From: Candidatus Rifleibacterium amylolyticum
Lineage (GTDB): Bacteria > Muiribacteriota > Ozemobacteria > Ozemobacterales > Ozemobacteraceae
NCBI GenBank assembly: GCA_009917695.1
Contig: JAACJG010000015.1
Location: forward strand, 1 to 64,000
Length of the DNA stretch: 64,000 nt
Direction: 5' to 3'
Positions within the stretch are counted from its first letter, which is position 1; each line of letters starts with the position of its first letter. The position numbers were made by a program, and so were the translations under genes. Of this stretch, positions 1-64,000 are shown piece by piece. Under the pieces are notes generated by a model, which was not told the DNA's origin, made no database searches, and worked only from the letters and a program-made list of their open reading frames with translations.

Positions 1-73
<73 letters not shown>

Positions 74-95
74 AATTATTGAAATCTGATACCGT

Positions 96-151
96 GAGAT
101 TGCTTCGTCGTTCTGCGTAGCTTTACGTGTAGCAGAACTCCTCGCAATGAC
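96..151. repeat. REP-like palindrome inside the 16S leader
   Basis: The sequence begins GAGATTGCTTCGTCG and ends CCTCGCAATGAC, enclosing an inner inverted repeat TTCTGC/GCAGAA. Both outer arms recur at 43321-43434, so this is a dispersed repeat. Here it sits between the rRNA promoter and the mature 16S 5' end, so it would be transcribed in every pre-rRNA. Confidence 0.75.
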
Positions 152-347
152 ACCGAATCAGAAGTTCTCATTATAGGATAGTTGATCTATTCAAGATTCA
201 ACGTTTATAAACATCACATTTTCTGTGATGCTCAAAGGATCTCATTAACTTAATAACAAGACCCGCTTGGCGTCATAATAAGTCTTCTGATCTTATTCTC
301 AATGAGCTTCGGGCTTTTTTGGCCCGTCCTGCCGGGGCAGGAAGTTC

Positions 348-376
348 ATCTTACCAAAAACCCATCGCCAAGTCAA
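348..376 (-). promoter_or_regulatory. Candidate rRNA operon promoter
   Basis: On the minus strand a -35 box TTGACT (371-376) is followed after exactly 17 bp by TAAGAT (348-353). The predicted start near 341 gives a leader of about 265 nt before 16S. The leader contains GC-rich hairpins (about 308-342), a dyad catcacagaaaatgtgatg preceded by TCCTTTGAGC that loosely resembles a boxA antitermination site, and a REP-like palindrome. An rRNA promoter must lie here, but another site in the gap could be used instead. Confidence 0.5.
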
Positions 377-457
377 CTATATTTTTAATATTTTTCGTTT
401 TTTTGTGTTTATCTACAGAGTATCGAAAATCCCTGTATATCAGTTTATCTGACAAAT

Positions 458-489
458 AAAAAGCGGCAGCATCAAAAGTATGCTGCCGC
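458..489 (-). terminator. Intrinsic terminator of the thioredoxin-like gene
   Basis: A perfect 10-bp stem GCGGCAGCAT/ATGCTGCCGC with a 7-nt loop is followed on the minus strand by TTTTTATTTG. It lies 22 bp beyond the stop of the 512-1093 gene. Confidence 0.85.
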
Positions 490-511
490 CGGGCGCGGTA
501 CCGTTTAAAGC

Positions 512-1093
512 TCAGCTTCCGAGCAGTTCCTTGATTTTGCCTTCGATCAGGTTAATGTCGGCAGGGCGAAAACCAGCATGAATAAATGCAATCAGACCAT
601 CTTTATCGATGATGACAGAACTGGGAGTGAACGAAAAACCATATTTTTCAGGAACTGAAAAAATCGGATCAAGAAGAACCGGGTAATTTATATTATTATG
701 AGCCGCCCAGGATACCAGCATTGGCTTACCAAGCAGATCAACTCCAACTGCGATAACATTAACCCTGTCACCATAGGTCGCCTTGAGCTCCTGAAGGGCT
801 TTGGCCTCCTGGAGACATGAATAACAGGCGCTCTGAATGAAGAAAAGAATAATGGGCTTACCCAGATAGTCTTTGAGATGTTCCATTTTGTCGGTAGACA
901 GGTTTGGCAGAGAAAATTCAGGGGCTTTGTCGCCAATTTTGAGTTCAACTTCTGGCTCGAGCAATTCTTCGCCCTCACCTATCGTTACCATACTGGTCGG
1001 GATCTTGCTGTCGGCGGCAAAAACCTGACACACGCCTGATGCCATGATAAAGCCAACAAGAAGCAGATAAAATACTGTTTTGCGCATAATCAT
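512..1093 (-). CDS. TlpA/AhpC-like exported thiol-disulfide protein
   Basis: A 193-aa protein with an N-terminal signal peptide (hydrophobic core at residues 6-26, AxA-like cleavage before ADSK) and a thioredoxin fold of the AhpC/TSA-TlpA-ResA type. The redox motif is C90-Y-S-C93, preceded by the strand IILFF, and a cis-Pro region TPSSVIIDKDG follows. Such proteins act in the periplasm as reductants for c-type cytochrome or other cysteine proteins. The spacer YS is not the common PC/PP pair, so the substrate cannot be inferred. The gene stands alone between the rRNA operon and a terminator. The first ATG has AAGGAGA 4 bp upstream; the ATG two codons later is an alternative start. Confidence 0.85.
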   Translation of the reverse strand: MIMRKTVFYLLLVGFIMASGVCQVFAADSKIPTSMVTIGEGEELLEPEVELKIGDKAPEFSLPNLSTDKMEHLKDYLGKPIILFFIQSACYSCLQEAKALQELKATYGDRVNVIAVGVDLLGKPMLVSWAAHNNINYPVLLDPIFSVPEKYGFSFTPSSVIIDKDGLIAFIHAGFRPADINLIEGKIKELLGS

Positions 1094-1167
1094 ACGATCT
1101 CCTTAACTCTGGGCAATCTGCATGGAGTCTATCACATAAACTGGCTGTTGGCAAACTCATACCGACT

Positions 1168-1206
1168 AAAAAAGCATCAGCCAGAATCAATATTCTGGCT
1201 GATGCG
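1168..1206 (-). terminator. Intrinsic terminator of the cPGS-like operon
   Basis: A perfect 14-bp stem GCATCAGCCAGAAT/ATTCTGGCTGATGC is followed on the minus strand by TTTTTTAG. It lies 17 bp after the stop codon of the GTPase gene. Confidence 0.9.
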
Positions 1207-1222
1207 GCGGGATCAGTTAAAA

Positions 1223-2563
1223 TTACTTTTTAGAAGCTTTTTTGGCTTTCTTCTTAACGAATTCACCGACAAGATCAGCAATGGTAGGATTACCAATTTC
1301 CTGAAGTTCATAACCGACGCGCAGGCAGGGCTTTTTAACCTTAACCACACGTGTCAGATCGATCGGTGTGGCTGATACGATAACGTCGCAGTCACATGAA
1401 TTGAGGGTCTTTTCAAGGTCGGCTACCTGTTTGGCGCCATATCCGAGAGCAGGAACCAGATCGCCAATGTGAGGATATTTATTGAGAGCGGCCAGGATGG
1501 AACCCTTGAAGAAGGGCTTGGGATCTACAATCTCGCCGGCTCCGTAGCGCAGAGCTGCGACAATACCGGCGCCAATAGTCATTTCACCGTGAGTTAAAGT
1601 CGGACCATCTTCAACGACCACGACTCTCTTGCCTCTGATCTTTTCCCAGCCTTCGACAAAGATCGGACTGGCGGCTTCGACAATGCGGCAGTTCGGGTTC
1701 ATATACATGACGTTTTCCCGCACTTCATTGACGTTTTCGGGATATGCAGAATCAATTTTATTGATTACTACTACATCAGCAGTGTAGATATTGGCTTCGC
1801 CCGGGTGATAAGCCATTTCATGGCCGGGGCGATGCGGGTCTACCACAACGATCTTAAGGTCTGATTCGAAGAATGGCAGGTCGTTATTGCCGCCGTCCCA
1901 GATGATTACATCAGCTTCTTTTTCGGCATTGCGGGCGATTTCTTCATAATCAACGCCAGAATAAATCACGGCGCCCATATCAATATGGGGTTCGTATTCT
2001 TCACGTTCTTCGATGGTGCATTTGTGCTTGTCGAGATCCTTGTAGGTGGCGAAACGCTGGCAGATCTGCTTTTCAAGGTCGCCATAAGGCATTGGGTGCC
2101 TGATTGAAACAACTTTGAGGCCCTGAGCCTTGAGAGCTTTTACAACGGCGCGGGTGGTCTGAGACTTGCCACAACCGGTTCTCACGGCACAAACCGAGAT
2201 AACAGGCTTGCTGCATTTGATGGCAGTCTGATTATAGCCAAGCATTTTGAAAGAGGCGCCAGCTGCAATCACTCTGCTGGCATGATGCATAACATATTCA
2301 TGGGGGACATCGCTGTAGGAAAATACAACTTCATCTACCTTGTGCTTTTTGATGAGATCAAGAAGCTTTTCTTCGGGCTCTATCGGAATGCCTTTGGGGT
2401 AACCTTTGCCTGCCAGAGCAGCCGGATATACGCGGCCTTCGATGTCAGGGATCTGTGTTGCAGTGAATGCGACCACTTCATAACCAGGTTGATTACGATA
2501 AACCATGTTAAAATTGTGGAAGTCGCGCCCGGCGGCGCCCATGATGATAGTTTTAATTGCCAT
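1223..2563 (-). CDS. Cyclic 2,3-diphosphoglycerate synthetase-like GTPase
   Basis: A 446-aa soluble protein of the family that includes archaeal cyclic 2,3-diphosphoglycerate synthetase (COG2403-type predicted GTPases). An N-terminal Rossmann-like segment (MAIKTIIMGAAGRDFHNFN) is followed by a P-loop domain with AVRTGCGKS near residues 126-134. DVIIWDGGNND resembles a Walker B region, and VVVINKID is an NKxD-type guanine-recognition motif. In archaea the enzyme closes 2,3-diphosphoglycerate into its cyclic form; most bacterial members have no assigned substrate. A Lys-rich tail closes the protein. It is preceded by an FmdB-type zinc-ribbon gene 60 bp upstream, probably co-transcribed from the promoter at 2932-2960. 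AAAGGA lies 7 bp before the start. Confidence 0.85.
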   Translation of the reverse strand: MAIKTIIMGAAGRDFHNFNMVYRNQPGYEVVAFTATQIPDIEGRVYPAALAGKGYPKGIPIEPEEKLLDLIKKHKVDEVVFSYSDVPHEYVMHHASRVIAAGASFKMLGYNQTAIKCSKPVISVCAVRTGCGKSQTTRAVVKALKAQGLKVVSIRHPMPYGDLEKQICQRFATYKDLDKHKCTIEEREEYEPHIDMGAVIYSGVDYEEIARNAEKEADVIIWDGGNNDLPFFESDLKIVVVDPHRPGHEMAYHPGEANIYTADVVVINKIDSAYPENVNEVRENVMYMNPNCRIVEAASPIFVEGWEKIRGKRVVVVEDGPTLTHGEMTIGAGIVAALRYGAGEIVDPKPFFKGSILAALNKYPHIGDLVPALGYGAKQVADLEKTLNSCDCDVIVSATPIDLTRVVKVKKPCLRVGYELQEIGNPTIADLVGEFVKKKAKKASKK

Positions 2564-2623
2564 ACAAACATCCTTTATAATGATTTTTTTCCTCAGCCAA
2601 CATTTACGCTGACCGGGGGCATT

Positions 2624-2851
2624 TCAGTGACCACAGGTTGAACATGAACCCGATGAACAAGAAGAGCAGGACGAACCAGAATGGCTGTCATGGTCGTTTT
2701 CATCACGGCTGGTAGCAAAAGCAGACATTTTCTTTTTGATATTCCTGCTTGAACAAAATTCGCATTTAATCTGACTCAAGTCGTCTTTAAGCGAACAAAG
2801 CTTGTCGAAACACTTTTGACAATCGATACAGATAAATTCATAGATCGGCAT
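2624..2851 (-). CDS. FmdB-family zinc-ribbon protein
   Basis: A 75-aa protein that opens with the FmdB hallmark MPIYEFICIDC and has a second CxxC (CEFC) about 25 residues later, forming a zinc ribbon. The tail is extremely Ser/Cys-rich (CSSCSSGSCSTCGH), as in many FmdB proteins, and may bind metal. Function is not established for the family. The start has a strong GGAGG 6 bp upstream. It lies just before the cPGS-like GTPase and is likely co-transcribed with it. A second, different zinc-ribbon protein is at 45511-45774. Confidence 0.85.
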   Translation of the reverse strand: MPIYEFICIDCQKCFDKLCSLKDDLSQIKCEFCSSRNIKKKMSAFATSRDENDHDSHSGSSCSSCSSGSCSTCGH

Positions 2852-2931
2852 TTTAAGCCTCCAGACTTAGTCATTTGCCTGACAGGTTCCGATTTCCACA
2901 TCCTGGCAAAAATATGCTCAGGCACGCAGGC

Positions 2932-2960
2932 ATGCTATCATGCTAATTGATAACAGTCAA
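2932..2960 (-). promoter_or_regulatory. Candidate promoter for the FmdB/cPGS-like operon
   Basis: On the minus strand TTGACT (2955-2960), a 17-bp spacer and TAGCAT (2932-2937) precede the FmdB gene by about 80 bp. The match is good at -35 and moderate at -10. Confidence 0.5.
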
Positions 2961-2996
2961 ACATGATAATTATCGGCATGAATTCAGGCATAAACA

Positions 2997-4517
2997 TCAA
3001 AGCTCATACTTTTCGATTTTGGCTCGCAGAGTATTGCGGGTAATACCAAGGTGAGCGGCACTCTGCACCTGATTCCACTTATGCATCTCAAGACTCTGGC
3101 GCAGCAGTTCCTTTTCGAACTTTTCCATAACAAACGCATAGGCTTCGCCGGCCTTGCTCTCACGCAATAAAGACTTGACCATAAAACTTATGTCACAGGG
3201 TTCAGAATGTGGGGTCGCTTCGGCTCTAGCTTCTCCGACCATTTCTGAAGCTTCCTGGTCAGCGCCGGGAAACGGGCCTTCCGAAGCTGGTGCTGAAACC
3301 AGCTCAGCCGAGCTCTCGTCATCTTTTTTGTGACGGACATTGCCGCCCAGTCGAACTTCTACCGGCAGATGTTCAGGCAAAATGATCTGATCGCGACTCA
3401 GCGTATACGACTGTTCAACCGCATTGCGCAGTTCACGAACATTGCCTGGCCAGGAATAGGCAGCCAATACTGCGATAGTTTCTTCAGAAAGAGTTTTCGG
3501 AGTGCCACGACGTTGTGCGGCCAGAATCGAGCAGAAATAACGGGCCAGCAAAGGAATATCTTCGGGGCGTTCGCGCAGAGAAGGCAGTTTGATTTCGATT
3601 ACCTTGATGCGATGATAAAGGTCTTCGCGGAAACGCCCATCAACTATGGATTTGCGCAGATCCTTATTGGTTGCTGCAATTATTCGCACATCGACGCTGA
3701 TGCGTTTATTGCCGCCAACTCTGACAATTTCGCGTTCTTCGAGAACACGCAACAGCTTGGCCTGCATTTCCAGATTCATGTCGCCGATTTCATCAAGAAA
3801 AATCGTGCCACCCTGAGCCAGTTCGAACATCCCTGGTTTGGCTGCTGCAGCGCCGGTAAAAGCTCCCTTTTCATAACCAAAGAGCTCTGATTCCATGAGA
3901 CTCTCATTGATTGCCGTGCAGTTTATCGCCCAGAACGGTTTTTGTGAGCGCCGGGAATTATAATGTATGGCCTGGGCAACCAGTTCTTTGCCTGAGCCTG
4001 ATTCACCAGTGACCAGTACGGTGACATCTTCTTCAGAGACCTTACCTATAAGCTTGTATACTTCCTGCATTGCAGGACTGTTGCCTTTGAGACCGCTTGA
4101 TTTGGGGGCCTGGGCAATAACCTCGGCGGTGCGCCCGGCGTTTCTGGCGCTGAGCCCACGCGAAATCAGCAGCAGACATTCATCGATATTAAACGGTTTG
4201 CTGAGAAAGTCGTAAGCGCCGAGCTTCATTGCGCTGATGGTGGTTTCCATGTCTGTATAAGCAGTCATGACAATGACCTGAGCATCAGGATCGATTTCGC
4301 GAATGTGCTCAAGAACCTTTAGACCGTCCATTTCAGGCATACGAATATCGACAAGCACGATGTCAGGATGAAAAGTCTTATATAAATTGAGACCCTTCAT
4401 ACCGTTTTCAGCAAGCGCCACCTGGTAACCTGCCTTCTGCAGAGCTTTTTCAAAAGCCCAGCGGACACTGTGCTCGTCGTCGATTACCAGAATCTTTGCA
4501 TTAGCAGTCATATTCAA
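2997..4517 (-). CDS. NtrC-family sigma-54-dependent response regulator
   Basis: A 506-aa protein with a receiver domain (residues 7-120, phosphoacceptor Asp57 in IVLVDIRMP, acidic pocket DDE), a sigma-54 AAA+ domain (about 145-380) and a C-terminal Fis-type helix-turn-helix. The AAA+ domain has Walker A GESGSGKE at 171-178, the sigma-54-contacting GAFTGA loop at 218-223 and Walker B LDEIGD at 241-246. A long acidic, low-complexity linker (about 390-450) separates the AAA+ domain from the HTH. Its start overlaps the stop of the RNase Z gene by 4 bp (ATGA), so the two are translationally coupled. No histidine kinase is adjacent. Its targets are unknown, but a perfect sigma-54 element occurs in this window at 42955-42971. 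Confidence 0.95.
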   Translation of the reverse strand: MNMTANAKILVIDDEHSVRWAFEKALQKAGYQVALAENGMKGLNLYKTFHPDIVLVDIRMPEMDGLKVLEHIREIDPDAQVIVMTAYTDMETTISAMKLGAYDFLSKPFNIDECLLLISRGLSARNAGRTAEVIAQAPKSSGLKGNSPAMQEVYKLIGKVSEEDVTVLVTGESGSGKELVAQAIHYNSRRSQKPFWAINCTAINESLMESELFGYEKGAFTGAAAAKPGMFELAQGGTIFLDEIGDMNLEMQAKLLRVLEEREIVRVGGNKRISVDVRIIAATNKDLRKSIVDGRFREDLYHRIKVIEIKLPSLRERPEDIPLLARYFCSILAAQRRGTPKTLSEETIAVLAAYSWPGNVRELRNAVEQSYTLSRDQIILPEHLPVEVRLGGNVRHKKDDESSAELVSAPASEGPFPGADQEASEMVGEARAEATPHSEPCDISFMVKSLLRESKAGEAYAFVMEKFEKELLRQSLEMHKWNQVQSAAHLGITRNTLRAKIEKYEL

Positions 4518-5476
4518 CTCCTGGTGAGAGAATTCTCTTCGCTACTTTTATCTTTTGTTTTCTCTCTGCGCTTCCTACGTCGCCAGCTGCCTTCATTCGC
4601 CGTATCCATTATTGTATCGCCGTACAGAACCAGAACCTTGCAACCGGGGTTGATGCGGTCTCTGGCGGCATTTATTTTTTCGCGTAATTCATCAAGATTA
4701 TATCGCAACGAAGTGTGAAAAAGGAGCAAGGTCTCGACCCGAGCCATTTTCGCGCTTTCAAGCACCTCATCCAGGAATGAATGCTGCTGAAAATTACGCT
4801 CATCATCATCGCTGCTCAAGTAAGTACATTCATGGCACAGGAAAAGGCTTTCGCTGACCAGAGACGGCTCAATTGGTCTGGAATCGCCGCCATAAGAAAA
4901 AATTATTTTTTCAAACTCTGTGGCAATTTCATCTTTTCCTTTTGTCCAGACGATCTGGTTAAGGTCTCGCTGAGAAAAACCTTCATATTCAGCTTTCAGC
5001 CGCCTGCGTTTTTCGATGATGTTGTATCCAAGGCTCAGCTGACGTTGGGAGTGCTCGGTGCGAAAAGTCCTGATAAATACTTTACTGCGCTGATCTTCGA
5101 GCATTATTTCTTCATCGGCGTCCACGGGAATCCACTCGAGGTCAAACGAGAGAGCCTTCTGGGTTCTTGCCAGATAGTCCATGATGAATTCGATCAACTT
5201 GTTGTTTTTTGGAATGTATATCTTGAGAGAGGCTGTTTGATCGCCGGCTCCAAGGTTTCTGATGTTCAACAGGTTTACCAGGCCGGCAATATGGTCGGCA
5301 TGACCGTGTGAAAGAAAGATTCTGCGAATTCCAAATACCCGGTTGCAAAGGCTGGTAGCGACACCCTCGCCCGCATCAAAAAGGATGTTGAAGCGACGAT
5401 GATACAGCCAGGTTGAAAAAAGAGCTCTTGAGAACCCGCAAAGTTGATCTTGAAGTGGGAATTGTGGGGTTGTCAT
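4514..5476 (-). CDS. rnz: Ribonuclease Z-like metallo-beta-lactamase-fold nuclease
   Basis: A 320-aa protein with the metallo-beta-lactamase motif SHGHADH (residues 56-62), FDAGEG upstream, and the RNase Z signatures GGDSRP, HECTY and a C-terminal LLFHTSLRY, which supply the remaining zinc ligands. RNase Z cleaves the 3' trailer of tRNA precursors. The usual THLHGDH is HGHADH here and the exosite region is not obvious, so a related nuclease is possible. The C-terminus is strongly basic (RRRKRR). The longest frame starts 17 codons earlier, but GGAAGGA 6 bp before the ATG at 5476 decides the start. It overlaps the NtrC-type regulator by 4 bp. Confidence 0.85.
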   Translation of the reverse strand: MTTPQFPLQDQLCGFSRALFSTWLYHRRFNILFDAGEGVATSLCNRVFGIRRIFLSHGHADHIAGLVNLLNIRNLGAGDQTASLKIYIPKNNKLIEFIMDYLARTQKALSFDLEWIPVDADEEIMLEDQRSKVFIRTFRTEHSQRQLSLGYNIIEKRRRLKAEYEGFSQRDLNQIVWTKGKDEIATEFEKIIFSYGGDSRPIEPSLVSESLFLCHECTYLSSDDDERNFQQHSFLDEVLESAKMARVETLLLFHTSLRYNLDELREKINAARDRINPGCKVLVLYGDTIMDTANEGSWRRRKRREKTKDKSSEENSLTRS

Positions 5477-5629
5477 TAAAATCCTTCCAATATTTATCGC
5501 CCGCGAGGCCTGCTTAAAATAACACAATAATGCTATTCTATTCCATTATTTTGACAGAGATAGAAAGTAATTTACCTGCAGGCAGGGTTGTGTTACCTTT
5601 TAAGCATAAAACTACGGGAGGCAAAAGCG

Positions 5630-6073
5630 TTGAACAGCCCAAAACTCAAAGAACAGATCGAATCAAAGCTTAAAGTCTATATCAAGCGATTCATAAGATA
5701 TTCGTCATTCTCGCATCTGACCAGCGAGCGCAAAGAAATACTGGCCGGCACTTTCGTCTATCTTAAAGACGATCATGATCTGATTCCAGATGATGTTCCC
5801 AACATTGGCTATCTCGATGATCTGATGGTTTTTGTAGAAGCAGCCAAGCATTTTATCTCTACCGGAGCTCCAGTTGCAGGTGTGTGCAACGCCGAGGAAG
5901 TGCTTGACGACCTGCATTTTGTCCAGAAAAATGCTGGACTGATGTTTGGGGACTCACATTTTTCGATCGATACGATAAAAAAACTCGGCCAGAAACATAT
6001 AGGTGAACTTGCCACGCTGGCTGAAGAGATCAAGTCCAAATATTCAGAACTGGGAGACCTCGAAAATGAATAA
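5630..6073 (+). CDS. DUF1232 (YkvA-like) protein
   Basis: A 147-aa protein. Residues about 40-80 carry the DUF1232 pattern: a helix, then YLKDDHDLIPDDVPNIGYLDDLMVF, matching the family core YLxxPxDLIPDxIPxxGxLDD. Function of the family is unknown; members are often membrane-associated. The C-terminal half is predicted helical with no recognised domain. The start is taken as TTG at 5630 because GGGAGG lies 8 bp upstream; an upstream in-frame TTG at 5588 lacks such a site. The gene overlaps the next one by 8 bp, so they form an operon. Confidence 0.75.
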   Translation: MNSPKLKEQIESKLKVYIKRFIRYSSFSHLTSERKEILAGTFVYLKDDHDLIPDDVPNIGYLDDLMVFVEAAKHFISTGAPVAGVCNAEEVLDDLHFVQKNAGLMFGDSHFSIDTIKKLGQKHIGELATLAEEIKSKYSELGDLENE

Positions 6074-6725
6074 AAGCAGGCTTTTTTACTGTCTGATGGC
6101 GATCATGATTCTTCTGGCATTTTCGACAACTGCCACAGCCGAGGAACTCTTTACACCAATAGCCGATATTATCGCCAGTCCCGACAATTATTCCGGCAAG
6201 TTTGTATCAGTGTACGGACACTACTCGGGCTGGAAAAATGCGCCCGGCAGTCCGCCGGTCAGCCGCTCGGACTGGGTGCTCTGCGACGAAAACAACAAGG
6301 CAATCTACTGCACCGGCACCATCCCCCAGGATGCTGAAACTGGAGCGCCCGAGACATTCTGGCGGCCGCTGTCGATTCTTGCCACTGTGAAAGTCGCAAA
6401 TGGCATGCCTTATCTTGAAGTCAAGCAGCTCAAAGCAATCAAACCAGGCGTAGAAAAAATGGTATCAGTTGCCCAGATTCTCTTCTCGCCAATCGAGATG
6501 CAGGGCCAGTATGTTGGCCTTCTCGGCGTTCTGGCCAAGGGCTATGGAGTCAAAGGCGACCGTCTTTATCTTCTCGCTGACCCGACAGGCGCTATAAAGA
6601 TTGGCAGAATGCCCAAGCTTTATCCAAAAGGAACCATTCTGCATATTCGCGGCAACGTCAGAACAGACGAAAATGGACTGCCGATGATTGATAATGTCGA
6701 GATAATCAGCGCCAAAGTTAACTGA
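6066..6725 (+). CDS. Exported protein with two OB-fold-like repeats
   Basis: A 219-aa protein with a clear signal peptide (hydrophobic 8-24, cleavage after ATA or TAEE). The mature part contains two related units: IADIIASPDNYSGKFVSVYG at about residue 35 and VAQILFSPIEMQGQYVGLLG at about 140. Each is followed by a beta-rich segment that resembles the tOB/nucleic-acid-binding OB fold of exported bacterial proteins. Ligand is unknown. The ATG overlaps the end of the DUF1232 gene. The longest frame starts upstream inside that gene, but only this start gives a signal peptide. A terminator follows 13 bp after the stop. Confidence 0.7.
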   Translation: MNKSRLFYCLMAIMILLAFSTTATAEELFTPIADIIASPDNYSGKFVSVYGHYSGWKNAPGSPPVSRSDWVLCDENNKAIYCTGTIPQDAETGAPETFWRPLSILATVKVANGMPYLEVKQLKAIKPGVEKMVSVAQILFSPIEMQGQYVGLLGVLAKGYGVKGDRLYLLADPTGAIKIGRMPKLYPKGTILHIRGNVRTDENGLPMIDNVEIISAKVN

Positions 6726-6738
6726 AGAAATCAACGAG

Positions 6739-6770
6739 GGCTGGCTTATTCAACTAAGCCAGCCTTTTTT
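6739..6770 (+). terminator. Intrinsic terminator
   Basis: A perfect 10-bp stem GGCTGGCTTA/TAAGCCAGCC with a 6-nt loop and six T residues follows the OB-fold gene. Confidence 0.95.
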
Positions 6771-6875
6771 GCGCATTTTAGTATGTTTTGCTGGTTCATC
6801 CGTTTCTTGCATACTTTTTACGAGAAATGCCTTTAAAACAGGGCTCTTGGCGGAATTTTGTCGGATGAACCGTTT

Positions 6876-7697
6876 TTATTCTGGTGACTCGGGCAGAGGT
6901 TTCTTTCTGAAACGGCGGAGCAGGCTTAGAATGTTGCGCAACAGACTGAAGGTCAATCCGTAGAGAGCAAAACCCCAGGTGAGGAAAAACAGCGTCATTG
7001 GCGGATTCACCACCAGTGCCACCAGCAGGAGCGCAACAAAAAACTTGCGCTTTCCGCTGGTCTGCGGAGTTTTCTTCATTGCCGGGTATTCAATTGTACT
7101 GACCATCAGAAAAGAAGTGATCGCAACCACGAAAGGAATGACGATGGCAGGAATGCGCAGGAAATTGAAAAACTGCAATTCGAATATAGTCATGGTTGCG
7201 ATAATGCCGGCTCCTGCCGGAATTGGCAACCCGATAAAAACGTCCTGTTTCGAATGCGGAGTAACATTGAACCGTGCCAGGCGCAAGGCGCCACAGATTA
7301 CGAAAATGCCTGATATGACAAGACCAAAAATGCGGTCATGTTCAAGATAACGGGTGTAGACAAGAAAAGCCGGCGAGACACCAAAACTGACAAGATCGGC
7401 AAGAGAGTCGAGTTCCGCGCCGAATCGCGATTCCACCGAAGTCAATCTGGCGAGGCGACCATCGAGAATGTCGAAGATGTTAGCCAGAAGAATCAGCCAG
7501 CCGGCTGCAAGAAACTCACCCTGCGATGTCATGACTATTGATAAATAGCCACAGATGAGGTTCATTGACGTACAGGCATTAGGAAGAATAGAAAGGTGTT
7601 TGCTGCTGAATCGACGGCGTGGCTTTTCGCCAGCCTCTGAATGAGTCTCTGCCTGTGTAGAGGGATTAGCTTCTCTGGCTTCTTCCTGTTCCTGCAT
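6876..7697 (-). CDS. pssA: CDP-diacylglycerol-serine O-phosphatidyltransferase
   Basis: A 273-aa integral membrane enzyme that joins serine to CDP-diacylglycerol to make phosphatidylserine. The CDP-alcohol phosphotransferase signature is complete: DGRLAR, eight residues, then GAELDSLAD, with all three catalytic Asp residues. About six to eight hydrophobic segments follow. A charged N-terminal extension of about 40 residues (QEQEEAREANPSTQ) precedes the first membrane segment. The longest frame starts with GTG at 7736 inside psd; the ATG at 7697, 2 bp after the psd stop, is chosen because it follows the usual coupling pattern, though neither has a strong Shine-Dalgarno. It forms an operon with psd, whose product decarboxylates the phosphatidylserine. 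Confidence 0.9.
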   Translation of the reverse strand: MQEQEEAREANPSTQAETHSEAGEKPRRRFSSKHLSILPNACTSMNLICGYLSIVMTSQGEFLAAGWLILLANIFDILDGRLARLTSVESRFGAELDSLADLVSFGVSPAFLVYTRYLEHDRIFGLVISGIFVICGALRLARFNVTPHSKQDVFIGLPIPAGAGIIATMTIFELQFFNFLRIPAIVIPFVVAITSFLMVSTIEYPAMKKTPQTSGKRKFFVALLLVALVVNPPMTLFFLTWGFALYGLTFSLLRNILSLLRRFRKKPLPESPE

Positions 7698-7699
7698 GT

Positions 7700-8332
7700 T
7701 TATGACCGGCGGGCGATGACGCTGCTGCCACCACACACTCTCTGACCGAGTCTGACTTCAACTCTGGCATCGAGCGGCAAATAAATCTCGGTACGCGAAC
7801 CGAATCGGATGAGACCAAAGCGTTCGCCCGTTTCTACGGTGTTGCCCGGGTTCTTCCAGCAGAGGATACGGCGCGCAATCAGGCCGGCGATCTGTTTGAC
7901 CAGTACGCGGTAGCCTTCTGAACCTTCAATTCCGATAGCGTTTTGTTCGTTGTCTACGGAAGCTTTCGGCTCAAATGCCGGTAGAAACTCGCCTGGGGTA
8001 TAATGACGGTAAGCAACCTTGCCCTTGATCGGCGCGCGATTGATGTGAACGTCGAAGATGGAGAGAAAAATACTGACGCGCTTGGCCGGCCCATCGATAA
8101 ATGGCACATGCTCAACCGAGTCTATGCCAACGATTTTGCCATCGGCCGGAGATACTATCAGGCTGTCGCCCTGCGGAATCTCACGTTCCGGATCGCGGAA
8201 AAAATAGAGAGTAAATGCGGTAGCCAGATAAAACAGACGGCTCAACCAGCGTGATATTGTAGATGAAATAAGGCCAAGACCAAGCAGAGAGCCAGCAATA
8301 AAAAAGCCTTCTCTGTGAATGGGGCTGCGCAT
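7700..8332 (-). CDS. psd: Phosphatidylserine decarboxylase (short, archaeal-type)
   Basis: A 210-aa membrane-associated proenzyme of the short Psd class, converting phosphatidylserine to phosphatidylethanolamine. Visible signatures are the N-terminal hydrophobic segments, LIVSPADGKIVGID, FLSIFDVHINRAPIKGKV and the self-cleavage motif IRFGSRTEIYLP, in which Gly-Ser cleavage creates the pyruvoyl group. AAGGAG lies 9 bp before the ATG and a near-consensus promoter is 40 bp upstream. With pssA it forms a two-gene phosphatidylethanolamine operon. Confidence 0.93.
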   Translation of the reverse strand: MRSPIHREGFFIAGSLLGLGLISSTISRWLSRLFYLATAFTLYFFRDPEREIPQGDSLIVSPADGKIVGIDSVEHVPFIDGPAKRVSIFLSIFDVHINRAPIKGKVAYRHYTPGEFLPAFEPKASVDNEQNAIGIEGSEGYRVLVKQIAGLIARRILCWKNPGNTVETGERFGLIRFGSRTEIYLPLDARVEVRLGQRVCGGSSVIARRS

Positions 8333-8370
8333 GCGTCAGTCTCCTTAATTAGACAATAGTAATATCGGGC

Positions 8371-8400
8371 ATTATAATCGCGGTCTCTCAGATGTGTCAA
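8371..8400 (-). promoter_or_regulatory. Promoter of the psd-pssA operon
   Basis: Perfect consensus -35 TTGACA (8395-8400) and -10 TATAAT (8371-8376) on the minus strand with an 18-bp spacer. The predicted start is about 30 nt upstream of the psd ATG. Confidence 0.85.
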
Positions 8401-8451
8401 GGATGTTGGCTTTGAACAAAAAGCCTCACCGGGTAAAAGCGCGAGAAAGAG

Positions 8452-10269
8452 CTACTGTGTGTTGACAGCGGTCATTATCTCGTCCCAGAGAGTCGTCTGA
8501 CAGAAATCGAGAATAAAATACGCCGACGGTGAACTGCCGATGTAATCAGAAAGATATGATGCTTTGTCGGGAAATGTAATCGAAATTCCTGTTGCCCCGG
8601 GGAAATACCAGGCAGAGGTGTGACTGGTCACAACCAGCTGGTCGAATACAGCCAGAAGATGATCAGTTGCATCAGCCAGCGACGGCATATTATTGCGAGC
8701 CTTGACGATCAGACTTTTTAGATCTCTGTATTCTGCGCGCTCAAAAGCCTGAACCACGTATTTTTTATCGCCCTCTTCGCTGACCACTTCGAGACTGTCC
8801 CTGAGGTTGCCAAGGACGACTCCATAAAGGGCTATTTCTGCATAAAGACGCGTCAGATAATCAGTGAACTTTGGCATAAACACATCGAACCCGGCGTTTT
8901 TGACCATCGAAATCGTTGCAGCAACCTTTACCGCAGCGTCTATATAGCGCAAACGGTATTCATTGCAGACAAGATCGCCAAGTTGTTGATTGGTAACCTT
9001 TGCGGCTGTACTGGCTGCAAGCGAGCTGATAATCTTGCCATAAGGCAAGCCCTGAGCAGGAACAAAAGCCTGCGACAACACCGTGAATTCAGCGCATCTG
9101 CGAAACTGCCAGGCAACTTCAATGCAACCCATACTGCAGGCGTCGAATACCAGCAGGTCGAGCGGCCGCGCATAACCATCAAAAGATGCGCAGGCACCTT
9201 CCAGCCAGGCTGCAATCTCAATCGGATTGCCAGTATTACCCGAACTGTTGTCAACAATCAGTGAGCTTCTCAGTGCATTTGAACTTTTCCAGGCATCGGA
9301 GTGTGAGCTGATGAAGAGCGCGTAGCGGCGGGCGGGGAAAGCCCGGCGACTCCATGCGACAAAATCGGCAAGAACCGCGCCGGAACTGGCGTCAACATGG
9401 CCGACAGCGGCCAGTTCTACCAGTTTTTTGCCACTAAGCATCATTCGCTTCGTGCCTTCTATCGGGAAATCAGCCTGAATAAGAATCTGCGTGCCAGAAG
9501 GCAACCCGGCCGCAGCAATATCTTCGATATTGTCTGCGATCTGAGCGGCGAGACTGTTATCGCCTGCCATGTAAAAGAGCAGAACCATTTCATTGGGATA
9601 AACCCCTGACGCACCCTGATGCAACGAGGCTGCCATCGCCGTGTAGGCAGCTTTGATTTCGGGCACCTGATCGAGCTGGTATTGCGAGAGCTTTTCAGGG
9701 TGCTTTTCAAGCACATCAGCTATTGCATCTACGGTAGTCGACAGATGCTCGGCATCGAGAGAATCAGGTTTGATCCGGCGACCATAGCGGTCACGCAGAC
9801 AGCGGGCAATCAAAGAGCGGGCTGTCGATCTTATCGTAATTTCAGCTCTCACCTCACCATACAACCCCTGAGAGTCGGCGCTCATCCATTCAAGAACGAA
9901 GTTGGGATGTGCATTGTGGCGGCAGATGATAACAGCCTGGTCTCTTATGCTGATCGGTTCAAGTTTAAAGCGCCCTTCCGCGTCGGCTGAGGTCGTATTT
10001 CCGGGCTGATCCTGAATCGACAATGTAAAAGGGCTCAGATCGATAAGCGAAGGTGTGATACCGCCAAGATTCTGATGCACAGCGACGTCGGCCAGATCGA
10101 CTACACCTGAGATGCGCAGGTCGGTCGGGTATGGAATTGGAAAAACAACAGGCGGCCCGGACTCACCCGAACAACCAGCAATAAGCAGCATGAAAAACAG
10201 ACCCAACCAACAGAATAGATGCTTTGCACATCTGCCGGCAAGGTCTGTTTTTGTCTTACACAATGTCAC
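8452..10269 (-). CDS. Clostripain-family (C11) cysteine peptidase, lipoprotein
   Basis: A 605-aa protein with a lipoprotein signal peptide (FFMLLIAGC lipobox, Cys33) and a caspase-like C11 domain. The catalytic dyad is H323 (FISSHSDAW) and C378 (LLVFDACSMGCIEVAWQ), with the FYMAGDNSL strand before it, as in clostripain-like proteins. These enzymes usually cleave after Arg or Lys. The N-terminal 200 residues look like a carboxypeptidase-regulatory-like beta domain followed by a helical part. It starts with GTG and sits 12 bp after the stop of serS in the same direction, so it is likely co-transcribed with that housekeeping gene, which is unusual. Expected at the outer membrane or periplasm. 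Confidence 0.85.
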   Translation of the reverse strand: MTLCKTKTDLAGRCAKHLFCWLGLFFMLLIAGCSGESGPPVVFPIPYPTDLRISGVVDLADVAVHQNLGGITPSLIDLSPFTLSIQDQPGNTTSADAEGRFKLEPISIRDQAVIICRHNAHPNFVLEWMSADSQGLYGEVRAEITIRSTARSLIARCLRDRYGRRIKPDSLDAEHLSTTVDAIADVLEKHPEKLSQYQLDQVPEIKAAYTAMAASLHQGASGVYPNEMVLLFYMAGDNSLAAQIADNIEDIAAAGLPSGTQILIQADFPIEGTKRMMLSGKKLVELAAVGHVDASSGAVLADFVAWSRRAFPARRYALFISSHSDAWKSSNALRSSLIVDNSSGNTGNPIEIAAWLEGACASFDGYARPLDLLVFDACSMGCIEVAWQFRRCAEFTVLSQAFVPAQGLPYGKIISSLAASTAAKVTNQQLGDLVCNEYRLRYIDAAVKVAATISMVKNAGFDVFMPKFTDYLTRLYAEIALYGVVLGNLRDSLEVVSEEGDKKYVVQAFERAEYRDLKSLIVKARNNMPSLADATDHLLAVFDQLVVTSHTSAWYFPGATGISITFPDKASYLSDYIGSSPSAYFILDFCQTTLWDEIMTAVNTQ

Positions 10270-10281
10270 TTGGCAACCCGA

Positions 10282-11667
10282 TTAAGGTTCGAGATGAGTC
10301 ATGCCGCCCATGTAAGGCCGCAACACTTCAGGAATGCAGACTCTGCCGTTTTCGTCCTGATAGTTTTCGAGAATAGCAACCCAGGTACGGCCGACGGCAA
10401 GACCGCTGCCATTAAGAGTATGCACAAAAGCGGTTTTAGCCTTAGCTTCGCTGCCTTTATACCTTATAGCAGCCCGGCGGGCCTGAAAGTCTTCGAAATT
10501 GCTGCAGGAACTGATTTCGCGATAGCAATTCTGTGATGGCAGCCAGACCTCGATATCGTAGGTTTTGGCAGCAGAAAAGCCAAGATCGCCGGTTGACAGG
10601 GCAACGACCCGATAAGGCAACTGCAGCAGGCGCAGAATTTCTTCGGCATTGTCGAGCAGTTTTTCGAGCTCATCATAAGATTCTTCGGGACGACAGAACT
10701 TGACGAGTTCGACCTTGTCAAACTGATGCTGCCGGATCAGTCCGCGGGTATCACGGCCATAACTGCCGGCTTCGCTTCTGAAGCACGGAGTATAGGCGGC
10801 ATAACTTATGGTAAGATCAGATTCTTTGAGAATCTCGCCGGCATAGAGGTTGGTTACCGGCACTTCTGCAGTAGGAATCAGATAATAATCAAATCCCTGC
10901 AGCTTGAACAGATCTTGTTCGAATTTCGGCAACTGACCGGTACCGCGCATGGAAGCAGCATTAACGATAAAGGGCGGCAGAATTTCCTTATATCCATGCT
11001 TCTGGGTGTGAGTATCGAGCATAAACTGTATCAGCGCCCGTTCCAGTCTGGCGCCAGCGCCTGTAAGAACAGAGAAGCGAGCACCAGTAAGTTTGGCGGC
11101 ACGGTCGAGATCGAGAATGCCAAGGGTTGTTCCAAGGTCGACATGGTCTTTGACGGCAAAACCATATTGTTTTGGCTGACCAAATTTTCGAATTTCGACA
11201 TTTGCAGTCTCATTGCAGCCTAGAGGTGTAGATGCATGGGGAGCGTTGGGAATACCAAGCAGAATCTCGTTCACAGCCTGATCAAGCTCGTCTACTGTTT
11301 TTTCGAGATCCTTGATCTGGGCACCAACTTCTTTCATACCGGCAAACAACTCTTCTGCCGGTTCTTTATTGGCTTTGCGACGGGCAATTTCCTTGTTGAC
11401 GTTATTGCGTTCGGCCTGGAGAGCTTCCATTTTGCCTATGGCTTCGCGCCTCTTTATATCAAGATTTTCAAGAGGCTCGAGTTTCTCAATGTATACCTGA
11501 GCTGCGCTGGCGAGCAAAACTTCAAGAATTTTCTCAGGAGCTTGTGGATTGCCAGCGGCCTGTAAAATTTTCTGATTCGTCGGGTGTTCAGCAGAGGCCT
11601 CGCCTCTTTTGATCATTGCAGCTTTGAATAGTTCGGGATTGGCGCGAATCCATCTGATATCGAGCAT
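10282..11667 (-). CDS. serS: Seryl-tRNA synthetase
   Basis: A 461-aa class II aminoacyl-tRNA synthetase. It begins [23 protein letters not shown], has the N-terminal coiled-coil arm, then the catalytic core with [13 protein letters not shown] (motif 2 region), [21 protein letters not shown] and the motif 3 region [20 protein letters not shown]. Most bacterial SerRS are about 420-430 aa. The extra length comes from an insertion of about 35 residues (about 25-60, [20 protein letters not shown]) between the first helix and the coiled-coil arm. AGGAGG lies 12 bp before the start. Confidence 0.97.
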
Positions 11668-11745
11668 TCTGTAACTATGCCTCCTGACATGTGCTTTTGC
11701 GCTGTAGAATACTCTTTTCGCGGCTCAGATGCAATAGGTTGAAAG

Positions 11746-11785
11746 TAAAAAGCCGCCACCCGAAAAGTTTTGCCGGGCAGCGGCT
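11746..11785 (-). terminator. Intrinsic terminator of the aminotransferase gene
   Basis: On the minus strand GCCGCTGCCCG pairs with CGGGTGGCGGC and is followed by TTTTTA. It lies 21 bp after the aminotransferase stop and upstream of serS. Confidence 0.85.
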
Positions 11786-11806
11786 GCAATTTCCGCAAAC
11801 AAAGCG

Positions 11807-13096
11807 TCAGAGCATAGGTCTGACCTGATTTGCCTTGAATTGTCTGAAAGCTCTGAGAGCTTCAGCGATAATATTTATACTGCGCCGCATTTTTTCAGGT
11901 TCAACCACCAGTGCAATGCGAATTTCGTTACGTCCGTAACCGGGAGTCAGATAAAAGTTGGCAGCCGGGGTTACCGCAACTGTTTCGTTACCTATATTAA
12001 AGCGCTCGAGTATAAAGTGACTGAACTCTGTTATGTCTTCGAATTCAGGAAATTTCAGCATCACGTAAAAGGCCCCCGAAGGCTTTGGCGCAATGACATT
12101 GGGCAGATATTCTTTGACGGCGGCGATTGTTGTCTCGAGGCGCTCGCGATAAACCTGGCGCATATCCTGAAGGTAAGAGGGCTGCGACAGTATCGCATCA
12201 TAAGCCCCGGCAACGCCATATTGCATGATGTCAGAAACGCAGGCAGTTGTATGAGCGACAACCAGGGAGAGTTTTTCGAGAATCGGCTGCCTGGCTACGA
12301 CAAAACCGATACGAACACCGCACAGCGAAAAGGTCTTGCTCGCTGAATCAATCATGATAATAGCGTTTTTGAGCTTTTCGTTCATTTCGTCATTACCAAA
12401 ATCTACCTGAAGAACGCTGAAGGCTTCCTGATCGCTGAGCGTCATCTCACGATAAACCTCGTCGCTGATAATAAAAAGATTATGTTCTATGCAGATGCGG
12501 GCAAGGCGCTCGACTTCTTCGGGCGTGTAAATTTTTCCAGAAGGGTTGTTGGGGCTGTTAAAGAGAATTGCCCGGGTTCGTGGAGTGATCAATTTTTCGA
12601 TCTCTTCAGCCGGTGGCAGCGCAAAATCATCTTCGGCGCGCGTCGGTATCGCCCGCAGCGTTCCCCCGGCCACAGCCAGAAAGCCCTTATAGGGTGAGAA
12701 AAAGGGCTCTACAACGAGCACCTCGTCGCCCGGATTACACAGTCCGAGAAAGGTTGCAGTAAGAGCATGTGACGCACCGACGGTTATCAGCACGTTCTCT
12801 GTGTCAATGACGAGATGCGGCTTCTGCTGGCGGTCGAAAAAATTGTTGAGATAACGCGCATAGGTTTCGCGCAGATAGGTTTCGCCACTGATGGGTGAAT
12901 AGTTGATCTGGCCGGTATGCGCTTTTCGGGCAATGGCTTCGGTGAATTCAGGAATGCATTTGATGTCGGGCTGGCCGATGTTGAGTTCATATACGGTTTT
13001 GCCATGAGCGATCAGCTCTCTGGCAATCGCCATCATTTTGCGAATAGAGCTTGGTGACAAATATTCAACGCGGTCGGCATATCTTTCTGCAAACAT
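11807..13096 (-). CDS. Class I/II PLP-dependent aminotransferase
   Basis: A 429-aa fold-type I aminotransferase. It has the N-terminal YELNIGQPD, the cofactor-binding SPNNPSGKIY and IISDEVYREM, the Schiff-base lysine in DSASKTFSLCGVRIG, and a C-terminal Arg in NEIRIALV. The pattern is that of aspartate or aromatic aminotransferases of the PatA/AspC-like group; the amino donor cannot be decided from sequence. It is monocistronic, with its own promoter at 13130-13158 and a terminator at 11746-11785. GAGGGAAGGA precedes the ATG. Confidence 0.9.
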   Translation of the reverse strand: MFAERYADRVEYLSPSSIRKMMAIARELIAHGKTVYELNIGQPDIKCIPEFTEAIARKAHTGQINYSPISGETYLRETYARYLNNFFDRQQKPHLVIDTENVLITVGASHALTATFLGLCNPGDEVLVVEPFFSPYKGFLAVAGGTLRAIPTRAEDDFALPPAEEIEKLITPRTRAILFNSPNNPSGKIYTPEEVERLARICIEHNLFIISDEVYREMTLSDQEAFSVLQVDFGNDEMNEKLKNAIIMIDSASKTFSLCGVRIGFVVARQPILEKLSLVVAHTTACVSDIMQYGVAGAYDAILSQPSYLQDMRQVYRERLETTIAAVKEYLPNVIAPKPSGAFYVMLKFPEFEDITEFSHFILERFNIGNETVAVTPAANFYLTPGYGRNEIRIALVVEPEKMRRSINIIAEALRAFRQFKANQVRPML

Positions 13097-13129
13097 TTCC
13101 TTCCCTCGCTTTTGTATTTTGATAAGAGA

Positions 13130-13158
13130 ATTCTAACCGATAAAGTATTTCGATTCAA
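13130..13158 (-). promoter_or_regulatory. Promoter of the aminotransferase gene
   Basis: Minus-strand TTGAAT (13153-13158), a 17-bp spacer and TAGAAT (13130-13135), with the expected start about 27 nt before the ATG. Confidence 0.7.
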
Positions 13159-13173
13159 CAGCGGCATAAAATT

Positions 13174-13212
13174 GAAGCCCGGAGAAAGGCTTTTTGCCAG
13201 TCATCCGGGCTT
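13174..13212 (-). terminator. Probable terminator of the Gld-like operon
   Basis: AAGCCCGGA pairs with TCCGGGCTT around a 21-nt loop on the minus strand, followed by CAATTTTA. The T-run is short, so it may be an RNA hairpin stabiliser rather than an efficient terminator. Confidence 0.5.
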
Positions 13213-13228
13213 ATTCGAACAGACTATC

Positions 13229-14641
13229 CTATGGAGCCTCTGAATCTGAGGCGGCACCGGCAATGCTATCTGTCGCCACAACAGGCGAAGAAGGCTCATC
13301 GGAAGAGGCCAGCCGCGCCTCCTGATCTCTGCGGATGCGGTATATCAGCTGTTTGAGTGCGTCTTCGGCTTCAGCGCTGATCAGCATCAGTTCAGTTCTA
13401 TTCATCATGCTCAGATTCATGCCCTGTCGAGTACCCATCCAGAAAGTCACACGATTATCCGGTTCTCTGATATCGATGTAGCGGCATTTTTCTTTTTCCT
13501 GTAGACCATGCGCTTCGAGCTTTTCAAGCGGGCCGAACGAAAAAATGCGAGATTTGCCAAGAGAACTGAGAAATGTTTTGATATCGGCGTCGCTTACTAT
13601 CTGGTCGCCGATCAGCCAGCGGCTTTCCTTGCGCTCGATGGTTATTGAAGCAGAGGCATCAGCAACGGTAATTTCAGTAATGTTGTCATGCGCAGGCAAA
13701 TTCAGATACTTGTCGCGCAGATCATTGGCATCACGCTTAAGCTCGTTTAATGCTGAGTTTAGAGATGCATGTACCGCGTTATTGCCATTTCGTCTGACGT
13801 AAGCTTCAGTGCCCGCAGTTTCGCCGACTTCGACAGCAAATGTCTGACCATCACCGTTTGTAGCAGTAATCACCAGGCTCGGCTCGTTAAAGCCATAATC
13901 ACTACCCTCTTCGGGTTCGTCAGCCACGAAATTCGAGATTCTCAGGTTGCGCAAGCGGTCTATCAGTTCAGCAACAGCTACGCCATCGGCTGAATATGAA
14001 GCCGGCTGATCGATAAACCACTCACTGTAAGAGTCTCCCAGGCGTAATTCGACCGCAGTCTGCGGCAGTTTTATGCTGACCTGCCGGATCTGGCCAAATT
14101 CTTCGCTGAACCATCTGCGTTCACGAAGTTCATCAACATTTTTGCTGAAATCGCCACGAATGTAGCCCGGTACCATGAACACCCGGTTATCGTCCTTTTT
14201 CGCCAGATAATATGAACCGGCTATTTCGGTTTTGCTGCCCAGATAAAGTTCCCAACTGCGGTTTCCGGCTTCGATCACTACAGCCGGCGAATTTTCATCG
14301 ATACCATAACCCCTGGTATCTGTGGCATTCTCAGAAACGATCATTTCGTATTTCAATTCGGCAAAATGCCTGGCCACCCCTTCGGCTTCGTTAATGTCAG
14401 CAGACATCAGCCTCGGAATTACAATTCTGCTGCTGCCTGATGCGATCTCGAGGCGATACTGCACTTCGCCGGCCTTTTTCCATGAAACAGATGTGATTTC
14501 AGATGCCTGACAACCCATTACCGGCTCAGGCTTCTGGGCCCCCGGCGGGAGTACGTCTCCTGTTTCAAAGTAGTTGGCATAAACAAGCAGTACGATCAAA
14601 ATAATGAAGGCAACTGCTGTCGGTAAAAATCGCTTTTTCAT
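13229..14641 (-). CDS. DUF4340 protein of a Gld-type ABC system
   Basis: A 470-aa protein with a single N-terminal membrane anchor (residues 7-24) and a large extracytoplasmic part. Repeated units of the type Y-G-x-x-x-P-A/S-x-V-I/V (RGYGIDENSPAVVIEAGNRSWELYLGS and DYGFNEPSLVITATNG) are typical of DUF4340 proteins, which accompany GldG-like genes. Function is unknown; the context suggests an accessory subunit of the ABC complex encoded immediately upstream (3 bp gap). The C-terminus ends in an Ala/Ser/Asp-rich tail. Confidence 0.85.
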   Translation of the reverse strand: MKKRFLPTAVAFIILIVLLVYANYFETGDVLPPGAQKPEPVMGCQASEITSVSWKKAGEVQYRLEIASGSSRIVIPRLMSADINEAEGVARHFAELKYEMIVSENATDTRGYGIDENSPAVVIEAGNRSWELYLGSKTEIAGSYYLAKKDDNRVFMVPGYIRGDFSKNVDELRERRWFSEEFGQIRQVSIKLPQTAVELRLGDSYSEWFIDQPASYSADGVAVAELIDRLRNLRISNFVADEPEEGSDYGFNEPSLVITATNGDGQTFAVEVGETAGTEAYVRRNGNNAVHASLNSALNELKRDANDLRDKYLNLPAHDNITEITVADASASITIERKESRWLIGDQIVSDADIKTFLSSLGKSRIFSFGPLEKLEAHGLQEKEKCRYIDIREPDNRVTFWMGTRQGMNLSMMNRTELMLISAEAEDALKQLIYRIRRDQEARLASSDEPSSPVVATDSIAGAASDSEAP

Positions 14642-14644
14642 CGG

Positions 14645-16246
14645 CTAAACTCTCCTTCTCGCGACAAAAACGATGCCGCCGATCAGAACGATAAGAAGCG
14701 GCATCGCCACGACACAGAGAGTAAAGATTCGGCTGGTATCGTTTTCTTCAAAAACTATACGCGGCATTTCGAGCACACGCGGACGCAACGTTATCATCTG
14801 ATACTGACCAACCATCCAGTTTATGCCATTGATCAGAAGGTCGCGGTTAGCCAGAGCACCGATGTAACCATTCGAGAAAAAATCAGAATCGCCAAGAATA
14901 AGTGCTCTGGAACCTGAAGCAACGTCAGTTTTCTCGACAACCACGCCCATATTCAGAGGTCCCTGCGCGTCTCTGCCTTCTTCAAATTCGATCTCAATGG
15001 TTTCGCCTGGCTTAACCATACGCTTGGCCCATGCTTTATCGATGGTTTTCATAATCGGGTCGATTCGGCGGCCTTCTTTGGCTTCGACAGTCAGACTGCG
15101 ACAATGAAACATCAAGCCCAGCATTTCTTTTTCGATAATCGGGCTGGTAATCGGGTGTTCCTCAAGCGTCGGCGCTACTGTCCAGTAATTGCGCTGTATA
15201 CCGCGCGGGTCTACAATTATATCGTCGTTGTAGAGGACGCCGAACTCTTGAAAAATCAGCTTTTCCAGCTTTTCATGGGTCTTGCCGGGATCGAGCGCGA
15301 TAAGAAGATGCCCCCTGTTGCCCTGAAGGTAGCTGCGCAGCTTGTCAATTTCATTATCGAGGAAATCCTGCTGTGGCGCGATGATTGCCAGCACGGAGGT
15401 GCGTGGATCGATGTCATTTTCAAGCAGTACGATTTCATCGACGTCATAGTTCTCGCGGGTCAGAAGCTCATGCAGCCCGGCAATATCTCGAGGCTGATAA
15501 CCTGAAATAGACGCTTCGCCATGCCCCTTGACAAAGGTTATCAGACGCTTTATACCGCTTGTCACATTCAAAATGGCAGAGGTTATCGCCTGCTCACCCG
15601 TGAATTTTGGTTTGGCATCGGGCGGCCCATAAGGATCGGGAATGTCGAACATGGCATCGCGCGCAACGTCCTGACGACTGGCGTCACATTGCACGACAAT
15701 GGTGCCGACAGTGCTTATGTTCATAGCTCTGGTCGTGACCGGATCACGCATGGGATCTATCAACCTGAAGCTGAGTCGATCGCTGTGGCGTTTATACTCT
15801 GTGAGCAGATCTTTTATCATGCCTTCTTCCGCTGTTCCGCGCGGGTAAAAGGCAGTTATCAGAACATCTTTGTCGAGATTGCGAACTGTCTGAATCGTCA
15901 TCTCGGATAATGAGAAAAGCTGATTTTTAGTAAAATCATAACGCACGTTGCGCCTGAAACCAATATAGGAAAGAACAACACCAATACCGATAATCAAAAG
16001 AATCAGCACTGCGTCATTGATCCAGAGCATTGTTTTGCGACTGCTGACAAGCTCTTTGAACATGGCCGGGCGTGCCACGAAGGCAACCAGCACCAGGACG
16101 AGGCCGGCAATTGCGACACCGGCCGCTATATCGTGACGACTCGGGAAATTGATATAAAGCATGCCAGCGGCAAGAAAAACCAGAAGTGAGAGAATCAGCA
16201 GAATATATGGATAAACCGGTATCTGAATACGTCGCTTATCGTTCAT
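14645..16246 (-). CDS. GldG-like ABC transporter-associated membrane protein
   Basis: A 533-aa protein with two N-terminal membrane segments, a third segment near residue 95 (AVLILLIIGIGVVLSYIGF), a large extracytoplasmic GldG/DUF4350-like domain and a C-terminal membrane anchor ending ARRRV. The Gld motif region YDFTKNQLFSLSEMTIQTVRNL is conserved. In Bacteroidota GldA/F/G support gliding and type IX secretion; many non-gliding bacteria have the same set with unknown cargo. The ATG at 16246 is chosen over a GTG five codons earlier because GGAGGT lies 7 bp before it. It follows the permease gene after 5 bp. Confidence 0.85.
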   Translation of the reverse strand: MNDKRRIQIPVYPYILLILSLLVFLAAGMLYINFPSRHDIAAGVAIAGLVLVLVAFVARPAMFKELVSSRKTMLWINDAVLILLIIGIGVVLSYIGFRRNVRYDFTKNQLFSLSEMTIQTVRNLDKDVLITAFYPRGTAEEGMIKDLLTEYKRHSDRLSFRLIDPMRDPVTTRAMNISTVGTIVVQCDASRQDVARDAMFDIPDPYGPPDAKPKFTGEQAITSAILNVTSGIKRLITFVKGHGEASISGYQPRDIAGLHELLTRENYDVDEIVLLENDIDPRTSVLAIIAPQQDFLDNEIDKLRSYLQGNRGHLLIALDPGKTHEKLEKLIFQEFGVLYNDDIIVDPRGIQRNYWTVAPTLEEHPITSPIIEKEMLGLMFHCRSLTVEAKEGRRIDPIMKTIDKAWAKRMVKPGETIEIEFEEGRDAQGPLNMGVVVEKTDVASGSRALILGDSDFFSNGYIGALANRDLLINGINWMVGQYQMITLRPRVLEMPRIVFEENDTSRIFTLCVVAMPLLIVLIGGIVFVARRRV

Positions 16247-16251
16247 TTCTT

Positions 16252-16962
16252 TTACCTCCACCTGTCTGATTCAAGCACACGCATGGCCAGAAACAGCCAG
16301 ACAAGCGTAAAAACAACAAAAAAGATAACGTTGCCTGAATCGATTATTCCGCGTAAAAATTCAGCATAGCGATCGAACAGCGAAAGATTGCCGAGCAGTT
16401 CACCAAAATCATTCTCGAAAGCATGTCTGGCCCAGCCGAAAATCCAGAACAATACGAGACCGCCGAAGCTTACCATCGCAGCGATGATCTGATTCTCGGT
16501 AAGAGTGCTGGCAAAAAGGCCAAGCGAAATGTAGGCGGCGCCAAGCAGAATCAGACCAAGATAGCCGCTGTATATAGGACCCACATCGAAGTCCTGTGAA
16601 TAATGAGCCAGGATCAGTGGATATTGGAGAGTCAGCAAAATCAGAACCAGATAAAGAATGAAACAGGCAAGGAACTTTCCGGCTATTATATCGAAAGGTG
16701 AGATCGGCGAAGTCAGCAGCAGTTCGATAGTTTTGCTCTTTTTCTCTTCGCTGACCAGGCGCATGGTGAGAACCGGCGAAGCCAGCATAAGAATGAAAGC
16801 CGCATTATAGAGCATAGGCTCCAGCGTAGCTATACTGCTGGTCATCAATATTACCCAGAACAGGTAGCCTACTATCGCCAGAAATGAAGAAAATACAATG
16901 TAAGCTATGGGCGAAAAAAAGAAAGACTGAAGCTCCTTTTTCATTATGGCGAATATCTTCAT
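16252..16962 (-). CDS. GldF-like ABC-2 permease
   Basis: A 236-aa membrane protein with six hydrophobic segments. It opens MKIFAIMKKELQSFFFSPIAYIV, typical of ABC-2/GldF permeases, and contains LVSEEKKSKTIELLLTSPIS, the cytoplasmic coupling loop of the family. It overlaps the ATPase gene by 4 bp (ATGA), so the pair is translationally coupled and forms the core of the exporter. Confidence 0.9.
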   Translation of the reverse strand: MKIFAIMKKELQSFFFSPIAYIVFSSFLAIVGYLFWVILMTSSIATLEPMLYNAAFILMLASPVLTMRLVSEEKKSKTIELLLTSPISPFDIIAGKFLACFILYLVLILLTLQYPLILAHYSQDFDVGPIYSGYLGLILLGAAYISLGLFASTLTENQIIAAMVSFGGLVLFWIFGWARHAFENDFGELLGNLSLFDRYAEFLRGIIDSGNVIFFVVFTLVWLFLAMRVLESDRWR

Positions 16963-17906
16963 GCCGCTTCTTTCCTTTCTTCAGTGCTGGTAAGTCTCAG
17001 GAAAACGTCCTCAAGAGTTGCCCGCACCGGGGAAATTTCTCTAAAAACAGCTCCTTTTGCGCTGAGCTTGCTGAAAAGTTCGTCAAAATTCTCACTGCGC
17101 TCAAGTTCAAGCTTGAATTCAAAAGCGTCTGACAACTCTCTGATTTCGCTGATGTGAGCTCCCGAAAAACTGTCTACTGTGTCACGCCAGTTTTGCTCTT
17201 TTGCTGGTTTGAGAATAATTTTCCAGGCAGGAACAGCCTGGGCATTCTTCTCAAGATTAGCAACAGAATCAACAGCAACAATTTCGCCTTCGTTGATGAT
17301 GACGACTCTGCCACAGGTCATGCTTACCTCTGGCAGAATGTGAGTAGAGAGAATAATGGTGTGATCTCTGGCAAGATCTTTGACCAGACTGCGTATCTCG
17401 ATGATCTGATTAGGATCGAGTCCGACCGTCGGCTCGTCAAGAATGAGGACTTCGGGATTGTGCAGCAGCGCCTGCGCCAGGCCAACGCGCTGCCTATAAC
17501 CTTTTGACAGAGTTCCGATAACGCGGCTGAGACTTTCGGTAAGGCCGATGCGTTCTGCAACATAACCAATACGCTCTTCACGCAGACGCCATGGTAGTTC
17601 TCTGATTTCGCCAATAAAATTGAGATAGGAACGCACTGTCATCTCGTGATAAAGCGGCGGCGTCTCAGGCAGATAGCCAAGTCGGCGCCGCACTTCAAGT
17701 GAGTCTTCAAACACATCGAAACCGGCGACGGAAGCTGTTCCTGATGATGCCGGCAGAAAGCAGGTAAGTATGCGCATGGCGGTGGTTTTGCCGGCGCCAT
17801 TCGGGCCGAGAAGCCCCAGGATTTCGCCTTTTTCGACACTCAGGTTGATATTGTTCAGTGCCCTGAAGTTGTCATAATACTTTGTTATGTTCTGCATTTC
17901 GATCAC
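16959..17906 (-). CDS. GldA-like ABC transporter ATPase
   Basis: A 315-aa ATP-binding subunit. Walker A is LLGPNGAGKTT, the signature is LSKGYRQRVGLAQAL (LSKGY in place of LSGGQ, as in DrrA/NatA/GldA-type exporters), and Walker B is VLILDEPTVGLDPNQ with the switch His in LSTHIL. A C-terminal domain of about 100 residues ends in LEDVFLRLT, the typical ending of this subfamily. It starts with GTG at 17906, 11 bp after AAGGAG. First gene of the exporter set; a glycosyltransferase gene lies 75 bp upstream in the same direction. Confidence 0.95.
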   Translation of the reverse strand: MIEMQNITKYYDNFRALNNINLSVEKGEILGLLGPNGAGKTTAMRILTCFLPASSGTASVAGFDVFEDSLEVRRRLGYLPETPPLYHEMTVRSYLNFIGEIRELPWRLREERIGYVAERIGLTESLSRVIGTLSKGYRQRVGLAQALLHNPEVLILDEPTVGLDPNQIIEIRSLVKDLARDHTIILSTHILPEVSMTCGRVVIINEGEIVAVDSVANLEKNAQAVPAWKIILKPAKEQNWRDTVDSFSGAHISEIRELSDAFEFKLELERSENFDELFSKLSAKGAVFREISPVRATLEDVFLRLTSTEERKEAA

Positions 17907-17981
17907 AATGCACGTTTCTCCTTCCGGTTGGAGCAGTTTTTGTATAATGCTTAGACTGACCAGACAACAGAAAGTTCCAGA

Positions 17982-18737
17982 TCAGGTGTTTTTTGTTTGC
18001 TGGTATTCCCAGAGCTTGGCGTATTTAACCAGGCTTGAGACTGCCGAAAAAATATGATAGAAAATGCCTGGAAAGCCGTCGAGAATCCCGAGGCGAAAAA
18101 ACAGACGCTTAACAATCTCGAGCTGTAGCACAAACACGCGATAAAACCTGAAACGCTTACCCTGTTTGAATTTTTTTTCGGCATCGAGTTCGGTGTAGCG
18201 ATTAAGTCTGGCCCAATAATCGAACATGGTGCGGTAACTGTAGTGCAGCATGTGATTCTTGAGCCTGCCAGGGCTGTCGCTGAGCTTAACATACTCATGT
18301 ACCGGAGTTTCTTCAAAACGACCGGCATCTTTTCTGAACAGACGCAGCTGATAGTCTGGGTAGCTGCCGCCATAGCGCACCGGCCGACCACAAAAGAACA
18401 GCAGGCGTGGAATAAGATAGCCGGCATGTTCTGCTTTGCCTGCCAGCTGCAGTATTTCGTCGCGCAGTTCAGCCGTGATTATCTCGTCGGCATCGACGCT
18501 CAAAATCCAGTCACCCTCGGCTGCTTCGACAGCCATATTTTTAGTTCTGGCAAAGCCCTGCCATTCTACCTGTCGGACCTTGATCTTCGGCGAACCGTAT
18601 TCTTCGAGCAGCGAAATGGTTCTGTCGTTGCTGAAACTGTCATAGACAACAATTTCATCAACCCATTCAATAAGATGATCTACACAGTTTTTAATGTTGT
18701 GCTCTTCGTTTTTTGTTATAAGAACTGCTGAAAGCAA
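17982..18737 (-). CDS. Family 2 glycosyltransferase, WaaE/KdtX-like
   Basis: A 251-aa GT-A glycosyltransferase. It opens LSAVLITKNEEHNIKNCVDHL, has the metal-binding DADEI after EGDWILSV, and FARTKNMAVEAAEGDW, the pattern of LPS core beta-1,4-glucosyltransferases. The C-terminal third has amphipathic helices. It is expected on the cytoplasmic face of the inner membrane, adding sugars to lipid A core or a related glycolipid. The start is TTG with GGAGGG 7 bp upstream. It diverges from the GT4 gene at 19012, which may act in the same pathway. Confidence 0.88.
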   Translation of the reverse strand: MLSAVLITKNEEHNIKNCVDHLIEWVDEIVVYDSFSNDRTISLLEEYGSPKIKVRQVEWQGFARTKNMAVEAAEGDWILSVDADEIITAELRDEILQLAGKAEHAGYLIPRLLFFCGRPVRYGGSYPDYQLRLFRKDAGRFEETPVHEYVKLSDSPGRLKNHMLHYSYRTMFDYWARLNRYTELDAEKKFKQGKRFRFYRVFVLQLEIVKRLFFRLGILDGFPGIFYHIFSAVSSLVKYAKLWEYQQTKNT

Positions 18738-18919
18738 TTTAATTCCCTCCCGCAGGTGAACTCGTCAGTGCAAACAGCTTATCTGCTGCAAAAGTTAAGA
18801 GATGTTACCAGATTCGTGCCCGAATAGCCACCCCATTACAGTTGAAATTTTATCAGTATGCCATACGCTGATGCCAACAACTGATATTGAGCCTATGATC
18901 GAGAAAACAGGCAAATCAC

Positions 18920-18948
18920 TTGAAATTGTCGTGAGGTTCTGGGATAAT
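18920..18948 (+). promoter_or_regulatory. Promoter of the GT4 glycosyltransferase gene
   Basis: TTGAAA (18920-18925), 17-bp spacer, GATAAT (18943-18948). The expected start leaves a 5' leader of about 57 nt. Confidence 0.65.
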
Positions 18949-19011
18949 GCACAAGCATCAGCAAGAGTGTCTGTATGCACGAAATAAAATATTACCGGGA
19001 GTCGTGCGCAG

Positions 19012-20139
19012 TTGAAAATTATTCAGATTCTCAACACACATCACTGGAGTGCGGCAGCGAATTACTGCATCACTATTTCGAGCGAACTGATGAGACGCGG
19101 CCATGAAATTCTTCTTCTCACCGAGCCGGGCAAGGCTCTTGAAAAGGCAAAACAGGCTGGTTTGCGATACGATGACAGTATCCGCCTGAACCATCGCAAT
19201 CCACTTCTGTTCGTCGATGCGATCAAGAGCATGAAGAGGATTTTTCGCACTTTCAAGCCCGACATCATCTCACCACACATGAATGAAGCTGCCTGGCTGC
19301 CCGGGATGATTGCCCGCAGGACATTTCCGCAGGCTGTCATCGCCAGAATCAGAACCGAATACGATCCGCCCAAAAAACATTTTATCAATCGTTACGTTCA
19401 TCACGCCTGGATCGATCACCTGGTAGTCGGTTCGCAGTTGCACAAGCGCCTATGCCAAGACATCCTCGATTACCAGCCTGACAAAATCAGCGTGGTATAT
19501 GGTGGTGTTGACAGCTCATTATATAACCCGGGATTACGCCAGAGCAGCGACTTTCGCAATGAAATCGGCGCAGCGGGCAACGATGTTCTTATCGGGCTTC
19601 TCGCGCGCCTCGACCCGGTAAAAGGTCACGAATTCGCGCTTGAGGCGCTGAGTCGCATCAGCAGCCTGCCGGCACCATTCAGACTGGTGATAATTGGTTA
19701 TGAAGCTGAGAGGAACTACGCCTGGATTAAACAACAGGCAGCTGCCATGGGTATACAAGATCGCGTCTACTGTGCCGGTTTTCGCAACGATCTGCCCAAC
19801 GTACTCGGTGCGCTGGATATCGGACTGATATCTTCTGTCGGCTCTGAGGCCAATTCCAGGGCGTCTCTTGAATTTATGGCCTGTGGTAAACCTGTTATAG
19901 CCACAAGCGTTGGCGTGATTCCTGAAATCATACAGAATAATGAACAGGGTCTGATAGTTCCACCGGCTGACAGCGAGCAGCTTGGCAAAGCTATGGAAAA
20001 GCTCATCGCAAACCCTGTTTTACGACTGAACATGGGAAAGGCCGCCAGGCAGAAGGTGCTTGACAACTTCTCGCTCGAAAAGTTCGGTTCGGTAATGGAA
20101 AGCGTCTACGCCAAACTTCTGCGTCCATCTCAAAATTAA
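19012..20139 (+). CDS. Family 4 glycosyltransferase
   Basis: A 375-aa GT-B retaining glycosyltransferase. The N-terminal domain starts MKIIQILNTHHWSAAANYCI; the C-terminal nucleotide-sugar-binding domain has GLLARLDPVKGHEFALEAL and RASLEFMACGKPVIATSVGVIPEII, whose E-x7-E-like pair binds the donor. Likely builds LPS core or other surface glycan together with the divergently encoded WaaE-like enzyme. The start is TTG at 19012 with GGGAG 10 bp upstream. The gene is followed within 6 bp by a new promoter. Confidence 0.9.
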   Translation: MKIIQILNTHHWSAAANYCITISSELMRRGHEILLLTEPGKALEKAKQAGLRYDDSIRLNHRNPLLFVDAIKSMKRIFRTFKPDIISPHMNEAAWLPGMIARRTFPQAVIARIRTEYDPPKKHFINRYVHHAWIDHLVVGSQLHKRLCQDILDYQPDKISVVYGGVDSSLYNPGLRQSSDFRNEIGAAGNDVLIGLLARLDPVKGHEFALEALSRISSLPAPFRLVIIGYEAERNYAWIKQQAAAMGIQDRVYCAGFRNDLPNVLGALDIGLISSVGSEANSRASLEFMACGKPVIATSVGVIPEIIQNNEQGLIVPPADSEQLGKAMEKLIANPVLRLNMGKAARQKVLDNFSLEKFGSVMESVYAKLLRPSQN

Positions 20140-20144
20140 CGGTA

Positions 20145-20173
20145 TTGACTTAGGTACGGGCTTACAATAGAAT
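20145..20173 (+). promoter_or_regulatory. Promoter of the GAF/GGDEF gene
   Basis: TTGACT (20145-20150), 17-bp spacer, TAGAAT (20168-20173). The expected start is near 20180, about 22 nt before the GTG start codon. A TACAAT at 20163-20168 is too close to the -35 box. Confidence 0.75.
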
Positions 20174-20201
20174 CCTGATAATTCAACGGGGTACACAGAC
20201 T

Positions 20202-21650
20202 GTGAATCTTTTCAGAAATTTTTCGATAGCAACCCGGCTTTTTGTAACTTTTCTTCTGGTTGCGCTGTTTCCGGTAGTAATATTTCTTTACGTACAGCTG
20301 GCCGACATAGTCATCAGCGATGCTACCGCCATATTCGTCGGGCTGCTGGCTCTGCTCAATGGTCTGGTAACCTCAATTCTGATAAGTGGATCGCTGCGCA
20401 CACCGATTGACAAAATCATCGCCGCACTACAGGCATTTCAGACGAGAAAATCAGCAGCAAGCATTTCAGATAATGCTTCCGATGAGCTGGCAGAAATTGC
20501 TTCAGAACTGAATCGGGTATTCACAACCTGGAACCAGGAAATTGTCAGCCTTGGAAAAAAGCAGTTTCAGCAGGAAAAACAGGTTGAGCAAACTGAAATA
20601 CAGATCGGCCTGACCGAGAAACAGCTGGATCAGACGCGATCACTGCTGAAAGTTGCGCAAACTCTCAACACTACTTTTGATTTTCAGAGTAATCTCAAGG
20701 CAATACTCGATGAGGCTATTCTCAGCATGAACGTGCAATGGGCTTCGATTCTGCTGATAAATCGAGAGAAGCATGAAATGACGGTTGCCTGCATGCGGGG
20801 CATCGAAAAGAGCCTGCTCGATGATCTTACCGATGAAGAATACCCGGCAATAAGACTTAAGCCACACGAAGGTCTGGCCGGGCAGGTTATCAAAGACGGC
20901 TTACCCCTGATTGCCAATAAAGGTTTCAAGGACCCAAGATTCAAAATGTTCAGCGAGTTCCGCAGCAAGGACGAAAAGGTCGCCAGCCTTTTATGCGCTC
21001 CTATTGTAGGCAATGACAGCAACGTCCTCGGTGTCATGAACTTTATCAACCGCATATCACCACCGGTTTTCCGCAATGAAGACCTGCCTTACACTCACGA
21101 CCTCTGCACTCTGGCAGCTCTGGTCATAGAGAGGCACAAACTGTATCACAACCTTTTCCAGGATGAGGCTACCGGCCTGACCGCCCACAACGTCTGGAAA
21201 GGCTTTCTCATTGAAGAATCGGCCCGGGCGCTTCGGTATGCCCAGTTACTCAGTCTTATGGTGATCGAAATTGACGGTTTCAAAAAACTGGTCGATAACA
21301 GCAATGCTGATTTTGGTCTGGAAATCATCAATGCCTGCGGCGAAATAGTAGCCCGCGCCCTGCGCGACACCGACACCGCCTCGTCAATGCAGGAGCGGTT
21401 TTTTATGCTGCTTCCGAATACTGATGTTGCCGGAGCCGTTTTTCTGGCCGGTCGGGTAAAAGAAAGCCTCGAAAAAGCCAGCTTCACATTCGATGGCAAA
21501 AAGGTCTCGGCCACGGTTTCGGCAGGCATTGCCTGTTACCCGGAAACCCTTCAGGACCCCAAAAATCTTATGAAATCAGCTCTCAGTGCACTCTCTGAGG
21601 CACGCGAAAGCGGCGGCAACCGTGCCGTAATCCATAACGCAAGTAAATAA
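20202..21650 (+). CDS. Membrane sensor with GAF and degenerate GGDEF domains
   Basis: A 482-aa protein: two membrane segments with almost no periplasmic loop (about 12-35 and 40-65), a HAMP-like linker, a Gln/Glu-rich coiled coil (120-150), a GAF domain (about 155-320) and a GGDEF-fold domain (325-478). The GGDEF signature, expected near residue 400 before the strand FFMLLP, reads SSMQERFF, so the metal- and GTP-binding loop is lost. The domain should not make c-di-GMP and may instead bind GTP or another partner. It starts with GTG. The gene ends 20 bp before metG and might be co-transcribed with it. Confidence 0.85.
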   Translation: MNLFRNFSIATRLFVTFLLVALFPVVIFLYVQLADIVISDATAIFVGLLALLNGLVTSILISGSLRTPIDKIIAALQAFQTRKSAASISDNASDELAEIASELNRVFTTWNQEIVSLGKKQFQQEKQVEQTEIQIGLTEKQLDQTRSLLKVAQTLNTTFDFQSNLKAILDEAILSMNVQWASILLINREKHEMTVACMRGIEKSLLDDLTDEEYPAIRLKPHEGLAGQVIKDGLPLIANKGFKDPRFKMFSEFRSKDEKVASLLCAPIVGNDSNVLGVMNFINRISPPVFRNEDLPYTHDLCTLAALVIERHKLYHNLFQDEATGLTAHNVWKGFLIEESARALRYAQLLSLMVIEIDGFKKLVDNSNADFGLEIINACGEIVARALRDTDTASSMQERFFMLLPNTDVAGAVFLAGRVKESLEKASFTFDGKKVSATVSAGIACYPETLQDPKNLMKSALSALSEARESGGNRAVIHNASK

Positions 21651-21670
21651 CCCTTCATACGAGGTTCATC

Positions 21671-23629
21671 ATGTCTGAAAACAAATCATTCTACGTAACT
21701 ACCCCACTCTACTACGCCAACGACGAACTGCACATCGGCCATGCCTTCTCGACTCTGGCGGCCGACATACTGAGCCGTTATCATCGCGCCATGGGCCAGA
21801 ACGTTCACTTTCTCACAGGTTCTGACGAGCATGGGCAAAAGGTCGAGCAGGCTGCCAAAGCCCGCGGTCTCTCCCCACAGGAACATACCGATAAGCTGGT
21901 CGATCGCTTCAAAACTTTGTGGGAACTTCTTGACATCACCTACGACGATTTCATCAGAACAACCGAAGATCGTCACAAGAAAGTGGTGACTTACGCGCTC
22001 AACAAACTCTGGGAAAAAGGTGACATCTACGAAGCTGAATACAGCGGCTGGTATTGTACTCCCTGCGAACGCTTCTGGACTGAAAAAGAAGTTCCTGAGA
22101 AGCTTTGTCCTGATTGCAAACGCTCTGTTCAGGAAATTTCAGAAAAGAATTTTTTCTTCAAGATGTCTGCATATCAGCAGAAACTCATCGACCATATCAA
22201 CAGCCACCCAGGCTTTATCAGGCCCGAAAACCGCAAAAACGAAGTTCTCGGGTTCCTGCGCCAGCCACTGGGTGATCTCTGCATAAGCCGTCCCAAGGCG
22301 AGATTGTCATGGGGCATCGAGTTGCCATTTGCGCCCGACTACGTTACCTATGTCTGGTTCGATGCTCTGACCAACTACATCTCGGCTGTCGGCTATCCGT
22401 TCGACATGGAAAAATTCAACCGCCTGTGGCCGGCATCCTGCCATCTGATCGGCAAAGACATTCTTACCACGCACGCGGTCTACTGGAGCACAATGCTGAT
22501 GGCGCTTGGCCTTGCCCTGCCTGAGTGCATTTTCGCGCATGGCTGGTGGGTTACCGGCGAAGGCAAGATGTCAAAATCAGTCGGCAACATCATAAATCCG
22601 CGTGAACTGGTAGCCCGCTACGGTCTCGATCCTTTCAGATTCTATCTGTTCCGCGAGATGGTATTCGGCATGGACGCTACCTACACCGAAGAAAACTTCA
22701 TCCTGCGCTACAACGCCGACCTTGCTAACGACTACGGCAACCTTTGTCAGCGCACTCTGCCGATGCTGATCAAAAACCGCGAAGGCATTTTCCGGAAAAA
22801 AGAAGCGACGCTGGCGCCCAGTCGAGAAATAGTCGAGCTGGCCGGCCAGGTCAAAGCCGGTTATATCGAAGCCATGGAAAACTTTCTCTTTCATGATGCC
22901 TTGAAACACATCTGGAGCCTGGTGCAGAGACTCAACAAATACGTCGATGAAACAGCCCCCTGGAAACTGGCCAAGGAACAGAATTTTGATCTGCTCGATG
23001 AAGTGTTTTACACTATTGGAGAGGGTATCAGGTTCTGCAGTCACCTTGTTGAACCTTTCATGCCACATCTTGCGCCTGAATTCCTTAAGCAGATTGGCTG
23101 CGCCCAAAACCGGGTAAAGATCAATGAGCTGACCTGGGGACAACTCGCCGACGGCACAGCCTGCACTGAACCAGCTCCGCTTTTCCCGAGGCTCGAAACC
23201 GAGCGCATTCAGAATCTCAAAAAAGGCGGCAAGCCGGCAGAAGCAGCCGGCAAAAAGGCTAAGGAAAGCGCAGCTCCGGCAAAGATCGAAGCCAGCACTG
23301 ACGGCCTTATCAGTTTTGATGACTTTCTCAAAACTGAGCTATGCATTGCCCGTATTGAAACAGCAGAAAAGGTAGAAAATGCCGACAAGCTGCTTAAGTT
23401 GACCGTCAACATTGGCAGTGAGACAAGAACTCTGGTTGCAGGAATAGCAGCCTTTTACAAGCCGGAAGAGATTATCGGCAGGCAGGTCGTTATGGTTAAA
23501 AATCTTAAACCCGCTAAAATCAGAGGTATCCTCTCACATGGCATGATTCTGGCAGCAGGCACCGAAGACGGAGGTCTGGCGCTGGTATCACCAGACAAAC
23601 CGGCTCAGACAGGTATCAGAGTCAAATAA
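21671..23629 (+). CDS. metG: Methionyl-tRNA synthetase
   Basis: A 652-aa class I synthetase. HIGH at residues 21-24, zinc knuckle CTPCERF...CPDCKR around 125-150, KMSKS at 299-303, an anticodon-binding helical domain, and a C-terminal tRNA-binding domain (EMAP/Trbp111 fold, from about 545: IARIETAEKVENADKLLKL). An Ala/Lys-rich linker joins the last two. Catalyses Met-tRNA formation. The stop overlaps the tatD start (TAATG), and tatD, aroB and nrdJ follow in a tight run. Confidence 0.98.
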   Translation: MSENKSFYVTTPLYYANDELHIGHAFSTLAADILSRYHRAMGQNVHFLTGSDEHGQKVEQAAKARGLSPQEHTDKLVDRFKTLWELLDITYDDFIRTTEDRHKKVVTYALNKLWEKGDIYEAEYSGWYCTPCERFWTEKEVPEKLCPDCKRSVQEISEKNFFFKMSAYQQKLIDHINSHPGFIRPENRKNEVLGFLRQPLGDLCISRPKARLSWGIELPFAPDYVTYVWFDALTNYISAVGYPFDMEKFNRLWPASCHLIGKDILTTHAVYWSTMLMALGLALPECIFAHGWWVTGEGKMSKSVGNIINPRELVARYGLDPFRFYLFREMVFGMDATYTEENFILRYNADLANDYGNLCQRTLPMLIKNREGIFRKKEATLAPSREIVELAGQVKAGYIEAMENFLFHDALKHIWSLVQRLNKYVDETAPWKLAKEQNFDLLDEVFYTIGEGIRFCSHLVEPFMPHLAPEFLKQIGCAQNRVKINELTWGQLADGTACTEPAPLFPRLETERIQNLKKGGKPAEAAGKKAKESAAPAKIEASTDGLISFDDFLKTELCIARIETAEKVENADKLLKLTVNIGSETRTLVAGIAAFYKPEEIIGRQVVMVKNLKPAKIRGILSHGMILAAGTEDGGLALVSPDKPAQTGIRVK

Positions 23630-24411
23630 TGAGCAATCTTTTTCTGGTGGACGTTCACGCCCATCTGCAGGACGAAAAACTGTTTGAAGAATGCGACGAT
23701 ATCGTCAAAAGAGCTGATGAAGCTGGTGTCAAGCGAATCATCAACGCCGGCACCTGTGTAGTAACATCGAAACAGGCAATAGATATTGCCCGAAAGCACC
23801 CGACCTGCTCTGCACTGGTTGGAGTACACCCACATGACGCTGCCGGGGCGACACCGACCATTATCGACGAATTGCGCAAGCTCGCGGAACAGCCTGAAGT
23901 CGTCGGTATAGGCGAAATCGGTCTTGATTTCCATTACAATTTTTCGCCGCCTGAAGTTCAGGTTGCGCTGTTCAAGGATCTCTGGCAGCTTGCAGCTGAG
24001 TTGAACATGCCGGCAGTAATACATGTAAGAGAAGCATTTGATGAGTTTTTTGCAGCAATAAAAGGCTTACCAGCGCCCGAAAAGGTAATGCTGCACTGCT
24101 TTTCCGGCGATCTCGAGGTTGCCCGCCGCGCTGTCGATATGGGTTTTCACTTTTCGATCGGCGGCGCTTTGACTTTTCCTAAATCAGAAATGACCAGAGC
24201 TGTTTTTAAATTCCTGCCTGAGGAATCTATACATCTCGAAACCGACTGTCCGTATCTTGCTCCACAGCCAAAGCGCGGTAAACGCAATGAACCGGCCTGG
24301 CTGCCACTAACCCTTGAATATCTCGCGAAAGCACGCGGCACCAGCAATGATGAGCTGGCGCTCGTTCTGCACCGCAACGCCATTACATTTTTCGGCCCAA
24401 GGCTGGCATAA
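23629..24411 (+). CDS. TatD-family metal-dependent hydrolase
   Basis: A 260-aa TIM-barrel amidohydrolase of the TatD/YcfH DNase family. Metal ligands are visible in VDVHAHLQD (HxH), GEIGLDFHY (Glu), VIHVREA (His), MLHCFSG (His) and ETDCPYLAP (Asp). TatD proteins are 3'-5' exonucleases on damaged DNA and remove D-aminoacyl groups in some cases; YcfH-type members often sit beside metG, as here. It overlaps the metG stop by one base and ends 2 bp before aroB. Confidence 0.93.
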   Translation: MSNLFLVDVHAHLQDEKLFEECDDIVKRADEAGVKRIINAGTCVVTSKQAIDIARKHPTCSALVGVHPHDAAGATPTIIDELRKLAEQPEVVGIGEIGLDFHYNFSPPEVQVALFKDLWQLAAELNMPAVIHVREAFDEFFAAIKGLPAPEKVMLHCFSGDLEVARRAVDMGFHFSIGGALTFPKSEMTRAVFKFLPEESIHLETDCPYLAPQPKRGKRNEPAWLPLTLEYLAKARGTSNDELALVLHRNAITFFGPRLA

Positions 24412-24413
24412 AC

Positions 24414-25505
24414 ATGGAATCGCAAAAGCTTACCTATACCAGAACCTCAACCAACGAAATCCTTCTTGGCAACGACATCTTCAAAGAAGTTGCCAGCCGT
24501 ATACATCGCATGCGCGCTGCCAAGCACTGCGCCATTCTCACCAACGAAACGGTGGCAAAGTGGTATCTGCAACCGCTTCTGGCAGAACTTCGCAGTAAAG
24601 GCATCAAGACCTGTGAAATAGTGTTGCCAGATGGAGAAAAGTATAAAACCCTCGAATCTATTGCCACTATTCTGGCAAAGCTGTGCGCAGACAACCTTGA
24701 CCGGAACTGCCCTCTAATCGCCCTTGGCGGTGGTGTTATCTGCGACCTCGGTGGTTTTGCCGCGGCGATATTCAAGCGGGGCATACCTCTGGTCATGATG
24801 CCAACTTCGCTGTTGGCAATGGTTGACGCAAGCATTGGCGGCAAAAATGGCATAAACCTCAGCGAAGGCAAAAATCTGGCCGGAACTTTTTATCAGCCAA
24901 CTCTTACCGCCATTGATGTCTCGGTATTAAGAACCTTGCCGCTGAGTCAACTGGCCTACGGCGTCGTCGAAGCGGTTAAGCACGGAGCAATCGCTGATTC
25001 TGCCTATTTCAGATTTATTCACAAAAATATCGATGCAATCAAAGCTAAGCAGATTACTCTTTTACAACGTCTGATAAGAAGATCCATTCATATTAAAAAG
25101 TCTTATGTCGCTGAAGACGAGCTCGATCAAGGCATTCGTGCCCACCTCAACTTTGGCCACACCTTTGGTCACGCCCTCGAAGCTGCCGGCAACTATATCA
25201 GGCTTCATCATGGTGAGGCAGTCGGCATCGGCATGCTCATGGCGTTAAAGGCTGCCAAATCCATTGGCAAACTCGAAGAAGACTACAGTGAGAACCTGGC
25301 CAGCATCCTGGCAGAATTCTCTTTGCCTACAAAAATTCCGGTAGAATTTGACAAAAAAGAACTGCTTAGAATGCTGGCACAGGATAAAAAGAAAGCTGAA
25401 GACGGATACCGCTTTATCCTGCCCGAAGCACTCGGAAAGATCTTCGTACATAAAGTCAGCTCAGATAAAATTGAAGATTTTTTTCTTAATGCCTGCAACA
25501 TTTAG
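24414..25505 (+). CDS. aroB: 3-dehydroquinate synthase
   Basis: A 363-aa NAD- and zinc-dependent enzyme that cyclises DAHP to 3-dehydroquinate in the shikimate pathway. Motifs: PDGEKYKTLES, ALGGGVICDLGGFAAAIFKRGI, PTSLLAMVDASIGGKNGINL, the zinc-binding EAVKHG, and NFGHTFGHALE. Length is normal for the family. It sits between tatD (2 bp gap) and nrdJ (18 bp gap), so the run metG-tatD-aroB-nrdJ is probably one transcript. Confidence 0.97.
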   Translation: MESQKLTYTRTSTNEILLGNDIFKEVASRIHRMRAAKHCAILTNETVAKWYLQPLLAELRSKGIKTCEIVLPDGEKYKTLESIATILAKLCADNLDRNCPLIALGGGVICDLGGFAAAIFKRGIPLVMMPTSLLAMVDASIGGKNGINLSEGKNLAGTFYQPTLTAIDVSVLRTLPLSQLAYGVVEAVKHGAIADSAYFRFIHKNIDAIKAKQITLLQRLIRRSIHIKKSYVAEDELDQGIRAHLNFGHTFGHALEAAGNYIRLHHGEAVGIGMLMALKAAKSIGKLEEDYSENLASILAEFSLPTKIPVEFDKKELLRMLAQDKKKAEDGYRFILPEALGKIFVHKVSSDKIEDFFLNACNI

Positions 25506-25523
25506 ATCAGATAAGGACGCAAA

Positions 25524-27815
25524 ATGAACCCAACGACAACGATATCTCACCGCTTCTCACCCAATGCCCAGAAGGTGCTGGCCAAGCGCTACCTGACGCG
25601 CGGACCCGATGGCAAACCAACTGAAACGATAGAAGAATTGTTTCGTCGCGTTGCCAGGGCGATAGCCATAGCTGAGAACAATTATCCCAACAGCCGTTAT
25701 CAGGCTGGAGAGCTTGAAGACCTGTTTTTCAAAATCATGACCGACCTCGACTTTTTGCCGAACAGCCCAACACTGATGAATGCCGGCAAAGAACTTGGCC
25801 AGCTTTCAGCCTGCTTTGTGCTGCCAGTTGAAGATTCGATGGAAGGTATTTTTGACGCAGTTAAGAACGCGGCACTGATTCACAAATCGGGCGGAGGAAC
25901 CGGATTCAGCTTTTCCCGTCTGCGCCCGGCAAACGACATAGTCAGCTCGACGAGCGGGGTCAGCTCCGGGCCGATCTCTTTCATGAAAGTCTTTAATACA
26001 GCCACAGAAACAATCAAACAGGGTGGTACCAGACGAGGCGCCAACATGGGCATACTCAGAGTCGATCACCCCGACATTCTTGATTTCATCACCTGCAAAG
26101 AAAAGAACGACGAGCTGACCAACTTCAATATCAGCATTGCCATCACCGACAAATTTATGGAAGCACTCGAGCGCGACAATGAGTATGATCTGTATAACCC
26201 GCGTTCCGGTGAGGCTGTCCGCTCACTCAAAGCCAGCAAAGTTTTCAACATGATTGTAGAGCGTGCATGGCGCAATGGTGAACCAGGCATTGTATTTATT
26301 GACCGTATAAACCGTTATCAGCCCACGCCACAGGTTGGTCTGATCGAGTCGACCAATCCTTGCGGAGAACAACCTCTTCTGCCTTATGAATCGTGCAATC
26401 TGGGTTCGATCAATCTGGCCCGTTTTGTCAAAGAAGTTGATGGCAAAGCAGAGGTAGATTTTGACCGACTGCGCGAAATCATCTCTCTATCAGTGCGCTT
26501 TCTCGACAATGTAATCGACCAGAACCGCTATCCGATTCCCGAAATCGACAAAATGACCAGAGCGAATCGCAAAATTGGTCTGGGCGTAATGGGATGGTCA
26601 GACATGCTCATCAAGCTTGGCCTGGCCTATGACAGCGAGAAGGCCCTCGAAACAGCAGACATTGTCATGGGCTTCATCAAACGTGAAGCCTGGTCTGCCT
26701 CACAGGAGCTGGCAAAAGAACGCGGACCTTTCCCGAATTTTGACAAGTCGATATTTTCCGAAAAGAAAATGCAACCGCTGCGCAATGCAACAGTAACTAC
26801 TATTGCGCCGACCGGCACCATCAGTCTTATATCAGGCTGTTCGAGCGGAATTGAACCACTTTTCGCAATAGCTTACGAGAAGCATGTCATGGATAACGAA
26901 AAGCTGGTTGAGGTTCATCATGACTTTGTAAAGGTTGCACGTGAACGCAACTTTTATTCAGAGCCGCTCATGGAAAAAATTGCAAAACAGGGAAGTCTCA
27001 AAGGCATCAGCGAGATTCCCGATGACGTTGCCAGAGTTTTCGTGACCAGTCACATGATTTCGCCTGAATGGCATATTCGAATGCAGGCTGCATTTCAGAA
27101 ATATACCGACAACGCAGTCAGTAAAACCGTTAATTTCCCTTTCGAAGCTACAATCAGAGATGTCGAAACCGTATTCAGACTGGCACATACGCTTGGCTGC
27201 AAAGGTGTAACCGTATACAGAGACGGCTCTCGCGACGAACAGGTTCTCAATGTTGGCAGCGGCAAAAAGGGGACACGGCAGTCTGAGAGTACCAGGGTAA
27301 CTCCTCGCGCACGGCCTGAGCGCACGGTTGGCGTAACCGAGCGCGTAAAAATTGGTTGCGGCAACCTTTATGTTACAGTAAACTCTGATGAAAAGGGCAT
27401 CTGTGAAGTCTTCACCAGTCTGGGTCGTGCCGGGGGCTGCCCTTCACAATCAGAGGCTACAGCCAGACTCGTATCCATGGCATTGCGTGCCGGCGTTGAT
27501 GTACAGGAAATCATCGACCAGCTCAAAGGCATAAGATGTATGTCTACGATAAAGCGTGGCGCCATGTCAGGTGGCATCAAGGTGCTCTCATGCCCCGATG
27601 CAATCGGCAAGGTTATTGAACAATATCATTTGAGCGCACGCGACTCGTTCACCAAAAGCACAGTGCCGGTTAAAGAAAACAAACCAGCTGAAAAAAAGGA
27701 CCTTCTGCTCGACAATGCTGAACCTGGTTCTTCATGTCCGGAATGCAACGAACCACTTGAACACGAAGGTGGTTGCGTGATCTGCAAATCCTGTGGCTAT
27801 TCAAAATGCGGTTGA
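25524..27815 (+). CDS. nrdJ: Adenosylcobalamin-dependent ribonucleotide reductase (class II)
   Basis: A 763-aa class II ribonucleoside-diphosphate reductase, which makes deoxyribonucleotides with adenosylcobalamin and works with or without oxygen. Signatures: LPNSPTLMNAGKELGQLSACFVLPVEDSM, the catalytic region NPCGEQPLLPYESCNLGSIN, and ATVTTIAPTGTISLISGCSSGIEP. The C-terminus adds a domain with conserved Cys (GGCPSQSEATARLVSMALRAG) and a zinc ribbon CPEC...CKSCGYSKCG, typical of the long NrdJ type. No NrdR box was recognised upstream. Last gene of the metG run, followed by a hairpin. Confidence 0.97.
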   Translation: MNPTTTISHRFSPNAQKVLAKRYLTRGPDGKPTETIEELFRRVARAIAIAENNYPNSRYQAGELEDLFFKIMTDLDFLPNSPTLMNAGKELGQLSACFVLPVEDSMEGIFDAVKNAALIHKSGGGTGFSFSRLRPANDIVSSTSGVSSGPISFMKVFNTATETIKQGGTRRGANMGILRVDHPDILDFITCKEKNDELTNFNISIAITDKFMEALERDNEYDLYNPRSGEAVRSLKASKVFNMIVERAWRNGEPGIVFIDRINRYQPTPQVGLIESTNPCGEQPLLPYESCNLGSINLARFVKEVDGKAEVDFDRLREIISLSVRFLDNVIDQNRYPIPEIDKMTRANRKIGLGVMGWSDMLIKLGLAYDSEKALETADIVMGFIKREAWSASQELAKERGPFPNFDKSIFSEKKMQPLRNATVTTIAPTGTISLISGCSSGIEPLFAIAYEKHVMDNEKLVEVHHDFVKVARERNFYSEPLMEKIAKQGSLKGISEIPDDVARVFVTSHMISPEWHIRMQAAFQKYTDNAVSKTVNFPFEATIRDVETVFRLAHTLGCKGVTVYRDGSRDEQVLNVGSGKKGTRQSESTRVTPRARPERTVGVTERVKIGCGNLYVTVNSDEKGICEVFTSLGRAGGCPSQSEATARLVSMALRAGVDVQEIIDQLKGIRCMSTIKRGAMSGGIKVLSCPDAIGKVIEQYHLSARDSFTKSTVPVKENKPAEKKDLLLDNAEPGSSCPECNEPLEHEGGCVICKSCGYSKCG

Positions 27816-27839
27816 TACGCTTGTAATTAGCAAGTCTGC

Positions 27840-27882
27840 AACTGCCGCCAACATATTTTATATTTGTTGGCGGCAGTTCTGT
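27840..27882 (+). terminator. Terminator-like hairpin after nrdJ
   Basis: A perfect 14-bp stem AACTGCCGCCAACA/TGTTGGCGGCAGTT with an 11-nt loop lies 24 bp past the nrdJ stop. The tail is CTGTTT, so the T-run is weak. Confidence 0.75.
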
Positions 27883-27960
27883 TTATCACACATCTGCAAT
27901 TTTAAGATAAACAAAGCCGCTTCGCAGGGTACGCAAACATAAAAAATTATTCTTCAGCCA

Positions 27961-27989
27961 TTGACACATTCTATATATCTCAGTAAAAT
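27961..27989 (+). promoter_or_regulatory. Promoter of the secreted MBL-fold gene
   Basis: TTGACA (27961-27966), exactly 17 bp, then TAAAAT (27984-27989). The start would lie near 27996, giving a leader of about 58 nt. This also rules out the longest reading frame, whose first codon is the -35 box itself. Confidence 0.85.
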
Positions 27990-28053
27990 TTACATACGTG
28001 GTGCAGATTTTCTCATAAAATCTGAATCCAGCGCGTATAAGGAGTATAAGAGT

Positions 28054-30591
28054 ATGATACGTAGAATCGCGCAGGCAGCCGTGCTTATGTTGCTTCTGTC
28101 ATTCGTTGCAACGGCAGTTTATGCAAACGAAGCACCGCTCCTTAGAGTAACTTTTCTCGATGTACATCAGGGCGATTGTATTCTGATCCGCTCTGCTGAG
28201 AAAACCATTATGATAGATGCTGGTGACGACAACCGCAATGCCGCTCAGCGTTACATCATCCCCTATCTCAAAAAAGAGGGCATCAAGCATATAGACCATG
28301 CTTACATCACGCATCCGCATCGCGACCATTTTGGCGGATTCATTGAACTGGTTCGTGAATTCAGCTTTGGCGAATTCGTCTATTCTAACGACACCGAGAT
28401 CTCTTCAGATGAAGAACGCAGTATTGAAGATCCCGAACGTGGCGCTCAGGATGGCCTGATTTATGCACAGCTTCGTGAACTGATCAATAAGAACAACATT
28501 CCTTACCGACGCGCAATCATGGGCGAAAAACTCGACTGGGGTAAAGGAATCAAAGCTGAAGTCCTCTACTGTGATTCCAGAAGAGATGATCCCGATAACA
28601 AAATCCCAGATGAACTCAAGATAAACCCAAATGACATGTCAATTATCATCAAGGCAACAGTCGGCGAGGTAAGCTACCTTTTCACTGGCGACGCTGAAAA
28701 GAAACCAGAAGCAGATATGGTTGCTCTGCATGGTACCAAGCTGAAAAGCACAGTCCTGAAATCAGGTCATCATGGCAGCAAAACCTCTTCTTCTCATGCC
28801 TTCATGGATGTAGTACTTCCTGAATATGGCGTCATCAGTGCAGGCACCGGCAATTCGTTCGGTCACCCGACTCAGACAGTTCTCGACATTTACGATTATC
28901 ACAAAATGAAAGTGTTCAGAACTGATAAAGACGGTCATGTCGAAAGCTATACCGATGGCAAAACTGTCAGATTTGTTACCGATAACAGTCAGATAGAACT
29001 ATCTGGGAAGCCTAAAGTGATTTCCCTGACCGCAAATTCAGCCACAATTCAGTGGACAACCAACAAGGCCGGCACCACGGCAGTATTTTACGGTGTAGAC
29101 AACTTTAACAGTTCAAAAGTCTATGACCACGCAGTAAAAACACATACGGTAACCTTGAACGGACTGAAGCCCGAAACCACTTACTCTTTCAGAGTAGAGA
29201 GCCGCGACCCCCGTGAAATCGACAAAGTCGTTGTCAGCGAAGGCACTCTGACAACCCCGGCAGGATCAGCAGACCCGCTTCCAAAAATTGTCAGCATTGG
29301 CGTTAACTATGACAAGCTCTACATGAAACACCCATTCAAGGTGCTGGTTCCGGTAAAAAATCCGGCAACAGTTGCCGCCTCAGGAATTGTGCTCGAAGTA
29401 TATCATTCTGCAATCTGCCCGACGAACCTGATAGACAATATCAAGTTCGACAAACTGGCCCCTGAAGAAACCGTGCAGGCAGCCTTTCCTGCTCAGATAG
29501 ACTGGCTCGGCGAAGTTGAACTGATAGCTGTCCTCAAAAAAGGCACAAAAATCATTGATACTTCATCTGTTATTATCACTCTTGATGCTAAAACCATGCT
29601 GGTAGACTGCATGCATGGCAACAAAGACTATTATACCGGCCGCTTTGCCGGTATGAAAATGGATCTGTTTCAGAGTTATGGCATCCAGATGCGCAGTATA
29701 TCGAAGACCATCACCTATGACATGATCAAAGACGCATTCGTCATCGCCATACCCCACCCGACCCTGGATTTTAAAAAAGAAGAAATTACCGCGCTCAAGA
29801 AATTTGTATCTGGCGGCGGCTCACTGATCATGTTCGGCAAATCAGACTATCGCAACTTGTCTAACCCCGACATGTTCAACAGCATTCTCAAAGGCGTCGG
29901 CAGTAAGATTCGCTTCAACGACGACCAGATGTGTGATCCGACCGACAACATCGGGCCGCCATACCGCCCCTTCATCAAGAATTTTCCGACCAATGCGATT
30001 ACCGGAGAAGTCAAAAAACTTCTCTTGAGAGATTCCTGCACATTCATCAGTTCAACCAACAAAGGCCTGGTAGCCAGCAAGAACCTCTTTCTGCTCGCCA
30101 CCGGCGACAACGATTCATACAATTCAGACGCCGACAATCTTGGCGACGCCTACATTTATGCCAGCCACACACCTTTGCTGCCGATACCGACAGCTGCTGC
30201 CGAAGACCTTGGGCTTGGCAGAGTGGCTTGCATAGGCGAAGCATTATACCAGGATAACTTCTATACCAGTCCAGGCGACCTGGATACGGTTCCTTTCAAC
30301 CGCAACGTCATTCACTGGCTCACTCTTGGCAAAGAAAAGACGATTCGCGAAATGCTCGAATACATCGCAGACCTCGACACCGAGAGCGATCCGGAAGTTC
30401 GCGCCGATAGATTTGAAGAGCTGTCTCCTATCGTGATTCAACATCTGCGCAGTGAACTAGATGGAGACGCCGCTGCAATGAACAGTGTCGACAAAATGCT
30501 CGCGGAATATGGTGACAGTTCTTCCATCGAAGGATTGAAACAGCAGGTAAAACAACTGCACAGGTTTGATATTCTGCACACTGAAGACTGA
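28054..30591 (+). CDS. Exported ComEC-type metallo-beta-lactamase with FN3 and GATase-like domains
   Basis: An 845-aa exported protein. A signal peptide (1-24) is followed by a ComEC/Rec2-type metallo-beta-lactamase domain (30-310): LDVHQGDCILI, MIDAGD, THPHRDHFGG (86-95), LFTGDAE and LKSGHHGSKTSSS. Next are a fibronectin type III domain (about 320-410, ATIQWTTNKAGTTAVFYG...LKPETTYSFRV), a beta-rich domain, and a C-terminal domain (about 520-740) resembling DUF4350/GATase1-like folds (AIPHPTLDFKKEEITALKKFVSGGGSLIMFG). The MBL domain of ComEC degrades the non-transported DNA strand; stand-alone exported versions are uncharacterised nucleases or phosphodiesterases. Start set at 28054 by the upstream promoter, AAGGAG and signal peptide. 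Monocistronic. Confidence 0.85.
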   Translation: MIRRIAQAAVLMLLLSFVATAVYANEAPLLRVTFLDVHQGDCILIRSAEKTIMIDAGDDNRNAAQRYIIPYLKKEGIKHIDHAYITHPHRDHFGGFIELVREFSFGEFVYSNDTEISSDEERSIEDPERGAQDGLIYAQLRELINKNNIPYRRAIMGEKLDWGKGIKAEVLYCDSRRDDPDNKIPDELKINPNDMSIIIKATVGEVSYLFTGDAEKKPEADMVALHGTKLKSTVLKSGHHGSKTSSSHAFMDVVLPEYGVISAGTGNSFGHPTQTVLDIYDYHKMKVFRTDKDGHVESYTDGKTVRFVTDNSQIELSGKPKVISLTANSATIQWTTNKAGTTAVFYGVDNFNSSKVYDHAVKTHTVTLNGLKPETTYSFRVESRDPREIDKVVVSEGTLTTPAGSADPLPKIVSIGVNYDKLYMKHPFKVLVPVKNPATVAASGIVLEVYHSAICPTNLIDNIKFDKLAPEETVQAAFPAQIDWLGEVELIAVLKKGTKIIDTSSVIITLDAKTMLVDCMHGNKDYYTGRFAGMKMDLFQSYGIQMRSISKTITYDMIKDAFVIAIPHPTLDFKKEEITALKKFVSGGGSLIMFGKSDYRNLSNPDMFNSILKGVGSKIRFNDDQMCDPTDNIGPPYRPFIKNFPTNAITGEVKKLLLRDSCTFISSTNKGLVASKNLFLLATGDNDSYNSDADNLGDAYIYASHTPLLPIPTAAAEDLGLGRVACIGEALYQDNFYTSPGDLDTVPFNRNVIHWLTLGKEKTIREMLEYIADLDTESDPEVRADRFEELSPIVIQHLRSELDGDAAAMNSVDKMLAEYGDSSSIEGLKQQVKQLHRFDILHTED

Positions 30592-30603
30592 CCCCAGGAT
30601 AGC

Positions 30604-30642
30604 AAAAAGCAGTTCCGACCAAAATCGGAACTGCTTTTTTTT
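30604..30642 (+). terminator. Strong bidirectional intrinsic terminator
   Basis: A 15-bp stem AAAAAGCAGTTCCGA/TCGGAACTGCTTTTT with a 6-nt loop and eight T residues on the plus strand; five T residues follow on the minus strand. It ends the 28054 gene and could also end the chemoreceptor transcript from the right. Confidence 0.95.
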
Positions 30643-30856
30643 GCGATCATTTGAGGCAAAAAGATGCTTGCAGATACGAGTGCTTTCGCTGCCGTTACAA
30701 AAGACCGAACCTGAAGCGTCATAGAATTTTGCCATGGCTACGGTCTAATGCTGAGCGTGTAAAATTCCGTCATTGCGACGGTGTATGGGGAGGTATAAGC
30801 CCGGCTCTAAGAGACGAATCCAGAGGACATACAGGCTTAGAAAAAGTAACCTGTAA

Positions 30857-33184
30857 TTATTTTGTCTTAGGTTTCTTTCCGGCTTTTGCAGGTTCAGGAG
30901 CTGTTTCTTGCGGCTCTGATTCGTCTGATTCAGACTCTTTTTCAGATGTTTCTTCATCGTCATCGCCAGAAGCGCCCTCATCCGAATCTACAACTTCAGC
31001 ATCGTTGGCAAAATTCTGTTCGTCACTGCTTTCAGCTAATACTCCTCTGGCGTTGGCTGTAAGATCTCGAGCCTCAAGAACGAAGCGAGCAAGCATTCTG
31101 TTCATTTCGTCGGCGACCATGCTGAGATGCTTGGTAATCTTAGCCATATCCTGAATAGAGTCTCGCTGCGATTTCAGCGATTCAAGAACTCCATCGACTT
31201 CTTTCGTTGTCGTCTTGGTAGTAATAGACAGGTTTTCAATCGACAGGCTGATGGCTTCGATGTTTTTACTCTGTTCTACCGAAGACTTACTGATGTCCTG
31301 CACCTGAACGTTAACACTTTCAGAAGCCATACCAATTTCGTCGAGGTAGCCACCGGCCTGGTTGATGATTTTAACACCTTCCTGCACCTTGTCTTTGCCG
31401 AGACTCATTTCTTCAACAGCCTTGTTTGTCTTGTGCTGAATTTCGCCAATAAGAGCGCCGATTTCTTCGGCAGCCTTGGCGCTTTGCTCGGCCAGTTTTT
31501 TTACGTTCGCTGCTACCACGACAAAACCTTTGCCCTGTTCGCCGGCGCGTGCCGCTTCAATTGCCGCATTAAGAGCCAGCAGGTTGGTTTGTCGAGAAAT
31601 AGCTGTAATGGTAAGAACGATCTTTCCGATTTTTCTCGACTGATTCTTGAGTTCCTCGAGAACTCGCGATGAATCGCCAACCGCTCTTTCAATTTCCTTA
31701 ATAGTCGTCGAGGCTTCGCGCACAGCTTCCATACCCTGAGTCGCTTTGAGACGATTCTGCACCGATTCTTCATAAGCGCGGTTTGAACGCTTTGCAATCA
31801 ACTGAGAGTTCGCCGAAATTTCTTCAATCGCTGCAGCTGTAGATTCCAGAGTTGAGGCTGAATCTTTGGTCGCCTTGGTGATGCGCTGTGTGTTGCCAAA
31901 GATATTCTGAATTGATTCATTCGATTGCAGAGTGAGATTCGAGATACCGTTCGCCATGTGCGAAAGGCGATTGATAACGTCCTGGATCTGTAACAGAAGC
32001 CGTTGAATATATCCGATGAATTTATTAAACCGGTCTGAGACCTCGGTAACTTCGTCTTTTCCTATAATTGCAAGACGCTTGGTAAGATCGCCGCGGCCTC
32101 TCGAAATCTCTTCCAGACCTTGCGATACCCCGCGGATCTGGTTGACCACACCGGTGATTACAACCATTGTGATACCAGTCATAACTACAAGACCAAAAAT
32201 GATGAGAAATATGGAAAAATTCTGAGCTTTATTCAGGGCACCCATCATGCCCTGCGTATCTACGGCGGCAAGTATTACCCAGTTTGAATTTGGAACAGGC
32301 GCAGCGGCAAGCAGAACATTTGACTTTTCACCTGTAAGAAATTCATAAAAGCCGCTTCGGTTATTAACGATGCGTTCGGCGTGATCCTGCAGTTCAGGTT
32401 CGTTCGAATTAAGAAAAATTCGTTTTTGTGGATCAAGAATGCAGTCCTGATCTGAGTGCGCCAGATAAAACCCGTTTTGAGAGTATTCACTTGAAAGCAA
32501 CGAAGTTCTTCCACCTACCGTTGACAATGATCCGGGAATATTGCCCAGAAGGGTTTCAAGGCTCACACCAATAGCGACTGTTCCGATTTTTTTCCGCTGC
32601 GAAATGATGGGCTTAAAAAGATAACAGACACGCTCTCTGAGATCGTCTTCGCCCTGCTGAAAAAAAACTGGACTTCGAAAGACTCCTTCAGTATCCATAG
32701 TTTCAAACATTTTTCGCGAAATATATCGTTTATAAGGAGGCTCGGTGAGAGAAAGAATTTGGCCGTTAGTGCCTACACGAAAAACCGTGTCACCTACGTC
32801 GTTAAGAATAGAAAGCTCAATGATATCATTTGACAGATAATCTTCGCTTCTCACAAGAATGCTGTCTAAAGGCGTTTTTAAAACCTGTTTCCACTGTTCG
32901 ATGAGTTCGGATTCCTCAGGAGCCTGTTCAAGCCAGGAAAGAAACTGCACTGTTGAATTCATGCGAGCGATGTGCTCGGCAATTTTTTCGAAATCAAGCA
33001 TCGAAACGCCTATTTTACCCGCTTCTGCCGCCAGGATCGTCTGAATCTGCACGGGAATCTGCGTCTTAACAGCATTACGAATCTGCTCAGAGGTAAAAAA
33101 TATCAGACCGAGAAGAATCAGCGAGACCAGTACCATTGTAAAAAAAAGTCTGGTCTTGATTTTTAAGTTATTAAAAAATTCCAC
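30857..33184 (-). CDS. Methyl-accepting chemotaxis protein
   Basis: A 775-aa chemoreceptor. A first membrane helix (about 13-30), a periplasmic dCACHE-like sensor (35-330), a second membrane helix (about 325-350), HAMP (352-405) and a signalling domain with the CheA-contact tip [40 protein letters not shown]. After the signalling domain comes a very acidic tail (about 700-775, [23 protein letters not shown]) ending in a basic patch; no CheB/CheR-binding pentapeptide is visible. It starts with GTG, with AAAGGA 8 bp upstream and only 12 bp after the LysM amidase gene, so it is co-transcribed with it. No che genes are in the window. Confidence 0.95.
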
Positions 33185-33196
33185 TCGTTGTGTCCT

Positions 33197-34621
33197 TTAT
33201 TTAGCCGGTATTAAGATAGTATCGCCGACTTTTATAATATGTTTGCTGCTGATATTGTTGAGATTAAGCAGTCTGGCAAGAGGCACCTTGTGCTGCACGG
33301 CGATCTTCGACAGGGTGTCACCTGATTTTACGCGATACTTGCTGGCCTTTTTCCTGCTTTCAGCTTTTTTTGCCTGGGCGGCGTTACGTCTGGCAGCAAG
33401 CGCCTTTTTATTGGCCTCTGCAGTTTTAATGTAGTCCAGATATGAAGTGTCGAGTCCTTCCTGGATTGGATTAAGAAGAAAATCACGAACCCCCAGATAT
33501 ACTCCCTGAGCCATGCGGGTTCTGGCATTATAATTCTTGAGAACCGCTGCATCCTGAAGATTTGAAGTATAACCAAATTCAACCAAAATAGAAGGCATGG
33601 CCATTGAGTGCAACACCTTGAATCCGGCTCTTTTTACGCCGCGTGAAGGAAGTTCGACAACTGAAGCGCCCAGCTGCACTTCTACCCGCTCAGCGAGTTG
33701 TCGACTCTTGTTCATAATCGCCGCCTGACGCTCAACTATCTCCTTTTTGACCACACTGCTGTTGTCTACAGCGGTTACGCCTGCGAAATCAACCTGATTT
33801 TCCATTTCGGCAACGAGTCGCTCGGCCTCTCCGACTGCACCACGCGGTGATTCATAGTATACTTCAATGCCACGAATGGCCTTTCGCGAATTGTAATTCA
33901 CATGGAGACTGACAAAAGCATCAGCACCCAGATGTTCAGCAATTTCACGCCGACGCTGCAGGGGAATAATATAGTCTCCATCTCGCGTCAATACCGCTTT
34001 AAACCTTGGATCGCGATCAAAATAAGCTTTGATCAGCTTACCCATGGTCATTACGTAATTCTTTTCGATTATACCATTATTCCTGGTTCCGGGGTCTTCT
34101 CCACCGTGGCCCGGGTCGAGCACGACAATCTTGACGTTTTCGGCCTTAAGGCGGTTAACCTCGCTAAGCTCGGCATTGCGCCGTTTTATAAGCTGAGCCT
34201 GCGGTTCGCGCAAGAAAATAACTATGCGATCGCCTTTGTTGGCAGTGACAGGCAAAACGAAAGTCTTGGCCTCGACTCCGTCAGGCACCCTGAAGAAAAC
34301 TCTGACGCGCTGGTCTGCCAACTGCTGAACGGTAAGAACCTCGAGAAACGGATTTTGCAGGGGATAGCGCTGACGCCCCGGCCTGAAAGCGCATTTATCG
34401 ATGTCGAAATACAAAGTTCCGTCTCTCAGCTGCGAAACAGTCGAGACCCTTGGTGGAGCGCTGATGTCCAGTACGACTTGCGCTTCTTCCGGGCTCTGCC
34501 AGAAACGAATGTCGGTAATTCTGGAGTCTTCTGCTGACCATAAGGCCATTGAACTGCAAACGAAAAACAAAACAAACAGCGATAGTTTCAGGGTATTTCT
34601 ATTAGTCACAAATTCTTCCAT
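33197..34621 (-). CDS. N-acetylmuramoyl-L-alanine amidase (AMIN, Amidase_3, LysM)
   Basis: A 474-aa exported amidase of the AmiC type. Signal peptide (10-30), AMIN domain (about 35-130), Amidase_3 catalytic domain (about 160-385) with LDPGHGGEDPG, IIEKNYV (Glu), FVSLHVNYN (His) and SILVEFGYTSN (catalytic Glu), then a Lys/Ala-rich linker and a C-terminal LysM domain (YRVKSGDTLSKIAVQHKVPLARLL). It cleaves the bond between MurNAc and the stem peptide during cell separation. The window encodes a second amidase of different layout at 51448. No clear Shine-Dalgarno precedes the ATG. Confidence 0.95.
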   Translation of the reverse strand: MEEFVTNRNTLKLSLFVLFFVCSSMALWSAEDSRITDIRFWQSPEEAQVVLDISAPPRVSTVSQLRDGTLYFDIDKCAFRPGRQRYPLQNPFLEVLTVQQLADQRVRVFFRVPDGVEAKTFVLPVTANKGDRIVIFLREPQAQLIKRRNAELSEVNRLKAENVKIVVLDPGHGGEDPGTRNNGIIEKNYVMTMGKLIKAYFDRDPRFKAVLTRDGDYIIPLQRRREIAEHLGADAFVSLHVNYNSRKAIRGIEVYYESPRGAVGEAERLVAEMENQVDFAGVTAVDNSSVVKKEIVERQAAIMNKSRQLAERVEVQLGASVVELPSRGVKRAGFKVLHSMAMPSILVEFGYTSNLQDAAVLKNYNARTRMAQGVYLGVRDFLLNPIQEGLDTSYLDYIKTAEANKKALAARRNAAQAKKAESRKKASKYRVKSGDTLSKIAVQHKVPLARLLNLNNISSKHIIKVGDTILIPAK

Positions 34622-34653
34622 ATTATAGATATCGGCAGAAAATTTACGCAGAG

Positions 34654-34682
34654 ATTATATCAGGTTTATCCCGGAGTTTAAA
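34654..34682 (-). promoter_or_regulatory. Candidate extended -10 promoter of the amidase/MCP operon
   Basis: On the minus strand TTTAAA (34677-34682), 17 bp, then TGA-TATAAT (-10 at 34654-34659), an extended -10. It overlaps the last codons of aat. Confidence 0.55.
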
Positions 34683-35343
34683 GCTCGGAAGGATTTTTCT
34701 TGCAGCAAAACGAACAATCCTTTTCAATAGCTTTTTTCAACCGGCTGAGATAAAGGGGCCGGTCGATATTGACTGCACCCAGCCTTGCGGTGTGAGGTGT
34801 AATGACCTGCGAATCAAACAGCTCGAAGTTACATTTGCGCAGATGCTCGAAAAGGAACATGAGCGCCATGGTTGATGCATTTGACACAGCCGAATACATG
34901 GATTCTCCCGCAAAAAAGGCGCCGATCGCCACCCCATACACCCCGCCGACAAGCTCGCCGTCTATGTATGCTTCTACACTATGCGCATGCCCCAGTTCGT
35001 GCAATCTGGTATAAGCAGAAATAAACTCGGGACTTATCCAGGTCGTCTCCCGACCTGGCGCCGAACGAGCACAGCCTTTCATTACATCGGCGAATCTTTC
35101 GTCGATAGAAAATGAAAATCTGCCTTTGCGATAGAGCCTGGTCATACGCCGACTTAAGCGGAATTCAGCAATTTCGAATATAGCTCGTGGATCAGGCGAC
35201 CACCAGGTAATCGGGTTAACCGACCATGGAAAAATGCCGGAAGCATAGGCCGACAACAAGGTGTCAGGCTCGAGATTGCCTCCGAATGCCAGCAAACCGT
35301 CATCATTTGCCCATTCAGGGTCTGGGAAATTTATCAGACTCAT
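34678..35343 (-). CDS. aat: Leucyl/phenylalanyl-tRNA-protein transferase
   Basis: A 221-aa enzyme that adds Leu or Phe to N-terminal Lys or Arg of proteins, marking them for ClpS/ClpAP under the N-end rule. Signatures: FPDPEWANDDGLLAFGGNLEPDTLLSAYASGIFPW, WWSPDPRA, TTWISPEFISAYTRLHELGHAHSVEAY, and GGVYGVAIGAFFAGESMY. Presence of Aat points to a Gram-negative type of proteolysis. The ATG at 35343 is preferred to a TTG five codons upstream. It precedes the amidase gene in the same direction. Confidence 0.97.
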   Translation of the reverse strand: MSLINFPDPEWANDDGLLAFGGNLEPDTLLSAYASGIFPWSVNPITWWSPDPRAIFEIAEFRLSRRMTRLYRKGRFSFSIDERFADVMKGCARSAPGRETTWISPEFISAYTRLHELGHAHSVEAYIDGELVGGVYGVAIGAFFAGESMYSAVSNASTMALMFLFEHLRKCNFELFDSQVITPHTARLGAVNIDRPLYLSRLKKAIEKDCSFCCKKNPSEL

Positions 35344-35589
35344 CAAACCTGCTTTCAAACAGTTGTTTTTCTACCTGACGAATCAGGATCTGCTGACCAT
35401 TTCGCCGGTCGCTCCGGCTGGATGTTCTTTGAAAATCCTTTATTGTTGAACAATACAGCATTTAATTCGATCGTTCAACCCATAGATACCATGTGAAATA
35501 ATTTTCAAACATTGAAAAGTCAATCGCAATATGTTAGTGTATCGCGTTTTCGAAATCCGAGTCATAGTTTTTCAGGAGAAGCAAAAATC

Positions 35590-36927
35590 ATGCTCGAGCC
35601 AAGATCGTTTGCAGGTGGACTGCATCCACCAGAAATGAAGCATACCGCGGACAAAGCCATACAAAAGCTGCCGCTTCCAGACCGCGTAGTGCTTCACGTT
35701 TCCCAGCACATAGGAGCACCGGCAAAGCCAACTCATAAGATAACCGACAAAGTTAACTGTGGAGATGTCATAGCAGAGGCCGGCGGTTACGTTTCGGCTC
35801 CGGTTCATGCAACAATTACCGGTTCGGTTATTGCTGTTGGCAATTTTATGCATCCTTTTGGCGTGCCATCGCCTGCAATAGTAATTGAACGTGACCATTC
35901 AGCCCAGGAACCTGATTATACCTACGAAAACGGTCTGGAACTCGGCGTCGAAGAGATCAAAAAGAGAATTCAGGACTCTGGCATGGTTGGCCTTGGTGGC
36001 GCCACTTTTCCGACGCATGTAAAGCTCTCCCCCCCTGACACCAAGCCAATTGACACAGTTATCCTGAATGGTGTCGAATGTGAACCGGCGCTGACTGCTG
36101 ACCATCGCTTGATGCTCGAAGAACCCGACAAAGTTATCAACGGCCTTCAGCTGATAATGAAGGTTCTCAATGCCAAACAGGGCATTATTGGCATAGAAAT
36201 GAACAAGCCTGATGCAATCAAGGTTTTTGAAGACAAATTCAAAAGTATTGCCAATTTATCTGTACAGCCCCTTACTGTGAAGTATCCTCAGGGTGGCGAA
36301 AAGCAGCTGATTTATGCATGTCTGGGTCGCGAGACCCCATCCGGCGGTCTTCCCATGGATGTCGGCGTCGTAGTACAAAATGTCGCGTCTGCCGCGGCGA
36401 TTTCAGACGCGGTTAACCTGCGTCAGCCACTTCTTGAGAGAATAGTGACGCTTTCCGGGAAATGCGCGGTAAATCCGGGAAATTATCGGGTTCGTATCGG
36501 TACAACTGTCGCCGATTTCATTCAAATGACCGGTGGCCTGAAAAAAGACGTAGAACTCAAAAAGGTCATCATGGGAGGCCCGATGATGGGTTTCGCCCTG
36601 TTCGATCTGAACATTCCGATAATCAAGGGTACCAGCGGCCTGCTCTGCTGGGACAGCGAAGAAGCCGCGCAGCCACGCGAAACTGCCTGCCTGCGTTGTG
36701 GCAATTGTATTAGAGCCTGCCCGATGGGTCTGATGCCGCAGACAATGAAGCAGCTCATCGACCATCGCAAATGGGACAAGGTAGATGAAATCGGCATGCT
36801 TGACTGCATAGAATGTGGCTGTTGTGCCTACGCCTGCCCGTCTTCTCTGCCTCTGGTGCAGAGCTTCAAGCTTGGCAAAAAAAACGTAATGGCTGAGCGC
36901 AAAAAGGCGACAGCCAGTAAAGGATAA
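35590..36927 (+). CDS. rnfC: Rnf complex subunit RnfC
   Basis: A 445-aa peripheral subunit of the Rnf ferredoxin:NAD+ oxidoreductase, carrying NADH/FMN-binding and ferredoxin modules. Motifs: GGLHPPEMK, LSQHIGAPAKP-like VSQHIGAPAKP, GMVGLGGATFPTHVKL (nucleotide-binding), NGVECEPALTADHRLM, and two 4Fe-4S sites CLRCGNCIRACP and CIECGCCAYACP. The start is the ATG at 35590 with AGGAG 11 bp upstream; the longest frame begins in an AT-rich stretch (TTGAAA at 35512) that could be a -35 box. First gene of rnfCDGEAB. Confidence 0.97.
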   Translation: MLEPRSFAGGLHPPEMKHTADKAIQKLPLPDRVVLHVSQHIGAPAKPTHKITDKVNCGDVIAEAGGYVSAPVHATITGSVIAVGNFMHPFGVPSPAIVIERDHSAQEPDYTYENGLELGVEEIKKRIQDSGMVGLGGATFPTHVKLSPPDTKPIDTVILNGVECEPALTADHRLMLEEPDKVINGLQLIMKVLNAKQGIIGIEMNKPDAIKVFEDKFKSIANLSVQPLTVKYPQGGEKQLIYACLGRETPSGGLPMDVGVVVQNVASAAAISDAVNLRQPLLERIVTLSGKCAVNPGNYRVRIGTTVADFIQMTGGLKKDVELKKVIMGGPMMGFALFDLNIPIIKGTSGLLCWDSEEAAQPRETACLRCGNCIRACPMGLMPQTMKQLIDHRKWDKVDEIGMLDCIECGCCAYACPSSLPLVQSFKLGKKNVMAERKKATASKG

Positions 36928-36935
36928 CAGCAATC

Positions 36936-38012
36936 ATGAATACAACGACAGCAGCAACAGCCTCGGTTTCTCCTAGACTGCTGGTAACCAGCTCACCACA
37001 TATTTTTTCGGGACTTACAGCTGCCCGGGTGATGTGGGATGTTAACCTTTCTCTGCTGCCAGCTCTGGCAATGGCGCTGTTTAATTTCGGCATCCGCGCC
37101 GCACTGGTCATTCTTGCTTCAGTTCTGGGCGCGGTTCTGGCAGAATTTGTCATTCAGAAATTTCTCATGAAGAAACCTGTCTGTATAGAGGATGGCAGTG
37201 CAGTTGTAACCGGAATTCTGCTTGCATTTTGCGTGCCGGCGGCACTGCCGGCATGGGTAGCCTTTGTCGGCGGATTTATCGCTATTGCCCTTGGCAAGCA
37301 GGTCTACGGCGGGCTCGGTCAGAATGTCTTTAACCCTGCTCACGTGGCACGAGCTCTTCTGCTCGGCAGCTGGCCTGTTTACATGACGACCTGGCTGAAG
37401 CCTGGCGCTGCCATGTCGCCATCGACGGCAATAACTGACGCAGTTACCTGTGCCACACCACTTGGATTCATAAAAATAGCCGGTCGCGACCCCGAAGTCA
37501 TGAAAAAGCTCAGCGAATCAGGCACTTCCTTGGTCACTTACGTTTTTAACGAACTTCATATCGGGTTTTCTGATCTTTTCTGGGGATTGAACTTCAGCGG
37601 ATCTCTGGGCGAAACATCAAAAGCGGCTCTGCTGTTGGGCGGCCTTTACCTGCTGATTCGCGGTCATATTACCTGGCATGGCCCGGTAGCCATGTGTTCA
37701 ACGGTGTTTGCCGGCGCTCTGATTTTTGGTGGGTCACTCGAATATGCAATATTTCACCTGTTGACCGGCGGACTTATTATCGGAGCATTGTTCATGATCA
37801 CCGATATGGTTACTTCGCCAATGACCGGCAAAGGACAGCTGATTTTCGGATTTGGCTGTGGTGCACTAACTTTGCTGATAAGAATGAAAGGCGGATATCC
37901 TGAAGGTGTCTGTTATTCAATTCTTATCATGAATTCTCTGGTACCGCTGATCGACAAGTTCACTGCTCCGCGTAAGTTCGGCACAGTAGTGGCGAAGGAG
38001 GTAAAGGCATGA
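36936..38012 (+). CDS. rnfD: Rnf complex subunit RnfD
   Basis: A 358-aa membrane subunit with about nine hydrophobic segments. It belongs to the NQR2/RnfD family; the covalent flavin attachment Thr lies in TDAVTCATPLGF. It begins VSPRLLVTSSPHIFSGLTAARVMWDV, the standard N-terminus. It forms part of the ion-translocating channel with RnfA and RnfE. It overlaps rnfG by 4 bp. Confidence 0.97.
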   Translation: MNTTTAATASVSPRLLVTSSPHIFSGLTAARVMWDVNLSLLPALAMALFNFGIRAALVILASVLGAVLAEFVIQKFLMKKPVCIEDGSAVVTGILLAFCVPAALPAWVAFVGGFIAIALGKQVYGGLGQNVFNPAHVARALLLGSWPVYMTTWLKPGAAMSPSTAITDAVTCATPLGFIKIAGRDPEVMKKLSESGTSLVTYVFNELHIGFSDLFWGLNFSGSLGETSKAALLLGGLYLLIRGHITWHGPVAMCSTVFAGALIFGGSLEYAIFHLLTGGLIIGALFMITDMVTSPMTGKGQLIFGFGCGALTLLIRMKGGYPEGVCYSILIMNSLVPLIDKFTAPRKFGTVVAKEVKA

Positions 38013-38626
38013 ACGACATGTTTCGCATGGGCTCATTTCTTTTTATAGTGGCCGCGATAGCAGGCGCACTCCTGGCCGTAACCGAATCACAGACAGCTCC
38101 TAAAATTCTCGAAAACAAGCTTAAACAGCTTGAACAGGCTCGGGCAGAAGTTCTGCCACAGGCAAAGAAATTTCAGGAAATCAAACCAGAAAATCCGGCA
38201 GAGGGCCTCGAGTATGCGGCCGGCTTTACTGAAAACGGTGAGCTGGCCGGAATTGTGGTCAACGTAGCTCCCAAAGGATATGCCGGCCCAATTGAAATGG
38301 TCATGGGGCTTAAGTCCGACGGCAGCATATCGGGGGTCAAGATTCTCTCTCAGAAAGAGACTCCCGGACTTGGCACCAAGCTTGCTGATGATGTATTTAT
38401 GCAGCCCTTTAAAAAATTACTTCAGGAAAAAGCAAAACCCGTGTTTCTGGTCAAGCAGGACGGGGGCGATGTTGACGGCATTACTGCTGCGACCATCAGC
38501 TCAAGGGCTTTCTGTAGCGGTGTAAGGGAAGCATTGAGCACCTACGAAAAAGTGAAAGAGAATTTGCCAAAGCTTGCAGCTCCAGCGGCAACACCTGCTC
38601 TGCCGCAAACAGGAGAAATCAAATGA
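38009..38626 (+). CDS. rnfG: Rnf complex subunit RnfG
   Basis: A 205-aa subunit with one N-terminal membrane helix and an extracytoplasmic FMN-binding domain. The flavinylation motif is DGITAATISSRAF, where the Thr of the SGAT-like sequence receives FMN through a phosphoester bond. GPIEMVMGLKSDGSISGVKILSQKETPGLGTK is the typical FMN-domain core. An Ala/Pro-rich tail closes the protein. It overlaps rnfD and rnfE by 4 bp on each side. Confidence 0.96.
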   Translation: MNDMFRMGSFLFIVAAIAGALLAVTESQTAPKILENKLKQLEQARAEVLPQAKKFQEIKPENPAEGLEYAAGFTENGELAGIVVNVAPKGYAGPIEMVMGLKSDGSISGVKILSQKETPGLGTKLADDVFMQPFKKLLQEKAKPVFLVKQDGGDVDGITAATISSRAFCSGVREALSTYEKVKENLPKLAAPAATPALPQTGEIK

Positions 38627-39219
38627 CACCAGTTCAACAACTTACTAAAGGATTCTGGAAGGATAATCCAATTTTCGTGATCGGTCTCGGGCTCTGCCCG
38701 GCACTTGCAGTGTCTTCATCTCTTGCCAACGCAGTTGGAATGGGAATCGCTGCGACATTCGTTCTTATCGGCAGCAATATGATGATATCGCTTCTGCGCA
38801 GCATCATTCCCGCGAAAATTAGAATACCGGTGTTCATTGTCATCATCGCAACTTTCGTTACCATAATCGATAAATTGATAGCAGCCTATTCGCCTGCTCT
38901 GTCTGCAAGTCTTGGTATATTTATCCCCTTGATAGTGGTGAACTGCATCATACTCGGTCGCGCCGAAGCTTTTGCCAACAAAAACACGGTATTCGATTCA
39001 TTGCTTGACGCTATAGGCATGGGCATAGGCTTTACCATAGCGCTTTGCTGTATCGCTTTCTTTCGCGAACTGCTCGGTGAAGGCAAGCTTTTCGGCCAGG
39101 CAATTCCATTTTTCAAACAGGATCCGGCTCTGGTTATGATCATGGCGCCGGGCGGTTTCATCGTATTTGGCCTGTTGATCGCCTTTAAGCGCCTTATGGC
39201 CAGCAAAGGAGGCAAGTAA
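38623..39219 (+). CDS. rnfE: Rnf complex subunit RnfE
   Basis: A 198-aa six-helix membrane subunit of the RnfA/RnfE (NqrD/E) family. It begins LTKGFWKDNPIFVIGLGLCPALAVSSSLANAVGMG, diagnostic for RnfE, and contains VVNCIILGRAEAFA. Together with RnfA it forms the central membrane pair that binds an intramembrane iron-sulfur centre through conserved Cys (LGLCP and NCIILG). The stop overlaps the rnfA start by one base. Confidence 0.97.
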   Translation: MTPVQQLTKGFWKDNPIFVIGLGLCPALAVSSSLANAVGMGIAATFVLIGSNMMISLLRSIIPAKIRIPVFIVIIATFVTIIDKLIAAYSPALSASLGIFIPLIVVNCIILGRAEAFANKNTVFDSLLDAIGMGIGFTIALCCIAFFRELLGEGKLFGQAIPFFKQDPALVMIMAPGGFIVFGLLIAFKRLMASKGGK

Positions 39220-39797
39220 TGGGTGCTGAACTTATTGCCATCTTTATCGTCGCAATATTTATCGAGAATGTCGTATTAAGCCAGATCCTCGGCTTATGTC
39301 CTTTTATCGGAGTTTCCAGCAAAATCGACTCTGCTGTCGGCATGGGAATGGCGGTCATCTTCGTCATGCTGCTGGCATCGGTTGTTACCTGGAGCATCCA
39401 GAACTTTATCCTGATGCCGCTTCAGCTTGAATACCTGCAGACTATTTCGTTCATTCTGGTCATCGCCTCTCTGGTACAGTTTGTCGAAATGGTTGTCAGA
39501 AAAGTGGCTCCAGCCCTCTATCAGTCCCTGGGCGTTTTTCTGCCGCTTATAACTACTAACTGTGCAGTTCTCGGCATATCTCTCATTAACATCAAGAGAG
39601 GCTACAATCTGATCGAAGCAACTGTGAATGCAGGAGGAGCCGGATTAGGCTTTTTCTTCGCACTGCTTATAATGGCGGGCATCCGCGAAAGACTCGACAT
39701 ATCAGATATACCTGAGAACATGAAGGGAGCGCCGATTGCATTCGTCACAGCCGGCCTCCTTGCAACTGCGTTCATGGGCTTTTCCGGCCTGGTCTGA
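39219..39797 (+). CDS. rnfA: Rnf complex subunit RnfA
   Basis: A 192-aa six-helix membrane protein, inverted-topology partner of RnfE. Hallmarks: FIENVVLSQILGLCPFIGVSSKIDSAVGMGMAV and TTNCAVLGISL, which supply the paired Cys of the membrane 2Fe-2S centre. Length and hydrophobic pattern are normal. Confidence 0.97.
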   Translation: MGAELIAIFIVAIFIENVVLSQILGLCPFIGVSSKIDSAVGMGMAVIFVMLLASVVTWSIQNFILMPLQLEYLQTISFILVIASLVQFVEMVVRKVAPALYQSLGVFLPLITTNCAVLGISLINIKRGYNLIEATVNAGGAGLGFFFALLIMAGIRERLDISDIPENMKGAPIAFVTAGLLATAFMGFSGLV

Positions 39798-39813
39798 CAA
39801 GGAAAGTTACAAT

Positions 39814-40824
39814 ATGCAAATACTGACAGCTGTTTTAGCGCTTGGAATTCTCGGATTTGTTTTTGGAGCGGTGCTTTCGTTCGCTTCCAAAAAATTTGAA
39901 GTCAAGATCGACCCTAAAATCGAACAGACTCTTGAATTACTGCCTGGAGCCAACTGTGGAGGTTGCGGTTATCCTGGATGCGCAGGATTCGCCGAAGCCA
40001 TAGTTTTAAAAGGGGTGGCGCCAAATCTTTGTCCGGTAATGGCTGCCGAAAATCGCAAAAAAATTGAAGATCTGCTGGGCCTCAACAAGGTTGACGCACC
40101 TGAAAAAAAGCCTGTCTTCAAAGCAGCCCTGGTCAAATGTAACGGTCTCGATACCGACGAATATAAAAAATTCGAATACATGGGCGTTCCCAACTGCCAG
40201 GCGGCTGTTCTTTTACAGAACGGACCATGGCTTTGCCCGCACCGCTGCATGGGCCTCGGATCATGTGTCACCTCCTGTCCGTTCGATGCAATCAAAATTG
40301 GCCCCCACCATCTGCCGGAGGTCGATGAAGACAAGTGCGTCGCCTGTGGCAAATGCGTGCTGGCCTGCCCCAAACAGCTCATTGAGCTGGTCGATAAGGA
40401 AAAAACTGTACATGTTAAATGTAACTCTACCGACCGGGGCGCCGAAGTCAGAAAAGTCTGCAAAGTGGGATGCATCGCCTGCGGGCTTTGTGTTAAGGTC
40501 TGCGCTTATGATGCCATAAAGGTTGAGAACAATCTTGCCCGCATTGACTACGAAAAATGTGTTGAATGTGGCGCCTGCGTTGCCAAATGCCCTCAAAAAA
40601 CCATTATCATGGAGCAAAAACCTGATTTCAAAGGTCGAGTGGCAGTTATCGATGAAGAAGCCTGTATCGGCTGCACTATCTGCTTCAAGGTATGTAAATT
40701 TTCGGCAGTAAATGGAGGCACACCCAAGGAAAAGCATTCGATCATTCCTGGAAAGTGTGTTGGATGCGGCCTCTGCGCCCAGAAGTGCCCCAAAAAATGC
40801 ATTAAAATGGTAGACAAAGCCTGA
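39814..40824 (+). CDS. rnfB: Rnf complex subunit RnfB with extra ferredoxin domains
   Basis: A 336-aa subunit that takes electrons from ferredoxin. An N-terminal membrane helix is followed by the Fe-S domain LLPGANCGGCGYPGCAGFAEAIV and then at least six CxxC-x(n)-C type clusters (CPHRCMGLGSCVTSCP, CVACGKCVLACP, CIACGLCVKVC, CVECGACVAKCP, CIGCTICFKVC, CVGCGLCAQKCP). Proteobacterial RnfB has two such ferredoxin sites; the longer form is seen in clostridial-type complexes. The longest frame starts inside rnfA; the ATG at 39814 follows AAGGAAAG and yields the membrane helix. It ends the rnf run. Confidence 0.96.
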   Translation: MQILTAVLALGILGFVFGAVLSFASKKFEVKIDPKIEQTLELLPGANCGGCGYPGCAGFAEAIVLKGVAPNLCPVMAAENRKKIEDLLGLNKVDAPEKKPVFKAALVKCNGLDTDEYKKFEYMGVPNCQAAVLLQNGPWLCPHRCMGLGSCVTSCPFDAIKIGPHHLPEVDEDKCVACGKCVLACPKQLIELVDKEKTVHVKCNSTDRGAEVRKVCKVGCIACGLCVKVCAYDAIKVENNLARIDYEKCVECGACVAKCPQKTIIMEQKPDFKGRVAVIDEEACIGCTICFKVCKFSAVNGGTPKEKHSIIPGKCVGCGLCAQKCPKKCIKMVDKA

Positions 40825-40835
40825 TCGGCTCTACT

Positions 40836-41549
40836 ATGACAACTTTTGTCACATACTTTATTGCCTGCTTTCTGATTGGAAGCCTGCCGTTCGGAGAAAT
40901 AGTGGCGCGTCTCAAAACAGGCAAATCGTTGCTTCTGCCAGGTAGTCGCGATACTCGACTGCCTGGCGAAGTATTCGAAATTCTTGGTATTCCCACTGGG
41001 ATCATTGTTTGTCTGCTTGATTGCATGAAAGGGTTCCTGGCCGTTTACCCGGTAACCGTAAAAATGATTGGCGCGGATGCCTATTCCCAGTGGTGGGTCG
41101 TCGGTATTGGTGGCATTCTGACCGTAATTGGACATTGTAACAGTCCATTTCTCGGCTTTCGTGGCGGCAGGGGTCTGGCACCAACTTTTGGTGTAATGGT
41201 TACGCTACTCTATGTTCCAGCACTGATATCTCTGGTGCTCGGCCTGTCTCTTGCATTCTGGGGGCTTTCCAGCAAGCCTGGCGCCTTGAGCGCTGCCGGG
41301 GCCATGCCACTGCTGTCCATAGCCTGGGTTTTCCTGGTCAGACCAGGCGACATAAATTACCTGTACATTGTCGCGTTCATGTCAATCTGGACCATGTGGG
41401 AACATCGCAGTGAGCTCAAAAACTATCTTGGAATCAAAACCCTAAGCAGTTCTGAGGTTCCCTCTACAGACAAAGAAGATGTTTCAGCCGAAACAGATGC
41501 CGAAAACAGCGAAAACCTGGAGAATTCCAGGAATCAGGAAAAGGTGTGA
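40836..41549 (+). CDS. PlsY-family (glycerol-3-phosphate acyltransferase-like) membrane protein
   Basis: A 237-aa membrane protein with five or more hydrophobic segments. It matches PlsY in CFLIGSLPFGEIVARL, LLDCMKGFLAVYPV and the phosphate-binding GHCNSPFLGFRGGRGLAPTFGV (usual GHxFPxFLxFKGGKGVAT). Motif 1, normally GSGNxGATN, is GSRDTRLPGE here, so the residues for glycerol-3-phosphate and acyl-phosphate binding are altered. A hydrophilic acidic C-terminal tail of about 40 residues is extra. It may be a diverged acyltransferase with another acceptor. It starts 11 bp after rnfB and may be read from the rnf transcript. Confidence 0.75.
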   Translation: MTTFVTYFIACFLIGSLPFGEIVARLKTGKSLLLPGSRDTRLPGEVFEILGIPTGIIVCLLDCMKGFLAVYPVTVKMIGADAYSQWWVVGIGGILTVIGHCNSPFLGFRGGRGLAPTFGVMVTLLYVPALISLVLGLSLAFWGLSSKPGALSAAGAMPLLSIAWVFLVRPGDINYLYIVAFMSIWTMWEHRSELKNYLGIKTLSSSEVPSTDKEDVSAETDAENSENLENSRNQEKV

Positions 41550-41561
41550 TTCACCGCCAGA

Positions 41562-42107
41562 TCAAGGCATATATTTAAGCTCAAGTCTGGTGCCTGAAAT
41601 GTTGGTTTCAAAATTAGACAGATCGGCGCCATTTAGAAACAAGTCCAGAAAAAAGGCGCGGGCTTCGGGCTCTATTGTCTGATACGGAGGACGCGGCTCT
41701 ATCGCAATACCGCCGACCAATCTTTCACGGTCAAAATAGATTGTTACAATATAGGCTGATATAACGAGGCGACTGTATTTGCCAAATGCATAAGAATAGT
41801 TCTTAGCTCCATTTGCGCGCAGCATGTCTTCCACTCTGGATACCGGCATGCCAAAAGCACCGATTTCCTTACCAGCTGGTGGAGCTTTCATATGGTTGTC
41901 CATCATGGGGTCGTAAAGCGAAGTTGTTGTCGTAGCTGTCGATCTGTTTTCCGGCGGTGCTGTTGCTGGACTGGATGCAACCGGCACCGGAGTAGTTGTT
42001 TTTGGCGAACCCGCAGGTTTCGAGAAAAAATTCGGCATCTGCGCCAGAAGCTTTCCATGCAGCAAAATCAGCAGTATGGCAAAGAGTATTCTTTTTAATT
42101 TGTTCAT
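41562..42107 (-). CDS. Exported protein of unknown function
   Basis: A 181-aa protein with a signal peptide (residues 5-22, cleavage near LLAQ) followed by a Thr/Ser/Pro-rich linker (about 28-65) and a compact C-terminal domain of about 100 residues (EIGAFGMPVSRVEDMLRANGAKNYSYAFGKYSRLVISAYIVTIYFD). That domain alternates helix and strand and somewhat recalls SmpA/BamE-like folds, but no family was recognised. It is convergent with the PlsY-like gene (12 bp between stops) and diverges from the RseC-like gene. Confidence 0.65.
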   Translation of the reverse strand: MNKLKRILFAILLILLHGKLLAQMPNFFSKPAGSPKTTTPVPVASSPATAPPENRSTATTTTSLYDPMMDNHMKAPPAGKEIGAFGMPVSRVEDMLRANGAKNYSYAFGKYSRLVISAYIVTIYFDRERLVGGIAIEPRPPYQTIEPEARAFFLDLFLNGADLSNFETNISGTRLELKYMP

Positions 42108-42164
42108 TTTTGCAGTAAAATATCTTTTGTCTTTATGATATCACATTAGATCGGATGAATTCAC

Positions 42165-42599
42165 ATGAGTCTACAGGGAAAAGTTACAGCTGTCGAAGAA
42201 GGCTTTGCCACGGTTGAAGTTGAGCCTCGCCCGGAATGCAAGGGCTGCCATGCCTGTACCGGCCTGCTCGATGGAGAAAAGCGTTCAGCCAAAAAGCAGA
42301 TTAGAGCGATGACCAAAGATTTCAAGGTCAACATCGGAGATGAAGTGGTTCTCGATCTGAACCCAGGCGAAGGCACTCTGGCAGCTCTGCTGATTTTTGG
42401 GCTGCCTGTAGCCGGCTTTATAACTGGCATGGTTTTAACTCCATGGTTTTGCCAGGCTATTGGAATCGAGATCAACGACCTCGGGCGACTGATATCGGGC
42501 TTTGGCGGAATGGCAGTGGCTTTTGTAATTGTCGCTATTGCAGCTCGAACAAAACAGGCTGAAAAATTGAGTTTAAAAGTTGTTGAAATAATCAAATGA
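42165..42599 (+). CDS. RseC/MucC-family membrane protein
   Basis: A 144-aa protein. The N-terminus (LQGKVTAVEEGFATVEVEPRPECKGCHACTG) has the RseC cysteine cluster, with CKGCHAC in place of the usual C-x5-C-x2-C spacing, followed by a beta domain (VNIGDEVVLDLNPGE) and two membrane helices (70-92, 105-125). RseC proteins modulate the sigma-E pathway or the SoxR-reducing Rsx complex. An rnf operon, homologous to rsx, lies just upstream, which fits the second link. No strong Shine-Dalgarno is visible. Confidence 0.85.
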   Translation: MSLQGKVTAVEEGFATVEVEPRPECKGCHACTGLLDGEKRSAKKQIRAMTKDFKVNIGDEVVLDLNPGEGTLAALLIFGLPVAGFITGMVLTPWFCQAIGIEINDLGRLISGFGGMAVAFVIVAIAARTKQAEKLSLKVVEIIK

Positions 42600-42644
42600 G
42601 CAGCCGGCATATACCTGGCGAATAAAAGCCACATGAATTCCGGG

Positions 42645-42675
42645 AAAAAAAATCCCCGGTTCAAAAAGCCGGGGA
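42645..42675 (-). terminator. Minus-strand intrinsic terminator without a coding gene
   Basis: TCCCCGG/CCGGGGA stem with a 9-nt loop, followed on the minus strand by eight T residues. The plus strand has no T-run after the stem, so it cannot serve the RseC-like gene. The only upstream minus-strand transcription signal is the sigma-54 element at 42955-42971. Confidence 0.8.
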
Positions 42676-42945
42676 CAAAGTGAGAGGATCTTTTGAGAGG
42701 ATTGTTGAGTCATCGTCGGATGACAAAATTATAAAAAGCTTTCCGGGTCATGCTATGGCTATTCATTGGCTGTGGTGTTGAGTGATTTGGGTCTGGTATT
42801 GTGATTGTGTGATGATAAGAAGTTGAGTGTGCTGTATCTTAAGAGAGTGACCATCTTGTTTCCATGGAGTGAGTGTGCGATCACAAAGTATGAATATACT
42901 TTAAACGACCCGGAAAACGCTTTTTCATTTTTCAAAGAACTACAT
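42645..42945 (-). ncRNA. Predicted sigma-54-dependent structured non-coding RNA
   Basis: About 300 nt between the predicted sigma-54 start (near 42945) and the intrinsic terminator (42645-42675). A closing stem pairs 42734-42749 (AAAAGCTTTCCGGGTC on plus) with 42907-42924: 6 plus 10 base pairs with a 2-nt bulge, enclosing about 157 nt. Inside lie a hairpin AAAGTAT/ATACTTT (42885-42902) and, in the RNA sense, an A/C/T-rich, G-poor stretch in which CACTCAAC occurs twice and CACTCACTCC once, possible single-stranded pairing regions. A hairpin GTCATC/GATGAC (42709-42724) follows the closing stem. The 5' end carries GTTCTTTGAAAAATG, resembling a boxA site. No ORF with a start downstream of the predicted transcription start is convincing; the best is 31 codons from 42854. 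Not matched by eye to 6S, tmRNA, RNase P or SRP RNA. Confidence 0.55.
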
Positions 42946-42954
42946 AAATAATAG

Positions 42955-42971
42955 AGCAAGTTCCGTGCCAA
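42955..42971 (-). promoter_or_regulatory. Sigma-54 (-24/-12) promoter element
   Basis: The minus strand reads TTGGCACGGAACTTGCT, a perfect match to TGGCACG-N4-TTGCW with invariant GG and GC at correct spacing. It is intergenic and points towards the structured element and terminator at 42645. An NtrC-type activator is encoded at 2997-4517. Confidence 0.7.
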
Positions 42972-43029
42972 CTTTTAAAATCGGTTTTTAGCCATTTTCA
43001 AGGGTTTAAGTAGTTAAAAATTTACACAA

Positions 43030-43048
43030 GTGCGTTTTTTTCACGCAC
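43030..43048. promoter_or_regulatory. Candidate enhancer dyad upstream of the sigma-54 element
   Basis: GTGCG-N9-CGCAC, centred about 95 bp upstream of the predicted sigma-54 start, within the usual range for NtrC-class upstream activator sites. Its spacer is T-rich, so it could instead form a hairpin. Confidence 0.35.
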
Positions 43049-43320
43049 CTGGTAACACACCTAATAATAGCATCAAAAAAGGTTTCTCGCTTTTGCTCGG
43101 TCGTTTTTGCGCATGATTCAGCCACAAGCATCAGAGCATATTGAGATTTGTTTCACAATGAGCGGTTTTTTGTGTGCTAAATTCACAGCAGTCCTTAGAT
43201 GAAAAATTGGCACATGTTAACATTTTGCACAAAGCTCAAAAATATCACAATTGCCTGGGCATTTAACCTTTTTCTAACATGAGTAGTCCTTCGTCACATA
43301 AGAATATAGGTTTAAAAACA

Positions 43321-43434
43321 GTCATTACGAGGAGCGTAGCGACGAAGCGGTATGCCGCAGGCATAAGCCAGCTCTGAGCTAATCTCTTTGACCATGAGAT
43401 TGCTTCGTCGGGCTGACGCCCTCCTCGCAATGAC
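43321..43434. repeat. Pair of REP-like palindromes in inverted orientation
   Basis: The left unit begins GTCATTACGAGGAGCGTAGC and continues GACGAAGC; the right unit is its inverse, GAGATTGCTTCGTCG...CCTCCTCGCAATGAC. About 45 bp separate them. The right unit matches the element in the 16S leader (96-151). The unit resembles the widely spread GTCATTGCGAGGAGCG... palindromes found in many bacterial genomes. Confidence 0.85.
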
Positions 43435-43561
43435 GATAACACCCGGATTCAATGTTGACAAAGAAATAGTTCCTTCAGCTATAACGATCTGGTATAACCA
43501 GTCAAACTTACAGCAAGAAGATTCATGATGGAACGATCGTGGCTGACACAATAAATTAGCT

Positions 43562-43590
43562 TTGCCTGACAACAATGTTTGCGATAAAAT
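43562..43590 (+). promoter_or_regulatory. Promoter giving a leaderless radical SAM mRNA
   Basis: TTGCCT (43562-43567), 17 bp, TAAAAT (43585-43590). Only six bases separate the -10 box from the ATG at 43597, so transcription would start at or beside the initiation codon. No Shine-Dalgarno is visible. Confidence 0.6.
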
Positions 43591-43596
43591 AGCGCC

Positions 43597-45495
43597 ATGA
43601 CAAAGATTCTTGCCGCAGCACTAAATACCAGGCACACCCATAGCGCCCTGGCCCTGGCATATATCAAAGCATACTGGGAAAAGATTCCCGGAAGAATTCC
43701 GCTGCAAATCTGTGAATTTGACCTGAATCAGACAAATGAAGGTATTATTGCCGATCTTGTTTTGCAGCGACCGGATATACTGGCGTTTTCGGTATATATA
43801 TGGTCACTTGTGCGCACTATCGATATTGCTGGTGCCATCAAGGCAGCTCTGCCTGACACTATAATAGTTCTAGGCGGCCCTGAGGTGTCATATAATTCTG
43901 AGAGTTTGATGCAACGACATGACTGTATAGACTATATAGTCAGAGGAGAAGGCGAAGCGACTTTTTCTGAATTGCTGCAGAGGTTGACAGAAGGAGCCTC
44001 TACCGCTGATGTCAAAGGCATTACCTGGCGCCAGGACGGCAAACCTGTCATAAATCCAGACCGGGAGCTTATTGCTGATCTTGACGACATTCCGTCTCCT
44101 TTTCAGGCTGGTTTTTACAAGAAGAAGCACAGCTTCACCTATTACGAAGCATCGCGCGGCTGCCCTTCGCGCTGTTCTTATTGCCTGAGCTCAGTGCTTG
44201 GTCGACTGCGATACTTTTCAGTTGAAAGGGTTGAGAGTGATCTTGACTGGTTTTTCAAGTCTGATTATCGACAGGTTCGTTTTGCCGACCGTACATTCAA
44301 TCATGATCGTGAACGCGCCAGACGCATAATAAAATATGTTAAGTCAAAGAATCATAAAAACATCAACGTCCACTTCGAAATTCAGGCTGATTTTCTCAGC
44401 GAGGATATTATCGAACTGCTGTCTGACGCACCAGAAGGCATGTTTCACCTGGAGATCGGCGTTCAGTCTACCAATGTTGAAGCATTGCGGGCCGTAAATC
44501 GACGGTTCGATCTCGAAGTGCTAAAAGAGAGAGTAAAGCAACTCAAACAACGCACTAAGTGTCATCTGCATCTGGATCTTCTTGGCGCACTTCCCGGCGA
44601 CAGTCTGTCAGACTTCTGCCAAAGCCTGGACGATGTATGGCAACTTGATCCGGACAGTATTCAGATAAGCCTGGTCAAGGTTTTGCGCGGCACACCGCTT
44701 GAAGACGCTCTTCACCGCGATGAAATTTCGGCGATGCCGACCCCACCCTACACGGTATTGCGCACAAAGAGCCTGAGCAGCGAGGACGCCATAACTATCC
44801 AGGATATAGGCAAGCTGGTAGAAGGGATTTACAATTGCCAGCGCTATCCTGCCAGCCTCAAATTTATCGTAACCAGGTTTTATGATGGTTGCGCTTCAGA
44901 TTTTTTCAGGCAACTGGCGACTTTCTGGCGAAAGCAAGGGCTGACATTCTACAACTTCAGCCCCGAAAACATCGCAAATCATCTACAGCTGTTCATTTGC
45001 AAAGTCTTTTCGACCAGACATGAGGCAGAGATGCTGCCATCGCTGCTCGAGCATGAGCTCAGACTCACCCAGAAAGTACCTGTCAGCAGTAATCCGGCAG
45101 CTACACCGCAGTTTGGCAACTGTGTCAGACGAACCAGATTTAGAATTGCGCCCGGATATCGGGCGTTGTGGTATAAATACGACCCGGTAGCCCTGAGCAG
45201 CTGTAAGGATGAGCACGCATGTCCGCAAAAACCAGCTCCGATAGTCTATCGATTCGAAAAAGATCTGTCTGCTACGCCTGACGTAGAGGTTATAAGCCTT
45301 AGCAATTCGGAAGCTTTCGTTGTGGCCGCTGTGCAGGCCAGGGCTGAAGAAAGCTGCTGGGCTGACACCTGGCAGAGCATCTGGAATGAACTCCCCCTGC
45401 CCGATTTTACGCATACTCTTGAAAAACTTGTTGAATCCGGGCTATTATATATTGCAGCGGATGCACAGAAAACCACCCGCAAGACAGAAGAATGA
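43597..45495 (+). CDS. B12-binding-domain radical SAM protein (DUF4080 type)
   Basis: A 632-aa protein. The N-terminal cobalamin-binding-like Rossmann domain (1-140, ILGFSVYIWS-like ILAFSVYIWSLVRTIDIAGAIK, VLGGPEVSYN, IVRGEGEATFSELL) is followed by a radical SAM domain (180-400) with the 4Fe-4S motif ASRGCPSRCSYC, FADRTFNHD and LEIGVQSTN. The C-terminal part (about 400-620) fits DUF4080, a domain found only in such proteins. Substrate is unknown; the layout is that of anaerobic methyltransferase- or tRNA-modification-like enzymes. The classical B12 DxHxxG motif is not evident, so cobalamin binding is uncertain. Confidence 0.88.
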   Translation: MTKILAAALNTRHTHSALALAYIKAYWEKIPGRIPLQICEFDLNQTNEGIIADLVLQRPDILAFSVYIWSLVRTIDIAGAIKAALPDTIIVLGGPEVSYNSESLMQRHDCIDYIVRGEGEATFSELLQRLTEGASTADVKGITWRQDGKPVINPDRELIADLDDIPSPFQAGFYKKKHSFTYYEASRGCPSRCSYCLSSVLGRLRYFSVERVESDLDWFFKSDYRQVRFADRTFNHDRERARRIIKYVKSKNHKNINVHFEIQADFLSEDIIELLSDAPEGMFHLEIGVQSTNVEALRAVNRRFDLEVLKERVKQLKQRTKCHLHLDLLGALPGDSLSDFCQSLDDVWQLDPDSIQISLVKVLRGTPLEDALHRDEISAMPTPPYTVLRTKSLSSEDAITIQDIGKLVEGIYNCQRYPASLKFIVTRFYDGCASDFFRQLATFWRKQGLTFYNFSPENIANHLQLFICKVFSTRHEAEMLPSLLEHELRLTQKVPVSSNPAATPQFGNCVRRTRFRIAPGYRALWYKYDPVALSSCKDEHACPQKPAPIVYRFEKDLSATPDVEVISLSNSEAFVVAAVQARAEESCWADTWQSIWNELPLPDFTHTLEKLVESGLLYIAADAQKTTRKTEE

Positions 45496-45510
45496 AAAGC
45501 GAGGTTGCAA

Positions 45511-45774
45511 ATGCCTTTTTATACCTATCGTCCGCGTGATCCAGAAAAATGCTGCAAGTATTGCAAAGATGAATTTGAAATCGTTCAGAAAATCACCGAA
45601 GACGCTCTTCAGATCTGCCCGGACTGTGGCAACGAGGTAGTCAGAATCATACACCCCGCCAGGCAGAGCACAGAAGTTCCAACCAATAAATTACTGTCAG
45701 ACGACAACATCAAAAAACACGGATTCAAAAAATTAAGAAATGTCGGGGGCGGCAAGTTTGACGAGGTCGTCTGA
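45511..45774 (+). CDS. Small zinc-ribbon protein (FmdB-like)
   Basis: An 87-aa protein with CCKYC and CPDC pairs forming one zinc ribbon in the first half, then a hydrophilic tail ending KKLRNVGGGKFDEVV. It resembles FmdB-type ribbons (PFYTYRPRDPEKCCKYC) and the similar ending of some FmdB proteins (FKKLRxxGxGxY). The ATG at 45511 has CGAGGT 7 bp upstream. It lies 15 bp after the radical SAM gene and overlaps the YgjP-type gene by 35 bp, so it belongs to the same run. Confidence 0.7.
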   Translation: MPFYTYRPRDPEKCCKYCKDEFEIVQKITEDALQICPDCGNEVVRIIHPARQSTEVPTNKLLSDDNIKKHGFKKLRNVGGGKFDEVV

Positions 45775-46297
45775 GATTCAGCTCCCTCCCCTTCCTTATC
45801 GTGGCCGGATACTGCAGGCAAAAGCACTGGTAACGCCATTTGCACACACTCGCATCACTTTACGCGATAATCTGCTGCAATTGTCGCTATCGTCACTTGA
45901 TGCACAGTGTGACAATCTGAGTGAAAAAATCTCAGAACATGTCTGCAACTGGTTGCGCTCACAAGCCAGGCGGGCATTCTGCGAGGACGTTGAGACCCAG
46001 AAAATCAGGCACGGCTTCGCTTACCAGTCGGTGTCGATCAAAGACACCAGATCACGCTGGGGAAGCTGCTCTGCCCAGAAAAACCTCAATTTCAACTGGC
46101 GCTTGATAATGGCGCCGGCCGAAGTACTGTCATATGTAGTGACGCATGAAACCGCGCATTTGAGCCATCTCGATCATTCTGAGCATTTCTGGAAACTGGT
46201 CTCGGCGCGATGTCCCGGCTACCAGCATCATAAGGAATGGCTGCGCCGAAATGGCGCGAACCTGATGAGCTGGGATTACGTTATTAAAGCTGACTGA
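45740..46297 (+). CDS. YgjP-type metallopeptidase domain protein
   Basis: A 185-aa protein of the YgjP/DUF45 (M48-clan, WLM/SprT-like) family. Signatures: SIKDTRSRWGSCSAQKNLNFNWRLIMAP and the zinc motif VVTHETAHLSHLDHSEHFWKLV, i.e. HExxH with a third His 7 residues on. Genuine substrates are unknown. The start is uncertain because the ATG at 45740 lies within the previous gene and has no Shine-Dalgarno; a TTG at 45758 after GGGGGCGG is an alternative. Its 3' end overlaps the convergent protease gene by 14 bp. Confidence 0.85.
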   Translation: MSGAASLTRSSEIQLPPLPYRGRILQAKALVTPFAHTRITLRDNLLQLSLSSLDAQCDNLSEKISEHVCNWLRSQARRAFCEDVETQKIRHGFAYQSVSIKDTRSRWGSCSAQKNLNFNWRLIMAPAEVLSYVVTHETAHLSHLDHSEHFWKLVSARCPGYQHHKEWLRRNGANLMSWDYVIKAD

Positions 46298-48173
46298 GAC
46301 AGGCTGCGGCCTTTTCGTTGCCCTGCAGCTCTTCGAATTTAAGAATATCTCTGACGCGGCTGCGCAAAGTGTGCAACCGGCTTTTTTCGAGATCTGAAGA
46401 TGACTTATATACTGCAATGAATTCATCGAGCACTTCGTAGCTGCCTTCAGCGATTTCTTCGCGAATGGTATCGATGATGAGATCTTCATTGTCTGCTATC
46501 TTCTGAAAGCCGAAATCAAATTCTACTTCAGCAGACGTTTCTTCTTCGGTGCCACGGGAGCTCAGCATACTGTCGGCTGATTCCTCAAGACCAGGGCTGC
46601 TGGCGATCTCTTCGATCATGCTGCGACTGCGCGCACGGTTTGGGCGTGACCGGGAGGTTCCTGCTGTGCGGGTAGAAGCCACACGAGGTGCAGTTCTGGT
46701 AGAACCTGCCGGACGGATGGCAAAGCTGAAGGCAGCTGGAGCTGCACCTCGCGCAAAAGCCTGTTCTACTTTCATGACTTCGGGGCCACGATTAACGATC
46801 AACATCAGCATGCGATCGTGCGAACTCGAAATTTTTACTTTCTGAGAGGCCTTGAAATCGGTGACATTGAGCCATTCTACCACTGGCAAGCTTTTGCGGT
46901 CTGATGAGTAAGTTACCAGTGCAACATCAAAGCTGTTGGAATAGTTGCTCGCCTGCGCTTTCTGGCCAGCGAACATAACCGCAACTTCTTTCCCGCGCAG
47001 ACTCGTCATATTTACCTGAACGGCACGGGCAGCCCAGCATTTTACCCGACCTTTAACCTCAAATGGCGGGTTTTCGAGACGCAGTTCAGGGCGCAGAGCA
47101 AATTTGGCCAGAGCTCTGTCGTAGCCATAAGCTCCGCGTTCGATGCGATCGTCATTAAGATAATTGGCGAGACAGAAACTGCGAAACAGATTGCGAACGT
47201 TGTTTTTAATACCCTGTTTTTTGATAGCAGCATTGAGTCCGGAAAAACCCTGAGAAGTCTGAGCGACCATGCGGCGCACGAAGGCACGGCGACGGTCGTC
47301 GGTCGAGGCAATACGAATCGAAATGTAATAGGCCCATAGATAGACCTGACCATAGTTCGCTATCATATCATCATCAGCCCAGGCGGCGAGATTATTGTGC
47401 GGGTTTCGGATAAAGGCGCTGAGCTGCGGTGGGTGGCCATAACCGCACAGAAACTGCGACAACTGCGAAAGACTTTCGTTAACCCAGGTAAACTCTTTTG
47501 GATCGTTGTTCCAGTGAATCATGTGCTGAAATTCATGGGCAACCACGCTCATGAATTCTTTTGACCCGGGAACACTCGGATAAATGTCGAGATAAAGCAT
47601 TTCGCGTTCGTTGCTCTCAGGTTTCTTCTTGCGGTTGTAGCAGTCACCGGCGTAAAAATAGCCGGCGGTAAAGCCGCGACGGCCCTGCCGTGGGTTATAG
47701 CCATCCTGAATGTCGAGCAGAAATAGCGTGATACGTGGGTCGCCATCGATACCGGGGGACCATTCGCTGCCAAACATCGAGCGGGTATTACTATAAATTT
47801 TCGTGTCAAATTCAGAAGCAATCCTGGTTATAACGTTTGCGGCGACGTTTTTGCCTTCCTGGAGATAGACATAACAATGCTTACCTATTTTTTTGAGCTG
47901 GGCGCGAACTCTCTCGCGTTTGTTGGTTGCAACGTTGAAAGTATTAAAAACTTCGACATCTCCGAGTTCTGGTGTTTTTGAGTCAGCATAAGCGGAAATG
48001 CCACCCGAGGTTCTGAAAAGAAACTCGTCACGCGTCTCTTTGGCGACATTGTCTGCGAGCCAGCGGGTTTCTTCGGCAAACATGCCGGTAACATCGATAA
48101 GCTCAGCCCGGCCCGGCATAGCGCATAAAACCAGCAGCAATATGAGCCAGGCACTGATTGACTTGTGTATCAA
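46284..48173 (-). CDS. Exported zinc metalloprotease (M6/M30-like), copy 1
   Basis: A 629-aa exported protein with a signal peptide (8-23) and a metallopeptidase domain with VVAHEFQHMIHWNND (HExxH; downstream Glu in TWVNESLSQL). EWSPGIDGDPRITLFLLDIQDGYN upstream is typical of hyicolysin (M30) and related secreted proteases. The C-terminal 350 residues include a beta-rich domain and a low-complexity Arg/Ser/Thr linker (RSRPNRARSRS) before a helical acidic tail. It is clearly homologous to the gene at 48533. It starts with TTG, 7 bp after GGGAGA. Likely acts outside the cell or in the periplasm. Confidence 0.85.
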   Translation of the reverse strand: MIHKSISAWLILLLVLCAMPGRAELIDVTGMFAEETRWLADNVAKETRDEFLFRTSGGISAYADSKTPELGDVEVFNTFNVATNKRERVRAQLKKIGKHCYVYLQEGKNVAANVITRIASEFDTKIYSNTRSMFGSEWSPGIDGDPRITLFLLDIQDGYNPRQGRRGFTAGYFYAGDCYNRKKKPESNEREMLYLDIYPSVPGSKEFMSVVAHEFQHMIHWNNDPKEFTWVNESLSQLSQFLCGYGHPPQLSAFIRNPHNNLAAWADDDMIANYGQVYLWAYYISIRIASTDDRRRAFVRRMVAQTSQGFSGLNAAIKKQGIKNNVRNLFRSFCLANYLNDDRIERGAYGYDRALAKFALRPELRLENPPFEVKGRVKCWAARAVQVNMTSLRGKEVAVMFAGQKAQASNYSNSFDVALVTYSSDRKSLPVVEWLNVTDFKASQKVKISSSHDRMLMLIVNRGPEVMKVEQAFARGAAPAAFSFAIRPAGSTRTAPRVASTRTAGTSRSRPNRARSRSMIEEIASSPGLEESADSMLSSRGTEEETSAEVEFDFGFQKIADNEDLIIDTIREEIAEGSYEVLDEFIAVYKSSSDLEKSRLHTLRSRVRDILKFEELQGNEKAAACLSQL

Positions 48174-48323
48174 AATCTTGTCTCCCTGAGAGGTTGCAAT
48201 AGTTAATTATACATTTCGCAACAGGGTACCGCCACCCTCAAACGCAAAAAAGCCGGCAAACGCACCAAATAAGCTTCAAAAGTGCGGGCATTTAAATATA
48301 TAACACCCAAACTTGGTTTTCTA

Positions 48324-48452
48324 CCCGGGCTCTCGGCGGGATCTCAACGCTCCAGCGATTCGCCTCATCTGCTTCTCGATTGCTGGAGTCTTTGAGTCAA
48401 AAGCGCTCGGCTCACAAGCTTGCGCTTTTGAGAAGCCCGCCTACGCCCTTTT
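48324..48452 (+). repeat. Interspersed repeat, copy A
   Basis: Begins CCCGGGCTCTCGGCGGGAT and ends CGCTTTTGAGAAGCC, CGCCTACGCCCT. Both ends match copies B (57371-57543) and C (59673-59803). An inner inverted repeat CTCCAGC/GCTGGAG is private to this copy. The middle differs between copies. Confidence 0.75.
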
Positions 48453-48490
48453 CATACTATTACTCAAATTTTAATGCGATTGCCCTGAGC

Positions 48491-48519
48491 AAAAAAGCCG
48501 GGGAAAAATCCCCGGCTTT
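48491..48519 (-). terminator. Intrinsic terminator of protease copy 2
   Basis: AAAGCCGGGGA/TCCCCGGCTTT stem, 4-nt loop, six T residues on the minus strand, 14 bp after the stop of the 48533 gene. Confidence 0.92.
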
Positions 48520-48532
48520 CTATTTATGCTTA

Positions 48533-50362
48533 TCAGTAGTTGCGAAGCTGGCTGGCAGCCCTGCGAAGATTCTCAGAACCAGTAGTTTCAGCGTTGAACC
48601 GGGCAACGGCAGCAAGCTGGTTGAGAAGCGGGCGAAGATTATCGGCATCGACTTCTTCGCTTTCGAGCATCTGTATTATTGTGTCTAGAGCGTCGGTGTT
48701 ACCGGCCGCCAGATCGGAACCCAGCGAACTGGCAAGTTCGTTTCTAGCAGCAGAGAGAGAGTTCATCGCAATCAGAACGGCAGCTTCGTTGTCGTTGTCG
48801 AGGTTTGCCGCTGTATCGGCGTAAGCTCTAACAAGCGATCTGACATCTGCAGTTGCTTCGCTTCTGGCAACCTGCTGGCCCTGATCTGCTATTTTAACGC
48901 TGTAAGGCAGTGCTTTGGCTTTAGAATAAAGCTTGTCGTCAACGCTCTCAGGAGCTTCGGCGATGATTATGAGCGTAGCGGTGTCATAGTCTTTGTCGGC
49001 AGTCATGCTGATCTTGCCACCCTGCAGTTTGCTGGAAATCTTGTCGATGCTCATGTATGAAAGCTTCGGTGCAGCGCTGCCGCGCGAATTGGCCATTACC
49101 AGAGCTACGGTGAAGCTGTTATACAGATCTTCGCCAAAGCGGCCAAGCAGGCCGGCAAACGAGATTTCCATGTTGGTGCGTGCATTACTGAGATCGATCT
49201 TTATGGCATCAGCACTCCAGAGAAATATCTCGCCTTCGACTTCTGCCGGCAGAACACTGAGAGTTTCAGAAACCGGCAGTTTAAAGCGAGCCAGAGTTTT
49301 GTCATAAGCATAAGCTTGATTGGCGCCGAGTCGTGTGTCGTTGATGAAGTTGGTAAGGCAGAAGCGGGTAAAAGTGTGAGTGAAATCCTGCGAAATATCC
49401 TTGAGAGCTTCAACATAACCGTTCACGCCCTGTTTTTTTGAAGCGACCAGGTTACGGAAGAAATTGTCGCGGGCTTCAGGCTTATCTTTAAGCAGGTGGG
49501 TCAGAATATAGTAGTTCCAGAGATAGACCTGACCGTAATTAGCCAGCATCTGTTCCTGAGACCAGGCGGTCATGCTGTTGTCAGGTGTGCGCATAAAGGC
49601 AAGCACCTGATTGGCGTGACCGAACCCACAGAGATATGGTGCTATCTGGGAGCAGGCTTCATTCACCCAGGTATATTCTCTGGGATCATTATTGAAGTGA
49701 ATCATGTGCTGAAATTCATGGGCTATGGTAGACAAATATCTATCACTGGCCGGATCTGATGGATTGATATCGAGATAAAACATTTCGCGCTGATTTGATT
49801 TTATGTGTTCGGGAAGTTTTTCCTGAAGAAAAGAATCGACTGCATAAAAATAGCCGCCGACAAAACCGCCAGAACCATTGTAGCCATCTTTGATATCGAA
49901 CATCAGCAGAGTTATGCGTTCGTCACCGTCGATGCCGGGTTTCCATTCTGAGCCAAAAGTTTTTGTATTGGTGGGATAAATTACTTCATCGAAATTTTTG
50001 CGCACTTTTTCGATGGCTTCCGGGCTGATATTCTTGCCTTCTTCGAGAAAAACATAGCAATGCTTCCCGATAGCCTTTACGACTGCTTTGGTTTGTTCGA
50101 ACTTGTTGTCAACGATGTTTTTGGTCCAGAAGGTTTCGATATCGCCGATTTCGTATGGCTTTGTATCGGCAGACTGCGTGCGGAAGCGGACAGCCTGCTG
50201 CTGCAGAGTTTCGAGCTCGAGGTTGGCAACAGCTTCTCTGACTTCAGCCTCGAAAAGATGGGTCGCGTCAAGCCATTCCTGGTCGGCGTATACCCCATTA
50301 GACGTCAGAACCAGCGCTAATACTAATATACTCATCAGCTGTCTGAAGGAAAAAGTCATCAT
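48533..50362 (-). CDS. Exported zinc metalloprotease (M6/M30-like), copy 2
   Basis: A 609-aa exported protein with a signal peptide (10-26). The catalytic segment TIAHEFQHMIHFNND and the Glu-bearing TWVNEACSQIAPYLCGFGH align with copy 1, as do EWKPGIDGDERITLLMFDIKDGYN and NYGQVYLWNYYI. The two copies diverge mainly after the protease domain; this one ends in a helical region rich in Ala, Asn and Leu and lacks the Arg/Ser linker. It lies directly upstream of copy 1 on the same strand, but a terminator separates them, so each is its own transcript. CCAGGAG precedes the start. Confidence 0.85.
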   Translation of the reverse strand: MMTFSFRQLMSILVLALVLTSNGVYADQEWLDATHLFEAEVREAVANLELETLQQQAVRFRTQSADTKPYEIGDIETFWTKNIVDNKFEQTKAVVKAIGKHCYVFLEEGKNISPEAIEKVRKNFDEVIYPTNTKTFGSEWKPGIDGDERITLLMFDIKDGYNGSGGFVGGYFYAVDSFLQEKLPEHIKSNQREMFYLDINPSDPASDRYLSTIAHEFQHMIHFNNDPREYTWVNEACSQIAPYLCGFGHANQVLAFMRTPDNSMTAWSQEQMLANYGQVYLWNYYILTHLLKDKPEARDNFFRNLVASKKQGVNGYVEALKDISQDFTHTFTRFCLTNFINDTRLGANQAYAYDKTLARFKLPVSETLSVLPAEVEGEIFLWSADAIKIDLSNARTNMEISFAGLLGRFGEDLYNSFTVALVMANSRGSAAPKLSYMSIDKISSKLQGGKISMTADKDYDTATLIIIAEAPESVDDKLYSKAKALPYSVKIADQGQQVARSEATADVRSLVRAYADTAANLDNDNEAAVLIAMNSLSAARNELASSLGSDLAAGNTDALDTIIQMLESEEVDADNLRPLLNQLAAVARFNAETTGSENLRRAASQLRNY

Positions 50363-50491
50363 GGGCTCCTGGCTTTCAGAATTTGTTTTATTTAAGCAAT
50401 TTTCACGCCATTGTTTAAAACCGCTTCAATTGTGAGTTTTATTTAATACCCTGAATAATTTGCCAGATTTTGAGCAGAAAACTGCAATTTT

Positions 50492-50520
50492 TTTGCAGTC
50501 GACTCAGATTGTGGTATAAT
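50492..50520 (+). promoter_or_regulatory. Extended -10 promoter of the J-protein gene, nearly leaderless
   Basis: A perfect TATAAT (50515-50520) preceded by TGG (extended -10) with a weak -35 TTTGCA (50492-50497) at 17 bp. Seven bases separate it from the ATG at 50528, leaving no room for a Shine-Dalgarno, and none is present. Confidence 0.65.
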
Positions 50521-50527
50521 CAGCCTC

Positions 50528-51397
50528 ATGAAGGACTATTACAAAATACTCGAAGTTTCGCAGAACGCATCCAAAGAAGAGATCAAGAAAGCCTTCAAAC
50601 GGCTGGCCAAGAAGTATCACCCTGACATAAACAAAGGTGATAAAAAGGCAGAAGAGCGCTTCAAGGAGGTTTCAGAGGCTTACGAAGTGCTCGGCCGCGA
50701 AGATGAACGTCGCAAGTATGACGATGCCAGATCAGGCAGAGGTTCTTTCAGATTCGAGGGTTTCTCTAAGGATGGCCCTTTCGGAGATTTCTTTTACTCA
50801 TCTTCGGGCAGCGCATCAGACATGTTCTCTGAGATTCTTAAAAATTTCAATTTTGGTTCTTCACGCGACGGCAGCACAGGCTTCAGCGGTTTCGACAGCC
50901 TGTTCGGCAGCGGTTCGCGACGTGGCGGCCAACATGCTGCCACGCTAAAAGTGCCGCTCATAACAGCTCTATCTGGAGGCAAAGTCCAGGTCAGCGGCTT
51001 ACCCGGCGGAACTCAGACTCTGGAGATTCCTGCCGGATCGGCTAATGGTTCTGTCATTCAGGTAAGAACCTCTTCGGGCAATATGAAGCTCAAGCTTGAA
51101 ATTGAAGACGAACATCCTTTCAAGGTCAAAGGCGATAATGTTGAGACGACAATCTGCGTCAACATTGCCCAGGCAGTGCTTGGCAGCAAAATCAAGCTGA
51201 AGGATCCGCGCAACCAGGACTTTATCCTGACGATCCCGGCTGGCACGCAGAATGGTGATGCCCTGCGACTGCGTGGTCTTGGCCTGCCAGGTGGCGATCT
51301 ATTGGTAAAAATCGAGGTCGCCATTCCCAAAAAGCTTACAGAAGAAGAAAAGCAGCATTTCATCGAGCTTGCCAACCGCATGAACTGGCGCTACTAA
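50528..51397 (+). CDS. CbpA-like J-domain co-chaperone
   Basis: A 289-aa type B J-protein. J domain (1-70) with HPD at 31-33 ([10 protein letters not shown]), a Gly/Phe/Ser-rich region (75-140), and two DnaJ C-terminal substrate-binding domains (145-285: [56 protein letters not shown]). The zinc-finger domain of DnaJ is absent. It delivers clients to DnaK. No dnaK or grpE is in the window. The predicted mRNA is leaderless. Confidence 0.93.
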
Positions 51398-51447
51398 TTT
51401 TGCGTCAGATGGTTTGACCTGAGCCAATCATGTGATAACATGGCGGC

Positions 51448-53358
51448 ATGATGAAAACAAAACTGGCTGTTTTATTAGTATTCCTGTTGGTGGCATCCGG
51501 CGGCTTTGCTCAGGCCCTGAAACCCCTGAAGGGTATCTCAATATTGCTCGATCCAGGGCATGGCGGAGCTGATCCCGGTGCAGTTGGCCCGACCGGACTG
51601 AAAGAATCGGTCGTTAACCTGAGAGTGGCCCGCTATTTACGCGAACTCCTGCAGGCTGACGGAGCTGAGGTCGAGATGACGCGCGACAAGGATATTTTTC
51701 TTTCGCTTGGCGAGCGCGTCGCCATGGCCGCAAAGCTGAGCCCCGACCTTTTCGTCTCGATTCATCATAATGCTTCACTCAGGCCGATTGAGGCCAATCG
51801 CAGTGAAATCTACTACAATGCCATAGATCGCGGAATCTCACAGAAAATCGGCAACAGCATGATGTATGAGCTCGCCAAGTGGGGCTTTGGTGAAGAATCG
51901 ATAATCGTGCCGGCCGGTTTTTTTGTGCTGCGCAACAATCCGGCACCATCAGTATTGACTGAAGGCGCCTACATCAGCATTCCCAAGATAGAACAGGAGC
52001 TGAAGACCGGCAAATCTCTCACCGATCAGGCGCAGGCTCTAAGACGTGCCATACGGGAAACCTTCAAAGAAGGTGTATTGCGGGTAAAATTCATTATTTC
52101 CGAGGAACCGGTCAAGATCGACACGCCATTTTTCAACCTGATTTTTTCAGCCAACAGAGCAGTCGATAAAGTCATTGCCAGAATAATGCCAGAACGTATG
52201 TCAGGTTTCGGTTTCGACCGCCTGCCATCTGTCGGCAACACCTACCGCCTCTACAACACCGAACCTCTTGCCAGCGGCAACTATGAGATTCAGCTTACCT
52301 TTACCGGCAGTGATGGCAGCGTATCAGCAAGAACAATGCTTCGTCTGCAGGTTAATCTGCCGTTTGCCAACAGTGCGGTAACACCTGTGGCGCCCTTTAT
52401 TCCAGAGGGCTACAAGGGCCGATTTCCGGTTCGGGTTTCGCTGCGTGACGACATGAACAGGCTCAATGGTCGCTCAGTTCCGATTGCTTTAAGTTTTGGT
52501 GAGAGCTCGGTAACTACTGGCGAAACGTCTGAGACTGGCGAATCAACTTTTTATCTTGATCTTAATGGCCAGGAGAAAGATCCGCTTCAGGTAAAACTGA
52601 TCGTAGAGGGTGAGACAATCTCAAAATGTATTCTTCGCATCCAGCCAACGACAAAACGTTATGTTCTTGGCAAGATTATCGATCCTGTGGGAAAAGGCAT
52701 TTCCGGGACAAAGGTTCAATATGGCGCAGGAAATCGCACCAATACTGGCCCAGAAGGTTTCTTTTATCTTGAATATCCAATGATCTACGGAAACATGAAA
52801 TTAGAAGTAACCCCGCCACTTGGCTACGAAAAGTCAGACTACTGGATTCGCACTCGCGGTGAACCTGTAGTATTGCCAACAATCAAGGTCAAGCCTGTCT
52901 CAGAGAGACTTCTGGGCAAGCGCATCGCGATCATGGCTCCTCTCAGTTTTGACAATCTGATTCGGCGGCTGGTCAAACCGCTTATGGTTGCTGGCGCAGA
53001 GATTGTCCGGCTCAATTTTCCCGAACATCAGAATAGACCTGAGTATCAGTCGGTTCTCGAGGCCAATCTTGCCAAAGATCTTGATCTGCTGCTGTCTTTC
53101 AAGCGTGAAATCAGCGGTGCCATCGAAGTTCGCCACTACCATCGCGGCGGGCGCGGCAAACTGCTGGCCGACGCTCTTAAATTCAGTCTGGCCTCAGAAC
53201 AACCGCCAATCAATGTTAAAGCATTGGCCGGCAGCGACTATGAAATAAGTCATACCGGCGTCACCTCGGTTGTCATCTCATTTCCCGAGCAGATGCCTCC
53301 CGATTACCCCGAAAAACTGGTAGCTCACCTGGCTCAGGTGCTCAAAACCGGATTCTAA
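51448..53358 (+). CDS. Exported N-acetylmuramoyl-L-alanine amidase with C-terminal accessory region
   Basis: A 636-aa exported protein. After a signal peptide (4-22) comes an Amidase_3 domain (30-215): LLDPGHGGADPGAVGPTG (His38), LKESVVN (Glu53), FVSIHHNAS and SVLTEGAYIS, giving zinc ligands and the catalytic Glu. The remaining 400 residues are beta-rich; one segment (about 405-470) looks like a carboxypeptidase-regulatory-like domain (VLGKIIDPVGKGISGTKVQYGAG...TGPEGFF). The last 150 residues are alpha/beta (GKRIAIMAPLSFDNLIRRLVKPLMVAGAEIVRLNFPE) and look like a partner-binding or degenerate amidase-like lobe. Starts are two adjacent ATGs, 9-12 bp after a TGT-GATAAC extended -10, so its leader is also very short. 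Confidence 0.88.
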   Translation: MMKTKLAVLLVFLLVASGGFAQALKPLKGISILLDPGHGGADPGAVGPTGLKESVVNLRVARYLRELLQADGAEVEMTRDKDIFLSLGERVAMAAKLSPDLFVSIHHNASLRPIEANRSEIYYNAIDRGISQKIGNSMMYELAKWGFGEESIIVPAGFFVLRNNPAPSVLTEGAYISIPKIEQELKTGKSLTDQAQALRRAIRETFKEGVLRVKFIISEEPVKIDTPFFNLIFSANRAVDKVIARIMPERMSGFGFDRLPSVGNTYRLYNTEPLASGNYEIQLTFTGSDGSVSARTMLRLQVNLPFANSAVTPVAPFIPEGYKGRFPVRVSLRDDMNRLNGRSVPIALSFGESSVTTGETSETGESTFYLDLNGQEKDPLQVKLIVEGETISKCILRIQPTTKRYVLGKIIDPVGKGISGTKVQYGAGNRTNTGPEGFFYLEYPMIYGNMKLEVTPPLGYEKSDYWIRTRGEPVVLPTIKVKPVSERLLGKRIAIMAPLSFDNLIRRLVKPLMVAGAEIVRLNFPEHQNRPEYQSVLEANLAKDLDLLLSFKREISGAIEVRHYHRGGRGKLLADALKFSLASEQPPINVKALAGSDYEISHTGVTSVVISFPEQMPPDYPEKLVAHLAQVLKTGF

Positions 53359-53376
53359 CCTATCATCAGAGGAAAT

Positions 53377-54255
53377 ATGGAACAGGAAAAAACAGTATCT
53401 CCGACCCCCGATGAACTTTACAAAAAAGAAACTCACTGTCAGAGCTGTGGGCGCTTTGTCGGCGTCTACACACGCTGCCCTTACTGCCTGGCGCTTACCG
53501 AGAAACGCATTTCGATAAGAGCGTTCAAAACGATTGCAGTACTAACCTCTACGGTTGGTCTGATCATGCTGCTGTTTTTCGCGCGATCGGTTAAAACGCC
53601 TGAGGTCAAAATAGCTGACCTTGGCCCTCTCAGCAACTTCGCGCATGTAAGAGTCGTTGGTGAAGTAGAAACCAGCTATGGCATCCATCCCAAATGGGGC
53701 TCGCTTGGCTTCGTCATCAAACAGGCTGGCGAAAAATCTGAAGATACCATCAGAATATCTGCCTATTCAAAGGTTGCCAAAGAAATCGAAGCCAAAAATC
53801 TGGTTCCGCAGAAGGGCGACGTAGTATCGGTCGAAGGCCAGGTGCGCTTTCAGAAAGACACCCCGAGTATGCTGATAAATGCTCACGAGCATATCGCCTT
53901 TATCAAGCGTGCGCCAGAAGCCAAAGAAACTCCGGTAAAAACAGTAGAACCGACTCAGATAGATACCGACATGATCGAACAGACGATCAACACCACCGGC
54001 AGCGTCATCAGCACCAAAGTTTTTGAGGGCAAAGGCGTAATAGTAAATATCGATGACGGCAAGAGCGGTTTTCCGGTCTGGGTGCCCGATTTCACGCGTG
54101 AAGATGACAAGGGGCCGATCAACCCGGGCGACCTTATCGAGGCAACCGGCAAAATCAAGCTGTTCAAAGGCAAACTCGAGCTCGAAGTAAACAAGAAGGG
54201 TATGTTCAAAATAGTATCCAAGGTCAGCACCAGCGAAACGACGGAGGAAGAGTAG
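53377..54255 (+). CDS. Membrane-anchored zinc-ribbon protein with two OB-fold-like domains
   Basis: A 292-aa protein. An N-terminal zinc ribbon (CQSC...CPYC, residues 20-37) is followed by one membrane helix (48-67) and two OB-fold-like domains (about 80-165: NFAHVRVVGEVETS...GDVVSVEGQVRFQ; about 190-280: NTTGSVISTKVFEGKGVIVNIDDG...GDLIEATGKIKLFKGKLELEVN). Such tandem OB modules bind nucleic acid or oligosaccharide; the ligand here is unknown. It is followed after 1 bp by the TctA-like gene, so it is the first member of a four-gene unit. It recalls the double OB protein at 6066-6725. Confidence 0.7.
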   Translation: MEQEKTVSPTPDELYKKETHCQSCGRFVGVYTRCPYCLALTEKRISIRAFKTIAVLTSTVGLIMLLFFARSVKTPEVKIADLGPLSNFAHVRVVGEVETSYGIHPKWGSLGFVIKQAGEKSEDTIRISAYSKVAKEIEAKNLVPQKGDVVSVEGQVRFQKDTPSMLINAHEHIAFIKRAPEAKETPVKTVEPTQIDTDMIEQTINTTGSVISTKVFEGKGVIVNIDDGKSGFPVWVPDFTREDDKGPINPGDLIEATGKIKLFKGKLELEVNKKGMFKIVSKVSTSETTEEE

Positions 54256-54256
54256 T

Positions 54257-55603
54257 ATGGCAATACTCGAATCTCTTCTCAATCCTGCCTATCTCGACCT
54301 CTTTTATTTTACCGCGCTGGGCGTGCTGTTCTCGTGCCTGATCTCATTTCTACCGGCGCTGCACATCTACAATGTAATCGGCATCTTTCTGCTGGTCATA
54401 CTTAAATTCGAGGCGACCATGGCACCGATGCAGCTGATCGCCTTGTGTATCGGCATGATCGTTGGCTATTCAATTCTCAATACGGTGCCGGCGACTTACT
54501 TTGGGCCAGGCGACGAGAGCATGTCATATTACATTCTGCCAAGCGCCGCCTGGGTTGCCAAAGGGCGCGGCTTCGAATCGATTCTGCTCACGGGGGTTGG
54601 CGCAGTCGGCGGCATAATCATGCTGGCGGTTCTGGCTCCCGCCTTTCTCTGGTTCATGCCGGGGCTTAAAACGATAACCAGCCCGCACATGTTCTGGATA
54701 CTCGGCACAGTCATAGCATACATGATTTTATCTGAGTGGCCGAAAGGCATCAGCCAGTCTGAAAGCTGCTGGGAAAACTTCCTTGAAGGCTGGAAGTTCC
54801 TTGGCGTGGGCATTGCGACCTTTCTGCTTTCAGGCCTGCTCGGCTTTATCGTCATGTCAAAAACACTGGTGCCGATCGAATTCGCTTTTCAGAGCATTAC
54901 GCCGGTGTTTGTCGGTCTGTTTGCAATTCCCTGGCTGATCACCAACATAATCAACATCGGCCAGATACCAAAACAGCATGATCCTGAGTCGATCGAGCTC
55001 GACTGGGGACTGGTCTGCCGCGGCACCTTTGGCGGCTTTCTCGGCGGCTTTTTCGCGGCTTACGTTCCGATCGTAACAGCTGGTGTCGGCGGACTGATGG
55101 CCGGACATGCCACAGCACAACGCGATGGCCGGCTGTTTGTCATGTCGTATGGAACCTGCAAAACCGTATATTACGTCGGTTCTTTTCTGCTGTTCTTCAT
55201 ACCGGGATTGAGCCTGACACGCGGCGGCCTTGCCTGGATAGTGACTCCGGTTGTTTCTGTTCTCACGCTCAAAGAATACGCGCTGTTCGTCGCGCTGATG
55301 CTCTTTGCCGCCGGCATGGCCTATATGATGCTGGCGCCATTCACCCGCATGTGCATCTGGATAGTCGAGAAAATCGCTTATTTCTGGGTCTCGGTAATAG
55401 CTCTGATTATTGTAATTCCGGCAGTTTTTGTGTTCACCAGCTGGGGCGGACTGGCCATCATGACCGTCGCCACCGGAATCGGGCTGCTGCCGGTAATGTT
55501 TCAGGCGCGAAGAATGAACCTCATGGGCGTTCTTCTGCTTCCGGTCTGCATTAACATGGCAGGCTACGGAAACGACGTAATGAGATTTCTGGGGTTGATA
55601 TAA
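54257..55603 (+). CDS. TctA/DUF112-like multi-pass membrane permease
   Basis: A 448-aa membrane protein with about 11 hydrophobic segments. It resembles the TctA family in its two-half plan: ALHIYNVIGIFLLV...MIVGYSILNTVPATYFGPGDESM in the first half and RGTFGGFLGGFFAAYVPIVTAGVGGLMAGHAT in the second, the place where TctA has its GxxPGxG repeats. It is closer to the archaeal-type TctA-like group than to citrate permeases. TctB and TctC partners are absent. Substrate unknown. It lies between the OB-fold gene (1 bp gap) and the YdjM-like gene (1 bp overlap). Confidence 0.7.
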   Translation: MAILESLLNPAYLDLFYFTALGVLFSCLISFLPALHIYNVIGIFLLVILKFEATMAPMQLIALCIGMIVGYSILNTVPATYFGPGDESMSYYILPSAAWVAKGRGFESILLTGVGAVGGIIMLAVLAPAFLWFMPGLKTITSPHMFWILGTVIAYMILSEWPKGISQSESCWENFLEGWKFLGVGIATFLLSGLLGFIVMSKTLVPIEFAFQSITPVFVGLFAIPWLITNIINIGQIPKQHDPESIELDWGLVCRGTFGGFLGGFFAAYVPIVTAGVGGLMAGHATAQRDGRLFVMSYGTCKTVYYVGSFLLFFIPGLSLTRGGLAWIVTPVVSVLTLKEYALFVALMLFAAGMAYMMLAPFTRMCIWIVEKIAYFWVSVIALIIVIPAVFVFTSWGGLAIMTVATGIGLLPVMFQARRMNLMGVLLLPVCINMAGYGNDVMRFLGLI

Positions 55604-56691
55604 TGAAGGGATTCACTCACTTTATTTCTGGTATCGCTGTAGCAAGCTTCTTTCCGCAGGCTGTTCACATGGCATCGCAGGAACAGTCTTTCATACTATG
55701 TCTCGGCGGCATCTTTGGCATCATGCCGGATACGCTCGACTTCAAATTTGCCAAATATTTTCACAAGTCTGATTTCGAGATCAGACCTGACCCGAACAAC
55801 CTCGATGCGCGGGTAATCGCTGAGACTGTCGCTAATGCCATCAGAAAAGCTGAGAAAGAAGGGCGTGGCACAGTGCAACTGCACACCATGCAACTCGGTT
55901 CGAATCTCTGGCGCAGCTATACGCTGGCTTTCGATTCTGCTACCAGCGAAGTCGTCGTCGATATCGGCCCCGAAGTTGATACCGGCCAGGTTCCGTTCGA
56001 AGGCACCGAGCTCAAAGACCCTGAAAAAGCGCATGCGCGCGTCAAGGTCGAGAGCCAGTTCTTTCAGCAGTTCGACAAGAAGTCACAGATTGCGATTATG
56101 ACCGGCCCCTGCTTCGAGTTCGTCAAACGCGACGAAGGTAAGATCGAAATCGTCTTTCTGCCCTGGCACCGCACCTGGTCGCACAGCTTTACGCTCGGCA
56201 TGCTGATCGCTTTGCTGGTCGGCATTTTTACCTTCTTTACCGTTCCTGAAGGACCGAACCCTGAGCTTTACACTATTCCGAGATGGTTGCTGTATCCTCT
56301 GATAATTCTGTTCGGATCGATGGTCCACATAATCGAAGACTCGACCGGTTTCATGGGAAACAACCTGTTTTACCCGTTCACCAAAGATCGAACCAACGGA
56401 CTCGGCCTGATGAGCGCAGCCGAAGCGATACCGAATTTTCTCTTCGTCTGGACTTCGATCATCTGCATTCTGTATAACCTTGACCGCTTCAGATGGGCGC
56501 CCGGCGATACACCTCCCGGTATTGAAAACCCGGCAAGCTACTTCTTCTGGTTTTATGTGATTCCACTGGCTGTTATGGCTTACTTCTTCTTTAAGGGCAA
56601 AAAGGCCAAAGAAGCTAAGGAGAAAGGACGACCGGCAGATTTCGATGGCGCGACTTCGGTTGAACGCGAAACCGACGCATCGGTGATCTGA
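55603..56691 (+). CDS. YdjM-like (DUF457) membrane-bound metal-dependent hydrolase with insertion
   Basis: A 362-aa membrane protein. The family motifs are MKGFTHFISGIAVASFFP, GGIFGIMPDTLDF, WHRTWSHSFTLG and MVHIIEDSTGFMGNNLFYPF, giving the conserved His and Asp of the DUF457/LexA-binding-protein-related hydrolases. Between the second and third motifs lies a soluble insert of about 130 residues (about 55-185, VIAETVANAIRKAEKEGRGTVQLHTM...DEGKIEIVFLP) absent from typical 200-aa members. A charged C-terminal tail follows four membrane helices. It ends 1 bp before the Cas6e-like gene. Confidence 0.8.
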   Translation: MKGFTHFISGIAVASFFPQAVHMASQEQSFILCLGGIFGIMPDTLDFKFAKYFHKSDFEIRPDPNNLDARVIAETVANAIRKAEKEGRGTVQLHTMQLGSNLWRSYTLAFDSATSEVVVDIGPEVDTGQVPFEGTELKDPEKAHARVKVESQFFQQFDKKSQIAIMTGPCFEFVKRDEGKIEIVFLPWHRTWSHSFTLGMLIALLVGIFTFFTVPEGPNPELYTIPRWLLYPLIILFGSMVHIIEDSTGFMGNNLFYPFTKDRTNGLGLMSAAEAIPNFLFVWTSIICILYNLDRFRWAPGDTPPGIENPASYFFWFYVIPLAVMAYFFFKGKKAKEAKEKGRPADFDGATSVERETDASVI

Positions 56692-56692
56692 T

Positions 56693-57286
56693 ATGTATGC
56701 CAGCAGATTTTTGCTCAATCGCCAGAAAATCATCAATCCGCCAGAGATTCGGGCGGCGATAGCCAGCTATTTCAAAGACCAGGCGCCAGATACTCAGCCT
56801 GAGTTCTTCTACCGGCTCGAATGGTACAAAATCGGCATATCGGTGCCGTTCACTGTTTACTCACAGACAGCGCCGGTCATGCATCTTATGCCCGAATGCC
56901 AGCTGCTGGAAACAGCTGAACTGGCTGAGCTGACTGATTGCAAGTATTTCGATTTCGCGATATTTGCAGCGCCGCCCTTCGATGCCGACTGGGACCCGAT
57001 GAAGGATGAAAAACGGATAATCAAATGGCTGGAAGGCGAACTGAAAGAAGCCGCCTGCATTGCCAATCATCGACTTGGCCCAAACAACCGCATCTACTAT
57101 GAGGCAGGCGGAGAGCAACGCCAGTTACAGACAGTCACGATCAACGGAACGCTTGAGGTTAAAAACCGGGCTCAGCTTGAAAAAATCAGGCAAAAGCCTC
57201 TGGGCACACACCCGGAACTGGGTTGCGGGTTGCTCGAACTTACCGCCCGCAGCGAGTATGCAGGCAAAGTCTGCTGCCGCCTCTGA
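56693..57286 (+). CDS. Orphan Cas6e (CasE/Cse3)-like RAMP protein with replaced catalytic residues
   Basis: A 197-aa protein that parallels Cas6e over its length, judged against E. coli CasE and T. thermophilus Cse3 recalled from memory. Start MYASRFLLNR (CasE MYLSKVIIAR); FFYRLEWY then VPFTVYSQTAPVM (CasE FLFHVEK and VLLQSAQMPV); EKRIIKWLEGELKEA (Cse3 EKVAWLERRLEEG); and a C-terminal block QLQTVTINGTLEV with LGCGLLELTAR (CasE IQTVCFEGVLTI, MGCGLLSLAPL). Where Cse3 has NPYEMH with catalytic Tyr23 and His26, this protein has NPPEIR, so both are lost (Pro17, Arg20). The conserved Lys of the Gly-rich loop is also Pro. Cas6e cuts CRISPR precursor RNA; no array or other cas gene is in the window. 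It ends a tight unit with three membrane-linked genes. Confidence 0.7.
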   Translation: MYASRFLLNRQKIINPPEIRAAIASYFKDQAPDTQPEFFYRLEWYKIGISVPFTVYSQTAPVMHLMPECQLLETAELAELTDCKYFDFAIFAAPPFDADWDPMKDEKRIIKWLEGELKEAACIANHRLGPNNRIYYEAGGEQRQLQTVTINGTLEVKNRAQLEKIRQKPLGTHPELGCGLLELTARSEYAGKVCCRL

Positions 57287-57316
57287 TATCCTTAAAAAAT
57301 CTGAAATACTTTAAAA

Positions 57317-57614
57317 CTAGCCCTCTGTCACATATGACTTCAAGAATTCAATCTGAGAGTCTCTGCTTATGCCGGGCTCTCGGCAGGATTAGGCAGCTCT
57401 TACGGCTTCAGCCGTTAGAGATGCGGATGCAAGGCCCCAACGCTTCAACTCTCACCAGACGAGAGTAAGGATGAATAGCTATGGCTCTGCGTCAACGTTG
57501 CCTGGCCCGAAGTTTACGCTTTTGGGAAGCCTGCCTGCGCCCTGGTATGATTTTTATGCCTAGTGCTTATCCTTCGTCAATTAACCCCAAGATTCAAATG
57601 TGACAAAGCACTAG
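57317..57614 (+). repeat. Interspersed repeat copy B within a MITE-like element
   Basis: The core 57371-57543 starts GCCGGGCTCTCGGCAGGAT and ends CGCTTTTGGGAAGCC, TGCCTGCGCCCT; it matches copy C along most of its 3' half. Around it lie imperfect inverted termini: CTAGCCCTCTGTCACATATGA (57317-57337) against the reverse complement of 57594-57614, CTAGTGCTTTGTCACATTTGA (about 17 of 21). The right terminus also forms a perfect 9-bp hairpin CTAGTGCTT/AAGCACTAG (57560-57614). There is no ORF, so at most it is a non-autonomous element. Confidence 0.65.
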
Positions 57615-57650
57615 ATCCGCAATTTGTATTCTGCTTGGCATTAGTCTGAT

Positions 57651-57684
57651 AAAAAAGCGATCTGGCCTGGGGCCAGATCGCTTT
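57651..57684 (-). terminator. Intrinsic terminator of the TPR-protein gene
   Basis: AGCGATCTGGCC/GGCCAGATCGCT, a perfect 12-bp stem with a 3-nt loop, followed by six T residues on the minus strand. Confidence 0.93.
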
Positions 57685-57706
57685 GTCTTTAAAATGTGCT
57701 GATGAA

Positions 57707-58672
57707 TCAGGGAACGAGGGGCGGGGCGGTTGCGGTAACGGCCTGATTTTCGGTCAATGGGGCTGCCTCAGTTAAGGCGGGGGTTGAATTCGCACCAGCT
57801 TTTGCGGCTGGAGTTTCTACTATGGCTGCTTTCTGGAGAGAAGCCTTATTTGTATTGGCTTCGGCTTTCGCCCGGGACCTAACCTTCTCTTTCCCTTTCG
57901 CTGTGTCATTGATTTTTGCTGGCGGAGCGGCATCAATCTCTTCGTAACCGCTCATAAATTCATCAAAGCTGGTTCTTTGACCTTCGATAACCATGATTCC
58001 GCTGCCTGAAGAAGGCTTTTCAGAACCGGTCTGCCGACTGCGCGGATCTGATTTGGCAACTCCACCACTGGTAATACCAGTCTGAGCGATGCCGGAGTCA
58101 AAGCCTTCGGCCAGGTCACTGCCGCTGAAGCGGCCGGCAAGGAATTCGCGCGCCATTCTTCCCCAGGCGCTGTTGGGATCGACTTTGGCGTATTCGGTCA
58201 GGTATTTGCGGGTCAGACCGTCATCGCCAAGTCGATAGGAAATGCATGCCATGTTCCATAATGACTCATAGTCAGCGCGGTCACGCTGCCAGGTCTGGGT
58301 ATACCAGTAGAGAGCCTCGCGCGGCTGGCCGTTACGCATGCAGGTGACGGCAAGTTTGCGGGTAATCTTGGGAGAAGCCGGATTCTGGCGGTGATAGCGC
58401 ATCAGCACCGGAATCATGCGCGGCGATTCGCTTTTCTGCATAATTCTCGGATGCAGAAGGTCATCGGGCTGCATCAGCTGGCGTTGGGGTTCGACATGGT
58501 ACACTTTGGGCGCTACTGTCACCCGACGACGCGGACCTGAATCTTTCGGCAGGTTTTCCATTATAAAGTCGCCCTTATAACCGAGTTCCCTGACGAATTC
58601 ATGCAGGTTCTGATCGGCGCTGACCGGCGCGCAAAGCAGTCCCAGCATTACAGGAATCAGAATTTTTTTCAT
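57707..58672 (-). CDS. Exported TPR-containing protein
   Basis: A 321-aa protein with a signal peptide (3-19). Residues about 90-185 form two or three TPR-like helical pairs (PASPKITRKLAVTCMRNGQPREALYWYTQTWQRDRADYESLWNMACISYRLGDDGLTRKYLTEYAKVDPNS). The C-terminal 130 residues are low-complexity, rich in Ala, Lys, Thr and Pro, and probably disordered. Monocistronic, divergent from the lipoprotein gene at 58854. A perfect hairpin AGAAGC/GCTTCT near 58694-58712 lies upstream of its start. No specific function is recognised. Confidence 0.7.
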   Translation of the reverse strand: MKKILIPVMLGLLCAPVSADQNLHEFVRELGYKGDFIMENLPKDSGPRRRVTVAPKVYHVEPQRQLMQPDDLLHPRIMQKSESPRMIPVLMRYHRQNPASPKITRKLAVTCMRNGQPREALYWYTQTWQRDRADYESLWNMACISYRLGDDGLTRKYLTEYAKVDPNSAWGRMAREFLAGRFSGSDLAEGFDSGIAQTGITSGGVAKSDPRSRQTGSEKPSSGSGIMVIEGQRTSFDEFMSGYEEIDAAPPAKINDTAKGKEKVRSRAKAEANTNKASLQKAAIVETPAAKAGANSTPALTEAAPLTENQAVTATAPPLVP

Positions 58673-58853
58673 ACAATTTCCTGAATTTAGTCTAGAAGCA
58701 AATAATGCTTCTGATTAGTTTTCGGCAGATTTCGCCAATTTTTCATCTATTTTTTTAGTTTATACTATGATAAGCTGATAGACAATAGATTCTTGAGATG
58801 GAACAATTCTTGCAGTTCTTTTCCGGTTTGAGACTGTACAGGAGACAAATAAG

Positions 58854-59612
58854 ATGAAAAATAAGCTTGCAAACGTATTCAGACTCTTTCTGGCACTGGT
58901 TGCCGGCATCAGCGTATCGATTTTTCTGACCGGCTGCCCGGAAGGTGGCGGCGGTGGCGGTGGCGGTACCCCTCCTGTTTACGTCGATCCGGTACATACG
59001 AGTTTCAGCCTGCAGCCTGCCCAGATTTACGAAACCGGCAGAGCTTATACTGTTTCAGCTCAGGTTCGCGAAACCCGTGGCGATGAGATAACGATCAATC
59101 TCATGCACACCTATCGCACTCTCACGACTAAAGCTGCCAATTCAACTAATCCCTATGCAGACACTTATTACGACACCGAAACCAGCTACAATTACTACTC
59201 AGGCGTCCCAAAGCAGGTAAACTGCGACATGTTTATCCGCGGGAATCCTGGAACAATCGACGACACCACAACACCCTCCTATACTTTTGGTGTCCTTAAA
59301 GGCTATGGAACGCGCACCATCAGAACTCAGGTCATGGTTGGTCGCGATGGAGAAAGCAAGCCGGCAATCTTTAACGGACTGTTCATCCCCTACTCCGACT
59401 ACCGAAGCTGGGTAATGAGCGGCAAGGTCGGAGTAAAATACTGGACCCGCCTCGAAGGTTATGATTACAAGCTGAAAGATAATTATAACATCTATATTCC
59501 GCTCGAAATCTACTTCGCCGGCGCAATGCTGCCGTCAGGAGGCAGTACTAACCCATTCGACGACTCAGACTCTGAAATCATCGACAATCCTCACGACATT
59601 GGTTCCTGGTGA
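58854..59612 (+). CDS. Lipoprotein with glycine-rich linker
   Basis: A 252-aa protein with a lipoprotein signal peptide: hydrophobic core FLALVAGISVSIFLTGC, with Cys28 as the lipidated residue. After it comes PEGGGGGGGGTPP, a flexible Gly tether, then a beta-rich domain of about 200 residues (HTSFSLQPAQIYETGRAYTVSAQV...) with several Tyr-rich strands. No family recognised. AGGAGA lies 8 bp before the ATG. Likely surface or periplasm-facing on the outer membrane. Confidence 0.7.
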   Translation: MKNKLANVFRLFLALVAGISVSIFLTGCPEGGGGGGGGTPPVYVDPVHTSFSLQPAQIYETGRAYTVSAQVRETRGDEITINLMHTYRTLTTKAANSTNPYADTYYDTETSYNYYSGVPKQVNCDMFIRGNPGTIDDTTTPSYTFGVLKGYGTRTIRTQVMVGRDGESKPAIFNGLFIPYSDYRSWVMSGKVGVKYWTRLEGYDYKLKDNYNIYIPLEIYFAGAMLPSGGSTNPFDDSDSEIIDNPHDIGSW

Positions 59613-59672
59613 TGCTTTGGCTGATTGAAGAATGACTAATAACATACCTTGTTCATCGTTACGAGAGTCGGT

Positions 59673-59803
59673 AAGGGCGCAGGCAGGTTTCTCATGAGCG
59701 GAAACTTCGAGCCAGGCAGCTTTGACGCAAAGCCATAGCTAATCACAATTAGTTCTCGCCTGGGGAGAGTTGTAGCGAATGAGATTCTGCCGAGAGCCCG
59801 AGT
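59673..59803 (-). repeat. Interspersed repeat, copy C
   Basis: Read on the minus strand it starts TCGGGCTCTCGGCAGAAT and ends GAAACCTGCCTGCGCCCT. The stretch TAGCTATGGCTTTGCGTCAA and the following GCCTGGCTCGAAGTTT match copy B with few changes. Orientation is opposite to copies A and B. Confidence 0.8.
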
Positions 59804-59856
59804 ATCAACTGTAAATGCAGTATAAAGCAGCAGAAATATTGTAAATACAATAAGAT

Positions 59857-59883
59857 CGATTACGATTACGATTACGATTACGA
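59857..59883. repeat. CGATTA tandem repeat
   Basis: Four perfect copies of CGATTA followed by a partial copy. A simple-sequence tract that can vary by slippage. Confidence 0.9.
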
Positions 59884-59966
59884 GCACGATAATACAGCTG
59901 GTTAAATGATGGCGAGGAGCCGATAAAGAGAATATACATGAGTGAGAGAAATAAGGAGAACAGAAG

Positions 59967-61280
59967 ATGAGAAGTATGCATCGAGTTCTGGTTCTTGGCC
60001 TGATGATTCTGGCGTTGTCGCCCGGTTTTGCGTTCAATACCGGCAACGCTCTGGTAAACGACATTTTTACGGCGCAGCGGGTCGATTCATGGCCCGGGCA
60101 GCCAACGCAGCCGACACCACCGACGCCACCGACCTATCCCGGCAACCCCAATTACCCGGGTAACCCCAATTATCCAGGCAACCCAGGTTATCCTGGCTAT
60201 GAATCTCCGGATCATCTGTTTGAAAGTGGCAGAAACGCCTATTTTCAGGGAAACTACAGCTACTGCATACAGCTGTTGAGACGCTTTTTAGAGCGCTATC
60301 CGCATGAATACCGCGCCGCAGAAGCAACTTTTATCGTTGCCGAAGCCTATCTCAACACTACTGATTACGGTAACGCCCTTTATTATTACCGCCTTGTCAG
60401 CAGCAAGTATTCATACTTTCACCAGGCGGAACGCGCGACCTATTACATTGGTTACTGCCTGGTTAAGGTTTTTGATTACCGCAGTGCGATCAACGAGTTC
60501 AGAAACTTCATCGCCCGCTATCCATTCAGTGAATACGTCGATGACGCCTGGTTCGTCATTGGCATGACCTACGAAAAACTCAACGACAAGGCCAGCGCAA
60601 TCGCCGCCTACCAGAAAGTCGTTTATGAATTTCCGCAGTCAAGCTATTGCGAAGAAGCCAGACAACGCCTGGCAGCGTTACAGAACGGCAGTTCGACTCC
60701 AGGATATCCTGATTACAACCCGCCGCAGCCGGTTCCGGTGCCACCAAGCAACCCGGGTGGGACAGGACAGCTCACTGACTATGATCTCTACAACCGCGCC
60801 CATAACGAATACATTGCCGGAAGCTTCAACAATGCCTTCATCTATTTTGATGAACTGCTCAAGCGCTTTCCGGGATCGATGTATGCCGATGACTCGATGT
60901 TCTGGAAAGCCCGCATCAGATACGACCAGCGCAATTACCTGCAGGCCATCAGGCTGTTCGAAGACTTCATGCGTTATTACCCGAATTCAGAAATGATGCC
61001 GGAAGCGACTTTCACACTGGCCCATTCGCAAAAAGAGCATGGCCGCATAAGCGTCGCCAACAGCCAGTATCTGCGCAAGGCTGCCAACAACTTTGCCTGG
61101 TTCCAGCAGAAATACCCGACCAACAGCTACGCTTCTGAAGCTCTTTTTCAGGCTGGCGAATGTTACGAAATACTCGGCGATGACCCGACTGCCGACAATT
61201 ATTTCCGCAGAGCAATAGCTCTTTATCCAGACACGCCGGCTGCAATCAAATGTAAAGAGAAACTTGCCAAAATCTGGTAA
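59967..61280 (+). CDS. Exported tetratricopeptide (YbgF/BamD-like) protein
   Basis: A 437-aa protein with a signal peptide (4-22), a Pro/Gly/Asn/Tyr-rich tandem region (about 45-78) with repeats of the type YPGNPN, and two blocks of TPR repeats (about 80-235 and 265-435) separated by a second Pro-rich linker. The TPRs are of the outer-membrane-assembly/YbgF type (FESGRNAYFQGNYSYCIQLLRRFLERYPHEYRAAEATFIVAEAYL; LFQAGECYEILGDDPTADNYFRRAIALYPDTPAA). It probably acts as an envelope scaffold. AAGGAG lies 8 bp before the ATG; a terminator follows the stop. Confidence 0.85.
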   Translation: MRSMHRVLVLGLMILALSPGFAFNTGNALVNDIFTAQRVDSWPGQPTQPTPPTPPTYPGNPNYPGNPNYPGNPGYPGYESPDHLFESGRNAYFQGNYSYCIQLLRRFLERYPHEYRAAEATFIVAEAYLNTTDYGNALYYYRLVSSKYSYFHQAERATYYIGYCLVKVFDYRSAINEFRNFIARYPFSEYVDDAWFVIGMTYEKLNDKASAIAAYQKVVYEFPQSSYCEEARQRLAALQNGSSTPGYPDYNPPQPVPVPPSNPGGTGQLTDYDLYNRAHNEYIAGSFNNAFIYFDELLKRFPGSMYADDSMFWKARIRYDQRNYLQAIRLFEDFMRYYPNSEMMPEATFTLAHSQKEHGRISVANSQYLRKAANNFAWFQQKYPTNSYASEALFQAGECYEILGDDPTADNYFRRAIALYPDTPAAIKCKEKLAKIW

Positions 61281-61293
61281 CAAAGCAACCTGT

Positions 61294-61322
61294 AAAAGCC
61301 CCCTTCATTGGGGGCTTTTTTA
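61294..61322 (+). terminator. Intrinsic terminator
   Basis: AAAAGCCCCC/GGGGGCTTTT with a 6-nt loop and a following T-run, 13 bp after the TPR-protein stop. Confidence 0.93.
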
Positions 61323-61399
61323 TTTCCACCAGCTTTTTTGTTGTTGAAGGTTTAAATTTGTAGGGTTTGAGAGTAAAATGGCTTATACCGGTTGGGTTG

Positions 61400-61428
61400 T
61401 TGATTTCTAAATCCGGGCCTGATATAAC
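61400..61428 (+). promoter_or_regulatory. Promoter of the alpha-2-macroglobulin gene
   Basis: TTGATT (61400-61405), 17 bp, TATAAC (61423-61428) with a preceding TGA that makes an extended -10. The expected leader is about 35 nt. Confidence 0.7.
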
Positions 61429-61469
61429 ACGTTAGAGATTACACTATCAGGTATCTTATGGAGGCTTGA

Positions 61470-64000
61470 ATGAAACATTGTTGTTACATTTCCCTTTTAT
61501 TGATTTTTGCGCTGCTGTTCGCTTTTCCGGCACAGGCGCAGACCCGCGCCGATCTCTGGCGCCAGGTAGATGAGGCCAAGTCAAAAGGCCTGCCGCAGAC
61601 TGCGATAGAGCATCTCAACAAGATTTATGAACTGGCGCAGAAGGAAAATAACATGGTAGATGCCGTTAAAGCTCTTTGCGACCGCATAGTTCAAGAAGGC
61701 AACATCCAGGGAAACAAACCCGAAGAACGCATAACCAGACTCGAAACCGAAATTGAATCGGCGGATGCCAAGGTTAAGCCACTGCTGAAAATAGTTCTGG
61801 CAAAATGGTACTGGCACTATTACAACCGCAATACCTACCGTTTCATCAACCGGTCACGCACCGAAGGACTTGATGAAAAAGATTTCACCACCTGGGATCT
61901 GCCGAAACTTTTCGCGCACATCGGCAACCTCTATGAGAATGTTCTTAAAGAAGAAGAAACGCTCAAGGCCATTCCGATAAAGACGCTAAGTGGATTCCTT
62001 GAACCCGGTAATCAACCCGAGGGGCTGCGCCCGACTCTCTTTGACTTTTTTGCCCATGAGGCGCTGACATTCTATATGGCCGACGCGCAGAGCGCCGCCC
62101 GGCCGACCACTGCCTTCGAAATCACCGTTGATTCGCCGGCTTTTGGCGATTTTGAAGCTTTCATGAAATGGCAACCGGAAACGCTCGATACAGATTCATG
62201 CAATTTCAGAGCGGTCAAACTGCTGCAGCGCTTGATGAAAGCGGCTCAGGCAAGCGACAATCTCGATGCCCTGCTCGACAACGACCTGATCAGACTGGCA
62301 TGGGTTCGTCAGGTTGCCGTCGGCGACGATATTGCCAACACTTACATCAAACGCCTCGAAAGCTTCGCCAAAGCGCATGCTGCGCATGCCTATTCCGCAA
62401 CGGCACTGGGCTATGCCGCACAGGAATACCAAAACCTCGGTGAGAACGTTAAAGCGGTTGAAACGGCTGAACAAGGGCAAAGCGCGCATCCGAACAGTTA
62501 CGGCGCCAGTCTTTGCGCCAACCTGATCTCCACCATCAAGTCGCGTGAAGTCAGTTTTGAAACCGAGCGAGTCATTCTGCCTGAAGGCGGCCAGATTCGT
62601 GTCGCCTTCAGAAACATCGACAAGGTACATTTCAGGCTGCTGCCAAGAAAGACCGACGAACTCTTTCGAAAAAACAACTATTCGCCAGACAGCATACAGT
62701 ATGATGACTACGCTGGCATTTTCAAGCGTAAAGCAGTCGAACAGTGGAGCGTAGATGTTTATCCGGGCAACGAATACAAACCGGCTGAAGCGCTGGTCGA
62801 TCTGCCCAAGATGCAGCCTGGCCTTTATTACCTGGCCGCCAGTGTTAATGAAGATTTCAATGAGTCACAGAATGCGCTGTTTGTGGCGCCCATCATTGTT
62901 ACCAGGCTTGGCATGGTCGTGCGCAAGCGCGAAGGCACCCAGGAAATTTTCATTGTCAACAACGTATCGGGCGAGCCAATGGAAGGCATCAAGGTGCAGG
63001 GCTATTCGCACGAATATGACAAAGGCTGGCGCCAGGTGCTCAGCGGCACTACCAATAAAGATGGTATCGCCTCGTTCAATTCGAATCGCGGCAACGGCTT
63101 CTTCATAGCAGAACACAAAGGCCATACCATTTATAAGACCAGTGATTTCTACGCTTATCAGAGCAATGATTTCTCTGCCGACACGCGGGTTTACTTCTTT
63201 ACCGACCGTTCGATCTACCGGCCCGGACAGACAATATACTTCAAAGGTATAGTAGCAAGGCACGATACGCGAACGAATGAATACAAAACACTTCCGGCCG
63301 GCACCAGCGTAAACGTTCTTTTGCGCGACCCCAACAGTCAGGAAGTTAAAAACGAGAACTTCAAGACCAATGAATTCGGCTCGTTTTCAGGCACCTTCAT
63401 CGCTCCAGCCGACCGTCTTACCGGCGCTTACACTATCTACTCGAACACTTTCCACAGCAGCACGATGGTGCGTGTCGAAGAATACAAACGACCAAAGTTC
63501 AAGGTCGATATAGATACTCCCACTCAGTCATTTCAGCTCGACAAGGTAGTTCAGCTGACCGGCCGGGCTATGGCCTATACCGGCGCCAAAATCGACGATG
63601 GCAAGGTTAAGTATCGTGTCGTGCGCGAAATTCGCTATCCGCCGTGGTGCTGGTGGTATTTCAATCCGGGCAGTTCGCAGGAGATCGCACACGGCACAAC
63701 GGTTACCGACAAGAACGGTGAATTCGTAATCAGCTTTACCGCCCTGCCCGATCGCACGGTCAACAAGTCTGACGAGCCGATTTTCATTTATACGGTCTCA
63801 GCCGACGTAACCGATGGAACTGGCGAAACCCGCTCGAGCAAACAGACTGTGCGAATTGGTTATACCGCCCTCTCGCTCGAGCTTTCTGCCAGCGATGTTC
63901 AAGATGCCGGCAAGTCATTTCCGGTAAGCGTTAGAACGGCAACTCTCGACGGCAAAGGTATCGCCGGTGCCGGCAGTTTTCTGGTCTATGCGCTCAAGCA
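61470..64000 (+). CDS. Bacterial alpha-2-macroglobulin family protein (5' part)
   Basis: An open frame of 843 codons that runs off the right edge. A signal peptide (residues 3-23, AQA cleavage) is followed by a helical N-terminal region with TPR-like character (about 25-360) and macroglobulin domains. The MG2 hallmark YFFTDRSIYRPGQTIYFKG is near residues 574-592, and GEPMEGIKVQGYS with TTNKDGIASF are typical of the preceding MG1/MG2 linkers. RYPPWCWWYFNPGSSQEIAHGTTVTDKNGEF follows the Bacteroidota-type large A2M pattern. Such periplasmic proteins trap proteases, often through a CxEQ thioester; that region lies beyond the window, so its presence cannot be judged. ATG follows GGAGG by 5 bp. Confidence 0.88.
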   Translation, partial: MKHCCYISLLLIFALLFAFPAQAQTRADLWRQVDEAKSKGLPQTAIEHLNKIYELAQKENNMVDAVKALCDRIVQEGNIQGNKPEERITRLETEIESADAKVKPLLKIVLAKWYWHYYNRNTYRFINRSRTEGLDEKDFTTWDLPKLFAHIGNLYENVLKEEETLKAIPIKTLSGFLEPGNQPEGLRPTLFDFFAHEALTFYMADAQSAARPTTAFEITVDSPAFGDFEAFMKWQPETLDTDSCNFRAVKLLQRLMKAAQASDNLDALLDNDLIRLAWVRQVAVGDDIANTYIKRLESFAKAHAAHAYSATALGYAAQEYQNLGENVKAVETAEQGQSAHPNSYGASLCANLISTIKSREVSFETERVILPEGGQIRVAFRNIDKVHFRLLPRKTDELFRKNNYSPDSIQYDDYAGIFKRKAVEQWSVDVYPGNEYKPAEALVDLPKMQPGLYYLAASVNEDFNESQNALFVAPIIVTRLGMVVRKREGTQEIFIVNNVSGEPMEGIKVQGYSHEYDKGWRQVLSGTTNKDGIASFNSNRGNGFFIAEHKGHTIYKTSDFYAYQSNDFSADTRVYFFTDRSIYRPGQTIYFKGIVARHDTRTNEYKTLPAGTSVNVLLRDPNSQEVKNENFKTNEFGSFSGTFIAPADRLTGAYTIYSNTFHSSTMVRVEEYKRPKFKVDIDTPTQSFQLDKVVQLTGRAMAYTGAKIDDGKVKYRVVREIRYPPWCWWYFNPGSSQEIAHGTTVTDKNGEFVISFTALPDRTVNKSDEPIFIYTVSADVTDGTGETRSSKQTVRIGYTALSLELSASDVQDAGKSFPVSVRTATLDGKGIAGAGSFLVYALK

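Follow-up and report, generated by a model that had tools for sequence, protein, structure and literature searches.

Does the minus strand between a radical SAM gene and an RseC-like gene of Candidatus Rifleibacterium amylolyticum encode a sigma-54-driven structured non-coding RNA, as had been predicted from the letters of this locus alone, and if so, what might such an RNA do? The window considered here is the whole stretch of DNA that was analysed, 64,000 nucleotides of contig JAACJG010000015.1, and at its edge a minus-strand 16S rRNA gene is cut short, its 5' part occupying positions 1-73. The original prediction is supported by comparative evidence: judged by sequence, the locus is one member of a family of small-RNA genes in Ozemobacteraceae (Riflebacteria) that has not been described before. 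A literature search found no paper joining "Riflebacteria" with "small RNA".

Anatomy of the locus

The features that the following sections refer to are listed in the direction of the predicted transcript.

43030-43048, minus strand: upstream palindromic site GTGCGTGAAAAAAACGCAC, likely an enhancer-binding-protein site; the same motif occurs in relatives
42955-42970, minus strand: sigma-54 -24/-12 element TGGCACGGAACTTGCT; the window's only perfect match, with a perfect element in 25/28 copies
42645-42945, minus strand: predicted transcript of ~300 nt; sigma-54 spacing puts the start at ~42944 and the T run marks the end; full-length homologues in G002 and G005
42932-42941, minus strand: conserved 5'-end motif AGUUCUUUGA, recurring at the 5' ends of copies; can pair with the inter-seed linker
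42907-42925, minus strand: closing stem, 5' arm; from the fold and compensatory changes
42750-42906, minus strand: variable CA/CU-rich, G-poor loop domain; length and sequence poorly conserved among copies
42733-42749, minus strand: closing stem, 3' arm; from the fold and compensatory changes
42709-42724, minus strand: short hairpin GUCAUC-CGAC-GAUGAC, retained by most class A copies
42681-42702, minus strand: twin seed AUCCUCUCAAAAGAUCCUCUCA, near-invariant across an alignment of 29 copies from hosts and phages and predicted to be mostly unpaired
42645-42675, minus strand: intrinsic terminator UCCCCGG-loop-CCGGGGA-U8, from sequence; stem and T run in all aligned copies

The claim of a perfect sigma-54 element was borne out: TGGCACG-N4-TTGCT at 42970-42955 is the sole zero-mismatch match in the window, and the accompanying estimate that such an element would arise there about 0.1 times by chance is correct. 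With up to two mismatches allowed, 16 sigma-54-type matches are found against 12.6 expected, so that only the perfect match can be given weight. The start predicted near 42945 agrees with the sigma-54 spacing, and the anticipated eight T residues, at 42652-42645, follow a G+C-rich stem. The RNA is as poor in G as had been proposed (14%), and its closing stem, which consists of AAAAAGC/GCUUUUU plus UUUCCGGGUC/GACCCGGAAA and has the expected 2-nt bulge, located in the 5' arm, appears in the MFE fold, the z-score of which (-2.2) is modest taken alone. Two features had escaped the original prediction: the twin ATCCTCTCA at 42702-42681, which is the most conserved, and the upstream site at 43048-43030, after which a second, degraded half site reaches 43013 to give a double site at 43013-43044. 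By itself, a single sequence with a sigma-54 element, a fold and a U8 terminator is no more than suggestive; the comparative evidence, namely sigma-54 elements in the copies and covariation in the stem, is decisive for the observation. Beside the Rnf/RseC cluster there also lies, in nine of the loci compared, a gene for a 181-aa protein without a Pfam match (41562-42107 of the window, minus strand).

Distribution, promoter elements and covariation of the family

Searching relatives with a 336-nt query recovered full-length homologues in two members of the genus and the 3' part across most of the family. An exact scan for two TCCTCTCA motifs 2-6 nt apart, applied to 24 family genomes and to 16 genomes from the phylum's other families, returned 28 copies in 20 of the 24 Ozemobacteraceae genomes and no copy in the other 16; three of the four family genomes in which the scan found nothing are 67-82% complete, and the fourth (G010) is 94% complete. 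Seven family genomes, including the window's own (two copies), G002 and G005, carry the gene two or three times over, with one core common to the copies. Across ~85,000 GTDB species genomes, 23 stretches contain the 21-mer TCCTCTCAAAAGATCCTCTCA, 22 of which were attributed to family-genome contigs or to the same records (some in MAGs labelled otherwise), the exception being a 3.6-kb contig (L024) of a MAG labelled Pseudomonadota. A covariance-model search, proposed at the outset as a check, was carried out with a model of the 3' module; twin-seed copies are recovered at E values of 2e-12 or lower and stand apart from the background, and weaker relatives appear in genus g11 (E values of 6e-7 to 3e-3). 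Two of these relatives were examined over their whole length; each combines a sigma-54 element with a closing stem of similar kind, one seed only, and a terminator. The window RNA has no Rfam match at the gathering score, and only weak, terminator-driven matches up to E = 10.

Class A copies lie at a syntenic locus between a B12-binding radical SAM gene and the RseC-Rnf cluster, and class B occupies a second syntenic locus with the same plan and a different sequence. Near-identical class A genes form a tandem pair, 791 bp apart, in G005 (contig C39; L004:714-1836), and G009 and G016 have two copies within one locus as well. In G006, a seed and terminator that lack a sigma-54 element sit right behind an ndk gene (L145:7985-8064, or G006:C55:72972-73064); the linker of this seed is one base shorter, and from its sequence the copy looks like a version derived from a 3' UTR.

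Perfect matches to TGGC[AG][CT]-N5-TTGC lie about 105-390 nt upstream of the seed core in 25 of the 28 copies, whereas none was found when these regions were read on the reverse strand as a control (0/28); the three copies without an element are those of G022, G011 and G006:C55. The palindromic site GTGNNAAAANNNCAC (at most one mismatch) lies upstream of the element in 21 of the 25 sigma-54 copies, against 0.42 expected in shuffles, and is often present twice with 17-bp spacing. A proposed link to nitrogen limitation and NtrC found no support, the common upstream site being GTGNNAAAANNNCAC, which we take to be unlike an NtrC site. A ZraR-type site, considered as a model for GTGNNAAAANNNCAC, was set aside when a search of papers gave no confirmation. 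Scanning the 24 genomes for the double site with up to three mismatches gave matches with zero or one mismatch solely at the contigs and positions of sRNA loci (that of G014 is ~570 bp from its sRNA copy, on the opposite strand). Since the double site is nearly confined to sRNA genes, these RNAs may be the main route by which one regulator acts, and from the distribution of sites a single activator probably controls, through such double sites, few genes beyond these. RpoN is encoded by 19 of the 24 family genomes, the window's own included. A PAS-domain sigma-54 activator gene (L132:12394-13905, G000:C9) was noted 4.4 kb from a class B copy. Activator genes of a similar cluster lie at a comparable distance from the class B copies of G002 and G005, and an activator of this PAS type could regulate the sRNA genes, the association being one within the genus only; no GTGNNAAAANNNCAC-type site was found in the promoter region of the activator gene itself.

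Both conservation and covariation in relatives, by which the prediction was to be judged, were found. The class A closing stem has changes on both sides of a pair (e.g., C-G to G-C, G-C to A-U, and U-A to C-G), and some of the non-pairs are register shifts in divergent copies, which form stems of their own. In the class B closing stem, four pairs show two-sided substitutions, all of which keep the pairing intact; here GUCGCG/CGCGAC replaces the short hairpin of class A. The sequence of the terminator stem also changes between aligned copies, the stem and T run being always there. Pairing of AGUUCUUUGA with the inter-seed linker appears in the class B consensus but does not vary there, and so no more than suggests a lock.

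The twin seed and its phage versions

The most conserved part of the RNA is the 22-nt twin seed AUCCUCUCAAAAGAUCCUCUCA adjoining the terminator, which stays nearly invariant in host and phage copies while the terminator stems and all upstream sequence diverge. Both seeds are predicted to be largely unpaired (0.76 and 0.83, versus 0.51 for the remaining RNA), and AUCCUCUCAAAAGAUCCUCUCA is complementary to GAGAGGA-type ribosome-binding sites, its complement UGAGAGGAU resembling such a site. Of the exposed pairing sites originally proposed, a conserved one does exist, the twin AUCCUCUCA by the terminator, whereas the CACTCAAC repeats sit in the variable loop, where CA/CU-rich stretches recur. The window's genome encodes two Hfq paralogues and the RNA has a U8 tail, the two sequence traits looked for in an Hfq-dependent sRNA, and the RNAs are probably Hfq-assisted.

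From this arrangement we infer, as the probable explanation, a family of sigma-54-dependent trans-acting sRNAs, the twin seeds of which would block, with Hfq, mRNAs that have GAGAGGA-type ribosome-binding sites. A dedicated enhancer-binding protein on GTGNNAAAANNNCAC sites would activate sigma-54 RNA polymerase, and the transcript would run from about 42944 to 42645, where the U8 terminator would end it. With the variable domain enclosed by the closing stem, both the terminator tail and the twin AUCCUCUCA seed would stay accessible; the seeds, with Hfq, would then pair to the mRNAs and block translation, and two seeds together with several gene copies would provide a higher dose or avidity. 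A little-studied lineage, known here from metagenome-assembled genomes alone, would thereby gain a regulatory RNA circuit, the parts of which (activator site, sigma-54 promoter, seed and terminator) are readable from sequence.

The Qrr sRNAs of Vibrio, which are sigma-54-dependent and use Hfq, are a parallel in another phylum. Several sibling genes, the NtrC-type activator LuxO, and a 32-nt conserved pairing core are described for them (PMC4211561). The Ozemobacteraceae sRNAs also have several sibling genes per genome with a common conserved core, an element per gene (25/28) and a shared activator site (21/25), but they differ from Qrr in the core itself, the long closing-stem architecture, the upstream site, and the existence of minimal phage-borne forms; the Qrr family of Rfam gave no match at the gathering score or among matches up to E = 10. 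By analogy, they most likely work in the manner of Qrr, with NtrC-type activation of several genes that share a conserved core, yet are unrelated to it.

Seven contigs carry the seed and terminator alone, six of them with recognised phage genes, and these versions single out the seed as the functional core. The exact 21-mer is found on four IMG/VR contigs (L045-L048), the seed modules of L078 and L079 have a shortened linker, and L024 resembles the phage versions and, as judged by eye, has sequence upstream of the seed in common with L048. Neighbouring genes encode terminase subunits (L048, L079), a portal and a major head protein (L046), an integrase and a CI-like repressor (L045), a tail-completion protein (L047), and an endolysin (L078). 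No sigma-54 element was found in the 520 nt upstream of the seed in L024 and L045-L048. There are instead -35/-10 pairs in L046 (TTGACA-17-TATCTT), L048 (TTGATA-17-TATACT), and L047 (TTGACG-18-CATAAT) and an extended -10 in L024 and L079; the L045 promoter is weaker, and L078 has no clear one. These sigma-70-type elements end 5-6 nt ahead of AUCC, so the seed should form the 5' end of a phage RNA of 52-59 nt. Two genomes of the phylum, one of them from Ozemobacteraceae (50% identity), contain relatives of the L048 large terminase, and none were found in 17 genomes outside the phylum, a distribution that fits phages of this phylum, short of proof. Cultured phages and plasmids gave chance-level matches only, and the viral matches L077 and L152-L160, in which the motif lies inside other repeats or is not followed by a terminator, were treated as chance. 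L047 (IMGVR_UViG_3300036987_000401) also has, at 4827-4897 on the minus strand, a type II hammerhead ribozyme that scores 48.5 bits against a cut-off of 37.

It is tentatively proposed that Ozemobacteraceae phages carry the host seed in the same sense, on an RNA of ~55 nt behind a sigma-70-type promoter, and might in this way turn a conditional response on unconditionally in infection or lysogeny. AgvB of EHEC is a phage-encoded anti-sRNA acting in the host sRNA network (PMC4104026), and the phage RNAs described here would plug into such a network too; unlike AgvB, which mimics an mRNA target and blocks a host sRNA, they bear the host sRNA's own seed. This opens the question of what a phage gains from carrying just the seed of a host sRNA.

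Targets and competing explanations

CrcZ, CrcY, and CrcX of Pseudomonas are RpoN-dependent ncRNAs activated by an NtrC-family regulator (PMC8657755), and sigma-54 control, a G-poor loop with CA/CU-rich stretches, a short repeated motif, and two Hfq paralogues could all be read as signs of a similar RNA here, in which unpaired CA/CU-rich stretches sequester Hfq or another RNA-binding protein and the twin motif is a protein site. We regard this as unlikely: strict conservation is confined to the 22 nt by the terminator, an antisense-like twin seed rather than CA-rich stretches, while the CA-rich domain varies and is much reduced or absent in the short copies and phage versions. The reading is weakened because its CA-rich part is the dispensable part, and CrcZ is absent from the Rfam matches both at the gathering score and up to E = 10.

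The CCUC-containing seeds might instead mimic the anti-Shine-Dalgarno sequence of 16S rRNA and interfere with a large number of mRNAs together, a general brake on translation that phages would turn on the host. Short terminator RNAs with a CUCCUC motif (RF02278, the Betaproteobacteria toxic small RNA) are toxic in E. coli (PMC4603805), and the likeness extends to a short RNA with a repeated CUCCUC-like motif directly before the terminator, closest in the compact phage forms. The match to RF02278 over the seed and terminator is weak, however (18.7 bits, far under the 50-bit cut-off), no hairpin surrounds the motif here, and a sigma-54 promoter precedes the host copies, which also include a large 5' domain. 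Such a brake seems improbable, its case weakened because the conserved letters (22 nt, including exact AUCCUCUCA) exceed what anti-Shine-Dalgarno mimicry needs; the chromosomal copies, moreover, are permanent, ancient, and placed behind an activator-controlled promoter.

For the preferred reading, pairing with mRNAs, searches of several kinds gave no conserved target. Occurrences of GAGAGGAT before ATG in the window's genome and the genus are at start sites that are not orthologous, and few matches to the longer complement GTGAGAGGAT precede an ATG in the family genomes, with no orthologous ribosome-binding site among them. The sole recurring candidate, an ankyrin-type protein (L091/L169/L194), was rejected because its site lies within an open frame that extends upstream. 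Five of the twelve listed family matches of GTGAGAGGAT before ATG, two of them overlapping, are in G010, which has no copy of the sRNA; the numbers are too small to claim that sRNA-bearing genomes avoid GTGAGAGGAT. The targets could be subject to rapid turnover, or could pair at another site or through a shorter match; the RNA could also act by something other than antisense pairing. The empty mRNA search, the short repeated motifs typical of decoys, and the precedent of phage RNAs acting on host sRNAs (AgvB, PMC4104026) would suit a twin motif that is the binding site of another sRNA or mRNA, which the RNA sequesters. When the family genomes were searched for the twin seed's long complement, however, just the copies themselves and one site with three mismatches came up, so that any decoy partner would pair over a shorter stretch, and we consider such a decoy very improbable. 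That the RNA serves a neighbouring gene as a leader or attenuator, or encodes a small peptide, is barely credible, since the 15-codon frame MKKRFPGRLKYIHTL of the window copy, nearly identical in both G005 copies, is shifted in the G002 copy and missing from others, the terminator faces the convergent RseC gene with the next same-strand gene ~540 bp further, and the gene occurs as tandem copies in G005, G009, and G016.
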